From positions 1 to 59,063 of the forward strand of contig NZ_QEIO01000013.1 in NCBI RefSeq assembly GCF_003336425.1: DNA of 59,063 bases, read 5' to 3'. A model generated the notes under the pieces. The model had not been told where the DNA came from, did no database searches, and saw nothing but the letters and a program-made list of their open reading frames with translations. Position numbers and translations under genes: made by a program. This document shows positions 1 to 59,063 of this stretch, in pieces. Each line of letters opens with the position of its first letter. Position 1 is the stretch's first letter. The stretch comes from Marinitenerispora sediminis. GTDB taxonomy: Bacteria; Actinomycetota; Actinomycetes; Streptosporangiales; Streptosporangiaceae.

Positions 1-64
1 CACTGCCCCCGGCCCCCCGCGACGAACCGACGCACGCACCCCACTCGCAGGGAGAACGCGACCG

Positions 65-1585
65 ATGCTCACCGCCTCGATCACTCTCGACCCGGCCTTC
101 CGCGTCGCCCCGGTCAACCGCCGCACCTTCGGCTCCTTCGTCGAGCACCTCGGCCGCTGCGTCTACACCGGCATCTACGAACCCGGGCACCCCGCGGCCG
201 ACGCCGACGGCTTCCGCACCGACGTCCTCGACCTCGCCCGGGAGCTCGGCGTGACGGTGGTCCGCTACCCCGGCGGCAACTTCGTCTCCGGCTACCGCTG
301 GGAGGACGGGATCGGTCCGCGTGAGTCGCGCCCCACCCGGCTCGACCTCGCCTGGCACAGCACCGAGACCAACGAGGTCGGCCTCGACGAGTTCGTCCGG
401 TGGAGCGCCCGGGCCGGCGTCGAACCCATGATGGCGGTCAACCTCGGCACCCGGGGCATCCAGGAGGCGCTGGACCTGCTGGAGTACGCCAACCACCGCG
501 GCGGCACCACCTGGTCGGACCGGCGGATCGCCAACGGGTCGCCCGAGCCGCACGGCATCCGCATGTGGTGCCTCGGCAACGAGATGGACGGCCCCTGGCA
601 GATCGGGCACAAGACCGCCCGCGAGTACGGCCGGCTGGCCGCCGAGACCGCCCGCGCCATGCGGCTCCTCCAGCCCGGCCTCGAACTCGTCGCGTGCGGC
701 AGCTCGCACCTGGGCATGCCCACGTTCGCGGAGTGGGAGGCCGCCGTCCTGGAGGAGGCCTACGACGCCGTCGACTACATCTCCCTGCACGCCTACTACG
801 AGGAGAAGGACGGCGACCTGCCGAGCTTCCTCGCCTCCGCGGTGGACATGGACCGGTTCATCGACGCCGTCGTCGCCGCCGCCGACCACGTCCGCTCCCG
901 GGTCCGCAGCCCCAAACGGATGATGCTGTCGTTCGACGAGTGGAACGTCTGGTACCAGAGCGGCTCCCCGAGCCGGCCGCCCACGGGTGAGGACTGGCCG
1001 GTCGCGCCGCCGCTGCTGGAGGACGTGTACAACGTCGCCGACGCGGTGGTCGTGGGCGGCCTGCTGATCTCGCTGCTGCGGCACAGCGACCGGGTCACCG
1101 CCGCCTGCCAGGCCCAGCTGGTCAACGTGATCGCCCCGATCATGACGGAGCCCGGCGGGCGCGCGTGGCGGCAGACCACCTTCCACCCCTTCTCCCTGAC
1201 CGCGCACACCGCCGCCGGCGACGTGCTCCGGGTCGAGCCCGCCGGGCCGGTCCAGGACACCGCCCGGTTCGGCCCGGTCCCCGTGGTCGACGCCGTGGCC
1301 ACCCACGACGCCGACGCCGGTACCACCGCGGTGTTCGCGGTGAACCGCTCCACCGACCAGCGGGTCGAGCTCGACATCGACGCCCGCGCGCTCGGCGCCG
1401 GCCGCATCGCCCGCTGCCTGACCGTCGCCGACGACGACCCGCGCGCCGTCAACACCCCTGACGACCCCGACCGGGTCGTCCCGCACCCCAACCCCGACGC
1501 CACCGTCGACAGCGCGCGCGTCCGCGTCGTGCTGCCGCAGGTGTCCTGGACCGTCATCGAGCTCACCGCCGTCCAGGACGAGTGA
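65..1585 (+). CDS. abfA: alpha-L-arabinofuranosidase, GH51
   Basis: This 506-residue protein is a GH51 arabinofuranosidase, which removes terminal arabinose from arabino-oligosaccharides. The family's acid/base Glu sits in CLGNEMDG (E173) and the nucleophile in SFDEWNVW (E292). A beta-sandwich C-terminal domain follows (about 390-506). The length is normal for the family and no signal peptide is visible, so it should act in the cytoplasm on imported oligosaccharides. The ATG follows a GGGAGAA ribosome binding site. About 100 bp downstream begins a sugar ABC importer on the same strand, which fits a pentose-utilisation cassette. The family call is firm; the exact substrate is inferred. Confidence 0.95.
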   Translation: MLTASITLDPAFRVAPVNRRTFGSFVEHLGRCVYTGIYEPGHPAADADGFRTDVLDLARELGVTVVRYPGGNFVSGYRWEDGIGPRESRPTRLDLAWHSTETNEVGLDEFVRWSARAGVEPMMAVNLGTRGIQEALDLLEYANHRGGTTWSDRRIANGSPEPHGIRMWCLGNEMDGPWQIGHKTAREYGRLAAETARAMRLLQPGLELVACGSSHLGMPTFAEWEAAVLEEAYDAVDYISLHAYYEEKDGDLPSFLASAVDMDRFIDAVVAAADHVRSRVRSPKRMMLSFDEWNVWYQSGSPSRPPTGEDWPVAPPLLEDVYNVADAVVVGGLLISLLRHSDRVTAACQAQLVNVIAPIMTEPGGRAWRQTTFHPFSLTAHTAAGDVLRVEPAGPVQDTARFGPVPVVDAVATHDADAGTTAVFAVNRSTDQRVELDIDARALGAGRIARCLTVADDDPRAVNTPDDPDRVVPHPNPDATVDSARVRVVLPQVSWTVIELTAVQDE

Positions 1586-1688
1586 GACCCGCCGTCCACC
1601 CCTTCCATCCCCACCGCACCGAACCCACCAGTGAATCGGCGCCGGTCCGCGCGCACCGCCGGGCGGGCCGGCGCCGGAGGGAGCAGAC

Positions 1689-2777
1689 ATGAGGACCCGA
1701 CGACTCACCGCCGCGGCGATCGCCACCGCGGCGCTGCTGATGACGACGCTGACGGCGTGCGCGGTCGGCGACGCCGCCCGCGGCGAGAACGGCATGGTCG
1801 GCATCGCCATGCCCACCCAGTCCTCCGAGCGCTGGGTGCTGGACGGCGAGAGCATGGTCGAGCAGTTCGAGGAGATGGGCTACAGCACCGACCTGCAGTA
1901 CGCCGAGGACGTGGTCGAGAACCAGGTCTCGCAGATCGAGAACATGATCACCAAGGACGTGGACGCCCTGGTGATCGCGCCGATCGACGCCGCGGCCCTC
2001 ACCGACGTCGTCCAGCAGGCCGCCGACCAGGACATCCCGGTCATCTCCTACGACCGGCTCATCCTCGGCAGCGAGCACGTCGACTACTACGCCAGCTTCG
2101 ACAACTTCCAGGTGGGCGTGCTCCAGGGCGAGTACATCGAGGAGCGCCTGGGGCTCGCCGACGGCGAGGGGCCGTTCAACATCGAACTGTTCGCCGGTTC
2201 GCCGGACGACAACAACGCCTCCTTCTTCCTCGACGGCGCGATGTCGGTGCTGCAGCCCTACATCGACTCGGGCGACCTGGTGATCCGCAGCGGGCAGACC
2301 TCCATGGAGCAGATCGGCACGCTGCGCTGGGACGGCGCCACGGCGCAGGCCCGCATGGACAACCTGCTCAGCGCCAACTACAGCGACGAGCACCTCGACG
2401 CCGTGCTGTCCCCCTACGACGGCATCAGCATCGGCATCATCTCCTCGCTGAAGAGCGTCGGCTACGGCACCGAGGACCGGCCGATGCCGGTCATCACCGG
2501 CCAGGACGCCGAGGTCGCCTCCCTCAAGTCGATCATCGCCGGCGAGCAGACCCAGACGGTGTTCAAGGACACCCGCGAACTCGCCGAGGTCGCGGTCGGC
2601 ATGGCCGACGCGGTGATCAACGGCCAGGAGCCCGAAGTCAACGACACCGAGAGCTACGACAACGGCGTCCGGGTCGTTCCGGCCTACCTCCTCGAACCGG
2701 TCTCGGTGGACCAGGACAACTACGAGGAGGTGGTGGTCGAGAGCGGCTACCACACCGCCGAACAGCTCGCCGACTAG
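1689..2777 (+). CDS. sugar ABC transporter substrate-binding lipoprotein (ChvE/MglB type)
   Basis: A 362-residue periplasmic-binding-protein fold of the type 1 sugar family. The signal peptide ends in a lipobox LTAC with the acylated cysteine at residue 24, so the protein should be anchored outside the membrane. Internal phrases such as [10 protein letters not shown] and PVISYDRL are typical of xylose/arabinose/multiple-sugar binders. It lies 16 bp before the ATPase gene, with a CCGGAGG ribosome binding site in that gap, and is the first gene of a three-gene importer. By context it probably binds arabinose or another pentose, but the ligand cannot be read from the sequence. Confidence 0.93.
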
Positions 2778-2793
2778 CCGGCCGGAGGCCGCG

Positions 2794-4359
2794 ATGACCG
2801 ACACCATCTTGGAGATGCGCGGGATCAGCAAGGAGTTCCCCGGCGTGCTCGCGCTGGAGAACGTCGACCTACGGGTCGCGCGCGGGGAGATCCACGCCCT
2901 GATGGGCGAGAACGGGGCCGGCAAGTCGACCCTGATGAAGGTGCTGAGCGGGGTGTACCCGCACGGCACCTACGGCGGCGACATCCTCGTGGACGGCGAG
3001 GTCCGCGCGTTCCGCGACATCCGGGACAGCGAGGCCGCGGGCATCGCCATCATCCACCAGGAGCTCGCGCTCATCCCCCAGCTGAGCGTCGCCGAGAACA
3101 TCTTCCTGGGTAACGAGCGCACCCGCGGCTCCGGCGTCGTCGACTGGGGGCGCACCATCGGCGACGCCCGGGCCCTGCTGGCCCGGGTCGGGCTGCGCGA
3201 GGACCCCACCGCCCCGGTGGGGTCGCTCAGCCTCGGCCGGCAGCAGCTGGTCGAGATCGCCAAGGCGCTGTCCAAGGACGTCCGGCTGCTCATCCTGGAC
3301 GAGCCGACGTCCGCGCTCAACGAGACCGACAGCGCCAACCTGCTCCGGCTGCTGCGCGAGTTCCAGGGCAACGGGCTCACCTCGATCCTCATCTCGCACA
3401 AGCTGAACGAGATCACGCAGGTGGCCGACAGCATCACCGTCCTGCGCGACGGACGCAGCATCGAGACGCTGCGCACCGCCGACGGCGAAGTGACCGAGGA
3501 GCGCATCATCCGCGGCATGGTCGGCCGCGACCTCGACCACCGCTACCCGGAGCGGACCCCGCGGATCGGGGAGGTCCGGTTCGAGGTGCGCGACTGGACG
3601 GTCGACCACCCCACCCGGCTGGACCGCCGGGTAGTCGACGGGGTGGACCTGGCGGTGCGCGGCGGCGAGATCGTGGGCATGGCCGGGCTCATGGGCGCGG
3701 GGCGCACCGAGTTCGCCCTGAGCCTGTTCGGCCGCAGCTACGGGCGCTACGTCGCCGGGACGCTGCACAAGGACGGCCGCGAGATCCGCGTCCGCGACGT
3801 CGGCGACGCTATCGCGCACGGCATCGCCTACGTGCCCGAGGACCGCAAGGAGCTCGGGCTGATCCTCGACGACGACATCCGGCGCAACATGACCCTGGCC
3901 GCGCTCGGCAGGGTCAGCCGGCGCGGGGTCCTCGACCCCGGGCAGGAGGTGCTGCGGGCCGGGGAGCTGCGGGAGCGGCTGCGGATCCGGAGCCGGGACG
4001 TCTTCCAGCGCACCGGCGACCTCAGCGGCGGCAACCAGCAGAAGGTCGTGCTCGGGAAGTGGATGTTCGCCGAACCCGACCTGCTCATCCTCGACGAACC
4101 GACCCGCGGTATCGACGTCGGCGCGAAGTACGAGATCTACCAGATCATCCACCGCCTGGCCGACCAGGGCAAGTGCGTCCTGCTCATCTCCTCCGAGCTC
4201 CCCGAGCTGCTCGGCATGTGCGACCGCGTCTACGCCATGAGCGCGGGCCGCGTCACCGGCGTGCTGCCCCGCGGGCGGGCCGACCAGGAATCCCTCATGC
4301 GGCTCATGACGGCGGCCCGCCCCGCCGGTGCCGCGGCCCCGACCACCAGCGAGGCATGA
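2794..4359 (+). CDS. sugar ABC transporter ATP-binding protein, duplicated domains
   Basis: This 521-residue protein carries two fused ABC domains, as in RbsA/MglA/XylG/GguA. The first has a Walker [10 protein letters not shown] (38-46), a signature LSLGRQQ and a Walker [12 protein letters not shown]. The second has LSGGNQQKV and [12 protein letters not shown], but its Walker A is degenerate (GLMGAGRTE), which is normal for the second half of this family. It should energise uptake of the sugar bound by the upstream lipoprotein. Its TGA stop overlaps the ATG of the permease gene (ATGA), indicating translational coupling. Confidence 0.95.
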
Positions 4360-5642
4360 CACCGATGACAGCCATCCGCGACGCGATACGGAGCAACGCC
4401 CGGCAGTACGGGATGGTGATGGCGCTCGCCGTCATCGTCATCCTGTTCGAGATCCTCACCGGCGGCCTGCTGCTCCGGCCGCTCAACATCACCAACCTCA
4501 TCATGCAGAACAGCTACGTCCTGATCCTGGCGATCGGGATGATGCTGGTGATCATCACCGGCCACATCGACCTGTCGGTCGGCTCGGTGGTGGCCTTCGT
4601 CGGGGCGACCTCCGCGGTGATGCTCACCGGCTGGGGGCTGCCGGTGCCCGTGGTCGTGGTGCTCGCCCTGCTCACCGGCGGGCTCATCGGCGCCTGGCAG
4701 GGGTTCTGGATCGCCTACGTGCGCATCCCGGCGTTCATCGTCACGCTGGCCGGGATGCTGGTGTTCCGCGGGGCGACGATGATCGTGCTCGGCGGCGAGT
4801 CGATCGGCCCGCTCCCGGAGTCGCTGCGTGCCCTGGGCAGCGGCTACGTTCCCGACGTCGCCGGCGGCGAGGTGCACCTGCTGACCCTGCTGCTCGGCGT
4901 GCTCGCCAGCGCCGCGCTGGTCGCCAGCCAGGTGCGGATCCGGGCACGCGGACTGCGCTACGGGCTGCCGGTCGGCTCCCGCAACCTCTTCGTCGCCAAG
5001 TGCGCTGCCCTGGTCGTGGTGGTCATGGTGTTCGCCTACGTGCTCGCGATCCACAACGGCATCCCGATCGTCGGCCTGGTGCTGGTCGCGCTGATCGTCG
5101 CGTTCTCCTTCGTCATGAACTCCACGACCGTGGGCCGGCGCATCTACGCGGTGGGCGGCAGCGAGAAGGCGGCGATGCTGTCCGGCGTGAAGACGCGGCG
5201 CACCACGTTCTGGGTGTTCGTCAACATGGGGGTGCTCTCCGCCCTGGCCGGCCTGGTGTTCATGGCCCGGCTGAACGCGGCCACCCCGCGCGCGGGCACC
5301 ATGTTCGAGCTCGACGCGATCGCCGCGGCGTTCATCGGCGGCGCGTCGGCCGCCGGCGGTGTGGGCACCGTGGTCGGCGCGGTCGTGGGAGCGCTCGTCA
5401 TGGGCGTCATGAACAACGGCATGTCGCTCATCGGCCTGGGCGTGGACTGGCAGCAGGCCATCAAGGGCCTGGTGCTGCTCGCCGCCGTGGCGTTCGACAT
5501 CTACAACAAGAACCGGGTCGGCACGTCCGGCGCCGCCCGGCGGCGCGCGGCGCAGCGTCCGGTGCCGCCGCCCGGGGACGGCGGCAGCGAGCCCGGGGCA
5601 CCGCCGCCGGCCGCCCGCGCGACCGGATCCGGCCGGGGCTGA
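4356..5642 (+). CDS. sugar ABC transporter permease (RbsC/XylH/GguB family)
   Basis: A 428-residue polytopic membrane protein of the branched-chain-permease type used by ribose/xylose/galactose importers. Roughly ten hydrophobic segments span residues 15-400, including [20 protein letters not shown], the conserved early segment of this family. The start at the ATGA overlap gives the expected length. A hydrophilic, proline- and glycine-rich tail follows the last segment and is unlikely to matter for transport. It completes the binding protein/ATPase/permease set and is followed at once by a GC-rich hairpin. Confidence 0.94.
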
Positions 5643-5647
5643 GGCGG

Positions 5648-5685
5648 CCGCGGGCCGGGCCGGCGGTTACCGGAACGGCCCGCGG
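5648..5685 (+). terminator. hairpin after the sugar importer operon
   Basis: Perfect 10-bp arms, CCGCGGGCCG (5648-5657) and CGGCCCGCGG (5676-5685), enclose an 18-nt loop 5 bp after the permease stop. There is no U-tract, as is usual for high-GC actinobacteria. It probably ends the operon transcript. Confidence 0.55.
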
Positions 5686-5704
5686 CGCGGACCGCCGAGC
5701 GCAC

Positions 5705-5760
<56 letters not shown>

Positions 5761-5991
5761 AGGGCGGAAACGCCGGTGAGTTGCAGTGAGCGCCGGGATT
5801 CGCTGCGCTTCACGGGTATCCGTTGGCATTTGTAAGCAGTTCGTGATCTCTTTCCGGTGGGCAGCCGGGTGGACCGGCCGCTACGGTCCTGCGAATAACC
5901 GGGACGGACGTCGGTGGTGCGGGGTACCCGCCGCGCCGCCCGCGTCCGGCCCCGGTCGACCCATCCACGACCGGTGAGAGAACGACACACC

Positions 5992-6357
5992 ATGGCCACC
6001 TTCGCCAAGTTCCACCTCGACGCCCACCCCGACGCCTCCCGCGAGGTGCTGCACAGCACCCTCGCCCAGCAGGGGTACCGCTACACCTGGGAGAACCCGC
6101 AGCAGGGCCTTGCCGAGAAGGGCAGCAAGGTCAAGGCGATGCTGCTCGGCGCCTTCGCGATGCACTACAGGTACGCCCTCAAGCTCGACGCCAACCCGGA
6201 CGGCAGCCACACGGTGTCGCTGCTGCTGAACAGCACCGGCGTGTCCGGAGGAGCCCTCGGCATCGCCAAGGTGCGCACCCAGCTCGACGAGCTCTACGGG
6301 GTGCTCCGGCAGGCGTACACGGCCACCGGGACGCTCCGCAACTCCGAGGTCGGCTGA
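5992..6357 (+). CDS. conserved-looking protein of unknown function, 121 aa
   Basis: I do not recognise this protein. It is soluble, with no signal peptide or membrane segment, and reads like a small alpha/beta domain: a KFHLDAHPD start, an alternating hydrophobic middle (HYRYALKLDANPDGSHTVSLLL) and a C-terminal amphipathic helix. Codon use is typical of the neighbours. The ATG at 5992 is preferred because the upstream in-frame stretch is Arg/Pro-rich with no coding character, and GAGAG lies a little over 10 bp before it. It is monocistronic and stands upstream of dnaG. It could be a lipid- or nucleotide-binding protein, but nothing in the sequence decides this. Confidence 0.75.
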   Translation: MATFAKFHLDAHPDASREVLHSTLAQQGYRYTWENPQQGLAEKGSKVKAMLLGAFAMHYRYALKLDANPDGSHTVSLLLNSTGVSGGALGIAKVRTQLDELYGVLRQAYTATGTLRNSEVG

Positions 6358-6440
6358 CGTCCGCGCGCCGTCCGGCCCTCTCCGCACAGCCCGCCGATCG
6401 GGATGAAACCAGCGGGCGCGGCGACGTAGTCTGAGGGACT

Positions 6441-8315
6441 GTGGCCGGTCGGATTCGAGACGAAGACGTCGCGCTCGTGCGCGAGCGCTCCCCCATCGCC
6501 GACGTGGTCGGCGAGTACCTCCAGCTCCGCAACGCGGGCGGCGGCTCGCTGAAGGGCCTGTGCCCCTTCCATGACGAGAAGTCGCCGTCGTTCAACGTGA
6601 CGCCGAGCCGGGGGCTGTTCTACTGCTTCGGCTGCTCCGAGGGCGGCGACGTCATCGCCTTCGTGCAGAAGATCGACCACCTCAGCTTCGTCGAGGCGGT
6701 CGAGAGCCTCGCCCAGCGAGCCGGAATCCGGCTCCAGTACGAGCAGGGCGGCTACACCCAGCGCACCGACCAGGGGCAGCGCCAGCGGCTGCTCGACGCG
6801 CACAAGGCCGCGGCCGAGTTCTACGTCGAGCAGCTGCTCTCCCCCCGGGCCCAGGAAGGGCGGCGCTTCCTCAGCGACCGCGGGTTCACCCGGGCCGACG
6901 CCGAGCGGTTCGGCGTCGGCTTCGCGCCGCCGGGCTGGGAGTCGCTCACCACGCACCTGCGCAAGAAGGGGTTCGCCGACAAGGAGATCATCCTCGCCGG
7001 CCTGGCCAGCCAGGGCCGGCGCGGCCCCTACGACAAGTTCCGCAACCGGCTGGTCTGGCCGGTCCGCGAGGTCACCGGCGAGGTCGTGGGGTTCGGTGCG
7101 CGCAAGCTCGACCCCGAGGACGACGGGCCGAAGTACCTCAACACCCAAGAGACCCCGATCTTCAAGAAGAGCCACCTGCTGTACGGGCTCGACCTCGCCA
7201 AGCGCGACATCGCCCGTGAGCGGCAGGCGGTCGTCGTCGAGGGCTACACCGACGTCATGGCCTGCCACCTGGCCGGCGTCACCACGGCGGTGGCCACCTG
7301 CGGCACCTCCTTCGGCGAGGAGCACCTGAAGATCCTGCGGCGCATGCTGCTCGGCCGCTCGGAGTTCGGCGGCGAGGTCGTCTTCACCTTCGACGGCGAC
7401 GCCGCCGGGCAGAAGGCCGCCCTGCGGGCCTTCGCCGAGGAGCACGGGTTCGTCACCGAGACGTTCGTCGCGGTGCAGCCCGACGGCCTCGACCCGTGCG
7501 ACCTGCGCCTCAAGCACGGCGAGGCCGCGGTGCGCGACCTCGTGGCCGCCAAGCGCCCGCTGTACGAGTTCGCCATCCGCAGCGAGATCGAGAACCACAA
7601 CCTCGACACCTACGAGGGGCGCATCGCCGCCTTCGAGGCCGCCGCCCCCATCGTCGCCGGAATCCGCAACGAGGGCATCCGCAAGTTCTACGGCGTCAGC
7701 CTGGACAAGTGGGTCGGCCTCATGGACGAGAGCTACGTGCTGCGCCGCGTCGACGAGCTCGCCAGCGGCGGCCGCACCGCGCGCCGGGGCCGGCCGCAGC
7801 CGGCCCGCACCGCCGGCGGCCCGGACACCGCCGGCTACGACCGCCGCGACCCCGTGGTCCAGCGGGAGCGGCAGGCGCTCAAGATCGCCCTCCAGCACCC
7901 CGCCCTCGCGGCGGAGTTCGACCGGCTGGACGCCGAGGCGTTCACCGTGCCGCAGCACCGCGCGGTGCAGGAGCTGATCCGCGCCCAGGGCGGCACCGCG
8001 GCGGCCGACGACCCCGCGCGATGGGCGGCCCGGCTGCGCGACGCGGCGCCCAACGACGCCCAGCGCGGCTTCGTCACCGAACTCGCCGTGGAGCCGATCG
8101 AGGTCTATGGAGAGCTCGACGAGCATTTCGCCACGGAAATACTCGGCGCAATCACAATTCATTCCATCGATCGGCAGATCGCAAACCTCAAATCGCGGCT
8201 GGGCCGTCTCGACGCGGTCGCCGACGCCGAGGAATACCAGCGGGTATTCGGCGAGCTCATGGCCGTTGGCCAGCGGAAACGCGTCATGCGGGAGCGTGTC
8301 GCCGGAACCGCGTAA
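6441..8315 (+). CDS. dnaG: DNA primase
   Basis: DnaG lays RNA primers at the replication fork. The N-terminal zinc ribbon is complete (C41, H44, C62, C65 in CPFH...YCFGC). The TOPRIM core carries VVEGYTDVMA (E267) and FTFDGDAAG (D318, D320), the metal-binding triad. The C-terminal part from about residue 475, after a Gly/Arg/Pro-rich linker, is the helicase-binding domain. The length of 624 is normal. The start is GTG at 6441, giving the usual start MAGRIRDEDV. The gene for a principal-type sigma factor follows 59 bp later, recalling the dnaG-rpoD arrangement of other bacteria. Confidence 0.98.
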   Translation: MAGRIRDEDVALVRERSPIADVVGEYLQLRNAGGGSLKGLCPFHDEKSPSFNVTPSRGLFYCFGCSEGGDVIAFVQKIDHLSFVEAVESLAQRAGIRLQYEQGGYTQRTDQGQRQRLLDAHKAAAEFYVEQLLSPRAQEGRRFLSDRGFTRADAERFGVGFAPPGWESLTTHLRKKGFADKEIILAGLASQGRRGPYDKFRNRLVWPVREVTGEVVGFGARKLDPEDDGPKYLNTQETPIFKKSHLLYGLDLAKRDIARERQAVVVEGYTDVMACHLAGVTTAVATCGTSFGEEHLKILRRMLLGRSEFGGEVVFTFDGDAAGQKAALRAFAEEHGFVTETFVAVQPDGLDPCDLRLKHGEAAVRDLVAAKRPLYEFAIRSEIENHNLDTYEGRIAAFEAAAPIVAGIRNEGIRKFYGVSLDKWVGLMDESYVLRRVDELASGGRTARRGRPQPARTAGGPDTAGYDRRDPVVQRERQALKIALQHPALAAEFDRLDAEAFTVPQHRAVQELIRAQGGTAAADDPARWAARLRDAAPNDAQRGFVTELAVEPIEVYGELDEHFATEILGAITIHSIDRQIANLKSRLGRLDAVADAEEYQRVFGELMAVGQRKRVMRERVAGTA

Positions 8316-8374
8316 CACCGAGGTGACAATAATAGTCCTCTCCATTCCGGCGGCGGAGCGGGCACACTGTATTC

Positions 8375-9541
<1,167 letters not shown>

Positions 9542-9607
9542 CCGGCCGGTGGCCGGGTCCGGCGAACCTCGTGCGCCGGGCCCGGGGCGCGGCTACCGTC
9601 GGACGTG

Positions 9608-10957
9608 ATGCCTGCCGACCAGCGCGCCCGCGCGACCCGCGCCGGCGGCCGGCGCCCGGGCGCGGTCGCCGCACTGGCTGCGGCCGTCCTGCTCGGCGCG
9701 GTGCTGACCAGCGCCTTCGTGGTGATCGTCGCGCGCGCCGAACCGGACGGGGAGCCGCGGCGCATCGCCTACTTCGCCGAGTGGAACATCGCCAACCGGG
9801 GCTACACCGTCCGCGACATCGAGGAGAGCGGCGCCGCCGAGCGCCTCACCCGGGTGCTGTGGGCGTTCGGGCACGTCGGCGCCGACGGCCGGTGCGGCGT
9901 GCCGGCCGACGGCAACCAGGCCTGGGAGCTGTACCAGCGGCGCTACCCGGCCGAGCTGAGCGTGTCGGGCGAGGCGGACGGCTACCGGCAGCCGCTCGCC
10001 GGCGCCCTCAACCAGCTCCGCGCGCTCCGGGAGCGCCACCCGGGACTCGGTGCCTCCATCTCGCTGGGCGGCTGGAACGGGTCGGCGTTCCTCTCCGACG
10101 CCGCGCTGACCGAGGAGTCCCGCCGCGCGTTCGTCGCCTCCTGCGTGGACCTGTGGCTGCGCGGCGACCTTCCGCACCGGGACGGCGAACCCCAGGGCGG
10201 CCCGGGCGCGGCCGAGGGCGTCTTCGACGGTGTCGACCTGGACTGGGAGTGGCCGGGCGGCGGCGGGCGGACCGGGAACGCGGCGCGTCCGCAGGACCGG
10301 CGCAACCTCACGCTGCTGGCCGCGGAGTTCCGCCGCCAGCTCGACGCGTTGTCGGCCGAGACCGGGCGGACGTACACGCTGTCGGTCTCCCTGCCGCACG
10401 ACCTGGAGCGCATGCGGGCCGGATACGAGCCCGAGCTGTACGACCTGGTCGACTTCGCCACGGTCCAGGGCTACGACTTCACCGGCTCGTGGAGCGCCAC
10501 CACCGACCACCACTCCCAGCTGTACGCCCCCCGGGACGCCCCGACCGCCACCAGCGTCGACCGGTCCGTGCGGGGCTACCTGTCGCACGGCCTGCCGGCC
10601 GACAAGCTCGTGGTCGGCTTCCCCGGCTTCGGGCGCGGCTGGCGCGGCGTCCCCCCGGACGGGTTCGGCCGCCACGCTCCGTCCGCCGGACCGGCCGAGG
10701 GCGGGTACGGGGAGGGGACGGACGCCTATGCGGACCTGCGGGACCGCCCCGGCCTGCGGTTCCTCGACCCGCTGAACGGAACGTACTGGATCTACGACGG
10801 CGACGCGTGGTGGACCTTCGACCCTCCGGAGGTGGTCGCGCTCAAGGGGACCTACGCCCGGGAGCGGGGGCTGGGCGGCCTCATGCTGTGGAACCTGGAC
10901 ATGGACCCCGACGGCGAACTGGTGGCGGCGATGGACGAGTCGCTGGGGGAGGGGTGA
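9608..10957 (+). CDS. glycoside hydrolase family 18 protein, chitinase-like, secreted or anchored
   Basis: A 449-residue GH18 protein. The family signature DGVDLDWEW is intact, with the catalytic acid at E214, and SISLGGWNGS is the second conserved strand. An N-terminal hydrophobic segment (about residues 18-42) preceded by arginines acts as a signal peptide or anchor, so the enzyme should be outside the membrane. No carbohydrate-binding domain is present, so chitin or chito-oligosaccharide hydrolysis is likely but not proven. A GTG lies one codon upstream of the ATG; neither has a clear ribosome binding site. Confidence 0.93.
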   Translation: MPADQRARATRAGGRRPGAVAALAAAVLLGAVLTSAFVVIVARAEPDGEPRRIAYFAEWNIANRGYTVRDIEESGAAERLTRVLWAFGHVGADGRCGVPADGNQAWELYQRRYPAELSVSGEADGYRQPLAGALNQLRALRERHPGLGASISLGGWNGSAFLSDAALTEESRRAFVASCVDLWLRGDLPHRDGEPQGGPGAAEGVFDGVDLDWEWPGGGGRTGNAARPQDRRNLTLLAAEFRRQLDALSAETGRTYTLSVSLPHDLERMRAGYEPELYDLVDFATVQGYDFTGSWSATTDHHSQLYAPRDAPTATSVDRSVRGYLSHGLPADKLVVGFPGFGRGWRGVPPDGFGRHAPSAGPAEGGYGEGTDAYADLRDRPGLRFLDPLNGTYWIYDGDAWWTFDPPEVVALKGTYARERGLGGLMLWNLDMDPDGELVAAMDESLGEG

Positions 10958-11404
10958 ACGGCCGGGCGGCCGCGGCCGCCGCCGCCGATGAGCGGGGGAC
11001 TCGGCTGTCGGACCGGTCCCGCAACGAGGGCTCCTTCCCCGCCGATGCCCGGCCGGCCGGCGAGCGGAGCGCCGGGCGGGGCAGCCGTGTCCACCGCCGC
11101 CGCCCCCGCCGCGCAGCAGCAGCCCGACGAGTTCGCCCCCGCCGGCCAGTCGCTGCCACAGGGGTCGTGCAGGAGGATCTCGTCGGTGGCGTCGCGGTCG
11201 CCGGTGGCGATGGCGATGGCGGCAAGCCTCCGGACCCCGTCGCCGACCGGGCGCGGTGGGGTGGTCGGGGGTCCGGGCCGCGTCGGCGATGGTGGGCGCC
11301 CGGCTCGGCCGCTTGACGATGTGAACCGCGCCTCGTACCTTCGTCTGTGACATCAGACGTCTGATGTCACACCATCGAACACGACGGCGTGGAAGGAGGC
11401 CCTG
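10958..11404. other. 447-bp intergenic region with possible gene remnant
   Basis: Most of this stretch is extremely GC-rich and has no convincing gene. On the minus strand around 11110-11230 one frame reads with strongly coding-like codon use (RRLAAIAIATGDRDATDEI and onward, ending near a Cys-rich SGCCCAAG), but it has no start or stop of its own in place and I do not recognise it. It may be a decayed gene. The last 60 bp hold the regulator's palindrome and promoter region. Confidence 0.5.
11346..11371. promoter_or_regulatory. perfect 26-bp palindromic operator
   Basis: The half-site TGTGACATCAGAC is followed directly by its exact reverse complement, centred at 11358/11359 and 34 bp before the GTG of the FadR-type gene. 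This is the expected form and position of an autoregulatory GntR/FadR-family operator. The core TCAGAC recurs in the inverted repeat before the next gene. Confidence 0.85.
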
Positions 11405-12133
11405 GTGGCCCTGTCGGACGAGATCGCCGAAGACCTGCTGACGGCGATCATCGACGGACGCTACTCCGCCGGCAGCGCGCTGCCGCCCGAGGGCGAACTC
11501 GCCGAGAAGTACGCGGTCAGCCGGCTCACCGTCCGGGAGGCGATCACCGCGCTGCGGGTGCAGAGCGTCGTGCGGATCCAGCGCGGCCGGGGCACCTACG
11601 TCAACCCGCCGGACCAGTGGACCGCCCTGGAGCCCATGATCCGGGCCGCCGCCTCCACCCCCCGCACCAGCGCCGCCATCTCCGACCGGCTCATCGAGGC
11701 CCGCCGGCTGATCGAGACCGGCGCCGCCCAACTCGCCGCCGAGCGCCGTACCGACGAGGACCTGGAGCAGCTGGCCGCCCTGCTCGACGACATGCGCGCC
11801 GCCGACGGTGCCAGCGACGTCGAACTGTTCGTCCAGGCCGACATCGCCTTCCACGACGGCGTTATGCGCGCCACCGGCAACGCGTTCGTGCCGCTGCTCT
11901 TCGAACCGTTCGGGCGGCTGCTGGTGGAGGCGCGCCGCGAGACGTCGGCGGTCGCGCAGATCCGGGCGCACGCCATCGACCACCACGCGGCCATTCTCGA
12001 CGCGATCAGAGCCGGCGACGCCGAACGCGCCCGCACGGCCATGACGGCGCACCTCAACCAGACCGCCGACGACCTGCACACCCACGTGGTCGCGCCGAGG
12101 ACCGCGCCGGACGAGGCCGCCGGCACCGGCTGA
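11405..12133 (+). CDS. FadR-family (GntR) transcriptional regulator
   Basis: A 242-residue regulator with an N-terminal winged helix (about 5-70, with PPEGELAEKYAVSRLTVREAI) and a C-terminal FCD effector domain (about 90-230) that keeps the DIAFHDGVMRATGN region carrying metal-binding residues. FCD regulators sense small organic acids or sugar acids. It precedes a four-carbon acid sugar catabolic set on the same strand and has a perfect palindrome just upstream, so it probably represses both itself and that set. The start is GTG, preceded by GGAAGGAGG. Confidence 0.94.
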   Translation: MALSDEIAEDLLTAIIDGRYSAGSALPPEGELAEKYAVSRLTVREAITALRVQSVVRIQRGRGTYVNPPDQWTALEPMIRAAASTPRTSAAISDRLIEARRLIETGAAQLAAERRTDEDLEQLAALLDDMRAADGASDVELFVQADIAFHDGVMRATGNAFVPLLFEPFGRLLVEARRETSAVAQIRAHAIDHHAAILDAIRAGDAERARTAMTAHLNQTADDLHTHVVAPRTAPDEAAGTG

Positions 12134-12190
12134 CCGGGCCTCCGGCCGTCCCGGGGCCAGCGGGTCCCGGGGCACGGTATCGGACAGACG

Positions 12191-12205
12191 GTCAGACTGC
12201 CTGAC
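12191..12205 (+). promoter_or_regulatory. inverted repeat resembling the FadR operator
   Basis: GTCAG and CTGAC flank a 5-bp spacer 43 bp before the sugar acid kinase gene. It shares TCAGAC with the palindrome at 11346-11371, so it is probably a second, weaker site for the same regulator. Binding is inferred. Confidence 0.5.
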
Positions 12206-12248
12206 ACCTCCCGCCCCCGTTCCCACCCGACCGAAGGAAACACACCTC

Positions 12249-13727
12249 ATGTCCCACCCTCCGCAGCCCGGTGCCGCCGAGGCCGCTGGCGCCGTACCGC
12301 TGGAGCGGCTACTGGCCGACCAGCCGGCCGTGCGCCCCGTCCCGGCCGCCGAGGTCGCCGCCCGCGTCGCCGGCGGCCCCCGGCTGGTCGTGCTCGACGA
12401 CGACCCCACCGGCACCCAGACGGTCGCCGACGTCCCGGTGCTCACCCGGTGGGAGGTGGACGACCTGCGGTGGGGGCTCCGCCAGGACAGCACGGCGCTG
12501 TTCGTGCTCACCAACAGCCGCAGCCTCGGCCCCGAGGAGGCCGCCGAGCGCACCCGCGCCGTCGTGCGCGCGCTGCGCACGGCGTCGGCCGCCGAAGGCG
12601 TGGACTTCGTGATCGCCAGCCGCAGCGACTCCACCCTGCGCGGCCACTTCCCGCTGGAGACCGACGTCATCGCCGACGAGCTCGCCGCCACCGGCGCCGG
12701 CCCGATCGACGGTGTGGTCGTCGTGCCCGCCTACATCGAGCCGGGCCGGCTCACCGTCGACTCCACGCACTGGATGCGCGCCGACGGCCGCATGCTGCCG
12801 GTGGGACAGAGCGAGTTCGCCCGCGACGCGACCTTCGGCTACCGCAGCTCCGACCTGCGCGCGTGGATCGAGGAGAAGACCGGCGGGCGCGTGGCCGCCG
12901 CCGACGTCCTCGCCGTGACCCTCGCGGACCTGCGGGAACGCGGTCCCGAGCACGTCGCCGGGCTGCTCGCCGGCCTGCGCGGCGGACGCCCCGCCGTGGT
13001 CGACGCCGCCTGCGACGACGACCTGCGGGTGCTCGCCCTCGCCCTCGCCGACGCGGAGGCGCGCGGCACGCGGCTGCTCTACCGGGTCGGCCCCTCGTTC
13101 GTACGCGCCCGCTCCGGCCAGGACGCCCGCCCGCCCCTCACCGCCGAGTCGCTTCGCGCCCTCAGCGCCGACCGGGACGGCGCCCCGGCCGCCGAGCACG
13201 GCCTGATCGCCGTCGGCTCGCACGTCGGACTCACCACCCGCCAGCTCGACCGGCTCCGCCAACTCGACGGCCTCGCCGAGTTCGAGCTGCACGTGCCCAC
13301 CCTGCTGGACGCCGACCGGCGCGCCGGCCACATCGCCGAGGTCGTGGCCGCCTGCGCCGCGGCCCTCGACCGCACCGAGGTGGTCCTGCGCACCAGCCGC
13401 GACCTGGTGGTGGGCGGCGACGCCGACAGCAGCCTGGCGATCGCCCGCGAGGTCTCCGCGGCCCTGGTCGAGTCCGTCCGCGCCATCGCGGCCGAACGGC
13501 GGCCGGCCTTCGTCGTCGCCAAGGGCGGCATCACCTCCAGCGACATCGCCACCGAGGGACTGGAGGTCCGCCGGGCCTGGGCACGCGGCACCATGCTCCC
13601 CGGCATCATCTCGCTGTGGCAGCCGGTCTCCGGGCCCGGCGCCGGCATCCCCTACATCGTGTTCCCCGGCAACGTCGGGGACGACGACGCTCTCGCCGTC
13701 GTTGTCGACCGTCTCAGGAGCCGTTGA
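12249..13727 (+). CDS. four-carbon acid sugar kinase family protein (3-oxo-tetronate kinase-like)
   Basis: This 492-residue protein belongs to the family once called DUF1537 (OtnK/DtnK). The N-terminal substrate domain begins with LVVLDDDPTGTQT, whose aspartates are the family hallmark. The C-terminal nucleotide-binding domain carries FVVAKGGITSSDIATEGL. Known members phosphorylate D-threonate, D-erythronate or 3-oxo-tetronate. The ATG follows GAAGGAAA. The stop overlaps the next start by one base (TGATG), coupling it to the aldolase. The neighbouring dehydrogenase fits the oxidise-phosphorylate-cleave route known for tetronates. The exact substrate is open. Confidence 0.9.
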   Translation: MSHPPQPGAAEAAGAVPLERLLADQPAVRPVPAAEVAARVAGGPRLVVLDDDPTGTQTVADVPVLTRWEVDDLRWGLRQDSTALFVLTNSRSLGPEEAAERTRAVVRALRTASAAEGVDFVIASRSDSTLRGHFPLETDVIADELAATGAGPIDGVVVVPAYIEPGRLTVDSTHWMRADGRMLPVGQSEFARDATFGYRSSDLRAWIEEKTGGRVAAADVLAVTLADLRERGPEHVAGLLAGLRGGRPAVVDAACDDDLRVLALALADAEARGTRLLYRVGPSFVRARSGQDARPPLTAESLRALSADRDGAPAAEHGLIAVGSHVGLTTRQLDRLRQLDGLAEFELHVPTLLDADRRAGHIAEVVAACAAALDRTEVVLRTSRDLVVGGDADSSLAIAREVSAALVESVRAIAAERRPAFVVAKGGITSSDIATEGLEVRRAWARGTMLPGIISLWQPVSGPGAGIPYIVFPGNVGDDDALAVVVDRLRSR

Positions 13728-14584
13728 TGCTGACGCGTGGAACCGACGTCCTGACCGGCGCCGCCGCCGAGCGCCGCGCCGTGCCCGGGTTCGTCGCCTA
13801 CAACCTGGAGACCGCGCAGGCTGTCGCGGCCGCGGCCGAACTGGCCGGCGCCCCGGTGCTGCTCCAGGCCGGGTCGAGCGCCTTCCGGCACACTGGACGC
13901 GACGCGCTCGTCGAACTCGCCCTGGGCGTGGCCCGGCGCAGCGCCGCCCCGATCGGCGTGCACCTCGACCACAGCCGGGATCCCGAGGAGGCCGCCGCCT
14001 GCATCGCCGCGGGCTACACCTCCGTCATGATCGACGGATCGCACCTTCCGTTCACCGAGAACGTCGAACTCACCCGCGCGGTGGTGCGCCGCGCCCACGA
14101 CGCGGGCGTGTGGGTGGAGGGGGAACTCGGCGCGATCGCCGGCGACGAGGACGTGTCCACCGACGCCTCCGGCGGCACCATGACCGACCCCGGCCAGGCG
14201 GCCGAGTTCGTCGCCGCCACCGGCGTGGACGCGCTCGCGGTCTCGGTCGGCAACGTGCACGGCTTCACCAGCGCGCCCGTCCGGCTCGACCTCGACCGGC
14301 TCGCCGACATCCACGAGCTCGTGCCGGTCCCGCTCGTCCTGCACGGTGCGAGCGGCCTGCCCGAGGAGCAGCTGCTCGGCGCGCTCGACCGCGGCGTCGC
14401 CAAGGTCAACGTCAACGCCGAACTGCGCCGCGCCTACCTGACCGCCGTCGCCGACCGCCTCCCGGAGGCGCTGCCCGCCTCCGACACCGTCGCCACCTGG
14501 GCGGCTGGCCGCGGCGCGGTGCGCGACACCGCACTGCGGATCATCCGGCTCCTCGGCCGCGCCGGCACCGAGCCGGCGCCCTGA
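13727..14584 (+). CDS. class II fructose-bisphosphate aldolase family protein (KbaY/GatY-like)
   Basis: A 285-residue zinc-dependent aldolase. The metal ligands are visible in HLDHS, GNVHG and LHGASG, and VEGELG and KVNVNAELR are family motifs. The start at 13727 is fixed by the TGATG overlap with the kinase and by homology, since the open frame runs far upstream inside the kinase gene. Here it probably cleaves or decarboxylates the phosphorylated keto acid to a triose phosphate. Characterised tetronate pathways normally use an OtnC-type (araD-like) aldolase for this step, so a family member of this kind is unusual. The 258-bp gap after it has no clear signal. Confidence 0.9.
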   Translation: MLTRGTDVLTGAAAERRAVPGFVAYNLETAQAVAAAAELAGAPVLLQAGSSAFRHTGRDALVELALGVARRSAAPIGVHLDHSRDPEEAAACIAAGYTSVMIDGSHLPFTENVELTRAVVRRAHDAGVWVEGELGAIAGDEDVSTDASGGTMTDPGQAAEFVAATGVDALAVSVGNVHGFTSAPVRLDLDRLADIHELVPVPLVLHGASGLPEEQLLGALDRGVAKVNVNAELRRAYLTAVADRLPEALPASDTVATWAAGRGAVRDTALRIIRLLGRAGTEPAP

Positions 14585-14842
14585 CAGGGCACTCCGCCTG
14601 CACACGCCGCGTCCGGGCGGAGCTGCGATATCCCGGGGGCGCCGCCGCGAGGAGGAGCGCCCGGATCCGGACCCCCGGCACCACCGCCGGGACGGCCCCG
14701 CCCACTCCGATCCCGCCACGGGAGCACCTCCGACCGCCGCACGGGGGGCGCGGCCGGACGCTCCCGCCGATCGGAGGCGGGCGGTCCCGGTGCGGCGGCG
14801 GCCGACCCCCGCAAGCACACCCACGACACTGAGGACCCGAAC

Positions 14843-15766
14843 ATGTCCGAATCCACCTCGTCCACGCCCGCCGTGCCCCGCGTCGCGGTGCTCGGCCTTG
14901 GCGCCATGGGGCTGCCCATGGCCCGCCACCTGGCCGCCGACCTGCCGGTCACCGTCTTCGACGTCGCCGCCGAACGCCGCGCGCTCCTCACTGCCGTCGG
15001 CGCCGAGGACGCCGCCAGCCCGGCCGAGGCGGCCCGTGCCGCCGACGTCGTGCTCGTCGCCGTCCGGGACCAGGCGCAGGTCGAGGCCGCGCTGTTCGGC
15101 CCGGACGGCGCCGCCACGACGCTGCGCCCGGGCGGGGTCGTCGTCCTCACCAGCACCGTCGGCCCCGACGCCACCCGCACCACGGCCGCCCGGCTCGCCG
15201 AGTACGGCATCCAGACCGTGGACGCCCCCGTCAGCGGCGGTCCCACCCGCGCCGGCAACGGCGACCTGCTCATCGTCGTGGGCGCGGCGCCCGCGGCGCT
15301 GGAGCCCGCCCGCCCGGTGCTGGAGCGGCTCGCCTCCACCCTCACCATCGTCGGGCCCAACCCCGGGGACGGCCAGGCGCTCAAGGCCATCAACCAGCTG
15401 CTCGCCGGCGTGCACATCGCCGCCGCGGCCGAGGCCGTCGCTCTGGCCCGCGGGCTCGGGCTGGACCCGGCCGTGGTCGTCGGCAGCCTCGCCCAGGGCG
15501 CGGCCGGCTCCTTCATGCTCGCGGACCGGGGACCCCGCATGCTCCAGGCGTACGGCGAGGGTGCCGAGGTCCGCTCGCGGCTGGACATCTTCGTCAAGGA
15601 CATGGGCATCGTCACCGACGTCGCCAAGGGCGCCCACGTGCCCACCCCGCTGGCGGCGGCCGCCCAGCAGCTCTACCTCCTCGGCGAGCGGGCCGGTCTC
15701 GGCGCCCAGGACGACTCCAGCGTGGTCACCGTGCTCTCGCCACGTGACGACACCGGGGACCGGTGA
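14843..15766 (+). CDS. NAD(P)-dependent 3-hydroxyacid dehydrogenase (GarR/LtnD type)
   Basis: A 307-residue beta-hydroxyacid dehydrogenase. The N-terminal Rossmann motif is GLGAMGLPMARHLA, the substrate loop is DAPVSGGPTRAGNGDL, and the catalytic lysine is K181 in ALKAINQLL. Relatives oxidise L-threonate, D-glycerate or tartronate semialdehyde. In this context it is likely to oxidise a tetronate to its 2-oxo form before the kinase acts. It is 258 bp from the aldolase, so it may have its own promoter or be the last gene of the same transcript. Confidence 0.92.
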   Translation: MSESTSSTPAVPRVAVLGLGAMGLPMARHLAADLPVTVFDVAAERRALLTAVGAEDAASPAEAARAADVVLVAVRDQAQVEAALFGPDGAATTLRPGGVVVLTSTVGPDATRTTAARLAEYGIQTVDAPVSGGPTRAGNGDLLIVVGAAPAALEPARPVLERLASTLTIVGPNPGDGQALKAINQLLAGVHIAAAAEAVALARGLGLDPAVVVGSLAQGAAGSFMLADRGPRMLQAYGEGAEVRSRLDIFVKDMGIVTDVAKGAHVPTPLAAAAQQLYLLGERAGLGAQDDSSVVTVLSPRDDTGDR

Positions 15767-15846
15767 CGAGCCGCGCCGCGCTGCTCACCTGCCCGGCGGC
15801 CAGGGCGGCGGCCGGGCGTGCGCCCGGCCGCCGCTAGGCTGGCGGT

Positions 15847-16338
15847 ATGGCATGGCTGCGCCGGTACGGACGACCGAGGGACGTGGAGTCCCGGCTCCAC
15901 CTGCCGTCCGGCGAACGGGCGCTGGCGCGCGGCACGACCCCCGAGGGTGAACTGGTCGCCACCACCCGCGCCCTGCACCTGCCCGACGGCCGCGCCGTTC
16001 CGTGGCAGGACGTCGACCAGATCCGCTGGACCGGCGCCGGCTTCACCTTCGTCGAGGAGGGCGCCGGCGAGCACACCTACACCGTCACCGAGCCCGGCCG
16101 GCTCGCGGAGACCGTCTACGAGCGGGTGACCGCGAGCATCCTGTTCACCCAGCACGTCCCGCTCACCGGCGACGCCGACGACCCCAGGGGCGCCAGACTG
16201 GTGGCCCGCCGCCCGCCCGACGGCGAGGACGTGCTGTGGCGGGTGTACTACGACGAGGGCGTGGATCCCACCGACCCGGCCGTGCGCGAGCGCGCCGCCA
16301 GGGCGCTGACCGAGGTCCGCGACCAGATGGGGTTGTAG
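15847..16338 (+). CDS. conserved actinobacterial-type protein of unknown function, 163 aa
   Basis: I do not recognise a named family. The protein is soluble and mostly beta: repeated strands around TTRALHLPDGRAVPWQDVDQIRW look like a PH-like or split-barrel domain, followed by a C-terminal helix (VRERAARALTEVRDQMG). There are no Cys clusters or membrane segments. Codon use matches the neighbours and the ATG start fits. The gene converges with the 45-residue ORF, the two stops lying only 5 bp apart, so it is probably unrelated to that operon. Confidence 0.8.
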   Translation: MAWLRRYGRPRDVESRLHLPSGERALARGTTPEGELVATTRALHLPDGRAVPWQDVDQIRWTGAGFTFVEEGAGEHTYTVTEPGRLAETVYERVTASILFTQHVPLTGDADDPRGARLVARRPPDGEDVLWRVYYDEGVDPTDPAVRERAARALTEVRDQMGL

Positions 16339-16343
16339 CCCGG

Positions 16344-16481
16344 TCACATCTTTCCGGTGCCGCGGCAGGCCGGGCAGCTCATCGTGTCCGAACTCTGGCC
16401 GCCGGAGCCGTCGTGGGTCGACTCGACGACACCGGTACCTCCGTAGACCGGACAGTCCGGTGCCTCGCCATGCTTGCCCAT
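16344..16481 (-). CDS. 45-residue Cys/Gly-rich small protein, candidate modified peptide or zinc knuckle
   Basis: This short ORF begins directly after the methyltransferase stop (TGAATG), with a strong GGAGG about 6 bp before its ATG, so its translation is well supported. The peptide has two related motifs, CPVYGGTG (10-17) and CPACRGTG (36-43), the second a DnaJ-like CxxCxGxG half-knuckle. Between them is a Ser/Gly-rich stretch with a DG pair (D24-G25) and several hydroxyl residues. Two readings fit: a tiny zinc-binding protein, or a precursor peptide modified by the adjacent isoaspartate-type methyltransferase. The first motif lacks its second cysteine (Tyr13), which weakens the zinc reading. 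No function is known to me. Confidence 0.7.
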   Translation of the reverse strand: MGKHGEAPDCPVYGGTGVVESTHDGSGGQSSDTMSCPACRGTGKM

Positions 16482-17609
16482 TCACGTCCTCCGTTCGACA
16501 GGGGTGGCGGGACGGTCCAGCCACACGCGCTGCCCGTCTGGGGTGACGTCCAGGCCGAACCGCTCCGCGTCCGGCTCGCCCCAGCTCACCCAGTCCCGGT
16601 ACGCGGTCACCAGCTCGTCCCACAGGTCACGCGGTCCACGCTGGGTCACCTGCGCTGCGCCGTCGTCGGGCGGCGCCACGGCGATGGCGTGTGAGTCGCT
16701 CGCCAGGTCTCGCACGACGAGCCGGAACGTGCCGTCCACCGGATTCCGCACGCCGCCCCCCACGGTCACTCCCGGCAGCAGACCCGCCAGAGCCACGCGC
16801 AGCCCGGCGCCGCCCTGATCGAGACGGCGCGGGTCCACGCCGGCCGGCGACTCCCGCCGCTCGCCGTGGATCGGAACGAGCGGTTCCCGCTGGCCGCGCA
16901 GCAGCATGTACGTCGCACCACCGTGGAAACGGCCCACAGCGGTGCCGTTGGCGGCGATCACGAACCGCACCTTCAGCCGTGCGCCGGATGCCGCCATCCA
17001 CGGAGCCACGATCACGCCGCCCGGACGAGTCTGGGTCACCCACGTGTACGGGATCTCCCGCACACCGCAGGTGACGTGCACGCGGTCATACGGCGCGCGG
17101 TCGGCCCACCCCAACGCGCCGTCGCCGACGATCAGGGTGGGGGCGAACGCGGCGAGTTCGAGGTTCGCGGCGGCGCGCTCGGCGAGTCGGGGGTCCACCT
17201 CGACCGAGGTGACATTCCGGTCCCCGACCCGTGCCGAGAGCAGCGCGCATGTCCATCCGGTTCCGGTGCCGATCTCCAGCGTCTGGTCGCCGGGGTCGGG
17301 CGCCAACAGGCGGAGGAAGTCCAGGACCACGCCCGGGGCGGAGAGCGAGCAGGTGTAGTTCGCCGTCCGCACCACGGTTTCGGCGGTCAGCTCGGTGGCG
17401 CCGTCATCGATCTGGGTGACGATGGCGGTGTCGCCGTACACCGTCGCCCACCAGTTCTCGGGATCGGCGGTCCGGTCGATCCACACCCGGCGATCCGCGT
17501 CCCAGCCCGCGTTCGGCGCGAAGAGATGCCGGGGGGCGGCCCGGAACACCTCGGCCCATTCCGGTGGGAGGTAGAGACCGGCGATCCGATCACCGTTGGG
17601 CGGGGGCAT
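16482..17609 (-). CDS. protein-L-isoaspartate O-methyltransferase-like enzyme with C-terminal extension
   Basis: A 375-residue SAM-dependent enzyme of the PCMT fold. The SAM motif LEIGTGTGWTCALLS covers about 110-125, and GDGALGWADRAPYDRVHVTCG is the next conserved block. Canonical repair enzymes are about 210-230 residues; here about 145 residues follow, and the usual ISQP-type active-site loop reads VTQIDDG. Such extended forms are known from RiPP clusters, where they methylate Asp to give aspartimides, and from the FxLD lanthipeptide methyltransferases. I chose the ATG at 17609 because GGAAAGG precedes it; a longer in-frame start exists at 17636. The 45-residue ORF follows with no gap. Confidence 0.88.
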   Translation of the reverse strand: MPPPNGDRIAGLYLPPEWAEVFRAAPRHLFAPNAGWDADRRVWIDRTADPENWWATVYGDTAIVTQIDDGATELTAETVVRTANYTCSLSAPGVVLDFLRLLAPDPGDQTLEIGTGTGWTCALLSARVGDRNVTSVEVDPRLAERAAANLELAAFAPTLIVGDGALGWADRAPYDRVHVTCGVREIPYTWVTQTRPGGVIVAPWMAASGARLKVRFVIAANGTAVGRFHGGATYMLLRGQREPLVPIHGERRESPAGVDPRRLDQGGAGLRVALAGLLPGVTVGGGVRNPVDGTFRLVVRDLASDSHAIAVAPPDDGAAQVTQRGPRDLWDELVTAYRDWVSWGEPDAERFGLDVTPDGQRVWLDRPATPVERRT

Positions 17610-17653
17610 GGGGACCTTTCCGAGCGGGGATGCCACAGCGAGGGTATGCCCCC

Positions 17654-17711
17654 GCTGTGGTTCCCATCAGCGAAAATGGCCCACTCCGGCCATCAGGCGG
17701 GCGCCGGGTCC
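17654..17711. repeat. diverged direct repeat, copy A
   Basis: This 58-bp stretch aligns without gaps to 17970-18027 with roughly three quarters identity by eye; shared blocks are CTGTGGT, CAGCG, AAATG, CGGCC, TCAGG and CGGGTCC. Copy B contains the 3' end of the ATP-binding gene, so copy A looks like the surviving end of a second, lost copy of such a gene. Confidence 0.65.
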
Positions 17712-17712
17712 C

Positions 17713-17996
17713 TGTCTCCTTCACCGAGCAGAACACTGGTCCCACCACCCCGGTCCTGCTCCAGCTGCTCACCAAGGTTCTCGACGAGAACGCGGAGCTG
17801 CCCTCGGGTAACGCCTACTCCACCATCGACGACGTCTTCCGCTTCACCGAGGTCCTGCGCGGCCGTGGCACCGCCCACGGACGGCGTTCCTGTCTCCCGT
17901 GCTCTTCGACTACGAGGGCGGTGCGCAGGCCGCCGTCGGCCTGCGCGATGCGGCGCTGGTGCATCCCGCCCTGTGGTCTGCACCAGCGCAAATGAC
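17713..17996 (+). pseudogene. frameshifted coding remnant between the direct repeats
   Basis: On the plus strand, codons end almost only in G/C over two adjoining frames: first about 17713-17880 (FTEQNTGPTTPVLLQLLTKV to FRFTEVLRG), then, after a frame change near 17880, TAFLSPVLFDYEGGAQAAVG and onward to about 17990. There is no plausible start codon. It opposes the direction of the flanking genes. I do not recognise the family, so this is a fragment call based on composition only. Confidence 0.45.
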
Positions 17997-18027
17997 CGAA
18001 CACGGCCCTCAGGTGGGCGACGGGTCC
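17970..18027. repeat. diverged direct repeat, copy B
   Basis: Partner of 17654-17711. It includes the stop codon and last codons of the ATP-binding protein on the minus strand. Confidence 0.65.
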
Positions 18028-18509
18028 GCGCCGGGCCGGGGGTGCGCCGGATGCGGCGGGAGGAAGTAGAGCCGTCCCCGGTCGCGACGGGGGAGCGGTG
18101 GCGCCTGGCGGGGCGGCCACTCCAGGCGGAACCAGACGACGGGTTCGCCGGGCATGCGGCCCCAGGCGTTCGCGAGGGCGTCCACGAGGAAGAGGCCACG
18201 CCCGCTCTCGGCCATAAGGCCGGGGTTCTTGAGTGTGGGCGAGGTGTCGCCGATTCCCTCGTCGGTGACGTAGACGCGCAGCGCGTGGGGCCACAGGGCC
18301 AGTCCGACGCTGAAGGTGCCGGAGTCGCCGCTGGTGGTGTGGCGCAGGGCGTTGGTGGCGAGCTCGCTGGTGAGCAGGACGGCGTTGGCCTGGACCTCGT
18401 CGGGGACGACGGGGCCGAAGGGGGAAGCGAGCGACCAGGTGAGCCAGGCACGGGCGGCGGCGACGCTTTTGGGGGCGCCGGGGAAGTGGGAGACGTGGAG
18501 GCGGTGCAT
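18009..18509 (-). CDS. ATP-binding protein, anti-sigma-factor-like HATPase
   Basis: A 166-residue single-domain GHKL ATPase of the RsbW/SpoIIAB-like group that is abundant in actinobacteria. The N box reads ELATNALRHT, the ATP lid region YVTDEGIGD, and the end of the domain ESGRGLFLVDALANAWG. Such proteins bind or phosphorylate regulators, and partners are often encoded nearby. The start at 18509 is preferred because GGGAGGAGG lies about 8 bp upstream; an ATG two codons earlier is too close to it. A Pro/Arg-rich tail of about 30 residues follows the domain. It is divergent from the XRE regulator. Confidence 0.9.
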   Translation of the reverse strand: MHRLHVSHFPGAPKSVAAARAWLTWSLASPFGPVVPDEVQANAVLLTSELATNALRHTTSGDSGTFSVGLALWPHALRVYVTDEGIGDTSPTLKNPGLMAESGRGLFLVDALANAWGRMPGEPVVWFRLEWPPRQAPPLPRRDRGRLYFLPPHPAHPRPGADPSPT

Positions 18510-18656
18510 GGTCATGCCTCCTCCCGGGAAATGGAGCGGCGGGTCTGGAATCCACGCCGGTGAATTTCCGCTCGGTGTGCATGACAGTCTCGGACATATG
18601 TCGCGATAGCATTTGGCATTGCGTCCGAACCTGCTCCCGTCAGGTTGTGGGCCGTA

Positions 18657-18690
18657 GGCCCCACCGGGTGGCGTAACACCTGGTGGGGCC
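18657..18690 (+). other. strong hairpin in the divergent promoter region
   Basis: GGCCCCACCGGGTG and CACCTGGTGGGGCC pair over 14 positions (one G-U) around a GCGTAA loop, followed by GTTCTTGT. It looks like an intrinsic terminator, yet it lies between two divergent genes (18509 minus, 18850 plus) with no gene to end there. It could be an attenuator in the leader of the XRE gene or the end of an unseen small RNA. The rest of the 340-bp gap is AT-richer than its surroundings and holds no gene. Confidence 0.6.
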
Positions 18691-18849
18691 GTTCTTGTGC
18701 TGCGTTCTGGCAGCTCATTCATCCTGGGGGAGCGGTCCGATGAATGCCATGCGTGACCAAGGGCGGGAGAATGTCGAGAAGTGTCGTGGCGGGATGAAAG
18801 GGTTTGTGGTGCTGTGGCACCGCAGCTATCGGTGTGCTTCACTGAGATC

Positions 18850-19668
18850 ATGGTCAAAAAATCTGACGGCGTTGCGCTGAAATTTGGCCGTACTCTACGT
18901 GAAACGCGGCGTTTGGCGGGAAAGACGCAAGAGCGTCTCGCCCGCGAAGTCGGCGTGAGCTCCTCGCATCTTTCGAACGTCGAATCCGGCTACAGGTTCC
19001 CGCCCTCCTACCTCGTCGCGTCGCTGGACAAGGCACTGGAGACCGGCGGGCGGCTGCTGCGGTTGTGGGAGCAGCTGACCGACAGGGGACGTCCGGCATG
19101 GCTGACCGCGCTGGCGGACTTGGAGCGCGAGGCGACGACGATCCTGGACTGTCAGACGACGCTCTTCCCTGGTCTGTTGCAGACGGAGGAATATGCCCGT
19201 GTCGTGCTCAAAGCGGCTGCGCCGTGGGCAAGCGCTGATTTTCTGGCCTCAAGCGTTGAAGCTCGATTGGGTCGGGGTCAGCGGTTCGTGGAGTCGGAGT
19301 CGCCTATCCTGTGGACTGTCCTCGATGAGATGATTGTGAAACGTTGCGTAGGATCACCCGAGATCATGCGGAATCAACTGTCTTGGGTGGTGGACCTCGT
19401 GGAGCGAGGGAGGGTGACAGTTCAGATCATCCCTGTATCGACGACCCACCATCCAGGGCTTGCCGGACCGTTCCGAGTGATCTCAGCTCCCGCGAACCCG
19501 GACGTGGTGTACGCGGAGAGCATTCACTCCGGGCAGATCATCGATGAGCCCACTGATGTAGCGCGGTACCGACTGGTGTATGGAGCCCTGCAAGCCGCAG
19601 CGCTGTCCCCACCACAGTCTCTCAGCCTGCTACGGAAAGAGTTGGAAGGTTTGCAAGATGAACCATGA
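18850..19668 (+). CDS. XRE-family regulator with DUF5753 domain
   Basis: A 272-residue regulator of the WhiJ-like kind. The helix-turn-helix spans about residues 10-65 (TQERLAREVGVSSSHLSNVESG), and the DUF5753 domain fills the rest, with the usual QTTLFPGLLQTEEYAR and ADFLASSVEARLGRGQ. The ATG at 18850 begins MVKKSDGVALKFG, the normal start for the family. Codon use is visibly less GC-biased than in core genes, as is common for such accessory regulators. It overlaps the first DUF397 gene by 11 bp. In Streptomyces such regulator/DUF397 pairs act together, often with an ATPase nearby, as here. Confidence 0.95.
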   Translation: MVKKSDGVALKFGRTLRETRRLAGKTQERLAREVGVSSSHLSNVESGYRFPPSYLVASLDKALETGGRLLRLWEQLTDRGRPAWLTALADLEREATTILDCQTTLFPGLLQTEEYARVVLKAAAPWASADFLASSVEARLGRGQRFVESESPILWTVLDEMIVKRCVGSPEIMRNQLSWVVDLVERGRVTVQIIPVSTTHHPGLAGPFRVISAPANPDVVYAESIHSGQIIDEPTDVARYRLVYGALQAAALSPPQSLSLLRKELEGLQDEP

Positions 19669-19858
19669 ATCGGCGACACCTCGCGGGTGGCACAAGTCGA
19701 GCTATAGCGGCAACCCCAGGCAGGAGTGCGTCGAGGTGCGGGAGACGCCGACCACCGCTCTCGTGCGTGATACGCAGAACCGGCGGGCTGGTCATCTGGC
19801 GTTCTCGATCCCTGAGTGGAGCGCGTTCATTGTGTCGGTGAAGCGGGACGAGATTTAG
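19658..19858 (+). CDS. DUF397 protein, first copy
   Basis: A 66-residue DUF397 protein with the hallmark WHKSSYSG near the N-terminus, CVEV and the VRDTQNRRAGHLAFS...WSAFI ending. DUF397 proteins are small partners of XRE/DUF5753 regulators. The ATG overlaps the regulator gene by 11 bp, so the two are co-translated. A second, diverged copy follows 17 bp later. Confidence 0.95.
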   Translation: MNHESATPRGWHKSSYSGNPRQECVEVRETPTTALVRDTQNRRAGHLAFSIPEWSAFIVSVKRDEI

Positions 19859-19875
19859 CTTCGGGAAGAGGTCTC

Positions 19876-20064
19876 ATGGCGTCCACCCCAGAGTGGCACA
19901 AGAGCAGCTACAGCGGCGGCAACGCCGGTGCGTGCGTGGAGGTCGCCGAAACCAACCGTGACGTCTACGTCCGTGATACGCAGCACCGCCACCACGGCCA
20001 CCTCGCCTTCCCCTCGACCGAGTGGGCCGCTTTCCTCCGTGACCTGAAACTCGGTCACCTCTGA
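19876..20064 (+). CDS. DUF397 protein, second copy
   Basis: A 62-residue DUF397 protein (WHKSSYSGGNAGACVEVAE, VRDTQHRHHGHLAFPSTEWAAFL). It is about half identical to the copy before it by eye, suggesting an old tandem duplication with separate partners or roles. GGGAAGAGG lies upstream of its ATG. A strong terminator follows its stop. Confidence 0.95.
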   Translation: MASTPEWHKSSYSGGNAGACVEVAETNRDVYVRDTQHRHHGHLAFPSTEWAAFLRDLKLGHL

Positions 20065-20074
20065 GACACGACCT

Positions 20075-20102
20075 GACGACCCCGGGCCCCTCCGGGGTCG
20101 TC
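20075..20102 (+). terminator. terminator after the DUF397 genes
   Basis: GACGACCCCGG and CCGGGGTCGTC form a perfect 11-bp stem with a 6-nt loop, 10 bp after the second DUF397 stop. It lies between convergent genes and could serve both. Confidence 0.85.
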
Positions 20103-20144
20103 ATCCCTCCGTTAAGCCGCCGCGGGCGCGCTCGCCCTCGGCAG

Positions 20145-20618
20145 CTACTTACGTTGAATCCGCCGCACCCCCTGCCCCGGCTTCCACAGTCGGACCACCA
20201 GGTACTCGTCGTTCTCCACCGACGTCACCACCACGTCCTCCAGCAGCAGCCGGAACAGGTGGAACGGCCCCGGCGGCGTGCCCGGAGTCCGGTGGCGCTC
20301 CAGCTCGTCGGGATCGGTGACCTCGATCGCCCGCCCCGAGAGCTTGGCGTCGCCGATCCCGGCCACGTTGCTGCCGTCGCCGGGGTTGGCGTGCAGCGCG
20401 AACCGGCCGTCGCGCTGCAGGTCGCGCGCCTTGACCGCGCCGGGCATCGATCCCAGCAGCAGGTGGCCCGCACGGAAGTCCACCTCGGTTCCGCTGACGC
20501 GGGGCGAGCCGTCGGAGCGCAGGGTGGCCAGCACATGGTGCTTCTCGGCGGTGAAACGCGCGTGCACCGCCGCGGCCAGTTCGGGCTGCTCGTCGGCGAA
20601 GGTCTGCCAGCTTGTCAT
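20145..20618 (-). CDS. pyridoxamine 5'-phosphate oxidase family protein (F420/FMN split barrel)
   Basis: A 157-residue split-barrel flavin or deazaflavin-binding protein. The pattern HHVLATLRSDGSPRVSGTEVDF, LLLGSMPGAVKARDLQRDGRFALH is typical of actinobacterial members, many of which use F420 or bind heme or FMN; the cofactor cannot be told here. The ATG at 20618 is chosen because the in-frame stretch before it overlaps an inverted-repeat operator. It is divergent from the DCC-family gene, and the inverted repeat between them may control both. Confidence 0.9.
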   Translation of the reverse strand: MTSWQTFADEQPELAAAVHARFTAEKHHVLATLRSDGSPRVSGTEVDFRAGHLLLGSMPGAVKARDLQRDGRFALHANPGDGSNVAGIGDAKLSGRAIEVTDPDELERHRTPGTPPGPFHLFRLLLEDVVVTSVENDEYLVVRLWKPGQGVRRIQRK

Positions 20619-20635
20619 GGGCCCCAGTGTCCAAC

Positions 20636-20664
20636 CGCTACCTGACATCCAGTGTCAGGTAGCG
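20636..20664. promoter_or_regulatory. 12-bp inverted repeat in divergent promoter region
   Basis: CGCTACCTGACA and TGTCAGGTAGCG are perfect inverted arms around a 5-bp spacer, 17 bp upstream of the flavin-protein start. This is a classic dimeric-repressor operator; no candidate regulator gene lies beside it. Confidence 0.8.
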
Positions 20665-20722
20665 CCCGCGGCCCTGCTCGGGTAGGACGGAGAACGACCC
20701 GCCGCACCAAGGGAGCCGCCAC

Positions 20723-21115
20723 ATGCCCAACCGCCCCACGCTGGTCTACGACGGCGACTGCGGCTTCTGCACCCGCAGCGTCCGCGCCGCCCTCCGGCTG
20801 CCGGTCGCCGTGTCGCCCGTACCGTGGCAGGCCGCCGACCTGCGTGCCCTCGGCGTGGACGCGGCGCGCGCCCGGCGGGAGGTCCTGCTCGTGGAGCCCG
20901 CCGGCCGGGTGCACGGCGGAGCCATGGCGGTGGCGGCGCTGCTGCGGCGGTCCCGGGGAGCCTGGCGGGTCCTCGGCACGGTGATGGCGCTGCCGGTCGT
21001 GCGCACGGCGGCCGGCCTCGTGTACCGGGCGGTCGCCGCGAACCGGCACCGGCTGCCCGGGGCTACTCCCGCCTGCGCGCTGCCGCGCGAGCAGTGGCCG
21101 GCCGCGCGGGACTGA
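20723..21115 (+). CDS. DCC-family thiol-disulfide oxidoreductase-like protein (DUF393)
   Basis: A 130-residue DUF393 protein. It starts with the family's YDGDCGFCTRSVRA, a thioredoxin-fold CxxC arrangement, followed by a helical middle and TVMALPVVRTAAGLVYRAVAANR, also typical. It may reduce or shuttle disulfides; no member is well characterised. The ATG follows AGGGAGCC. Confidence 0.92.
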   Translation: MPNRPTLVYDGDCGFCTRSVRAALRLPVAVSPVPWQAADLRALGVDAARARREVLLVEPAGRVHGGAMAVAALLRRSRGAWRVLGTVMALPVVRTAAGLVYRAVAANRHRLPGATPACALPREQWPAARD

Positions 21116-21200
21116 CCGCGGCTCCGGGAGCCGAGCACTGGTGGCCGCAGACGCCGACGCGGGCCCCCGAACCGGTCCGGGGGCCCGCGTCGGACCGGGC

Positions 21201-21512
21201 TCAGTGGTACTCGTCGCCCAGAGCGCGCCCGTTGAGCTCGGTCCGCCGGACCTCGGCCTCCTCCTCCGGCGTGGGCCGCGCGAGGAAGTCGCGCAGCGAG
21301 GTCACCGGGACGCGTTCGTTGATCTTGGTCCAGACGGTCTTGGTCGCGTTACTGACCTGGGCACCGACCAGACCGGCGGTCTCCTGCACGGCCGGGCTGT
21401 CCGCGATGCGCCGCGCGGTGCGCGCGATCTGCTCGTAGCGGGCCTTGCCCGCGCGGGCGCCCAGCACGTAACCCACGGCGAGTCCGGCGACGAAGGTGAT
21501 CCGGTAACGCAT
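21201..21512 (-). CDS. YtxH-like small membrane-associated protein
   Basis: A 103-residue protein with one N-terminal hydrophobic segment (RITFVAGLAVGYVLGARAGK) and a charged, helical remainder (RYEQIARTARRIADSPAVQE). This YtxH-like layout is common in actinobacteria and is linked in other bacteria to general stress, though its role is unknown. The ATG at 21512 has GAGAGGGA upstream; longer in-frame forms lack coding character. Confidence 0.85.
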   Translation of the reverse strand: MRYRITFVAGLAVGYVLGARAGKARYEQIARTARRIADSPAVQETAGLVGAQVSNATKTVWTKINERVPVTSLRDFLARPTPEEEAEVRRTELNGRALGDEYH

Positions 21513-21719
21513 GTGGTCCCTCTCGGCGTCGACGATCGATCCCAGGCTGAACGTTACCCGCTGCCCCACCGCCGTTCCGGCCGCCGCGCGCCGCCGCGGC
21601 ACGGCATCCCACGTGGGGCCCGTACCGCCCGGGAAAACCGTCACGAGCACTGCGGGCGGTGCGCTAACCTAGTGGATGTCGCCGCGGGGCAGAGGATCCG
21701 AGGGCGACGGTGAACGCGA

Positions 21720-21792
21720 TCCCGCGTAGCTCAATTGGCAGAGCAGCCGGCTGTTAACCGGCAGGTTATTGGTTCGAGTCCAATCGCGGGAG
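21720..21792 (+). tRNA. tRNA-Asn (GUU)
   Basis: The cloverleaf is complete: acceptor TCCCGCG/CGCGGGA, D arm with AGCTCAATTGGCAGAGC, anticodon stem GCCGG/CCGGC with loop CTGTTAA (anticodon GTT at 21753-21755), and T arm GGTTCGAGTCC. CCA is not encoded. A terminator follows. Confidence 0.98.
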
Positions 21793-21803
21793 CACAGAAC
21801 AAG

Positions 21804-21829
21804 CCCCACTGGTGATCCGGTGGGGTTTC
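21804..21829 (+). terminator. terminator after tRNA-Asn
   Basis: CCCCACTGG pairs with CCGGTGGGG (one G-U) around a TGAT loop and is followed by TTTC, 11 bp after the tRNA. Confidence 0.85.
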
Positions 21830-21854
21830 TTGCTGTCTGAACGAAGCTGATGCG

Positions 21855-22058
21855 ATGACACCGCGGGACAGGACGGTGCTCCGGCCCGATGACCGTTCGC
21901 AACTGGCCGAACGTGCTCGCGATCTGGCAGAACGCGCGCGGCGGGAGCGTGAGGAGGTACTGGACCAGATGGCGGCCGAGGCTGAGGAAGCGGGCTTGTA
22001 TGAAGCGACCGCTCTTCCTGAGAATCGCAGACGAGAACGACTAGGGCGTATCCGTTAA
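21855..22058 (+). CDS. small charged helical protein, 67 aa
   Basis: I do not recognise it. The peptide is almost wholly charged and helical (LAERARDLAERARREREEVLDQ), probably a short coiled coil, with a basic end. It starts at an ATG 25 bp after the tRNA terminator, with no clear ribosome binding site, and its 3' end overlaps the convergent LysR gene by 18 bp. It could be a genuine small protein or chance. Its place just downstream of a tRNA is where elements often insert. Confidence 0.45.
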   Translation: MTPRDRTVLRPDDRSQLAERARDLAERARREREEVLDQMAAEAEEAGLYEATALPENRRRERLGRIR

Positions 22059-23000
22059 ATCGGTCATCTGCTCACGGGTTACCCAGTCCGGGACCCACAC
22101 GTCATCCGGGGTTCGCGGCCCTGCGGTGCGCAGATGTTCGCGTAGCGCGGTCAGCACAGGGTGCTGCACTCCGCTGCGGGACAGCAGCACGTGCGGGTAG
22201 AGCGGGGTCGGATCATGCAACGGGATGCGCCGCAGGTCGTAGGTCTGGGGCCACAGGTATCGGTCCCCGCTGCCGACGAGGGTGGCCAGAGAGGCCGAGT
22301 CAGCCAGCGCGTCCATCAGGGCCTCGTCACCGAAGTTGGGGCCGAGCGCATCGATGCTCAGGCCAAAGTCCTTGGACAGCGCATGGTAGAACGCCGCCCA
22401 CTCCGTGCCGGGCCTGATCCCGGGGATCCAGATGCGGTGGCCGGCCAAGTCAGCAGGCCTGGCCCGGGGTGCGTCCGCCAACGGGTGGGCGGGCCCGACC
22501 AGGAGCTCCAGGGGTATGTCCAGGAGTCGTTCGGCGTTGATCCCGGCCGGGAGCTGTTCTGCCGGCAGGGCGCGGAAAGACGCGTCGACGGTTCCTTCGA
22601 GCACCGCCTGGGCGGCCTGGGCAGCGTTCTCGTTGCTTAGCGTGACCGCGTCCAGGTTCATTTGGGGGTGGGAGCGGTAGAACCGGTAGACGGCCTGGGC
22701 CGGAGCGATGCGCCGGTTGAGGACGTCGATGCGCAAGGGCCGGCTGCCGGGGCGCACGGCCTGCTCGGCCCGTTCGAGGGCCGTGAGCACCTTCTTGGCA
22801 TATGGCAGGAAAACCTGCCCGTCCAGGCTCAGCCTTGAGCCGCGGGAGGTCCGCACCAGGAGCGTGACCTCGAGGTGTCTCTCCAGGGCCGCGATCCGCT
22901 TGGAGACCGCCTGCTGGCTGATCCCGAGTTCGTCCGCCGCGGCCTGGAACTGGCCGGTCTCAGTGACGGCCACGAACGTCCGCAGCGCTTCAGCATCCAC
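22041..23000 (-). CDS. LysR-family transcriptional regulator
   Basis: A 319-residue LysR regulator. The winged helix occupies residues 1-60 (FQAAADELGISQQAVSKRIAALERHLEVTLLVR), and the effector domain the rest (about 90-300). It is divergent from a sugar or hexapeptide O-acetyltransferase gene, with an inverted repeat of LysR type (T-N11-A form) in the 90-bp gap. It therefore probably controls that gene in response to a small ligand. Confidence 0.95.
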   Translation of the reverse strand: MDAEALRTFVAVTETGQFQAAADELGISQQAVSKRIAALERHLEVTLLVRTSRGSRLSLDGQVFLPYAKKVLTALERAEQAVRPGSRPLRIDVLNRRIAPAQAVYRFYRSHPQMNLDAVTLSNENAAQAAQAVLEGTVDASFRALPAEQLPAGINAERLLDIPLELLVGPAHPLADAPRARPADLAGHRIWIPGIRPGTEWAAFYHALSKDFGLSIDALGPNFGDEALMDALADSASLATLVGSGDRYLWPQTYDLRRIPLHDPTPLYPHVLLSRSGVQHPVLTALREHLRTAGPRTPDDVWVPDWVTREQMTDLTDTP

Positions 23001-23015
23001 GACTTCAGCTTACTT

Positions 23016-23034
23016 ACACAACGATTGGTTGTGT
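23016..23034. promoter_or_regulatory. LysR-type operator
   Basis: ACACAAC and GTTGTGT are perfect 7-bp arms around GATTG, starting 16 bp from the LysR start codon. The shape fits the family's T-N11-A box. Confidence 0.75.
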
Positions 23035-23090
23035 CTGGTGGTTCGTGCGATTGTTTGACCGTGCGTTCTGTGGGGTGGTGGGATCAGTGC

Positions 23091-23642
23091 ATGTCTACAC
23101 GCACAGAGCAGGTCATATACGTCCAGACGCCCGAATTCACGCGCCATGCGGAGCGAATCATGGAGGTGACCGACGCGACCTCTCGGCTGAACGTGCTGCC
23201 GTTCGGTGACAGCGAAGGTCGTGCTGAACTACTTTCTGTTGTGTTCGGTGGTCCGCTCCCGGAGTCGGTGACGATCTACCCGCCGTTCTTCACCGAGTAC
23301 GGGCTGAACACGACGTTCGGTGAGAACGTCTTCGTCAACCAGGGATGCACGTTCATGGACAAGGGCGGGATCCACATCGGCAACGGTGTCATGATCGCGC
23401 CGAAGGTCAGCCTCATCACCGGGGGGCACCCTCTAGCGCTCGCCGAGCGCCGCGAGTACCTCTCCTTCGCCCCGATCGTCATCGAGGACGACGTCTGGAT
23501 CGGAGCGGCTGCGGTGATCACGCAGGGAGTGACCATCGGTGCTGGTGCCGTGGTCGCTGCAGGCGCCGTGGTCACACGTGATGTTCCTGCCCGCACCCTG
23601 GTCGGGGGAACCCCCGCCCGCGTGATCAAGACGATCGACTGA
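23091..23642 (+). CDS. sugar O-acetyltransferase, LacA/Maa type
   Basis: A 183-residue left-handed beta-helix acetyltransferase. The helix carries the hexapeptide pattern (VFVNQGCTFMDKGGIHIGNGVMIAPKV, IVIEDDVWIGAAAVITQGVTIGAGAVVAAGAVV), with the catalytic histidine in ITGGHPLA. Relatives acetylate maltose, galactosides or nodulation sugars from acetyl-CoA. The ATG at 23091 gives the normal length; the open frame upstream overlaps the LysR gene and is not coding. Confidence 0.93.
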   Translation: MSTRTEQVIYVQTPEFTRHAERIMEVTDATSRLNVLPFGDSEGRAELLSVVFGGPLPESVTIYPPFFTEYGLNTTFGENVFVNQGCTFMDKGGIHIGNGVMIAPKVSLITGGHPLALAERREYLSFAPIVIEDDVWIGAAAVITQGVTIGAGAVVAAGAVVTRDVPARTLVGGTPARVIKTID

Positions 23643-23745
23643 GTTCGGCCGGGTCACCGGCCCGGGGTGCCGGAACGCTGTTCAGGATGCCGGACACGCG
23701 GAGAACAGTCGTCGGCGCCGTGTGCACGTCTTCTTGACGCACGAT

Positions 23746-24720
23746 CTACGGCGATCGGAGGGCGTGCTGCCGGTATTCGCTGGGTGGCATGCCGTAGGCG
23801 GTGCGGAAGGCGCGGCTGAAGGCGGCGGGGTGGGGGAAGCCCCAGCGTGCGGCGATGTCGGCGATGGGTTCGGTGGCGAGGGCGGGCTCGGCGAGGTCGC
23901 GGCGGGCGTGTTCGAGGCGTTGCTGCCGGATCCAGTCGGAGACGGTGGTGCCGTTGTCGTGAAAGAGCCGGTGCAGGTGGCTCGGTGAGATGTGGTGGGC
24001 GGCGGCGATGGCGGCGGGGTTCAGGCCAGGCTCGGTCAGGTGCCGCTGGATGAACGCCTGGGCCTGCAGGAACACCGTCCGCCGGCGCGTTTCCGGCTCA
24101 AGTGCGGACTCGTTCTCCAGTTCGTGGGCGAACAGCGCGGCGATCAGGTCGGCCACCGTTGCCTCCAGGCGCGGACCGTCGGCCGGCGGGTAGCGGTCGG
24201 CGTCCGTCGTGACCTGGATGAGCAGACCGGTCAGCAGAGCGGCGATGCCGTCAGTGCTCGGCACCGGGCGCCCGATGAACCGGGCCGCCACAGCCGGCGG
24301 CAGCGGGACCCGGTCCTTCGGGATGATGGTCGACAGCACCCGCACCGGGCCGTTGCCGTGGTCGAGGTGCATCCGGAACGGGGTCGCCGAGTCGTTCGGG
24401 TGGAAGTGACCTGCGGAGAACACCGTCTCTCCGGTGTCCCCGGTGATGGCGAGGGTGCCGCTCTGGACCAGGTTGAGGAAGTACCTGTCGGGGTCGGACT
24501 GCCGGACCAGCCGGGGCGTCCGCACGATGGTCATGGGCTGGAAGAAGGTGGTGTACACCCCGGTCGTGCCCAGGCGCACCTTCCGGTATCGCGCCCGATA
24601 GTCCGGTGCATGCTCGCTGGTGGCCCGGAGCGGCGCGAAGGCGTCGACCAGCACCGCGTTCCAGTGGTCGAGCCGTTCGTCACGGGGCAGGTCGTCGGTG
24701 TCGATCCAGGCTGTGTGCAC
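23746..24720 (-). CDS. AraC-family transcriptional regulator
   Basis: This 324-residue protein has an N-terminal AraC-binding-like cupin domain (about 25-190, with MTIVRTPRLVRQSDPDRYFL) and a C-terminal pair of helix-turn-helices (about 220-320, ending in the hallmark SRAFRTAYGMPPSEYRQ). The start is GTG at 24720 (VHTAWIDTDDLP), which matches the family's usual beginning; the frame stays open some 450 bp further but is Pro/Arg-rich and noncoding there. No target gene is adjacent. Confidence 0.9.
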   Translation of the reverse strand: MHTAWIDTDDLPRDERLDHWNAVLVDAFAPLRATSEHAPDYRARYRKVRLGTTGVYTTFFQPMTIVRTPRLVRQSDPDRYFLNLVQSGTLAITGDTGETVFSAGHFHPNDSATPFRMHLDHGNGPVRVLSTIIPKDRVPLPPAVAARFIGRPVPSTDGIAALLTGLLIQVTTDADRYPPADGPRLEATVADLIAALFAHELENESALEPETRRRTVFLQAQAFIQRHLTEPGLNPAAIAAAHHISPSHLHRLFHDNGTTVSDWIRQQRLEHARRDLAEPALATEPIADIAARWGFPHPAAFSRAFRTAYGMPPSEYRQHALRSP

Positions 24721-25227
24721 GCGGGTCCCCGGCTGTCTCGGCGAAGGAGGCGGGATGGCCTCGGGCGGCGCCGGCGCCTTTTGTGCTCGCCTCCGCCCGG
24801 CAAGGATTCCAAGATAGGGCAACCGCGGCAAAGCGGGAGGGGCGCGTGTTCCTTCCCGGCCGAGCGCGCGGGCGGCGGGCATGGCGGCCGTGCCCCACCC
24901 CTCCTGGGGAGCCGGACCCGCTCGGGCCGTGCCCCGGGCGGGGCCGGCCGCTCCACCGCGACCGCCCGCCTGCCGCGGATCGACCGACCGGCCGGACGCG
25001 CGACGATCCTGCGGACGCGGAACTCCCGCCACCGGGGCCGTGCGGCCGACCGAGGCGCACCGGACGGCGGGCGGACCGAGCCGGACGCCGCCGGACTCCG
25101 GCCCATGTCCGAACCGGGCAGCGGCGGACCCGTTCCCGCGCCCGACACCCGCGTTGCCGCCCCGTCTCATGGTGGGTCCCGCGCCGGGCCCGGGGGACGG
25201 CCGGAGCCGCGGGCCGCGAGCGCCCTG
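24721..25227. other. 507-bp region without a convincing gene
   Basis: Long open frames on both strands are Arg/Pro/Ala-rich shadows of high GC content. No motif, start with ribosome binding site, or conserved family was seen. Confidence 0.6.
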
Positions 25228-25826
25228 CTACGGCTGCCCGACCGCCGCCCGGGCCGCCTCCTCACGCGCGGCCCGCGCCTCCTGGAGCAGGGCGACGGCG
25301 ACCGAGCCGAACACCGCCGCGCCCGAGAGCACGCCGGACACCAGGTCGATCGCGGCCACCGGAGCGCCCAGCGCGTACAGCGTGAACCCGGCCAGGCCCA
25401 GGAGCACCAGGACCGCGCCGAGCACATGGAAGTGCGCCATCCGCCAGATGACCGCCAGCCCGAAGAAGTGCGCTCCGACGACGAACGCGATCCAGGCGAT
25501 GTTGAGCTCCGGGGCCCCAGCACCCGGACGAGCACCTGGATCCCCCCGACCAGCGCGACCGCCTCGGCTGCCACGAGCAGCAGGTAGCGCCGCTCGGCGA
25601 ACCAGGCGCGCCCCGCCGTGTCCGCCGGCCCATCCGGTCTGCGCAGCCGTAGGACGGCCACCGCGAGCGCCACGGCGCACAGCACACCCGCGGCCCGCAC
25701 CCCGAGCGTCCAGCCCGCACCGAACCGTGCCGAGTTGACCATGACGAAGACGAGACCGAACACGATCGCGATGAAGGACCCGGCCTGGATTCCCTGGGCG
25801 CGCGACCGAACTGAGGGGGAAGTCAT
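25228..25826 (-). pseudogene. integral membrane protein interrupted by a single frameshift
   Basis: Two consecutive frames form one protein of about 199 residues. From the ATG at 25826 the first half runs MTSPSVRSRAQG, with two or three membrane segments, to LVRVLG. Near 25515, in a GGGGCCCC run, the frame shifts and continues ELNIAWIAFVVGAHFFGLAV through further segments to the stop at 25228. One extra G would restore the frame, so this may be a sequencing error in a homopolymer rather than a broken gene. The family looks like a conserved actinobacterial membrane protein of unknown role. Confidence 0.75.
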
Positions 25827-26681
25827 ACGCCGCATGCTCCCACGACCGGCCAGCGCTGTCCCTGTTGGCCTCACCTGGGGTTTCAACCGTGACGGACCGG
25901 AGCGGAGGGATCGCCGACCGCGCATGCGGTGGAGCCGCGAGGGCGTCCCGCCGGTCTCGATGGCCCCGTCGCAGCGTCCCCTGAGCGGCACCCGGAGGGC
26001 GCCTTCGGCCTGCTCCGTGGCGGCTGATGGCCGGCCGCCGTCCCGCTCGGGACACGTCCGACCAGCCGCGCCACCACCGCACGCGAAGTCGGCCGCCACC
26101 GCACGGACGATGCCCGGGGCATGCACCACCGCTCCAGCTGCCCCCACCACGCCCCCGAACCCCACCGATGCCGGACAGCAGACCGGGCGGCCGGGGGCCA
26201 GCATGGGGCATCGCGCCTCCGCGCCGCGCGGCCACAAGCGCAGCACCGCCCTCCCCGCCCACGGCCCGTCCCCGCCGCGCCGGACCCCGGCGCACACGAC
26301 ACCGCCGCGGAGGCCAACGGCGAGCTCCTCCGCATCGGCGTGGAGCAGCCCGGCCGCAGCCCTGGCATCGGCGACCGCGGGTTCCTCGGCCGCGCCGCGG
26401 GCGGGAGATCGCCTGAGCGTTCGCACGCGCTCACAGGGCGGGGCCAGGTCCTCGGTCGGTGGCCGCGGAGCAGCCCGGCGGAGCACTGTCGCGTCGAGCT
26501 CCGGCACGCGCCGCGGTGGGGCGTCCGCTGGCGCGCGCGTCGTGGGCAGCTGCTCGTCCGGTGCGGTGCGCGTGCCCCGCCACGCCGGTGCCGCAGTGCG
26601 CCCCGCCTCGCGGCCCCGATGCGCGATCCCGGCGGAGACGGCGCCGTGCGGTCCGGGGACCGCCGTAGCGGTCCCCACCGA
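25827..26681. other. 855-bp region without a convincing gene
   Basis: This lies between the broken membrane gene and the siderophore ATPase gene. Open frames exist on both strands, but none has a recognisable motif, ribosome binding site or balanced composition. It may contain long-decayed sequence. Confidence 0.55.
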
Positions 26682-27533
26682 TCAGGCGGCCCCGCTGTCC
26701 GCCGGTGCCGCGGCCGCCGCGCGGGCGCGCAGCCCGATGGGGACCACGAGCGGTGTGCCGGCCACGGGGTCGGGGATCACGGTGGCGTCCAGGCCGAAGA
26801 CGTCGGCGAGGAGTTCCGGGGTCAGCACCGCCTCCGGCGTCCCCTCGGCGACCAGTGCGCCGTCCCGCATCGCCACCAGCCGGTGAGCGTAGCGGGCGGC
26901 CAGGTTGAGGTCGTGCAGCACCATGAGCACCGTGCGGCCGTGCCGCTCGTGCAGTTCGCGGACGAGCTCCAGCACCTCCACCTGGTGGGCGAGGTCGAGG
27001 AAGGTCGTGGGCTCGTCGAGGAGCAGTAGGTCGGTGCCCTGCGCGAGCGCCATGGAGATCCACGCCCGCTGCCGCTGGCCGCCGGAGAGCTGCTCAAGGG
27101 CGCGTTCCGCGTACGGCAGCATGCCGGTCATCTCCAGCGCCTCGGCCACCACGTCGTGGTCGGTGCTCGACCACTGCCGGTACCAGCTCTGGTGCGGGTG
27201 CCGGCCGCGCGCCACCAGGTCGGCGACGGTCAGCCCGGGCGGCGCCTGCGGGGACTGCGGGAGCACCGCGACGGTGCGGGCGACCTGGCGCGGCGGGAGC
27301 GCGGCGACGTCCCGGCCGTCCAGCAGCACCTGCCCGGCGCCGGGCCGCAGCAGTCGGCCGAGCGCGCGCAGCAGCGTGGACTTCCCGCAGCCGTTCGGCC
27401 CGATGATCGCCGACACCGCGTTGTCGAGGAGCGCGAAGTCCAGGCCGGAGGCGATGACGCTGTCGCCGTAGCCGAGGGTCACGCCCTCCGCGCGCAGCCG
27501 GGACGGTGCCGGGTCGGCCGGTTCTGACGTCAT
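26682..27533 (-). CDS. iron-siderophore ABC transporter ATP-binding protein (FepC type)
   Basis: A 283-residue ABC ATPase with Walker A GPNGCGKST, signature LSGGQRQR, Walker B LLLLDEPTTFLD and switch histidine in VLHDLNLA. The Q-loop region RTVAVLPQSPQAPPGLTV and GRHPHQ are typical of the FepC/FecE group. It should power uptake through the two FecCD permeases encoded upstream on the same strand. A 535-bp gap separates it from them, unusually long for this kind of operon. Confidence 0.96.
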   Translation of the reverse strand: MTSEPADPAPSRLRAEGVTLGYGDSVIASGLDFALLDNAVSAIIGPNGCGKSTLLRALGRLLRPGAGQVLLDGRDVAALPPRQVARTVAVLPQSPQAPPGLTVADLVARGRHPHQSWYRQWSSTDHDVVAEALEMTGMLPYAERALEQLSGGQRQRAWISMALAQGTDLLLLDEPTTFLDLAHQVEVLELVRELHERHGRTVLMVLHDLNLAARYAHRLVAMRDGALVAEGTPEAVLTPELLADVFGLDATVIPDPVAGTPLVVPIGLRARAAAAAPADSGAA

Positions 27534-28068
27534 CGAGATCTCCGTGGTGGTCGGCGGCCCGGACGGGCCGGTGGGCTGGGCGGTCCGCCCGCGGCGGCCG
27601 GAAGCGGGCGGGCGGGGTCATCGCCGGCCGGTGGCGCGGCGGTCGGAACAGGGTGGCCACGTGTGCGGGAGGCGGACGGCCCGGCGTCGGGGGCGGCGGC
27701 TTCGGCGCGGCCACCCTGGCGTACTCGCGGGGCCGGACCGGGCGCGCGGTGAGTCGCGTGGCGGTGCGGCTGACTGTGCGGCTCGACGGCGGCGCGCGGC
27801 TGAGTGGTGCTGCCCGCTGGACCGGCCGCACGTCCCGCGGCCGCACGTCGGGCCGCGGGGGCCGGGCTGGTGTCGCGCGGTTCGGAGACCGTGGTGCGCG
27901 GCGCGGCGGTCTCGTGATCGGGGTCGGTCGTGGCCCGGCGCGGACCGTCCCATGCGAACGTGCCCGGGGACACGGCCGGTCCGGGCGCCGGGCGGCGAGC
28001 GTAGGCGGGACGCCGGCGTCGCGCGGAGCGTCGTCCGGACGGGCCGGGGTGCGGCTGCGGGAGGGGCG
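27534..28068. other. 535-bp gap inside the siderophore uptake cluster
   Basis: Extremely GC-rich sequence between permease and ATPase genes of one transport system. Frames on both strands lack motifs and starts. A lost gene (for example a siderophore reductase) could have stood here, but nothing recognisable remains. Confidence 0.5.
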
Positions 28069-29169
28069 TCAAACGCGGGACTCCCGGTGCCGGCGGGCGA
28101 TCAGGTACATGAGGTACGGCGCGCCGAGGACGGCGGTGCACACTCCTACGGGCAGCTGGATCGGGGCGAACAGGCCGGCCGCCACCTGGTCGGCGAGCAG
28201 GGTGAGCGTCGCGCCGAGCAGGGCGGAGCCGAGCAGCGGCGGCTGCGCGGTGCGCGCCAGCCGCAGCGCGATCTGCGGGGCCGCCAGCGCTACGAACGTG
28301 ATCGGCCCGGCGGCCGAGGTGGCCACGCAGACCAGGAGCGTCGCGGCGAGCAGGAGCAGCAGCCGGGCGAGGTCCACCCGGATCCCGAGCCCGCGGGCGG
28401 TGTCGTCGCCAAGCCCGAGCGCGCTCACGGTGCGCGCCGCACCAAGGGTGAGCGGCAGCAGCACCGCGAGGGCGAGGGCCGCGGGCCCGACCCGGTCCCA
28501 GTCGGCGGCGTGCAGGCTGCCGGTCAGCCACGTCTGCGCGCGGGCCGCGCTGTTGATGTCGGTCCAGCTCAGCGCCCAGTACACCAGGTTGGCGCAGGTC
28601 ACCGACACCGCCACGCCCACGAGCAGCAGCCGGTTGCTCTCCACCCCGGACCGCCAGGACAGCCCGAACACCGCCACCGCGGCGGCCAGCCCGCCGGCCA
28701 GCGCACCCAGCGGAACGCCGATCTCGGAGACCAGTCCGCTGACCCCGCCCGCGCCGCCGCCGAGCACGATCACCAAGGTCGCGCCGACCGACGCGCCCCA
28801 GGCGATGCCGAGCGTGTCGGGGCTGGCCAGCGGGTTGCGGGTGAGGCCCTGCATGATCGCGCCCGCGAGACCGAGCGCCGCGCCGACGAGCATTCCGGCC
28901 AGCGCCCGGGGCATCCGCAGCTCGAACAGCACGAACCGCTGACCGCCGTCCCCGCCGCCGAGCAGCGTCGTGAGCACGTCGGCCGCGCCCATCGGGTAGT
29001 CGTCGAAGGCCAGCAGCGCGCGGACGAACGCCGCGAGCAGTAGCACGAGGAGCACCGAGGCGGCCATGAGCGCGCGCGGCCGCACCGGCCAGGCGGCCGG
29101 CCCCAGGCGCAGCACCGGCGGCCGCGGCATGGTGGCGGAGGCGGGGGAGCGGGGTGCTGACGCGGTCAC
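28069..29169 (-). CDS. iron-siderophore ABC transporter permease, FecCD family (second)
   Basis: A 366-residue FecCD permease with about nine to ten membrane segments. Family motifs are visible: ELRMPRALAGMLVGAALGLAG, QGLTRNPLASPDTLGI and the ATP-coupling GDDTARGLGI. The GTG at 29169 overlaps the upstream permease stop (GTGA), so the pair is translationally coupled and probably forms a heterodimeric channel. An ATG at 29130 is a possible later start. Confidence 0.95.
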   Translation of the reverse strand: MTASAPRSPASATMPRPPVLRLGPAAWPVRPRALMAASVLLVLLLAAFVRALLAFDDYPMGAADVLTTLLGGGDGGQRFVLFELRMPRALAGMLVGAALGLAGAIMQGLTRNPLASPDTLGIAWGASVGATLVIVLGGGAGGVSGLVSEIGVPLGALAGGLAAAVAVFGLSWRSGVESNRLLLVGVAVSVTCANLVYWALSWTDINSAARAQTWLTGSLHAADWDRVGPAALALAVLLPLTLGAARTVSALGLGDDTARGLGIRVDLARLLLLLAATLLVCVATSAAGPITFVALAAPQIALRLARTAQPPLLGSALLGATLTLLADQVAAGLFAPIQLPVGVCTAVLGAPYLMYLIARRHRESRV

Positions 29170-30221
29170 AGGGCCACCAGCTTCCGGCGTCGGATGACGG
29201 CGATGAAGAAGGGGCCGCCGAGCACGGCCAGGACGATCCCCACTTCGACCTCCCCGGAGCCGCGGGCGACCCGTCCGAGCACGTCGGCGAGCAGCACCAG
29301 GATCGCGCCGGTCAGCCCCGCGTAGGGCACCATCCAGCGGTGGTCCGGTCCGGTGAGCGCGCGGGCCAGGTGCGGCGCCATCAGGCCGACGAAGCCGATG
29401 GGTCCGGCCGCCGCGACCGAGGTGCCGGTGAGCAGCGCGATGGCGAGGACCCCGACAGCGCGGGTGAGGCGGACCCGCTGACCGAGGGCGGCGGCCACGT
29501 CGTCCCCGAGGGCGAGGGCGTTCAGGCCCGGCGCGTTGGCCAGCGCGAGCAGCAGGCCGGCGGCCAGCACCGGCAGCATCTGCCAGAGCAGGTCGCTCGG
29601 CCGGCCGGCCAGTCCGCCGATCCGCCAGAACCGGTAGACCTCCAGGCTGCGCTCGTCGAGCAGGACGATCGCCGACGTGACACCGGACAGCAGGGCGGTC
29701 ATGGCGGCGCCGGCCAGCACCAGCGTGACGGGGCTCGGGCCGCGGCCGCCCGAGGCGAGCGCGAACACCGCGGTGCTCGCCACCAGTGCGCCGGCCAGTG
29801 CCAGGGGCACCTGGCCGCCGAACGAGGAGACGCCGAACAGGAAGACGCCCGCCACCACGGCGCAGGCCGCGCCCGAGGAGATTCCGAGCAGGCCGGGGTC
29901 GGCGATCGGATTGCGGGTGTGGCTCTGCATGAGCACGCCGGCGACCCCGAGGGACAGCCCGACCAGCGCGCCGAGCACCGTCCGGGGCACCCGCAGCGAC
30001 CGCACGATGGCGTCGGCCTCGCCGCCGTCCGGCGCGACGAGCGACCGCCACACCTGCTCGGGCGGGATGAGGCGCGACCCGACCGAGACGCTGGCCACGA
30101 CGGCCACGGCGAGCAGCGCGAGCAGGACGGCCAGGCCGATCAGCCGACGCCGCTGGCGGGTGCCGCCTGGAGCGTCCGCCGGATGCCGTCGCGGTGACGC
30201 GACCAGCGGGGGTGCGCTCAC
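29166..30221 (-). CDS. iron-siderophore ABC transporter permease, FecCD family (first)
   Basis: A 351-residue FecCD permease with the motifs SLRVPRTVLGALVGLSLGVAG, QSHTRNPIADPGLLGI and GDDVAAALGQ. It is the first gene of the leftward uptake operon; the GTG start at 30221 lies about 120 bp from the iron box that it shares with the divergent binding-protein gene. Confidence 0.95.
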   Translation of the reverse strand: MSAPPLVASPRRHPADAPGGTRQRRRLIGLAVLLALLAVAVVASVSVGSRLIPPEQVWRSLVAPDGGEADAIVRSLRVPRTVLGALVGLSLGVAGVLMQSHTRNPIADPGLLGISSGAACAVVAGVFLFGVSSFGGQVPLALAGALVASTAVFALASGGRGPSPVTLVLAGAAMTALLSGVTSAIVLLDERSLEVYRFWRIGGLAGRPSDLLWQMLPVLAAGLLLALANAPGLNALALGDDVAAALGQRVRLTRAVGVLAIALLTGTSVAAAGPIGFVGLMAPHLARALTGPDHRWMVPYAGLTGAILVLLADVLGRVARGSGEVEVGIVLAVLGGPFFIAVIRRRKLVAL

Positions 30222-30339
30222 GCGTGACTCCTCGGTGACGGGGGCGGGGGGACTGCGCGGCCGGCGATCCGGACGGCCTCCCGGTGGACAAACGGCGAAA
30301 AGAGCCGCATACTCCCTGATCGCGGGCTAATCGCTCAGC

Positions 30340-30358
30340 TAAGGATAGACATACCTAA
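30340..30358. promoter_or_regulatory. iron box (IdeR/DmdR type)
   Basis: On the minus strand this 19-mer reads TTAGGTATGTCTATCCTTA, close to the IdeR/DmdR consensus (TTAGG...CCTAA with 9 bp between). It lies between divergent siderophore uptake genes, so both directions should be repressed when iron is plentiful. Confidence 0.85.
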
Positions 30359-30384
30359 CGCCGGTGGCGTACGTAAGGGGTCCC

Positions 30385-31392
30385 ATGTCCATCGTCGCTC
30401 AACCGCGGCGTCGCGGTCGCACGCTGCTCGTCCTCGCCGCGGCGGCCTCCCTCGGCCTCGCGGCCGGCTGCTCCTCGGCCGGCGACTCCGGGGAGGCGGG
30501 CGACGGCGCCGCCTCCGAGGGCTACCCGATCACCGTCGAGCACGCCATGGGCGAGACCACGATCGAGTCGCGGCCGCAGACCGTCGTCGCGCTCGACACC
30601 AGCTACGTCGACGCCGCCGTCGCGCTGGAGCTGGACGTGGTCGGCCGCATCACCTACCGCGCCGTCGGAGAGGACATCCCGGACTACCTGGGCGAGGCGG
30701 GCGAGACCTACGCCGGCGACGCCACCATCGTCGGCACGCTGGAGGCCCCCGACCTCGCCACGATCGCGGAGCTGGAGCCCGACCTCATCGTCTCGGCCGA
30801 GGTCCGCCACGCCGACATCTACGACCAGCTGAGCGCGATCGCCCCCACGGTGTTCTCCGAGAGCACGGGGTCCAGCTGGAAGGACAACATCCGGATGCTG
30901 GCCGAGGCCACCGGGCGCGAGGAGCTCGCCGAGCAGCGGATCGGCGCGTACGAGGAGCGCGCCGCCGAACTGGGCGAGGCCATCAACGAGAGGTTCGACG
31001 GCGAACCGCCCACCATCTCCATCGTCCGTTTCGCCGGCGAGCCGACCGTCCGGCTGTACTCGTCCGCCTCCTTCCCCGGCATCGTGCAGGCCGACGTGGG
31101 ACTGCCCCGGTCGCCGGACGCGCCGGACGACACCGAGAACATCGCGGTGGACCTCAGCGAGGAGCAGATCCTCGACCTCGACGCGGACCACATCTTCGTC
31201 AGCACGTGGAACGACGACACCGGCGCGGCCGAGGAGCAGGCGGAGCGGTTCACCTCCAACCCGTTGTGGGACCAGCTCGAAGGCGAGCGGCACGACGTCC
31301 CCGACGTCACCTGGTTCACGTCGGTGAGCCTCCAGGGTGCCGAGGCGATGCTCGACGACATGGCCGAGACCTTCGACGTCCAGACGGGCTGA
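30385..31392 (+). CDS. iron-siderophore substrate-binding lipoprotein
   Basis: A 335-residue type 3 periplasmic binding protein (FepB/FhuD-like). The lipobox LAAGC follows a hydrophobic signal, so it is membrane-anchored outside the cell. The fold is seen in TVVALDTSYVDAAVALELDVVG and ATIAELEPDLIV. The ATG at 30385 has AAGGGG upstream, whereas the in-frame ATG lies inside a longer frame that begins 5 bp after the iron box. It delivers ferric siderophore to the divergent permease/ATPase genes. Confidence 0.95.
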   Translation: MSIVAQPRRRGRTLLVLAAAASLGLAAGCSSAGDSGEAGDGAASEGYPITVEHAMGETTIESRPQTVVALDTSYVDAAVALELDVVGRITYRAVGEDIPDYLGEAGETYAGDATIVGTLEAPDLATIAELEPDLIVSAEVRHADIYDQLSAIAPTVFSESTGSSWKDNIRMLAEATGREELAEQRIGAYEERAAELGEAINERFDGEPPTISIVRFAGEPTVRLYSSASFPGIVQADVGLPRSPDAPDDTENIAVDLSEEQILDLDADHIFVSTWNDDTGAAEEQAERFTSNPLWDQLEGERHDVPDVTWFTSVSLQGAEAMLDDMAETFDVQTG

Positions 31393-31408
31393 CGGTGCGG
31401 ATGTAGCT

Positions 31409-31490
31409 GGCGCCGCTCGGGGTCTGACCCTTCGACTGACTGACGCTCCGGCTGTCCCGCGGTTGAATCGTCGACCTTCCGAGCGGCGCC
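31409..31490. repeat. 82-bp segment bounded by 12-bp inverted repeats
   Basis: GGCGCCGCTCGG (31409-31420) and its exact complement (31479-31490) flank 58 bp that hold no gene. It could be a long-loop RNA hairpin or a miniature inverted-repeat element. No target-site duplication is evident. Confidence 0.6.
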
Positions 31491-31542
31491 CTCATGTACG
31501 CGGCCGGCCGGACGCATGGGGCCTCATAGCAGCCCGAAACGG

Positions 31543-31572
31543 CGTCCCGCCGGGCTGGGGCCCGGCGGGACG
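31543..31572. terminator. bidirectional terminator
   Basis: CGTCCCGCCGGG and CCCGGCGGGACG form a perfect 12-bp stem with a 6-nt loop, between the convergent binding-lipoprotein and I36 genes. Confidence 0.8.
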
Positions 31573-31605
31573 GTCGTCGAGTGCGGTGCGGGTTCCGCGC
31601 CCGGG

Positions 31606-31998
31606 TCAGCAGGGACGCAGCGAGGACGCCTTGTCGTTCTCCCACGACGTCACGTTCACCCGGAAGCCGGGGCGCATGTCGTGGACCTCGCCGCGGAAGT
31701 CGGCGTCGAAGTACCAGCAGTAGCGCTGGCCGGAGTCGTTGGCCCACGACGACATCTGGTCGTTGAAGCCGATGTCCCCGAGGAACCTGATCTGGGTTCC
31801 GGCGCGGAAGCCGTAGCCGCCGCCCTGGTAGTTGTAGTCGCGGAACAGGCACACGTAACCGCTCGGGCACCACGTCTGGCCCGCAGGAATGCTGATGATG
31901 GGATCCTGCGGAGCGACCACGGCATGGGCGGTGCCCACTCCGGCGGGGGCGAGGGCGGCGACAGCGGCCAGGAGGGCTGCAAGACGAAGCTTCAACAC
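31606..31998 (-). CDS. secreted peptidase inhibitor family I36 protein
   Basis: About 130 residues with a signal peptide (LRLAALLAAVAALAPAGVGTAHA) and an I36/SMPI-like crystallin-type domain: CPSGYVCLFRDYNYQGGGYGF, then SSWAND and a cysteine close to the C-terminus. SMPI inhibits metalloproteases; most I36 relatives are untested. Its start is not ATG: GAAAGAGG lies just before GTG (31998) and TTG (31995), both acceptable, whereas the ATGs upstream add sequence unlike a signal peptide. Confidence 0.88.
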   Translation of the reverse strand: MLKLRLAALLAAVAALAPAGVGTAHAVVAPQDPIISIPAGQTWCPSGYVCLFRDYNYQGGGYGFRAGTQIRFLGDIGFNDQMSSWANDSGQRYCWYFDADFRGEVHDMRPGFRVNVTSWENDKASSLRPC

Positions 31999-32108
31999 AA
32001 CCTCTTTCAGCGCGGGGGTGGTCGGCTGACCACCCATTACCACGTAGTGTGGCACCTCGGTCACCCTCCGCGCTGAGTTTTCGCCGGGTAGGAGGAAACT
32101 TCTGAGCA

Positions 32109-32433
32109 GGGCGGATCATCGACGCGATGCTGCGCTCCGACCTCGTCGCCCCCCGCAAACAGCGCCACACCGTCAAGCGGATCTTCGCCCGTCTCGTCGA
32201 CGAGCACCAGGCCCACGACGTCTCCTACGGGATCGTGCGCCGCTCCGTCGTCGATCGGCGACCGCAGATCCGCGTCGAGGCCGGCCGCGGCCCGGTCGAG
32301 GTGTTCATCTCCCAGACCCACCGGCCCGGCGCGGAGGCCGAGGGGGACTTCGGCGACGTCACGGCGCGCCTGAACGGCGAACAGGTGACGTGCTCCTTGT
32401 TCAGCCTGCGCCTGTCGTATTCGGGAAAGGCCG
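32109..32433 (+). pseudogene. IS21-family transposase (IstA) fragment
   Basis: About 108 residues of an IS21-type transposase remain: IDAMLRSDLVAPRKQRHTVK, the region YGIVRR...DRRPQI, and EVFISQTHRPGAEAEGDFGDV, which contains the first catalytic aspartate region. Both ends are missing and the frame runs into unrelated sequence after SYSGKAV. No IstB gene or terminal repeats are present, so it is a relic of a past insertion. Confidence 0.9.
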
Positions 32434-32494
32434 TCTCCCGCCCGCGCCGCGATGGTCGGCCCTGCCCGAGGTCTGGCGTCGGGGATGGGGCGGT

Positions 32495-33325
<831 letters not shown>

Positions 33326-33349
33326 GTGGTGTCGTGTCCTCACGTAAGA

Positions 33350-33387
33350 TGAACCGCAGTTCACTATTTATAATGAACTCTGGTTCA
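33350..33387. promoter_or_regulatory. pair of TetR-type operators
   Basis: Two palindromes of the form TGAAC-N4-GTTCA (33350-33363 and 33374-33387) are separated by an AT-rich 10-bp spacer that probably holds a -10 element. They cover the divergent SDR/TetR promoters. Confidence 0.88.
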
Positions 33388-33429
33388 TGTTTGTGCAAGT
33401 CGACACTCACCCACTGGAGGAGGACCGGC

Positions 33430-34005
33430 ATGTCCGACACCCGCCCGCCCCGCGCCGATGCGGTCCGCAACCGGAAGAAGATCATCGCCGCCGCGCGTGA
33501 GCAGATCACGCTGCACGGGCCCGATGTCGGCATGGACGAGATCGCCGCCACGGCAGGAGTGGCGGTGGGGACCCTCTACCGGCACTTCCCCAACAAAACC
33601 GACCTGGTCGCCGCCATCGTCGCCGAATACGTCGCACGGGTCGCCGAGGACGCCGAGGCCGCCTGCGAGCGCGTCAACTCAGGCGCCCGCGCGCTGGAGG
33701 AGATCACCGGGTTCCTCGCCCGTGTCATCGAGTCCACCGCCAGCAACCACGCCGCCAAGGCCGCAGCCCGCGCCCTCGGCGCCGATCTCGGCGACACCAG
33801 CGCCGAAGACCGCAGCGGCGCGGCACTCGCCCGGATCATCCAGGCCGGGCAGGCCGACGGCGACATCCACCCCGACGTCACCGTCAGCGACCTCTACCTG
33901 CTCTTCTCCTCGATCCCGACCGACCGCTCACCCGCCGCCCGAGGACGCTGGCTGACCCTAGTCCTGCCCGGCCTGACCACCCGCCCCCGGGCCATCGACA
34001 GCTGA
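33430..34005 (+). CDS. TetR-family repressor of the divergent SDR gene
   Basis: A 191-residue TetR regulator. The helix-turn-helix (about 15-60) reads MDEIAATAGVAVGTLYRHFPNKTDLVAAI; the C-terminal ligand domain is variable, as usual. The ATG has GGAGGAGGACC upstream. The twin palindromes in the 104-bp gap to the SDR gene indicate local autoregulation. Confidence 0.95.
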   Translation: MSDTRPPRADAVRNRKKIIAAAREQITLHGPDVGMDEIAATAGVAVGTLYRHFPNKTDLVAAIVAEYVARVAEDAEAACERVNSGARALEEITGFLARVIESTASNHAAKAAARALGADLGDTSAEDRSGAALARIIQAGQADGDIHPDVTVSDLYLLFSSIPTDRSPAARGRWLTLVLPGLTTRPRAIDS

Positions 34006-34505
34006 ACAACGAGGTCGACAGGGTTCCGTTGCTCGTGTACTCGCCATGCCTGGCGAGGGCTGGCCTACGCCGACCCGCGGACTCGTGGCCGGCGGCGTTC
34101 CGGGCGCGCGACCACCTGTCCGGCCACCGCCGAGGTGGCGCTTCGCCGCACTGTCGCGGCGCGTTCCGGGGCGAGGCGCGGCCACGGGGCAGCCGCCCCA
34201 CGTGGTCGGTGGCGTGCGCCGCCAGCCATATTCCGGTCATGATGTCACGAGACACCCCGGCGACGTGGCAGCGCTCGCACCGAGGCGGTCCAGCAGCCGC
34301 CGCTGCCCCTGCCCGGGTCGGCCAGCGAGTGGAGCCGACCGGCCCGGGCGGCCTGCCGTGGCCGCGGGTGGCGAAGCCCGGACCCAGCCGTGCGGCGTCC
34401 GGTTCTCGGGGCACCGCTCGGGTCGTCGGTAACGATCCGAACACACGCGCCGGCCCTCGCAGCCGGCCGGAATAGGCGTGCACCCGGACCGTGTTCGCAA
34501 CGATC
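34006..34505. other. 500-bp region without a convincing gene
   Basis: Open frames on either strand show no motifs or ribosome binding sites. I see nothing functional beyond the likely promoter of the hydrolase near the end. Confidence 0.55.
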
Positions 34506-35339
34506 ATGTCGGACTGGAACCTGAGAGAGACCTTCCCCAGCGAGAGCGGCGTCGTACGCTGGGACCGCTTCGGACAGGGCGATCCGGTGGTGCTGCTGCA
34601 CGGCACCCCCTTCTCCTCGGTGGTGTGGCGCGACGTCGCGCGCGGGCTGGCGGCCGACCACGAGGTGTTCGTGTGGGACATGCCCGGCTACGGGACATCG
34701 GAGAAGCGCCCCGACCAGGACATCTCACTGGCCGCGCAGGGCCGCGTCTTCGCCGACCTGCTGCGGCACTGGGAGCTGGACGCCCCGGCGGTGATCGCCC
34801 ACGACTTCGGCGGCGCGGTGGCGCTGCGCGCGCACCTGCTGCACGGCGCGGCCTACCGGCGGCTCGCCCTGGTCGACGTGGTCGCCCTGTCTCCGTGGGG
34901 GTCGCCGTTCTTCCGGCTGGTGGCGGCCAACGCCAACGCCGACGTCTTCGCCGCGCTGCCGCCGCACCTGCACGAGGCGCTGGTCACGGCCTACATCGCC
35001 TCGGCCGCGCACACCGAGCTCGCCCCCGCCGCGCTGGCCGAACTGCGCGCCCCGTGGCTCGGCCCCGAGGGGCAGCCCGCCTTCTACCGGCAGATCGCGC
35101 AGGCCGACCAGCGCTACACGGACGAGGTCGAGCCCCGTTACGGCGACATCGACATCCCGGTGCTCGTCTGCTGGGGCACCGACGACACCTGGGTCCCCCC
35201 GGAGAAGGGCCGCGACCTCGCCGCCCGCATTCCCGGCGCCCGCCTGCGCCCGCTCGCCGGTGCCGGCCACCTGGTCCAGTTCGACGCACCAGCCCAGCTC
35301 ACAGCGGCGCTCACCGGATTCCTGGCGGAGTCCGACTGA
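34506..35339 (+). CDS. alpha/beta hydrolase, haloalkane dehalogenase/epoxide hydrolase-like
   Basis: A 277-residue alpha/beta hydrolase. The oxyanion region is LLHGTPFSS, the nucleophile elbow is AHDFGG with D100 rather than Ser, and the catalytic His lies in GAGHLVQFDAP. An Asp nucleophile is the mark of haloalkane dehalogenases and epoxide hydrolases. The ATG at 34506 is used; a GTG five codons earlier is also possible, and neither has a clear ribosome binding site. Confidence 0.92.
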   Translation: MSDWNLRETFPSESGVVRWDRFGQGDPVVLLHGTPFSSVVWRDVARGLAADHEVFVWDMPGYGTSEKRPDQDISLAAQGRVFADLLRHWELDAPAVIAHDFGGAVALRAHLLHGAAYRRLALVDVVALSPWGSPFFRLVAANANADVFAALPPHLHEALVTAYIASAAHTELAPAALAELRAPWLGPEGQPAFYRQIAQADQRYTDEVEPRYGDIDIPVLVCWGTDDTWVPPEKGRDLAARIPGARLRPLAGAGHLVQFDAPAQLTAALTGFLAESD

Positions 35340-35482
35340 CCCCGCGGCGCTGAGCCGGCGGCCCACTGCGGACGCGCGAGCGGAAACAGCGGCGCCGCCT
35401 CTCCGCATCCCGCTCGACGGCTTCGCAGTCCAAAAGGCATCGCCTGGATCCGTCGCTCACCCGCCCGTGGCGCTGCCGGACG

Positions 35483-35716
35483 GTTCCTCATCGCCCCTAG
35501 AGGGTTGGCAACGCGTCGCGGGTGGTGAGGTAGCGCAGCTCGGGCCGTTCCTCATCAGCCCTGGAGGGCTCGCAACATCATCGCTTGCGCCTCTTCGTCG
35601 TTGAGGTCGTGCTCCTTATTGCCCTGGAGAGTTTGCAACACGCCCTGAGTTTGCCTCCGCAGTCGGTCGAGCCGCTGTCGAGCTGCTGTTCCTCATTCCC
35701 CCCGGGGGCTCGCAAC
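35483..35716. CRISPR. degenerate orphan CRISPR array, four repeats
   Basis: Four related repeats of 29-30 nt lie at 35483-35512, 35547-35576, 35611-35639 and 35688-35716. They begin GTTCCTCAT (or GCTCCTTAT), carry a GCCCTGGAGGGC-like palindrome and end in GCAAC. Spacers are 34, 34 and 48 nt. The repeats differ from one another at many positions, so the array is decaying and probably inactive. The repeat is unlike the I-E array 3.3 kb away. No cas genes are in the window. Confidence 0.85.
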
Positions 35717-35897
35717 TAGCCGGGGCAGTGCAGGCGGGTGCGACGGTAGCCGGGAGAGCCCCCGGCGGCGGACGCGCTCCGTGTTCGCCGCTAGCCGCCC
35801 GGCACCCCGGGTGCCGGGACGCCGGATCCGCATGAGGACGGCCCGGCCGCTGGTCGGCTGCCGTCAGCGCCTCCGCGAAGCGAACGGCCCGCGCGGC

Positions 35898-37073
35898 TCA
35901 GGCGTGCAGGACCACGGCGAGCCCCTGCCCGACTCCGATGCACAGTGCCGCCAGCCCCCAGCCGCCGCCGCGGCGGTGCAGCTCGTGGGCGAGGGTGCCC
36001 AGCAGACGGGCCCCCGAGGCGCCCAGGGGGTGGCCGATGGCGATCGCGCCGCCGTGGGGGTTGACGATCGCGGGGTCGAGCTCCGGCCACAGCCGCAGGC
36101 AGGCCAGCGCCTGCGCGGCGAACGCCTCGTTGAGCTCCACCACGGCGAGGTCGGACCAGCCGATCCCCGCGCGGCGCAGCGCGGTCTCCGCCGCCTCGAC
36201 CGGGCCGATCCCGAACCGGTCCGGCGGCACCGCGGCCACCCCCCGGCTGACGATCCGCGCCAGCGGCTCCCGCCCGCTGTCCCGCGCACCGGCCGCGTCG
36301 CCGATGAGCAGCGCGGCGGCGCCGTCATTCAGCGGCGAAGCGTTGCCCGCGGTGATGGTGCCGTCCGGGCGGAAGGCCGGCTTCAACCGGGAAAGCTTCT
36401 CCAGCGAGGTGGCTCGGATGCTCTCGTCGCGCTCCAGCTCCACCCCGGGCACCGGCACGACCTCGTCGTCGAACACCCCCTTCGCCCAGGCGTCGGCCGC
36501 GTTGGTGTGGCTGCGCAGCGCGAACTCGTCCTGCTCGTCGCGGCCGACGCCGTGCAGCTCGGCCACCTGCTCGGTGCTCTCGCCGAGCGACACGGTCCAC
36601 TCCGCGGGCATCGCGGGGTTGACCATCCGCCAGCCCAGCGTGGTCGAGTGCAGCGTCTCAGGCCCGGCCGGGAACGCGCCCGCGGGCTTGGGAAGCACCC
36701 ACGGCGCGCGGCTCATGGATTCCACACCCCCGGCCACGACCAGCGACGCGTCCCCCACGGCGACCGCCCGGTTCGCGGAGATCACCGCCTCCAGCCCGGA
36801 GCCGCACAGCCGGTTGACCGTGGCGCCGGGGACCGTGACGGGCAGGCCGGCGAGCAGTGCGGCCATGCGGGCCACGTTCCGGTTGTCCTCGCCGGCGCCG
36901 TTGGCGTCGCCGAGGTAGACGTCGTCCACGCGCGCGGGATCGAGGTCGGGGGCGCGCTCGACCAGCGCCCGGACGGCGTGCGCGGCGAGGTCGTCGGGCC
37001 GGACGCCCGAGAGCGCGCCGCCGTAGCGGCCGAACGGCGTGCGGACCGCGTCGAGGACGAACACGTCGGTCAT
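35898..37073 (-). CDS. pcaF: acetyl-CoA acyltransferase, 3-oxoadipyl-CoA thiolase-like
   Basis: A 391-residue thiolase with acyl-accepting C90 (NRLCGSG), H348 (GGAIAIGHPLG) and C377 (ALCIGVGQG). Length and motifs match the degradative thiolases, including PcaF. Two CoA-transferase subunit genes lie just upstream on the same strand, which is the gene set for the last two steps of the beta-ketoadipate pathway (activation of 3-oxoadipate, then cleavage to succinyl-CoA and acetyl-CoA). Other CoA-transferase/thiolase routes are possible, so the specific assignment is from context. Confidence 0.9.
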   Translation of the reverse strand: MTDVFVLDAVRTPFGRYGGALSGVRPDDLAAHAVRALVERAPDLDPARVDDVYLGDANGAGEDNRNVARMAALLAGLPVTVPGATVNRLCGSGLEAVISANRAVAVGDASLVVAGGVESMSRAPWVLPKPAGAFPAGPETLHSTTLGWRMVNPAMPAEWTVSLGESTEQVAELHGVGRDEQDEFALRSHTNAADAWAKGVFDDEVVPVPGVELERDESIRATSLEKLSRLKPAFRPDGTITAGNASPLNDGAAALLIGDAAGARDSGREPLARIVSRGVAAVPPDRFGIGPVEAAETALRRAGIGWSDLAVVELNEAFAAQALACLRLWPELDPAIVNPHGGAIAIGHPLGASGARLLGTLAHELHRRGGGWGLAALCIGVGQGLAVVLHA

Positions 37074-37162
37074 ACGGGCTTCCCTTCGTGGCGGACCGGG
37101 ACTGTGTGGCGGCGTGGTGGTCGGGGCGCGGTGGACGGTGCGGCGCGGCCGGCCGTCGTCGG

Positions 37163-37915
37163 TCACCTACCCGTGAGCGAGCGCAGTACCGCCAGCTCGT
37201 CGGCGGTGGGCTCCGGCGTGGTGGCGAGCTCGGGGGAGACCGCGAGCTCCCAGCCGGTGGCCGCGCGCACCTCCTCGGGCTCCACCCCCGGATGGACACT
37301 GACCAACGTCAGCTCGCAGGTGCGGGGATCGGGCTCCAGCACACCGAGGTCGGTGATGACCCGGGAGGGGCCGCCGCCGCGCAGGCCCAGCCGCTCCCGC
37401 TCCCCGGGGCCCTTGCCGTAGCCGACCGAGGTCACGAAGTCGACCGCCGCCACGAAGGTGCGCCGGCTCTGCCGGACGACGACCACCACCTCGCGGCAGG
37501 ACGCCGCGATCTCGGGGGCGCCGCCGGCGCCGGGCAGCCGGACCCGCGGGGCGTCGTAGTCGCCGACCACGGTGGTGTTGATGTTGGCGAACCGGTCGAT
37601 CTGCGCGGCGCCGAGGAACCCCACGTCGATCCGGCCGGGCTGCAGCCAGTAGTTGAAGACCTCCGGGACGGAGACGACGGTGTCCGCGGTCTCGGCGAGC
37701 ACCCCGTCCCCGATGGAGAGCGGCAGCGTGTCCGGTCTGGCCCCGAGCGTGCCGGACTCGTAGACCAGCCACAGGTTGGGCGCGTGCGTGCGGCGCGCCA
37801 GGTTGGCGGCGGTGCTGGGTAGGCCGATGCCGACGAAGCACGCCATGCCGTCGGCGAGCGCGCGGGCGGCGGTCACCGTCATGACCTCGTCGGAGGAGTA
37901 GCCGCGCGTGCTCAT
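37163..37915 (-). CDS. pcaJ: CoA-transferase subunit beta (3-oxoadipate CoA-transferase-like)
   Basis: A 250-residue beta subunit of a family I CoA-transferase. The catalytic glutamate region is LVYESGTLGARP (E53). GAAQIDRFANINTTVVGDY is typical. It overlaps the alpha-subunit gene by 4 bp (ATGA), as expected for an obligate complex. Similar proteins serve in 3-oxoadipate activation and in steroid ring degradation (IpdB), which is the main alternative. Confidence 0.88.
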   Translation of the reverse strand: MSTRGYSSDEVMTVTAARALADGMACFVGIGLPSTAANLARRTHAPNLWLVYESGTLGARPDTLPLSIGDGVLAETADTVVSVPEVFNYWLQPGRIDVGFLGAAQIDRFANINTTVVGDYDAPRVRLPGAGGAPEIAASCREVVVVVRQSRRTFVAAVDFVTSVGYGKGPGERERLGLRGGGPSRVITDLGVLEPDPRTCELTLVSVHPGVEPEEVRAATGWELAVSPELATTPEPTADELAVLRSLTGR

Positions 37916-38745
37916 CGGGCGGCGTCACCGCCTTGTGCGGCCGCGGCGCGGCCGAACACCTCGCGCTCCAGCCAGCGGCCGAACGCCGCGCGGTCGCGGC
38001 TGATCGGGTCCCACGCCTGGTAGGCGTCGTTGTCGCGGCTGTAGTACCCGTGCGCGTACGACGGCGCGGCCCCGCCCGGCACCCGTGCCACGGCGGTCAC
38101 GACCCGGGACGGCAGCAGGACTTGGCCGGGGACCGGCTCCAGCTCGTCGACGACCTCCTCGACGGTCACCAGTGAGCGCCGCGCCGCGAGGACGGCCTCC
38201 TTCTGCACCCCGGTGATGCCCCACATCTGTACGTTCCCGCGCCGGTCGGCGCGCTGGGCGTGCACGATCGTCACGTCCGGGTTGAGGGCCGGGACGGCGG
38301 TCAGCTGCTCGCCGGTGAACGGGCAGGTGATGGCCGCGATGTTCGCCGTCCGCCCGACGAGGTCGGTGCCGGTGTAGCCGCGCAGCACCGCGAACGGCAG
38401 GCCGGAGGCGCCCGCGACGTAGCGGTTGGCCATCCCGGCGTGGCTGTGCTCCTCGATCTCCAGCGGTGCCGGCCACGCGTTCTGCACCGCGTCCCGGAAC
38501 CGGTGCAGCGAGCCCACGCCCGGATTGCCACCCCAGGAGAACACGAGCCGCGTGGCGCTTCCGGCGCCGATGAGCTGGTCGTAGACGATGTCGGGGGTCA
38601 TCCGCACGAGCGTGAGGCCGCGACGTCGCTGCCGGATGATCTCGTGCCCGGCGGCCACCGGGATGAGGTGGGTGAAACCCTCCAGCGCGACCGTGTCCCC
38701 GTCATGGACGAGCTCGCGGACGCCCTCCTCCAGGGAGACGATCAT
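37912..38745 (-). CDS. pcaI: CoA-transferase subunit alpha (3-oxoadipate CoA-transferase-like)
   Basis: A 277-residue alpha subunit; GDTVALEGFTHLIPVAAGHEIIRQ is the N-terminal signature, and PFAVLRGYTGTDLV and HAQRADRRGNVQMWG are conserved later. The ATG at 38745 is preferred; an in-frame ATG at 38778 lies inside the putative operator. It is the first gene of the leftward alpha-beta-thiolase operon. Confidence 0.88.
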   Translation of the reverse strand: MIVSLEEGVRELVHDGDTVALEGFTHLIPVAAGHEIIRQRRRGLTLVRMTPDIVYDQLIGAGSATRLVFSWGGNPGVGSLHRFRDAVQNAWPAPLEIEEHSHAGMANRYVAGASGLPFAVLRGYTGTDLVGRTANIAAITCPFTGEQLTAVPALNPDVTIVHAQRADRRGNVQMWGITGVQKEAVLAARRSLVTVEEVVDELEPVPGQVLLPSRVVTAVARVPGGAAPSYAHGYYSRDNDAYQAWDPISRDRAAFGRWLEREVFGRAAAAQGGDAAR

Positions 38746-38777
38746 GGGGCGGCGTCCCTGTTCGTATCGCGAATGCA

Positions 38778-38794
38778 TGTTCTCGAAGCGAACA
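38778..38794. promoter_or_regulatory. inverted repeat upstream of the CoA-transferase operon
   Basis: TGTTC and GAACA flank 7 bp, 33 bp before the alpha-subunit start. The size and sequence suit an IclR-type operator; the IclR gene at 42428-43270 is a candidate regulator. Confidence 0.45.
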
Positions 38795-39052
38795 CCATGC
38801 GCCCGACCGTAACCCGGGGTGTGGCCCCGGTCAAGGGGCGGGGAAGCGGGGAGTGGGGTGGCGGCGGTCGAGACCGGCGGCGGTTCTGGGGTGTGCTGGG
38901 TGTGCCGCGCGTGTCGGTCCGCCGCATCTTGGGGGTGCGAGGTGTGGAGCGGCACCGGGTACGGCATCATGGCGGGGTGCTGGTCTCGCTGTTCGGCGCC
39001 ACGAGTGGATTTCGTTTTGGTAACACCCTTGCTCCGCCCCAGGTCGCAAAGG

Positions 39053-39319
39053 GTGCGCCCCACGTGCGTGGGGATGAACCGGCCGCCGGGGTGCGTCCGC
39101 TGCGCAGCAGGATGTGCGCCCCACGTGCGTGGGGATGAACCCCCGCTCCGCCTCGACACGCTGGCGGCGGGTCAGTGCGCCCCACGTGCGTGGGGATGAA
39201 CCGACGCCGGGCCGGGTGCCGTGCACGATGTCGGCGTGCGCCCCACGTGCGTGGGGATGAACCCTGGTCGTATGTCTGGTAGATCCGCAGGCCGCGCGCC
39301 CCATATGTGGGGATGAACC
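39053..39319 (+). CRISPR. orphan type I-E-like CRISPR array, five repeats
   Basis: Four identical 28-nt repeats start at 39053, 39114, 39175 and 39236. They begin GTGCGCC, form a CCCCACG/CGTGGGG hairpin and end GGGGATGAACC, the classic I-E form. Spacers are 33 nt. A fifth copy (39294-39319) is 2 nt shorter with a changed loop, marking the distal end. The AT-richer stretch at about 38990-39052 is the likely leader, so transcription runs rightward. No cas genes are in the window. Confidence 0.95.
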
Positions 39320-39530
39320 GCCCGCGCGCTTGAGCGGCACACCTTCCTCGGCTAATACGCCCCCGCCGGACCGGCGTGCCCCCCGGTCCCGGTCAGACAC
39401 GATCGTGGAATCCGTCCCCCGTGCGAGCTACGCGCAGGTGTCCACCGCAAGGTGACGATCTCGGGCCGCTGGCTCCGTAGCGTTCTCGCTGCCGCGGCGC
39501 TCCGGTCGCGGATCCGGCGGAGGAGTCTTC

Positions 39531-40364
39531 ATGAGGCTGGTCTGGCAATTCGCGGCCGTCGCGGCGGTCGCCTTCCTCGGCGGTCAAGGGGTCATGGCCG
39601 TGCAGGGAGACCCGTGGCTCACGCTGGCCATCGGCCTGCTGACGGCGGTGGTCTCCGTGCCCGTCTACCGGTGGGTGGTGCGGCGGACCGAGCGTCGCCC
39701 GGTCACGGAGCTGGCCGGAAGGGGCGCCGTTACCGCGACCGGCCTGGGGACCCTGATCGGCGTCGCGGTATTCGCGGCCGTCATCGTGAACATCGCCTTC
39801 CTCGGGGGCTACCAGGTCCACGGCCTGGGCTCGGTCACGGGCGTGGTGGGGCTGCTCGGCTTCATGGCCGCCGCCGCCGTGACGGAGGAACTGATGTGGC
39901 GCGGCGTCCTGTTCCGGATCATCGAGCAGCGCACCGGGACGTGGATCGCCCTGGCGCTGACCGGCCTGGTGTTCGGCCTGTCGCACCTGCTCAACCCGCA
40001 TGCCAGCCTGTGGGGCGCCATCGCCATCGCGATCGAGGCCGGCGGCATGCTCACCGCCGCCTACGTCGCCACCCGCAGCCTGTGGCTGCCGATCGGCCTG
40101 CACTTCGGCTGGAACTTCGCCGCGTCCGCCATCTTCAGCACCGAGGTCTCGGGCAACGACACCGCGCAGGGGCTGCTGGACGCCACGATGTCGGGTCCGG
40201 TGCTGCTCACCGGTGGCGAGTTCGGCCCGGAGGGAAGTCTGTACTCGATCGTGTTCTGCGTGCTGGCCACGATCGTGTTCATGTGGCTGGCCCGCCGACG
40301 CGGCCGTCTGGTCCCCCGTCGCCGGCGCGGCAGCCGGACCGCCGCCACTACACTTCCCCGGTGA
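39531..40364 (+). CDS. CPBP-family intramembrane metalloprotease-like protein
   Basis: A 277-residue membrane protein of the CPBP/Abi family with about eight hydrophobic segments. The three active-site motifs are present: EE at 119-120 with R124 (TEELMWRG), H152 (FGLSHLL) and H191/N195 (GLHFGWNF). Relatives process prenylated proteins or act in bacteriocin immunity. Its stop overlaps the histidine kinase start, linking it to the two-component system downstream; a link to cell-envelope stress is inferred. Confidence 0.92.
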   Translation: MRLVWQFAAVAAVAFLGGQGVMAVQGDPWLTLAIGLLTAVVSVPVYRWVVRRTERRPVTELAGRGAVTATGLGTLIGVAVFAAVIVNIAFLGGYQVHGLGSVTGVVGLLGFMAAAAVTEELMWRGVLFRIIEQRTGTWIALALTGLVFGLSHLLNPHASLWGAIAIAIEAGGMLTAAYVATRSLWLPIGLHFGWNFAASAIFSTEVSGNDTAQGLLDATMSGPVLLTGGEFGPEGSLYSIVFCVLATIVFMWLARRRGRLVPRRRRGSRTAATTLPR

Positions 40365-41512
40365 TGAACCTTCGGCGGCTCCCGGAACTGTGGCGCCGAC
40401 TCGACGTCACGGTCCGGGATCTCCCGTTCGGGCTGCTGCTCCTCGTCGGTTCGTTCGTGCCGGCGTTCCACAACTACGGGACCCAGCTCGGCGGCCTGCC
40501 GGACCGCCCCTTCGACGCGCTGGCCGTCGCGGCGGTCGCCCTCCAGAGCCTCCCGCTCGCCGTGCGCCGCCGGTGGCCGGCCGTCTGCCTGGCCCTGGCC
40601 TCGCTCGGCCTGGCCCTCGACCAGCTCCGCGGCTACCACTCGCTCGCGGGCACCGGGCTGGCCTTCGCGGTGCTGAGCGCGGGGGCGCACCTGGAATGGC
40701 ACCGGCGCGCCATGGCGCTCCTGTTCTCCGCGGCGTACGTGCCGCTGGCGGTCGCGCTGCACCGACTCGGCACGGAGCCGGTGGGGGAGTTCGTGCTCTA
40801 CTACCTCGCGCTGGTCCTCGTGTGGTGCATTGGAGCGTGGCTGCGCTCCACCCGGATGGCGGATGCCGAACGCCGCCGCCGCGTCGCCGAGGAGACACGT
40901 GCCGCCGAACGCGCCCGCATCGCCCGGGAGCTGCACGACGTCGTGACCCACCACGTGACGGCGATGGTCGTGCAGGCCGAGGCGGCCCGGTATCTGACCG
41001 CGGTGCCGGATCGCCTCGACGAGAGCCTGACCGCGGTGACCGACACCGGCCGGCGCGCCATCACCGACCTGCGGCACCTGCTCGACGTGCTCAACCCCGA
41101 CCACGGCACCGGGGCCAGGACACCGCCGGTCGGCCGCCTCCTCACGCTCGTGGAGCAGGCGCGCCGGGCCGGGCAGCCAGTGGAGTTCGCCGAGGAGGGC
41201 ACCCCCGCGGAGTCGACCGGCAGCGCGGACCTCGTGGCCTACCGGGTCGTACAGGAGGCACTGACGAACGCCCTGAAGTACGCCAACGGAAGCCGCACGT
41301 CGATCCGGGTGGACCACGGCGAGCGGGACATCACCGTGGAGGTCGGTACGGACGGTTCCGCCTCGCGGACCGGATTCCCCGAGGGCAGTGGACGAGGGCT
41401 CGCCGGCCTCCGGGAACGGGTGGACGTCCTGGGCGGCGACTTCAGCGCGGGCCCGCGCGGGGACGGCGGCTTCGTCGTGCGGGCCCGCATCCCCGCTGGG
41501 AGGCCCGTGTGA
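40364..41512 (+). CDS. sensor histidine kinase, NarL-type
   Basis: A 382-residue kinase with four or five N-terminal membrane segments (about 20-160), a HisKA_3 domain with the phospho-accepting H191 in RELHDVVTHHV, and a HATPase domain with N box VVQEALTNALKYAN and GSGRGLAGLRERV. The ATG at 40364 shares one base with the protease stop; a GTG one codon earlier is also possible. The regulator gene overlaps its end by 4 bp. Confidence 0.94.
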   Translation: MNLRRLPELWRRLDVTVRDLPFGLLLLVGSFVPAFHNYGTQLGGLPDRPFDALAVAAVALQSLPLAVRRRWPAVCLALASLGLALDQLRGYHSLAGTGLAFAVLSAGAHLEWHRRAMALLFSAAYVPLAVALHRLGTEPVGEFVLYYLALVLVWCIGAWLRSTRMADAERRRRVAEETRAAERARIARELHDVVTHHVTAMVVQAEAARYLTAVPDRLDESLTAVTDTGRRAITDLRHLLDVLNPDHGTGARTPPVGRLLTLVEQARRAGQPVEFAEEGTPAESTGSADLVAYRVVQEALTNALKYANGSRTSIRVDHGERDITVEVGTDGSASRTGFPEGSGRGLAGLRERVDVLGGDFSAGPRGDGGFVVRARIPAGRPV

Positions 41513-42168
41513 CCGCACCGATCCGCGTCCTCATCTGCGACGACCAGATGCTGGTCCGCACGGGGCTGGTGACGATCGTCGGTGCTCAGCCCGACCTCGA
41601 CGTGGTGGGCGAGTGCGGGGACGGCCAGACCGCGGTCGACCTCGCCGGCCGGCTGCGTCCGGACGTCGTGGTGATGGACGTGCGCATGCCGGTGCTGGAC
41701 GGCATCGAGGCCACCCGCCGGCTGGCCGGGGCCGGGGTGGCGCACCCGGTCAAGGTGCTCGTGGTGACGACGTTCAACCTGGACGAGTACGTCTACGAGG
41801 CGCTGCGCGCGGGGGCGAGCGGGTTCCTGCTCAAGGACGCGCCGCCAGCCCAGTTGCTGCACGGCATCCGGACCGTGGCCATGGGATCGGCCCTGCTGGA
41901 CCCCGAGGTGACGCGCCAGCTCGTCGGCAGGTACGCCGCCCGGATCCGGCCCGCCGAGGACACCCCGCCGGAGGTCCCGCTGACCCCCCGCGAACTGGAG
42001 GTGCTCCGCCTCATCGCGGACGGCCTCTCCAACAGCGAGATCGCCGGGACCCTCGTGATCAGCCAGGAGACCGTCAAGACCTTCGTCTCCCGGATCCTCG
42101 CCAAACTCGGACTGCGCGACCGCGTCCAGGCCGTCGTCTACGCCTTCCGCCACGGCCTGGTGACCTGA
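41509..42168 (+). CDS. LuxR/NarL-family response regulator
   Basis: A 219-residue regulator: receiver domain 5-120 with acidic pocket D11/D12, phospho-acceptor D57 (VVVMDVRMP) and the lysine of GFLLKDA; LuxR helix-turn-helix about 150-215 (LTPRELEVLRLIADGLSNSEIA). The start is GTG in a GTGA overlap with the kinase, so kinase and regulator form one pair. Targets are unknown; autoregulation and the co-operonic protease are the obvious candidates. Confidence 0.95.
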   Translation: MTAPIRVLICDDQMLVRTGLVTIVGAQPDLDVVGECGDGQTAVDLAGRLRPDVVVMDVRMPVLDGIEATRRLAGAGVAHPVKVLVVTTFNLDEYVYEALRAGASGFLLKDAPPAQLLHGIRTVAMGSALLDPEVTRQLVGRYAARIRPAEDTPPEVPLTPRELEVLRLIADGLSNSEIAGTLVISQETVKTFVSRILAKLGLRDRVQAVVYAFRHGLVT

Positions 42169-42427
42169 CGGCCCGGGCGGGAGCACCGGGCGCGGGCGGC
42201 GACAGGCATCCGCCCCCGGAGAGGGACCCGTCCGGCCTCATTCATTGCCGACGGGCGGGCCCGGGGAGGCCGGGGCGGTCTCGGTGTCGAGGAGGCCGGC
42301 CGGCGGCGCGTGTACCGCCGCGCACAAGGCGTCCGGGCTGAGGCGGGGGAACGCCTCCCGGCTCGCGGCGCGGTGCGGCACCGGGCGCGGCGTGCTCAGC
42401 GTCCGCTCACCCGTGCGGGACAGCCGG

Positions 42428-43270
42428 CTACCGTCCCAGCGCCGTCCCGCCGCCCGCCCGGGTGCAGAGCTCCAGGTCCGCCTCGATGCGGGCCGTGGTC
42501 GCGAGCAGCGGCGGCAGCAGGTCCCGTCGGATGTCCTCCACGGACGTCCGGCTGGCGTGCGCCGACACGTTGGCCGCGGCGACGACGCGGCCCTCGCGGT
42601 CCCGGATGGGCGCGGCCACCGACCGCAGGCCCTCCTCCAGTTCCTGGTCCACGATGGCCCAGCCCTGGGCGCGGACGCGGTCGATCTCCGCGCGCAGCCG
42701 TGCCGGGGACGTGATCGTGTGCGGGGTGAGCGGCCTGGCCTCCAGCCGCTCCAGGTACGCGGCGAGCTCGGCCGGGTCCCGGCCCGCCAGCAGCACCCGG
42801 CCCATCGAGGTGGCGTGCGCGGGGAAGCGGGTGCCGACGTTGATCGACACCGCCATGATCCGGGAGGTCGCCACCCGCGCGACGTAGACGACGTCGTCGC
42901 CGTCGAGCACCGACACCGACGACGACTCGCGCACCTCCGCCACCAGCCGTTCCAGGTGCGGCTGCGCCACCTCGGGAAGGCCCGCCGAGGCGAGGTAGGC
43001 GAAGCCCAGCTCCAGCACCCGCGGCGTCAGCGAGAACAGCCGTCCGTCGGTGCGTACGTAGCCGAGGTCGGCGAGCGTGAGCAGGAAGCGCCGCGCCGCC
43101 GCCCGGGTGAGCCCGGTCGCGCGGGCCACCTCGCTCAGCGTCATGGCCCGCGTGGCGGGGGAGAAGGCCCGGATCACGGAGAGGCCGCGCTCCAGGGACT
43201 GGACGAAGTGGTCGCCGCGCGGCGCGGCCGAGTCCGCGGACCGGCTCGCGCCGTTCGGTTCGGTGCTCAT
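42428..43270 (-). CDS. IclR-family transcriptional regulator (PcaR/PobR-like)
   Basis: A 280-residue IclR regulator. The winged helix (about 22-80) carries TLSEVARATGLTRAAARRFLLTLADLGYV and the effector domain follows (about 95-270). The form is that of PcaR/PcaU/PobR regulators of aromatic catabolism. The beta-ketoadipate-type genes are 3.7 kb away and carry an inverted repeat upstream, so a link is plausible but unproven; nothing adjacent on the minus strand is an obvious target. Confidence 0.93.
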   Translation of the reverse strand: MSTEPNGASRSADSAAPRGDHFVQSLERGLSVIRAFSPATRAMTLSEVARATGLTRAAARRFLLTLADLGYVRTDGRLFSLTPRVLELGFAYLASAGLPEVAQPHLERLVAEVRESSSVSVLDGDDVVYVARVATSRIMAVSINVGTRFPAHATSMGRVLLAGRDPAELAAYLERLEARPLTPHTITSPARLRAEIDRVRAQGWAIVDQELEEGLRSVAAPIRDREGRVVAAANVSAHASRTSVEDIRRDLLPPLLATTARIEADLELCTRAGGGTALGR

Positions 43271-43713
43271 GGTGCTGTGCTCCCCGCCGGTGGTACCTGG
43301 CCGTTGGACCGTCCGCCCCGGCCCCTCGGAGCGGCGTGCGGCCGCAGCCGCGATGTTCCCATGGCGGACGCGCCGCGTGCAGCCGAACGCTGGCCGCGCG
43401 GGGCGGTCACCGGCACGCGGTCGGCGCCCGTCTCGTTGGTCAGGCGGTCCCATTATCCGGGGAACGCGCGGCGCGATGATCCCCGTCCGTCGCGTTCGCC
43501 TGCCGGAGGCATATCACTGCACCGCGGTCCGCCAACCCTGGTTCGGTCGGCGGACCCTCGATCGCCGAGCCGAGCCGAGCCAAGCCGAGCCGGGGCGCGG
43601 ACCAGCCGGTTGTGGCGTCGCGGCGGGGTGAACGGCACGCCGAATGGTCACTGGCAGCGCCTAGCCTCGACCTGGTCCGGCATCAGCGAGTCGGCGACCA
43701 GGAAGGAATCGGC
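43271..43713. other. 443-bp divergent intergenic region
   Basis: It separates the IclR gene from the small HhH gene. It has a short GCCGA repeat (five units, one imperfect, 43564-43588) and no gene that I can support. The ribosome binding site of the HhH gene (AGGAAGGAA) lies at its end. Confidence 0.6.
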
Positions 43714-43929
43714 ATGGCCACTCAGGAGGCGGCGCAGCCGTCGGAGTTCCCACCGGCGATCGGCCGGCCAGCGCACCGAGCGCTGGTCGCCCACGGCTAC
43801 ACGACATACGACCAGCTCACGAAGGTGACCTCCAAGGAGATCCTGAAGCTCCACGGGGTGGGGCCCAAGGCGATCCGGATCCTCGAAGCGGAACTCGCGG
43901 CGAAGGGGCTCGCCTTCGCCGCTCCGTGA
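43714..43929 (+). CDS. small helix-hairpin-helix protein, RNA polymerase alpha-CTD-like
   Basis: This 71-residue protein consists of little more than one helix-hairpin-helix unit: IGRPAHRALVAHGYTTYDQL, then ILKLHGVGPKAIRILEAEL. The GVGPKA hairpin is the DNA backbone-contacting motif, similar to the alpha C-terminal domain and to DUF4332-like proteins. It is preceded by AGGAAGGAA. It probably binds nucleic acid; the role is unknown. Confidence 0.85.
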   Translation: MATQEAAQPSEFPPAIGRPAHRALVAHGYTTYDQLTKVTSKEILKLHGVGPKAIRILEAELAAKGLAFAAP

Positions 43930-44109
43930 GCGGGAGCCGCCCCCGACGTGGCGGCGGAACCGGACCCGCGTGGTCGACACGCGTCAGCGCCGCGCCGAAG
44001 GCTGGGCCGGAACATCGTCAGATGGACGTGGAGTGAGAAGGGGCCAGGGCCGGTCCGCGCACCCGGACCCGGCCCCCGTCGCCGTGGACGCGCGCTCCGG
44101 CACACCCCG

Positions 44110-44477
44110 TCAACGATCCAGGGAAGCGGTCCTGGGGAGTGGCGGGGCGAACCCGGCCGCCGACAGGATCGCGATCACCACGCCGCGCATCGCGGTCTGG
44201 ACCTCTGCGGACTGCCGGATCGCCGCAGTGAACCCGCGCCGGTCGCACGTCTCCCATCGCATCACTCCGCAGCTGGGAGCCGGTCTTCCAGCTCACGACG
44301 ACCGCGGCCTCGCCTCTGTGGAAGAGGCGGTTCCCCATGCCGGCGTGGACCTCGGCGCCGACGGCGGGCTCCGGGGCCAGACCAGGCGCGACCACCGGCA
44401 GCCCGGTGGCGGTGAGCCTGTCGCGGACCCGCTGGCCGCCGCTCGGTGGCCCGGACGCTCTCCTCCCCCTCTGCCAT
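44110..44477 (-). pseudogene. decayed small conserved actinobacterial protein
   Basis: Three pieces in different frames follow one another: MAEGEESVRATERR from 44477, then VRDRLTATGLPVVAPG...AAVVVSWKTGSQLRS, then FTAAIRQSAEVQTAMRGVVI...LSAAGF to the stop at 44110. The last piece resembles the end of a small actinobacterial protein type I recall, where AMxxAIxAILxSAGF precedes the C-terminus. At least two frameshifts are needed, so the gene looks dead. The recognition is from memory of the pattern, not a search. Confidence 0.5.
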
Positions 44478-44582
44478 GCTCGGAAACGTCTCCGGCGGCT
44501 CCGCCACCAGCGACAGGACGGTGGGCACGGCTCCGCCGGACGCCGTCCCGGGCGTCCGCGCCGATCCCGGGAGGGGCGCCCC

Positions 44583-45476
44583 TCACCCCTTCTCCGCCCC
44601 CGCCGTCAGGCCCGAGATCAGTAGCCGCTGCGCCAGGACGAAGCCCACCACCACGGGAACGGTGATGGCGATCGAGCCCGCCATCAGTACCGGCGCCGGG
44701 ATGCTGAAGTCGGCCAGCCTGGCGATTCCCAGGGAGACCGTCCAGCGCTCGCGGTCGCCGACCAGGAACAGCAGCGCGAACAGGAACTCGTTCCACGCGA
44801 TCATGAAGACGTACAGCGCGGTCGCCGTGATGCCCGGCAGCGCCATCGGCAGCACGACGCGGGTGATCACCTGGAACCGGTTGCAGCCGTCCACCTCCGC
44901 CGCCTCCTCCACCGACGCGGGGACCGCCCGGAAGTAGCTGCGCAGCAGGTACAGCGAGACCGGTACCGTCTGCGCGAGGTAGATGAGGACCAGCCCGGGC
45001 AGCGTCCCGGTGAGCCCGATCCGGCTGAACAGCACGAACAGCGGTACGGCGAGCACGATGCCCGGGAACAGGTACACCGCCAGGAAGAGACCGCTGACCG
45101 CGTCGCGGCCGAAGAAGCGCAGCCGCACGGCCGCGTAGGCGCCGAGTACGCTGCACGCCACGGCCAGCACCGTGCTCGCGGTCGCCACCACCACCGAGTT
45201 GCGCATGAACCGCGCGAGACCGAAACCGCCGGAGTCCTCGTCGCGCAGCGCCGTTCCGTAGGAGCTGACATCCACCTCGCCCGGACGGGGCAGGGCCAGC
45301 GGGTCGGCGACCACGTCGGCGAACGGGCGGACCGAGAGCACGATCCCGTACGCCAGCGGAGCGACGGCGGCCAGCGCCGCCACCGCGATCACCACGATCC
45401 GGAGCACGGCCAGCACGGCGCTCTCGACCGCGTGCCGGTCCAGTGGGCGGCGGGGCCGCCGGGCGGTCGCTGCCAC
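44583..45476 (-). CDS. carbohydrate ABC transporter permease, MalG type
   Basis: A 297-residue permease with six membrane segments and the EAA loop EEAAEVDGCNRFQVITRVVLPMALPG that docks the ATPase. Its GTG start abuts the stop of the MalF-type gene. No ATPase gene is present in the cluster, as is usual in actinobacteria, where a shared MsiK-like ATPase serves many such systems. Confidence 0.94.
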   Translation of the reverse strand: MAATARRPRRPLDRHAVESAVLAVLRIVVIAVAALAAVAPLAYGIVLSVRPFADVVADPLALPRPGEVDVSSYGTALRDEDSGGFGLARFMRNSVVVATASTVLAVACSVLGAYAAVRLRFFGRDAVSGLFLAVYLFPGIVLAVPLFVLFSRIGLTGTLPGLVLIYLAQTVPVSLYLLRSYFRAVPASVEEAAEVDGCNRFQVITRVVLPMALPGITATALYVFMIAWNEFLFALLFLVGDRERWTVSLGIARLADFSIPAPVLMAGSIAITVPVVVGFVLAQRLLISGLTAGAEKG

Positions 45477-46487
45477 CTAACCACGCTCCTCCCGCTCGCC
45501 GCGCGACAGCCGGACGTAGAGCGCGAGCGGCACCAGCAGCGCCAGCGTCATCAGCACGCCCAGGGCCGACGCCGTCCCGATGTCCGCCCGCGTGACCAGC
45601 TCCTGGTACACCCGCACCCCGACCACCTCGGTGCCGCCCGCGCCGCCGGTGAGCAGGTAGACGTCGGTGAAGTTCTGGAACGACCAGATGAACCGCAGCA
45701 GCGCCAGGAGCAGCAGCACCCCGGCGAGCTGGGGGAGCAGTACGTGCCGGAAGCGCTGGACGGGCGACGCGCCGTCGATCACCGCGGCTTCCTCGACGTC
45801 GCGCGGGACCGCCTGCAGCCGCGCCGTCACGAACAGGAACGCCAGCGGGAACGACTTCCACACCTCGAACAGGACCACCACCCCCAGCGCCACCGGCACC
45901 GGGAGGCCCGCCACGTCCACACCGCGCGTGGTGAGGAAGTTGACCGGTTCGGTCCACCCGAGGAAGCGCCGCCCCATCTCGTTGACCGCCCCGTACTGCG
46001 GGTTCAGCAGCGTGGTCCAGACCGTGGCCGCCGCGACGACCGGCAGCACGTAGGGCACCAGGACCAGCCCGCGCAGCAGTCCGCGCCCCGGAAACGGCCG
46101 GCGCAGCGCGAGCGCCAGCGCCAGCCCGGCCAGCACCGACCCGGCCGTCGTCAGGGTCGCGTACACCAGCGTGGTGCGGGCCGCCGCCCAGAAGCCGGGG
46201 CCGCCCAGCACGCGTGTGAAGTTGCGGAGGGTGAAGTCCAGGTCGGCGGGGGTGAGCGACCGGATGTCGATCAGCCGGACGTGCTGGAAGGCCAGCATGA
46301 TGCCCGCGGCGAAGGGCGCGAGCACCACCAGGCCGACCACCAGCAGCGTCGGCGAGATGAGCAGCCGGCCGTGCAGCTCCTCGCGTGCCCGCCGGGTCAG
46401 CCGCCGCCGGGAGGGCCGGTGCCGGCCGGGCTCCGGCGGGCCGCCGGCCGCGTCGCGCCGCGCCGTTCCGCCTGCCAGCCCGCTCAT
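45477..46487 (-). CDS. carbohydrate ABC transporter permease, MalF type
   Basis: A 336-residue permease with six segments and an EAA loop EEAAVIDGASPVQRFRHVLLPQLAG. A basic, Pro-rich cytoplasmic tail precedes the first segment. The ATG at 46487 overlaps the binding-protein stop (ATGA). It pairs with the MalG-type permease downstream. Confidence 0.94.
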   Translation of the reverse strand: MSGLAGGTARRDAAGGPPEPGRHRPSRRRLTRRAREELHGRLLISPTLLVVGLVVLAPFAAGIMLAFQHVRLIDIRSLTPADLDFTLRNFTRVLGGPGFWAAARTTLVYATLTTAGSVLAGLALALALRRPFPGRGLLRGLVLVPYVLPVVAAATVWTTLLNPQYGAVNEMGRRFLGWTEPVNFLTTRGVDVAGLPVPVALGVVVLFEVWKSFPLAFLFVTARLQAVPRDVEEAAVIDGASPVQRFRHVLLPQLAGVLLLLALLRFIWSFQNFTDVYLLTGGAGGTEVVGVRVYQELVTRADIGTASALGVLMTLALLVPLALYVRLSRGEREERG

Positions 46488-47899
46488 TCGACGTCCGCCC
46501 GCACACCGGCCGCGGCCTCGGCCATGCCCTGGGCGTAGCGACGCGGATCGCCGGTCTCGAACAGCGTGCCGAGGTCGGCCACCAGCGTGTTCTGCGCCGA
46601 CAGCGCGCCCGCGAGCACGGCGTCCTCGGTGCCGTAGCCCCAGCGCCGGAAGTGCTGCGCGCCGTGGACGATCGCCGCGACGGTACCGGCGCCGTACACC
46701 TCCGCCAGCGGCGTGCGGGTGTCGGGATCCTCCCCCGCGGGCAGCCGCGCCCAGGCGTCGGCGAAGGAGTTCGGCGACTCCGGCGTGCCGGTCCGCATCG
46801 GCACCCGGCCCTCGGGGGAGACGGCCAGCGACTCCAGGTAGCCGTCGCCGAGCAGGTACCGGACGAACCGTCCGGCCGGCTCGGCGTCGGCCCCGCGCGG
46901 CACGCCGAGGTTGAGGGTGAGGCCGTACTGGACCCCGACGTCGTTGTCGGGCCCGGTTAGGGTGGTCACCACGCCGGAGTTCTCGGCGAGGAAGCGCGGA
47001 TCGCGGGCGCACTCGGGGCAGGTCGGCGGGAAGGAGGGGGCCAGGCCGGCGAGCTCGTCGAAGATGTGCGACCCCCAGAACAGCATGGCCGCCTCGCCGG
47101 CCAGGTAGGCCGCCCGGGTGGTCTCCACGTCCTGGTCGCCGCGCACCGAGGCGGCCGCCATCTCGGTGTAGAGCCGCAGCCCCTCCACGCAGGCGGGCGA
47201 GGCCAGCGCGATGCGGCCCGAGCCGTCGACCAGCTCGCAGCCGTTGGCGAGGAGCAGCGCCTCCAGCGTCTGGGTGGTGAACGGGTCGCCCGGCCGGGTG
47301 CCGAGCACGATCCCGGCCATGCCGTCGCCGTGCAGCCGCCGGGCGGCCGCGGCGATCCGCTCCAGGGAGTCCGGCGGCTCCAGCCCGGCCGCGGCGAACA
47401 GGTCCCTGCGGTAGACGAGGACCTGGCCCCAGCCGTCGCTGGGGACCGCCGCCAGCCGGCCGTCAAGGGTGACCATGTCCAGCGCGCGGGCGCTGAAGGT
47501 CGCGCGTCCGAGGTCCGCGACCACGTCCTCGGCCGTCTCCGTGTCGAGCAGCCCCTGCCGGGTCCACGTCGCCGCCTGGTCCGGTGCCAGCAGGATGACG
47601 TCCGGCACGTTCCCGGACGCCACCCCGGTGACCAGCGCCTGGTTCTGGTCCGCGGCGCCCATCGGCACGACCGTCACGGGGATGCCGGTCCGCTCGGTGA
47701 ACCGCCGCGCGGTCGCCTCCTGCTGGGCGATCCGGCCCGGTGTGACGTGCGGCGTCCAGAAGGTGATGCCCGCGTCGTCGCGTTCCCGGCCGAACTGGCA
47801 TCCCGTGGCCAGCAGCATGGCCGCGACGACGGCCAGCACCGGAACGGCGCGCGGTACGCGGCCACGCCGCCGGTTCCGCGGGTCGTTCGGCACGGACAT
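46484..47899 (-). CDS. carbohydrate ABC transporter substrate-binding lipoprotein (family 1)
   Basis: A 471-residue MalE-like binding protein. The signal peptide ends in a lipobox LLATGC. ITFWTPHVTPGR and GNVPDVILLAPDQAATW are typical of the family. The ATG has CTGGAGGACCG upstream. It is first of a three-gene importer; a GH15-like enzyme gene nearby suggests an alpha-glucan or trehalose-related ligand, which is inference only. Confidence 0.94.
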   Translation of the reverse strand: MSVPNDPRNRRRGRVPRAVPVLAVVAAMLLATGCQFGRERDDAGITFWTPHVTPGRIAQQEATARRFTERTGIPVTVVPMGAADQNQALVTGVASGNVPDVILLAPDQAATWTRQGLLDTETAEDVVADLGRATFSARALDMVTLDGRLAAVPSDGWGQVLVYRRDLFAAAGLEPPDSLERIAAAARRLHGDGMAGIVLGTRPGDPFTTQTLEALLLANGCELVDGSGRIALASPACVEGLRLYTEMAAASVRGDQDVETTRAAYLAGEAAMLFWGSHIFDELAGLAPSFPPTCPECARDPRFLAENSGVVTTLTGPDNDVGVQYGLTLNLGVPRGADAEPAGRFVRYLLGDGYLESLAVSPEGRVPMRTGTPESPNSFADAWARLPAGEDPDTRTPLAEVYGAGTVAAIVHGAQHFRRWGYGTEDAVLAGALSAQNTLVADLGTLFETGDPRRYAQGMAEAAAGVRADVE

Positions 47900-48074
47900 C
47901 GGTCCTCCAGTCGGGTACGCGGCGGGCCGCGGCTCCGGGTTCCGGCGCCGGTGGTGATCGCGCGCGTGCGGTGGGTGATGGTCGCTGGACCCTCGATTGT
48001 CAGGCCATCGGGCCGGTGAGACCAGAGTCCGCGCCGGGCCTGCTTCGGCCACTGCCCCCGGGCGCCAAGCCGAC

Positions 48075-48370
48075 GGAGCGCCCCCGCGCGCGGTCGGCGC
48101 CCACCACAGGAACGCCGCGGGGCCGATCGCGCCACCGAGCAGGCAGACCGCCGGCCACCCATCGGCCGCCCGCCGGCCGCGTAGCACGCGGTCGCGGTGA
48201 CGGCGCCGAGGGCGCTGCCGATCGAGCAGCAGACCATGCGACCGGCGATCGGGCGGCTGCCCGCGTCGAAGGCGCGGCGGGTAGCTGACGCGCTGGCTGG
48301 CCACGTGCACGGCCGGCACCGCCAGGTCCAGGACGGCCGCACCGAGCGCCAGCGAGCCCAGCGGCGGCAG
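48075..48370 (-). pseudogene. C-terminal remnant of an MFS transporter
   Basis: Read leftward from 48370, three pieces join: LGSLALGAAVLDLAVPAVHVASQRVSY, then IAGRMVCCSIGSALGAVTAT in a shifted frame, then DGWPAVCLLGGAIGPAAFLWWA in another. Together they match the last three membrane segments of EntS/YnfM-like efflux transporters. The N-terminal two thirds are absent and two frameshifts are needed. The rest of the 513-bp gap (47900-48412) has no gene. Confidence 0.7.
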
Positions 48371-48412
48371 GGGAGCACGTCCGTGCGCGGCGGCACTCCC
48401 GCTGCCGCCGTC

Positions 48413-49741
48413 TCACTCCGGCGGAATCGGCAGCGGCCGGCCGTCCAGAGCGGCCAGCGCGATGAGGACGCTCGCCGCCGTGATCGCCAGCGGTGCCACC
48501 GCGGCCGGACGGCCCTCGGCGGTGACCTTCTCGGGCAGCGCGCCGAGCCGGGTCCGCCGCACGTCCAGCCAGTCGAGCAGTTCGCGGGCCGTCTCCCCGT
48601 CTCCGGCCGAGGCGGCCGCCATCGCGAACAGCGAGATCTGCGGCGTCCAGGCGGTCGCGGTGTCCGGCCACTCCTCGCCCGGGCGCAACCCCCCGTTGGC
48701 GAGCCGGAGCGCGTCCAGCGCCCGCCGCCACGCGGCCACCGTCCGGGGCGCCTGCCGGGCGAACGGCGGCAGCAGAAACGCCACGGACGCGTCCCGGCCG
48801 CCACCCGGCCGCCGCGGAAAATCGGCCGGTGCGAAGTACCGGTCCAGCCCTGCACGCAGCCGCCGCGCGGCGGCCGCGCACACGCCGGCGGACGCGACCT
48901 CGCCGAGCTGGCCGAGCAGGTCGGCTCCGGCGCGCGCGCCGAGCAGCAGCGGCGCGACGGTGCCCAGCGTCGGTTCCGCGACCTCCTGTTCCCAGTAGTC
49001 CGGAGTGGCACGCGGCAGACCCGTGTCCGGGTCCACCACCGCGTCGATCGCCCGCGTGGCGGCCAGCAGCATCGGGCGGAGCCCGGCCAGCGCCTCCGCG
49101 CCGCGCGATCGCGGCGCGGTGCGGACCCAGACCCAGGCCGCCCACAGTGTCCAGCCGATGCCGTCGAGCTGGATGCCCCGCTCGTCCGGCACCCGGCCCG
49201 AACCGTCCGGCAGGTAGCGGGCCTGCCAGGTCCCGTCCGGCTCCTGCATACGGGCGACATAGTGGATCGCGTCCAGTGCGGCGTCGTGGGCGCCGACCAG
49301 GCACAGCGCCACGGCCGCGTACCCGGTGTCGCGCGGCCACACGTACCGCCAGTAGGGGCTGGCGGCGGCGACCAGTGCGCCGTTGGGGTACGTCAGGGCG
49401 TGCAGGTCGAGCAGCGCGCAGTCCGCCATGCCGGCGTGGCGCGACCCGCGCCCCGGCGGCCGGGTGGCCGCGAATGCCGCCCGCCCCGCCGCCACGGCCT
49501 CCGGAGTGGCCTCGGCCGCCCCGTCCAGCGGAGCCCCGGACGGGTCGAGGAGAGCGGTGCCCGGGACCCGCCGGACCGCCGAGCCCGGCGGCACCACCAG
49601 CGGCGTGCCGTCCGCGCCGACCACCACGCCGTCGGAGTACAGCCGCGTCTCCGGCCGCCACGCGGTGCCCCGGGTACCCAGCGTCCCCGGCGGATGGTGC
49701 TCCGGCCCGTCCAGCGTCACGACCCTCGTCCCGGCCTGCAT
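48413..49741 (-). CDS. glycoside hydrolase family 15-like (glucoamylase-type) protein
   Basis: A 442-residue alpha/alpha-toroid enzyme. YWRYVWPRDTGYAAVAL, EPDGTWQARYLPDG, QLDGIGWTLWAAWVW and GLRPGEEWPDTATAWTPQISLFA follow the order found in GH15-type enzymes. There is no signal peptide, so action in the cytoplasm is likely. Actinobacterial relatives include glucoamylases and trehalases; the substrate is open. The sugar importer lies 0.5 kb downstream on the same strand, with an MFS remnant between. Confidence 0.82.
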   Translation of the reverse strand: MQAGTRVVTLDGPEHHPPGTLGTRGTAWRPETRLYSDGVVVGADGTPLVVPPGSAVRRVPGTALLDPSGAPLDGAAEATPEAVAAGRAAFAATRPPGRGSRHAGMADCALLDLHALTYPNGALVAAASPYWRYVWPRDTGYAAVALCLVGAHDAALDAIHYVARMQEPDGTWQARYLPDGSGRVPDERGIQLDGIGWTLWAAWVWVRTAPRSRGAEALAGLRPMLLAATRAIDAVVDPDTGLPRATPDYWEQEVAEPTLGTVAPLLLGARAGADLLGQLGEVASAGVCAAAARRLRAGLDRYFAPADFPRRPGGGRDASVAFLLPPFARQAPRTVAAWRRALDALRLANGGLRPGEEWPDTATAWTPQISLFAMAAASAGDGETARELLDWLDVRRTRLGALPEKVTAEGRPAAVAPLAITAASVLIALAALDGRPLPIPPE

Positions 49742-49879
49742 CCCGACCTCCCCGACGAATCACGGCCCGCGCTACCGGGGCGACGGGTCCGTCCACCTGC
49801 AGCTTCCCCGAGACCCACCCGGCGAACCGGGGCGCCGGCATCTTAGGGCACGCCAGCGGCGACGGTGCGCGGACGGACC

Positions 49880-50386
49880 TCAGCGGCCGAGCCCGGCGAG
49901 CGCGTCAAGGGCGCGGCGGGCGTGCGCGCGGCTGGGCTCGAACGCGGCGTCGTCGGGGGCGGTGGCCCGCAGCTGCGCCATCGCCTGCGAGTAGGCGTAG
50001 CCGGCCTCGACGAGTTCTGCCAGCGGGATGATCGGCGCGATTTCGCCGCGTTGAAGGGCACGGTCCATGTGGGCGCGTAACGCCTCGACGGTCGCCGTGT
50101 AGGTCCGTGCCGCGAGCTCGCGCACCCGCTGGTCCCGCCGCCCCCGTTCCGCGACCGCCCGCGCGAGCATGCATCCCCACGGCCGCAGGCCGAGCCGGCC
50201 CGGGTCCTGGTACAGCGCGATGGCGACGGCCGCCTCCCACGCGGTGGCGGCGGAAGCGGCGGCGTCCGCGAGCCCGTCGATCTGGCGATGGCAGTACGCG
50301 GCCAGTGCGGTGTGGAAGAGGGCATCCTTGTTGCCGAAGGCCGTGTACAGGCTCTGCCCCTGCACGTTGGTGGCCGCAGTGAGCAT
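49880..50386 (-). pseudogene. TetR-family regulator lacking its N-terminus
   Basis: The frame gives a TetR protein from the middle of the helix-turn-helix (LTAATNVQGQSLYTAFGNKDALF) through a complete C-terminal domain of about 140 residues to the stop at 49880. The first helices, about 30-40 residues, are missing: upstream sequence is unrelated and leads into the divergent reductase gene. An ATG at 50386 could start the shortened product, but it would not bind DNA normally. Confidence 0.75.
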
Positions 50387-50431
50387 CTGCCGCCCCGCCC
50401 GAGCCGTCGCCGCGCGACTACGCTGGCAGAC

Positions 50432-51118
50432 ATGACGCGCCCCTACACGATCCTGAGCTGCGCGATGTCGGTGGACGGCCGCATCGACGATGCCGGCCCG
50501 GACCGGCTGCGGCTCTCCAACGAGGCGGACTTCGACGAGGTCGACGAACTGCGCGCCGGATGCGACGCGATCCTGGTCGGGGCCGAGACGATCCGGCGCG
50601 ACGACCCGAGGCTGCTGGTGCGCTCCGCCGCGCGCCGCGAGGCCCGGCTGGCCGCCGGCCGGTCCGCGAGCCTGACCCGCGTCGTGCTGAGCGGCACCGG
50701 CGACCTGGCGCCGACGGCCCGGGTGTTCGGCGGCGACGCGGCCACTCTCTTCTACGTGGGGGCTTGCGGGTACCCAGCCGCGGCGCGGCGCTTCGCCGAC
50801 GCCTGCCGGGTCGAGGTCGTGCCCGCCGGAGTGGAGCCGGACATCCGGTGGATCACCGCCGACCTCGCGGGACGCGGGGTGCGCCGGCTGCTCGTGGAAG
50901 GCGGCGGCGCCGTGCACACCGCGTTCCTCACCGCCGGGCTGGCCGACGAGATCCGGCTCGCGGTCGCGCCGTTCTTCGTGGGCGGCGCCGCCGCGCCGAC
51001 CTTCGTGCGCCCCGGCCGGTTCCCGCACGGCCCGGACCACCCCATGCGCCTCGCCGAGGCGCGCACGATCGGCGGCATCGTGGTGCTGCGCTACCTGCTC
51101 GACGGGGCCGCGTCGTGA
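50432..51118 (+). CDS. RibD C-terminal/dihydrofolate reductase-fold reductase
   Basis: A 228-residue pyrimidine-reductase-type protein: ILSCAMSVDGRI at the start, VGAETIRRDDPRLLVR, and VRRLLVEGGGAVHTAFL, the NADPH-binding and substrate regions of the RibD reductase domain. It probably reduces the ribosyl group of a pyrimidine or similar substrate. It overlaps the deaminase gene by 4 bp (GTGA). Whether this pair serves riboflavin synthesis or a specialised product is not shown. Confidence 0.9.
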   Translation: MTRPYTILSCAMSVDGRIDDAGPDRLRLSNEADFDEVDELRAGCDAILVGAETIRRDDPRLLVRSAARREARLAAGRSASLTRVVLSGTGDLAPTARVFGGDAATLFYVGACGYPAAARRFADACRVEVVPAGVEPDIRWITADLAGRGVRRLLVEGGGAVHTAFLTAGLADEIRLAVAPFFVGGAAAPTFVRPGRFPHGPDHPMRLAEARTIGGIVVLRYLLDGAAS

Positions 51119-51576
51119 ACGGCGCGGTGCTCACGGCCGCGGACCGCCGGTGGCTGCGGGCCGCGATCGACCTCTCCCGGCGCTGTCCGCCTTCGGCGAC
51201 CGCCTTCTCCGTGGGGGCGGTCGTGGTGGCGGCGGACGGCGCGGTGCTGGCCGAGGGGTACTCGCGGCGCGACGACCCGCACGACCACGCCGAGGAGGCC
51301 GCACTGCGCGACCTGGCACCCGACGACCCCCGGCTGGCCGCGGCCACCGTCTACAGCTCGCTGGAGCCATGCTCGGCCCGGGCGTCCCGCCCCCGCCCGT
51401 GCAGCTGCCTCATCCTCGACACCGTGCTCCCGCGCGTGGTGTTCGCGTGGCGGGAGCCCTCGCTGTTCGTGGACTGCGACGGCGCCGAGCGCCTGCGGGC
51501 CGCCGGGCGGACGGTCGTGGAGGCACCGGAGTTCGCGCACCTGGTCCGCGAGGTGAACGCCCACCTGCTCAGCTGA
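51115..51576 (+). CDS. RibD N-terminal-like pyrimidine deaminase
   Basis: A 153-residue zinc deaminase of the cytidine/deoxycytidylate superfamily. The site is DHAEEAAL (zinc His and catalytic Glu) and PCSARASRPRPCS (zinc Cys pair, with a longer than usual insert). The start is GTG. Usually this domain is fused in front of the reductase in RibD; here it is a separate gene placed after it. Confidence 0.9.
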   Translation: MNGAVLTAADRRWLRAAIDLSRRCPPSATAFSVGAVVVAADGAVLAEGYSRRDDPHDHAEEAALRDLAPDDPRLAAATVYSSLEPCSARASRPRPCSCLILDTVLPRVVFAWREPSLFVDCDGAERLRAAGRTVVEAPEFAHLVREVNAHLLS

Positions 51577-51630
51577 CCTGCACCGCCGCCACCGACCCGG
51601 GCCGGCCCGCCCGGCCCGGGGCCCGCGGTC

Positions 51631-52959
51631 CTAGGCGATCGAGGGCTCGTCCGCCTCCAGCACCTCCACCAGGACGCGCCCCTGGGCGTCGGCCGGCGGC
51701 TCGGCCCCGAGCAGGTGGCTCACGGTGGGGGCGACGTCCACGATCCGCGGCGACGCCAGCGACCGGCCGACCGCGATCCCGGCTCCGGCGAACCCGAGCG
51801 GGGCGAGGGCCTCCCGCGTGCTGGCGTGGCCGCCGCGCGGCAGGCCGTCCACCGCCGCCGGGTCGATGAACGCGTAGGGCGGCACCGCCTCGATGGCGAA
51901 GTCGCCCTCGCTGGCCGCCGCGCCCATGGCGTCGAGCTCCGCCCGGTTGTAGACGCCTTCGAGTTCGGGCAGGCCGCGCAGGAGCTCCTCCAGCCGGGTG
52001 CGCGCGGGCTCCTCGGCCGCCGCGCCGCGCAGGTAGAGGTTGGCCGCGCGCGGGCTCGCGGTCAGCACCACCTCGGTGTCCGGAGCGGGGGACTGGCCGG
52101 AGTAGAGCCGCTGCACCGGATGCCCCGCCGCGGTGATGGCGCCGAGCACCTGCGGCTCCAGCGACTGGGTGTAGCCGGTCATGCCGTGGTCGGACACGAA
52201 CACGAAGGCGGTGCGGTCGTGGATACCGGCCGCGCGGACCGCGTCGACCAGCACGCCGATCCCGGCGTCCATCTCCGCGAGCCGCACCGGGATGCGCGGC
52301 GAGTCGGGGCCCTCGCGGTGGCCGATCGAGTCGATGTCGGCGGCGTAGACGGCGATGTAGTCGGGGACGCGCGGCACGGTGACCTCGGTGCCGCCGGAGT
52401 CCACGGGCTCGCCGCGCAGCACCGCGGTGACGGACGCGAGGTTCTCCTCCCAGGTGTCGCCCTGGGTGTAGAGCCCCTCGGGGTCGCCGTAGGCGGCGCC
52501 GCGGCCCTCCACGATGTACCAGCCGGCGGCGAGGACGGTACGCCCCTGGCGGCGCAGGCTCTGCGCGACGGTCTCGGCGTTCACGGTCCGGGACTGGCCG
52601 ACCGCGCGCCCGGTGGCGGGGTCCAGGACGTAGGCGGCGTTGCCGTGGACCGCCGGCCACGCGCCGGTGGCCATGCTGGCCCGGTTGGGGTTGGACACCG
52701 CCTTGTAGGTGCACCCGGCGACCGCCTCGCTCCCGGAGGTCAGCAGGGCCCGCAGGTTGGCCAGGCGCGGGGTGTCGAGGTAGCGGTCCAGGTAGCGCGG
52801 GTCGATGCCGTCCCAGTCGATGAGCACGACGTGGTCGGCCCGGGAGCGGGGGAACGGCGAAGACGCGCCCCAGGCGGCCTGCGCCTGGGCGGCCGGTCCG
52901 AGGACGCCCACACCGATGGCCGAAACCGCGGTGGTGGCCAGAAAGGACCTTCTGCGCAT
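51631..52959 (-). CDS. Tat-exported alkaline phosphatase/phosphodiesterase-like protein
   Basis: A 442-residue protein of the alkaline phosphatase superfamily, nucleotide pyrophosphatase/phosphodiesterase branch. A twin-arginine signal (MRRRSFLATTAVSAIG) indicates folded export. Metal and nucleophile positions are visible: LIDWDGIDP, NPNRASMATG (Ser/Thr nucleophile region), YAADIDSIGHREG and VSDHGMTGYT. The ATG at 52959 places the RR motif correctly; GAGGAG lies upstream. Substrate unknown. Confidence 0.9.
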   Translation of the reverse strand: MRRRSFLATTAVSAIGVGVLGPAAQAQAAWGASSPFPRSRADHVVLIDWDGIDPRYLDRYLDTPRLANLRALLTSGSEAVAGCTYKAVSNPNRASMATGAWPAVHGNAAYVLDPATGRAVGQSRTVNAETVAQSLRRQGRTVLAAGWYIVEGRGAAYGDPEGLYTQGDTWEENLASVTAVLRGEPVDSGGTEVTVPRVPDYIAVYAADIDSIGHREGPDSPRIPVRLAEMDAGIGVLVDAVRAAGIHDRTAFVFVSDHGMTGYTQSLEPQVLGAITAAGHPVQRLYSGQSPAPDTEVVLTASPRAANLYLRGAAAEEPARTRLEELLRGLPELEGVYNRAELDAMGAAASEGDFAIEAVPPYAFIDPAAVDGLPRGGHASTREALAPLGFAGAGIAVGRSLASPRIVDVAPTVSHLLGAEPPADAQGRVLVEVLEADEPSIA

Positions 52960-53071
52960 GGGCCGATCGTCTCCTCGCATCCGTGCGAAGTTCGCCAATA
53001 GTCATGAAGTGCCGCGTATGGGATCTCATCCTGCCGGACGGGGCTTCCGGTTCGCCACAGGCAGTGAATAT

Positions 53072-53086
53072 ATCCTCCGGGAGGAT
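53072..53086. promoter_or_regulatory. 15-bp palindrome in an AT-richer promoter region
   Basis: ATCCTCC and GGAGGAT flank a single G. It lies in a divergent 277-bp region that is clearly less GC-rich than the rest of the window and contains a second near-palindrome, AGGGTTAACCT, at 53176-53186. Both are candidate operators for the methyltransferase gene. Confidence 0.45.
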
Positions 53087-53236
53087 TCTTCCCGGGTTTT
53101 GCATCCGGTGGAGGTAAGCGACGCGGAATGGTTACAGAACGATTGGTTAATGATCGCGGCCACGGGAATCGAGTTAGGGTTAACCTGCGGCGTCCACTCT
53201 GCGCGCCGGTGGTTCGAGGAACGAGGCGGCCCTCCC

Positions 53237-54082
53237 ATGGAAAATGACAGCATGCATTGGATGAAGCGTCAACCAAAAGCGGAGTGGGGAAAATTTCCGG
53301 AAATTGACACAACTCATCCGAGTGTTATCCGAGTGTACGATTTCCTGCTCGGGGGGAAGGACAATTTCGCCGTCGACCGCGAGGCGGGCCGGAAACTCCG
53401 CCAGGTCTCTCCGGAACTGGTGGATATCGCCCAGGCCGGGCGCGGGTTCGTCCGCCGGGTGGTGCGCTTCCTGACCCGTGAGGCCGGCATCCGCCAGATC
53501 GTCGACGTCGGCTCGGGCCTGCCCTCCGCCCGCAAGGTGCACGAGGCGGCGCACGCCGAGGCGCCCGACACCCGGGTCGTCTACCTCGACAACGACCCCG
53601 TCGCCCTCGTGCACGGCCGGGCGCTGCTCGCCGACAACCACAACACCAGCTTCATCTACGCGAACCTGCTGCAACCGCGCGAGATGATGGCCGCGCTGCG
53701 CGACCAGAAGCTGATCGACTTCGACGAGCCGCTCGCCGTGCTCGTCGCCGGGGCGCTGCACCGCGTCATGCCCGAGCACGACGCCCCCGGCATCATCCGC
53801 GAGGTGCTCGCGCCGCTCCCCGTCGGCTCCTACCTCTGCCTCGCCACGCTCATCAACGACGGCACGGGCAACGCCGCCAAGGCCGAGGTCGTCGGCGGCG
53901 AGACCCTGGGCCGGCTCAAGTTCCGCACCAGCGAGGAGGTCCTGGCGCTGCTCGACGGGCTCGAACTCGTGCCGCCCGGTTTCGGGTGCGTCTCCGCGTG
54001 GCGCCCGGACGATCCCGAGCAGGTCTTCGATCCCGACATGATCTGGTGCAAGGGAGCGGTCGGGCGCAAGGTCCACACCTGA
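53237..54082 (+). CDS. SAV2177-family (DUF574) SAM-dependent methyltransferase
   Basis: A 281-residue protein of the actinobacterial SAV2177/DUF574 group. Hallmarks are PSVIRVYDFLLGGKDNFAVDREAG near the start, IVDVGSGLPS as SAM motif, VVYLDNDPVALVHGRALL, and DFDEPLAVLVAGALH. Many paralogues occur per genome and none has a well-established substrate. The ATG at 53237 is chosen; a later one at 53252 is possible. The first 100 bp are less GC-rich than the rest of the gene. Confidence 0.93.
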   Translation: MENDSMHWMKRQPKAEWGKFPEIDTTHPSVIRVYDFLLGGKDNFAVDREAGRKLRQVSPELVDIAQAGRGFVRRVVRFLTREAGIRQIVDVGSGLPSARKVHEAAHAEAPDTRVVYLDNDPVALVHGRALLADNHNTSFIYANLLQPREMMAALRDQKLIDFDEPLAVLVAGALHRVMPEHDAPGIIREVLAPLPVGSYLCLATLINDGTGNAAKAEVVGGETLGRLKFRTSEEVLALLDGLELVPPGFGCVSAWRPDDPEQVFDPDMIWCKGAVGRKVHT

Positions 54083-54202
54083 GCCCCGCCGCACCGCGGC
54101 GCCGGGGACCGGTCGGGCGGGGCGACGCCGCGTGCGCGCCCCCACGGCCCGCGGCCGCCCCCACGGCCGCCGGCGCGGCGCCGACCGACCCCCTCACTCA
54201 GG

Positions 54203-56713
54203 TCAGAGCCGGTCCAGGTCCCGCATCCGCAGCACCGCCCGGCCCTCCTCGTCGGAGGCGGCGAGGTCGACCTCGACCGAGATCCCCCAGTCGTGGTGGT
54301 CCGCCGGGTCGTCGAGGATCTGCCGGACCTCCCAGGTGTCCGCGCCCTCCTCGATGAGCAGCATCCGCGGGCCACGCGCGTCCGGCCCGGTCCGGATCTC
54401 GTCGTGCTCGGCGTAGTACTCCGCGAGCGCGTCCTCCCACTCGTCGGCGTCCCAGCCGTCCTCGGCGTCGAGCGCGCCCAGCTCGTCGTAGCGGCGCAGC
54501 GCCGCCAGCTCCACCCGCCGGAACAGCGCGTTGCGCACCAGCACCCGGAACGCCCGGGGGTTGCTGGTCACCGGCTTCGGCCGCTCCTCCACGGCGCGTT
54601 CGCCGGGTTCGTCCGCGGGGTTGGTCAGCTGCTCCCACTCATCCAGCAGGCTGGAGTCGACCTGGCGGACCAGTTCGCCCAGCCACTCGATCAGGTCGAG
54701 CAGTTCATCGGTCTTGGCGTCCTCGGGAACCGTCTGGCTGACCGCCTTGTACGCGCTCGCGAGGTAGCGCAGCACCAGCCCCTCGGAACGGGCGAGCTCG
54801 TAGTGGCCGACGTACTCGGTGAAGGTCATCGCCCGCTCGAACAGGTCGCGCGCCACCGACTTCGGCCGCAGCGGGTGGTCGCCCACCCACGGGTGGCCGC
54901 GCCGGTACACCTGGTAGGCGTGGTCGAGCAGCTCCTCCAGCGGCTTGGGGTAGCTGACCTCCTCCAGCCGCTCCATCCGCTCCTCGTACTCGATCCCGTC
55001 GGCCTTCATCTGCGCCACGGCCTCGCCGCGCGCCTTGTTCTGCTGGGCGGCGAGGATCTGCCGGGGGTCGTCCAGCGTCGACTCCACCACCGTGAGCACG
55101 TCGAGGGCGTAACTCGGCGAGGTCGGGTCCAGCAGCTCCAGCGCGGCCAGCGCGAACGTCGACAGCGGCTGGTTCAGCGCGAAGTCCGGCTGCAGGTCGA
55201 CGGTGAGCCGCGCGGTGCGCCCGTCGCCGTCGGGCTCGGGCAGCCGCTCCACGATGCCGCCGTCCAGCAGCGACCGGTAGATGGCGATCGCCTCCCGGAT
55301 GTGCCGCCGCTGGTTCCGGCGCTCCTCGTGGTTGTCGGTGAGCAGGTGCCGCATCGCCGCGAAGCAGTCGCCCGGGCGCGCGATCACGCTGAGCAGCATC
55401 GCGTTGCTCACCCGGAACCGCGAGGTCAGCGGCTCCGGCTCGGCGGCGATCAGCTTCTCGAAGGCGGTCTGGTCCCACCCGACGAAGCCCTCCGGCGCCT
55501 TCTTGCGCACCACCTTGCGGCGCTTCTTCGGGTCATCGCCCGCCTTCGCCAGCGCCTTCTCGTTCTCCACCACGTGCTCGGGCGCCTGCACCACGACGTT
55601 GCCCACCGTGTCGAACCCGGCGCGCCCGGCCCGGCCGGCGATCTGGTGGAATTCCCGGGCGCTCAGCCGGCGGACCCGGCTGCCGTCGTACTTGCTCAGC
55701 GCCGTGAACAGCACGGTGCGGATGGGCACGTTCACCCCCACGCCGAGGGTGTCGGTGCCGCAGATGACCTTGAGCAGCCCGGACTGCGCCAGCCGCTCCA
55801 CCAGCCGGCGGTACTTCGGCAGCATGCCGGCGTGGTGGACGCCGATGCCGTGCCGCACGTACCTGGACAGGTTGCGGCCGAACCGCGTGGTGAAGCGGAA
55901 GTTGCCGATCTCCCGGGCGATGGCGTCCTTCTCCGCGCGGGTGCACATGTTGATGCTCATCAGCGACTGCGCCCGCTCCACCGCCTGCGCCTGGGTGAAG
56001 TGCACGATGTAGACGGGCGACTCCCGCGTGCCGAGCAGCTCCTCCAGCGTCTCGTGCAGCGGGGTGGTGCGGTAGGAGTAGAACAGCGGCACCGGGCGCT
56101 CGACCGAGCGCACCACCGCGGTGGTGCGCCCGGTGCGCCGGGACAGGTCCTCCTCGAACCGCGCCACGTCGCCGAGCGTCGCCGACATCAGGACGAACTG
56201 CGCCCGCGGCAGCTCCAGGAGCGGGACCTGCCACGCCCAGCCGCGGTCCGGCTCGGCGTAGAAGTGGAACTCGTCCATGACGACCTGGCCGAGGTCGGCG
56301 TCGGCGCCGTCCCGCAGCGCGATGTTGGCCAGGACCTCCGCGGTGCAGCAGATGATCGGCGCGCCCGGGTTGACGCTCGCGTCGCCCGTCATCATCCCGA
56401 CGTTGACGGTCCCGAACACCTTGCAGAGGTCGAAGAACTTCTCCGACACCAGCGCCTTGATCGGCGCGGTGTAGAAGCTCCGCTCGCCGCGCGCGAACGC
56501 CGCGAAGTGCGCGCCGGCCGCCACCAGGCTCTTCCCGGAGCCGGTGGGGGTGTTCAGGATGACGTTGGACCCCGACACCACCTCGATGAGGGCTTCCTCC
56601 TGGTGGGGGTACAGCGTGAGCCCCCGGTCGTCGGCCCACTCGGCGAAGGCCTCGAACAGGGCATCGGGATCCGGGTCTGCCGGCAGCTGATCGATGAGAC
56701 TCACGCCCCCCAT
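54203..56713 (-). CDS. Ski2-like DEAD/DEAH-box RNA helicase with DUF3516 domain
   Basis: An 836-residue helicase: Walker A NTPTGSGKS (about 54-62), DEFHFY as the DExH box, SATLGD as motif III, and GRAGRAGFDTVG as motif VI. The C-terminal 400 residues are the actinobacterial DUF3516 region. It should unwind RNA in an ATP-dependent way, probably in RNA turnover or ribosome work. The ATG at 56713 or a GTG three codons later may be the start. Confidence 0.95.
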   Translation of the reverse strand: MGGVSLIDQLPADPDPDALFEAFAEWADDRGLTLYPHQEEALIEVVSGSNVILNTPTGSGKSLVAAGAHFAAFARGERSFYTAPIKALVSEKFFDLCKVFGTVNVGMMTGDASVNPGAPIICCTAEVLANIALRDGADADLGQVVMDEFHFYAEPDRGWAWQVPLLELPRAQFVLMSATLGDVARFEEDLSRRTGRTTAVVRSVERPVPLFYSYRTTPLHETLEELLGTRESPVYIVHFTQAQAVERAQSLMSINMCTRAEKDAIAREIGNFRFTTRFGRNLSRYVRHGIGVHHAGMLPKYRRLVERLAQSGLLKVICGTDTLGVGVNVPIRTVLFTALSKYDGSRVRRLSAREFHQIAGRAGRAGFDTVGNVVVQAPEHVVENEKALAKAGDDPKKRRKVVRKKAPEGFVGWDQTAFEKLIAAEPEPLTSRFRVSNAMLLSVIARPGDCFAAMRHLLTDNHEERRNQRRHIREAIAIYRSLLDGGIVERLPEPDGDGRTARLTVDLQPDFALNQPLSTFALAALELLDPTSPSYALDVLTVVESTLDDPRQILAAQQNKARGEAVAQMKADGIEYEERMERLEEVSYPKPLEELLDHAYQVYRRGHPWVGDHPLRPKSVARDLFERAMTFTEYVGHYELARSEGLVLRYLASAYKAVSQTVPEDAKTDELLDLIEWLGELVRQVDSSLLDEWEQLTNPADEPGERAVEERPKPVTSNPRAFRVLVRNALFRRVELAALRRYDELGALDAEDGWDADEWEDALAEYYAEHDEIRTGPDARGPRMLLIEEGADTWEVRQILDDPADHHDWGISVEVDLAASDEEGRAVLRMRDLDRL

Positions 56714-56847
56714 ACTGCCCGCTCCCGGAGACCTCCCGGGCCATCGGGGCGCCTCGGACCAGGTCGGCGGCCCGGCGCTCGGCGGGCGAAGCCGGGGGCG
56801 GATCAGCCGGATCCGGCCGCCCGCACCCCGGCGGTGCCGCCTGCGGA

Positions 56848-57816
56848 TCAGCCGAGCACGCGCGCCAGGAACTCCAGGCGGCGCCGGTGCCCGGCGACCT
56901 CGCCGCCCTCATGGCCGTTGAACTCCCACAGCCGCATGTCCTTGGGACCGGCGTAGGCGTTGTACACCGCGAAGCACGTGGAGGGCGGGGTCACCGGGTC
57001 CATCGCCGCCGCGCTGAACGCCGCCGGCACGGTGGCACGGGGCGCGAAGTTGAGCGCGTCCACGTAGGAGAGGGTCCGGAACACCTGATCGACCCGGTCG
57101 CGGTGCACCCGCAGGTAGCGCGCCAGCTCCACGTAGGGCCCCTCGCTCGCGATCTCGGCGCCGCGCCGGAAGTGCGACAGGAACGGGACGTCGGAGACGA
57201 TCCCGGCCACGTCCGGCACGAGCGCGCCCACCGCGACCGCGAGCCCGCCGCCCTGGCTCGCGCCCATGACCGCGACCCGGTCCGGATCGACACCGTCGGT
57301 CCGGCGCGCCGCGGCGACCGCGCGCACCGCGTCGGTGATCAGGCGGCGGTAGTAGTAGTCGTGCGGATCCAGCACCCCCTTGGTCATGAAACCGGGGAAG
57401 TGCGGATGCGGGGAGGCCACGGGGTCGGGGGTGTCACCGGAGCGGCCCGCGCTGCCCTGCCCGCGCAGGTCCATGAGCAGGTGCGCGTAGCCGGCCGAGG
57501 CGTAGACGAGGGCGTCCAGCGGGTCGCTGCGGCCGCCGCCGTAACCCGGGAACTCCACCACGCACGGCAGCCGGCCGCCGCGCCCGCGGGGCAGGAGCAG
57601 CCACGCCCGGACGGGCTGGCCGCCGAAGCCGGCGTACTCGACGTCGAACACGTCGAGCGTGGTCAGCGGGGTCGGGTGCGGTGTCAGCTTCGGGGTGGCG
57701 TCGAACCGGTCGGACTCGGCCAGGGTGGCCGCCCAGAAGTCGTCGAAGTCGGCGGCAGCCGTGCCCGGCGCCTGGAAGCTGCGCAGCTGGTCGGGGGAGA
57801 GGTCGCTGAGGGGCAT
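56848..57816 (-). CDS. acetylxylan esterase/cephalosporin-C deacetylase, CE7
   Basis: A 322-residue CE7 esterase with nucleophile S187 (GASQGGG), D273 (AAMDPVTPPS) and H302 (FNGHEGGE), plus the family's DLRGQGSAG motif. CE7 enzymes remove acetyl groups from xylo-oligosaccharides and small acetylated compounds and act inside the cell; no signal peptide is present. Confidence 0.96.
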   Translation of the reverse strand: MPLSDLSPDQLRSFQAPGTAAADFDDFWAATLAESDRFDATPKLTPHPTPLTTLDVFDVEYAGFGGQPVRAWLLLPRGRGGRLPCVVEFPGYGGGRSDPLDALVYASAGYAHLLMDLRGQGSAGRSGDTPDPVASPHPHFPGFMTKGVLDPHDYYYRRLITDAVRAVAAARRTDGVDPDRVAVMGASQGGGLAVAVGALVPDVAGIVSDVPFLSHFRRGAEIASEGPYVELARYLRVHRDRVDQVFRTLSYVDALNFAPRATVPAAFSAAAMDPVTPPSTCFAVYNAYAGPKDMRLWEFNGHEGGEVAGHRRRLEFLARVLG

Positions 57817-57937
57817 GCCCGGCAGCCTACGCACGCCCCGCCCGCGGTCGGCGGGCGGGGCATGCGGGGGTGCGGGGCGGCGGCGCGGCCGGATACGGCC
57901 GCGCGGTGCCGCCGGAGTCGGCCGCGCGGCCGGAGGG

Positions 57938-59062
<1,125 letters not shown>

Positions 59063-59063
59063 C

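Follow-up and report, generated by a model that had tools for sequence, protein, structure and literature searches.

The window, by which we mean the whole stretch of 59,063 nucleotides analysed here, contains on its minus strand two directly adjoining genes, one for a PIMT-like methyltransferase (MT; PAMT) and one for a small putative precursor peptide. The features of the pair and of its surroundings are as follows:

16485..17609, minus strand: PIMT-like methyltransferase gene, 375 aa, ATG start, with the stop codon TGA at 16484-16482
16344..16481, minus strand: precursor ORF of 45 codons, predicted zinc-ribbon hairpin CPVY-GGTG ... D24-G25 ... CPAC-RGTG, stop codon at 16346-16344
16488..16492, minus strand: GGAGG ribosome-binding site of the precursor ORF, within the 3' end of the MT gene, read directly from the sequence
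16410..16412, minus strand: codon of Asp24, the predicted modified residue, which has the residue number of Asp24 of FcaA
16443..16445, minus strand: codon of Tyr13 (TAC), at the position of the second zinc cysteine in 90 of the 91 surveyed sites
18781..19665, plus strand: HTH-DUF5753 (XRE/Scr1-type) regulator gene, a divergent neighbour
19580-19855 and 19816-20061, plus strand: two DUF397 genes adjoining the DUF5753 regulator
18009..18857, minus strand: HATPase_c_2 (RsbW-like) gene, which lies upstream of the MT on its strand; the actual start codon may be internal to the ORF

The TGA of the MT is followed with zero gap by the ATG of the small ORF (16481-16479), and a GGAGG (16492-16488) is positioned six bases 5' of this ATG. 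An alternative GTG start of the MT at 17636 would give a protein of 384 aa. The small ORF translates to MGKHGEAPDCPVYGGTGVVESTHDGSGGQSSDTMSCPACRGTGKM, in which D24-G25 lies between CPVYGGTG and CPACRGTG. Direct reading of the sequence confirmed the 375-residue PCMT-fold enzyme, the TGAATG junction, and the 45-codon ORF with its own GGAGG that had been described in an earlier, sequence-only reading of this DNA. The Asp-Gly pair between two CPxxxGTG motifs also stands as described there; that CPVY lacks the second cysteine had passed without remark.

The MT has a Rossmann core with the SAM motif EIGTGTGW and, as is typical of a PAMT, a C-terminal domain, which carries WxxxGxP at W340-P346, a motif named in a 2026 review (PMC13001092). 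Its match to PF01135 scores 95 bits. The MT is homologous to the graspetide methyltransferases (TIGR04188, ATP-grasp peptide maturase methyltransferase; 271 bits over nearly the full length, cut-off 380) and to the FxLD lanthipeptide methyltransferases (TIGR04364; 99 bits, cut-off 320), with scores that fall below both cut-offs, and it reaches 70-90 bits with PIMT models whose equivalog cut-offs are 159-359. A housekeeping repair PIMT would have about 210-230 aa, no C-terminal domain, and scores over the equivalog cut-offs, and the window MT, at 375 aa, has none of these properties.

An AlphaFold2 model of the MT (mean pLDDT 87.3, 18-row alignment) predicts a PIMT fold plus a C-terminal domain. 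The best PDB match of the model is the T. maritima PIMT 1DL5, a loose match (378 alignment columns, TM-score 0.53 by query, rmsd 7.3), and the further matches are mostly single-domain PIMTs aligned over about 240-260 columns. Lee et al. (PMC10787088; this paper, PMC13001092, and PMC13097080 are cited here from parts of their texts) place 1DL5 in the RiPP-PIMT clade and describe an extra C-terminal domain in RiPP-associated PIMTs. Because 1DL5 is the best fold match, the modelled C-terminal part of the window MT may be likened, loosely, to that domain (PMC10787088). As for the "altered active-site loop" of the sequence-only reading, the SAP loop proved to be ordinary for the MT family, and Cys87 alone departs from it, replacing a Ser that is kept in at least 95% of the 27 other members of the MT clade described below. 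With S87C included, the window MT departs at 6 of 82 near-invariant clade columns, compared with a median of 2 for the 28 members, which is the second highest count in the clade, tied with L061.

For the window peptide, AlphaFold2 predicts a two-stranded hairpin with strands at residues 18-25 and 28-35 (mean pLDDT 79.9, pTM 0.42), in which D24-G25 sits just before the turn. The best Pfam match of the peptide is PF00684, the DnaJ zinc domain, at 24.1 bits, below the gathering threshold of 32.7. The DnaJ zinc domain has four repeats, and the window peptide has two.

The distribution of the small ORF was surveyed from the MT and, separately, from the peptide. The first MT-first search covered 60 genomes, with 50 loci examined. 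The sequence-only reading had staked its case on the small ORF being present and conserved behind homologous MTs; in this search it was both, a peptide following the MT in 12 of the 12 loci of the window's MT clade (clade support 1.000), with M1, H4, C10, G15, D24, C36, C39, G41, and G43 common to 11 of the 12 peptides. In the window and ten other loci, the distance between the MT stop and the peptide is -8 to +2 bases; at L041 it stands behind a broken MT and at L025 in front of the MT, and none was seen beside the MT at the other PIMT-like loci of the same search. A second MT-first search found the peptide at 5 of 80 named loci; more distant PIMT homologues are mostly without it.

We further searched 250 genomes of the host's taxonomic family with a profile of the peptide and examined the neighbourhoods of all 91 rows down to E 2.1e-7 (L219 and L220, chosen for an adjoining MT that was already known, were excluded from the 91). 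A same-strand PIMT-like MT is located within 300 nt of 83 of the 91 sites, a lower bound for the 250 genomes, and within 70 nt of 79; since the profile was seeded with MT-adjacent peptides, adjacency among its best matches arises partly by selection. Many of the weaker profile matches belong to DnaJ-sized frames, of about 370-470 aa. In a class-wide search of 394 genomes, an MT was found beside the peptide in 7 of the 11 fetched loci outside the host's family, the matches at the other 4 being located within frames of 338-1164 aa, DnaJ-sized or larger.

Among related peptides of equal length, the 14 most similar pairs gave dN values of 0.03-0.16 versus dS values of 0.31-1.85. Purifying selection acts on the small ORF in relatives, and the ORF is a conserved gene. 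That it is a chance ORF behind a PIMT homologue is a thought invited by its shortness and by the GC-rich DNA, but with conservation across the clade and purifying selection in relatives against it, the likelihood of this explanation is negligible. A separate precursor upstream of the MT was also considered; when all frames around the MT were compared in 12 loci, none stood out. In most of the 12 loci, the shared frames cover the MT, and they include the downstream peptide; HTH-DUF5753/DUF397 genes recur in five. There is also clustering among some short frames that begin upstream of the MT and run into it, and these seem to be alternative frames of the 5' region of the MT gene.

The gene pair is reminiscent of a RiPP class that was first described in 2023 and in which the role of the modification is largely unknown (PMC10787088). 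Lee et al. describe the type II pamtides as two-gene clusters of a PAMT and a zinc-ribbon precursor with the arrangement CxxCxGxG-D-CxxCxGxG (PMC10787088). The review names them cysimiditides, gives a count of 125 by Kim and colleagues, reports that they are most frequent in Nocardiopsis, and states that imiditide precursors are often unannotated (PMC13001092). In the characterised pair FcaA/FcaM from Frankia casuarinae, Asp24 is converted to isoAsp via +14 and then -18 Da intermediates, the reported chemistry being Asp to methyl ester to aspartimide to isoAsp; no mass change of FcaA is reported without zinc or with blocked cysteines, and both zinc and the cysteines are required (PMC10787088).

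The window cluster likewise comprises two genes, for a small precursor and a PIMT-like PAMT, and its peptide has an Asp, D24, between two motifs. The proposal of the sequence-only reading that this is a PIMT-only RiPP system gains support both from the conservation of the peptide beside the MT clade and from this correspondence with the published cysimiditide class. The DnaJ-like zinc knuckle, which had been offered there as a rival interpretation, appears to be a correct description of the peptide; it is, however, not an alternative to the RiPP reading, because in the published class the zinc ribbon is itself the substrate and zinc is needed for its modification (PMC10787088, PMC13001092).

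In detail, the window pair shares with FcaA/FcaM the two genes, the D24 precursor, and the PIMT homologue, whereas FcaA has four cysteines and the window peptide three (PMC10787088). One locus from the class-wide search, L226, encodes ITVTSDGK, known from FcaA as a published tryptic fragment, and the Asp of this fragment is residue 24; we infer from it that L226 may be FcaA itself or come from Frankia. The window peptide is identical to that of L226 at 18 of 41 aligned residues and the MT at 150 of 340, and the two loci have in common the (M/V)GKH start of the peptide and the WxxxGxP of the MT. They differ in gene order, the peptide preceding the MT in L226 and following it in the window, and in the loop, which in the window is four residues longer and Ser/Gly-rich. 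The cysimiditides TceA* (Thermobifida cellulosilytica) and NalA (Nocardiopsis alba) form a Zn-tetracysteine hairpin with a PIMT-installed aspartimide as the sole modification; by the review's description their tetracysteine is complete, whereas that of the window is not (PMC13001092). The imiditides, or type I pamtides (NmaA/NmaM, SpaA/SpaM), resemble the window in that a PIMT homologue is the only modifying enzyme, but their precursors, unlike that of the window, are linear, have no cysteine motif, and are recognised by charge.

The loop residue follows the enzyme across the survey. Asp occupies the loop column in 80 of the 83 sites with an MT versus 2 of the 8 without (Fisher p 3e-6, a value uncorrected for relatedness and obtained with MT-adjacent seeds), Asn or Glu being found in the others. 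The MT-adjacent exceptions are L078, with Glu by alignment, next to an Asn-Gly; L205, with Asn-Gly; and a second site at L202, also with Asn-Gly, whose MT lies 237 nt away and has an Asp peptide of its own. An Asp peptide with no MT in the fetched DNA is found at L200 and L217, and in a later search also at L237.

This association bears on whether the peptide, instead of being the substrate of the MT, might be a zinc-ribbon protein that stably partners it or serves as its chaperone-like subunit, with the MT repairing isoAsp in other proteins. Such a role would suit a peptide whose best, sub-threshold Pfam match is PF00684, and Asp-Gly is also a natural β-turn; against it, Asp tracks the presence of the MT and the peptide is the substrate in the characterised relative, and we regard it as improbable.

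At L078 and L205, the adjoining MT is paired with a loop Asn-Gly in place of Asp-Gly; because Asn-Gly can form a succinimide without an enzyme, the MT at these two loci might act on isoAsp. The zinc-ribbon mini-proteins at L181, L185, L201, L203, L215, and L216 carry a loop Asn or Glu, and the DNA fetched around them shows no PIMT-like MT; they are possibly unmodified relatives or partners of another enzyme.

We conclude that the window pair is very probably a cysimiditide (type II pamtide) gene pair in which Asp24 would be the residue modified by the PIMT-like MT. The chemistry and the need for zinc are taken from published relatives, and we infer the same reaction for the window pair. In this reaction, zinc would hold the two knuckles of the precursor together, and the zinc-ribbon β-hairpin would present D24-G25 beside the turn. 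The MT would dock on the folded hairpin and methylate Asp24 with SAM, the backbone amide of Gly25 would expel methanol to give the aspartimide, and the aspartimide would hydrolyse to isoAsp or Asp. This RiPP class is already described, and the window pair falls within it as a divergent relative.

The window copy departs from the class in its cysteines. All four are present in 81 of the 91 surveyed sites, and at least one is missing from the remaining 10; with CPVYGGTG in place of the first of two complete CxxCxGxG motifs, the window peptide has three of the four. It is alone among the 91 in having a residue other than Cys at the second position (Tyr13, TAC), the other losses affecting the first cysteine (Arg, five sites), the third (Tyr, two sites), and the fourth (Ser or Trp, one site each). 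The peptide of L188 is cut by a stop. The same genome holds a four-Cys peptide-MT pair on contig C40. Since the tetracysteine is kept in 81 of 91 sites and a C40 paralogue is present, the window copy is best classed by descent, as a divergent relative, and its functional membership of the class is putative. Because Tyr13 stands in for the second of the four zinc cysteines, modification of the window peptide itself is uncertain and efficient modification is doubtful. The window copy could represent either a variant with three zinc ligands or a paralogue of the C40 pair that is decaying.

Decay is compatible with the cysimiditide reading by descent. It would mean that Tyr13 abolished zinc binding, that the peptide is unmodified, and that the locus is being lost, an outcome to which we give slightly less than an even chance. 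The uniqueness of the non-Cys second position among the 91 sites points this way, as do the 10 sites without at least one cysteine, some of them beside fragmentary MTs (L066, L178), the 6 departures of the window MT from near-invariant columns, and the retention of the four-Cys pair on C40. Yet the window MT is full length with its SAM motif, the peptide retains D24, G15, G17, C36, and C39, single-Cys losses also occur beside full-length MTs (L076, L171, L177), and there is a second CPIY case in another family, L235. Decay by correlated drift of the MT found no support, as Cys-losing members do not have significantly more MT departures (p 0.14, 4 vs 24).

It is possible but rather unlikely that the window pair works as a cysimiditide with three cysteines, the lost one being replaced by another ligand or the hairpin forming without full zinc coordination. 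If it were true, the tetracysteine rule of the class would not be absolute, and the CPIY of L235 would be a second case. The window, where the substrate has lost a zinc ligand and the enzyme has been retained, offers a natural test of the reported zinc requirement. At L235, which belongs to a different taxonomic family from the host, an MT follows the CPIY precursor, and the fetched DNA reaches just the first part of that MT.

The diversity of the MTs was assessed with a quick tree of 111 MT cores that excluded MTs shorter than 220 aa, MTs containing a stop, and four loci without a peptide. The window MT falls in a clade of 28 members, all with the MT before the peptide (SH-aLRT 98). A second clade of 36 members (support 99) comprises 33 loci in peptide-MT order and 3 in MT-peptide order and holds the short MTs, and a third clade of 7 members (support 98) has long MTs in peptide-MT order; L074 plus L169, L214, L078, L025, and L189 are placed elsewhere in the tree. 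By label, the MT is under 300 aa in 33 of the 82 sites measured (the second site of L202 was left out); [WY]xxxGxP is present among the final 70 residues in 17 of these MTs and missing from 16, a few of which come close to the pattern. At L065 and L164, the MTs carry the label of fragments and likewise measure 284-286 aa; the MT genes of L187, L195, and L199 are possibly truncated. Pairs of this kind are common in the host's family, beside several MT lineages, in both gene orders, and including MTs under 300 aa. The mining and counting of Lee et al. excluded PAMTs of less than 300 aa at the outset (PMC10787088), and according to the review all RiPP PIMTs carry the extra C-terminal domain (PMC13001092).

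Eleven short MTs of the 36-member clade, all in peptide-MT order (L070, L077, L079, L080, L172, L180, L184, L190, L193, L202, and L206), have about 245-285 aa and are without WxxxGxP and most of the C-terminal domain. The cysimiditide paper is reportedly that of Zhu et al. 2025 and the imiditide paper that of Cao et al. 2023. In the literature on imiditides, cysimiditides, and pamtides, represented here mostly by titles and outside the text of Zhu et al. 2025, we saw none naming such short enzymes.

Among the 12 neighbouring ORFs scanned, there was no protease or exporter, and the families listed for them included no ATP-grasp match. The HATPase_c_2 gene is found in 0 of 18 MT-peptide 3-kb loci, and the clade member L004 has a similar upstream frame; that this gene is part of the unit is unproven. 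HTH-DUF5753 genes, counted with a profile grown from the window gene and not with PF19054, are present in 8 of 18 MT-peptide loci (7 of 17 distinct ones, L032 and L166 being the same place) and in 18 of 35 peptide-MT loci. At PIMT loci unpaired with a peptide, the counts are 6 of 13 (3-kb) or 36 of 75 (5-kb), two sets that may share places. The background is 447 matches in 12 genomes of about 74 Mb (6-59 per genome), or roughly 0.04 per 7 kb. The HTH-DUF5753 gene was rejected as a mark of cysimiditides, as it is similarly frequent at PIMT loci unpaired with a peptide and occurs at about half of the PIMT-like loci examined. Its frequency beside PIMT-like MTs, whether or not a peptide is present, makes it a mark of the enzyme family and not of the pair; the link has already been noted for graspetide groups 11 and 13 (PMC13097080).

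Upstream of the MT, a repeat search returned no match at the settings used, and pairwise alignment found a 63-base imperfect direct repeat (17649-17711 and 17965-18027, 48 of 63 identical). The two copies flank the remnant of a frame-broken ORF, which seems to resemble part of a serine hydrolase; its two pieces had no Pfam match. On the other side of the pair, positions 11405-15763 hold in a row genes for a GntR-type regulator, a four-carbon sugar-acid kinase (PF07005/PF17042), a class II aldolase, and an L-threonate dehydrogenase-like protein, which probably constitute a threonate/erythronate-type catabolic operon.
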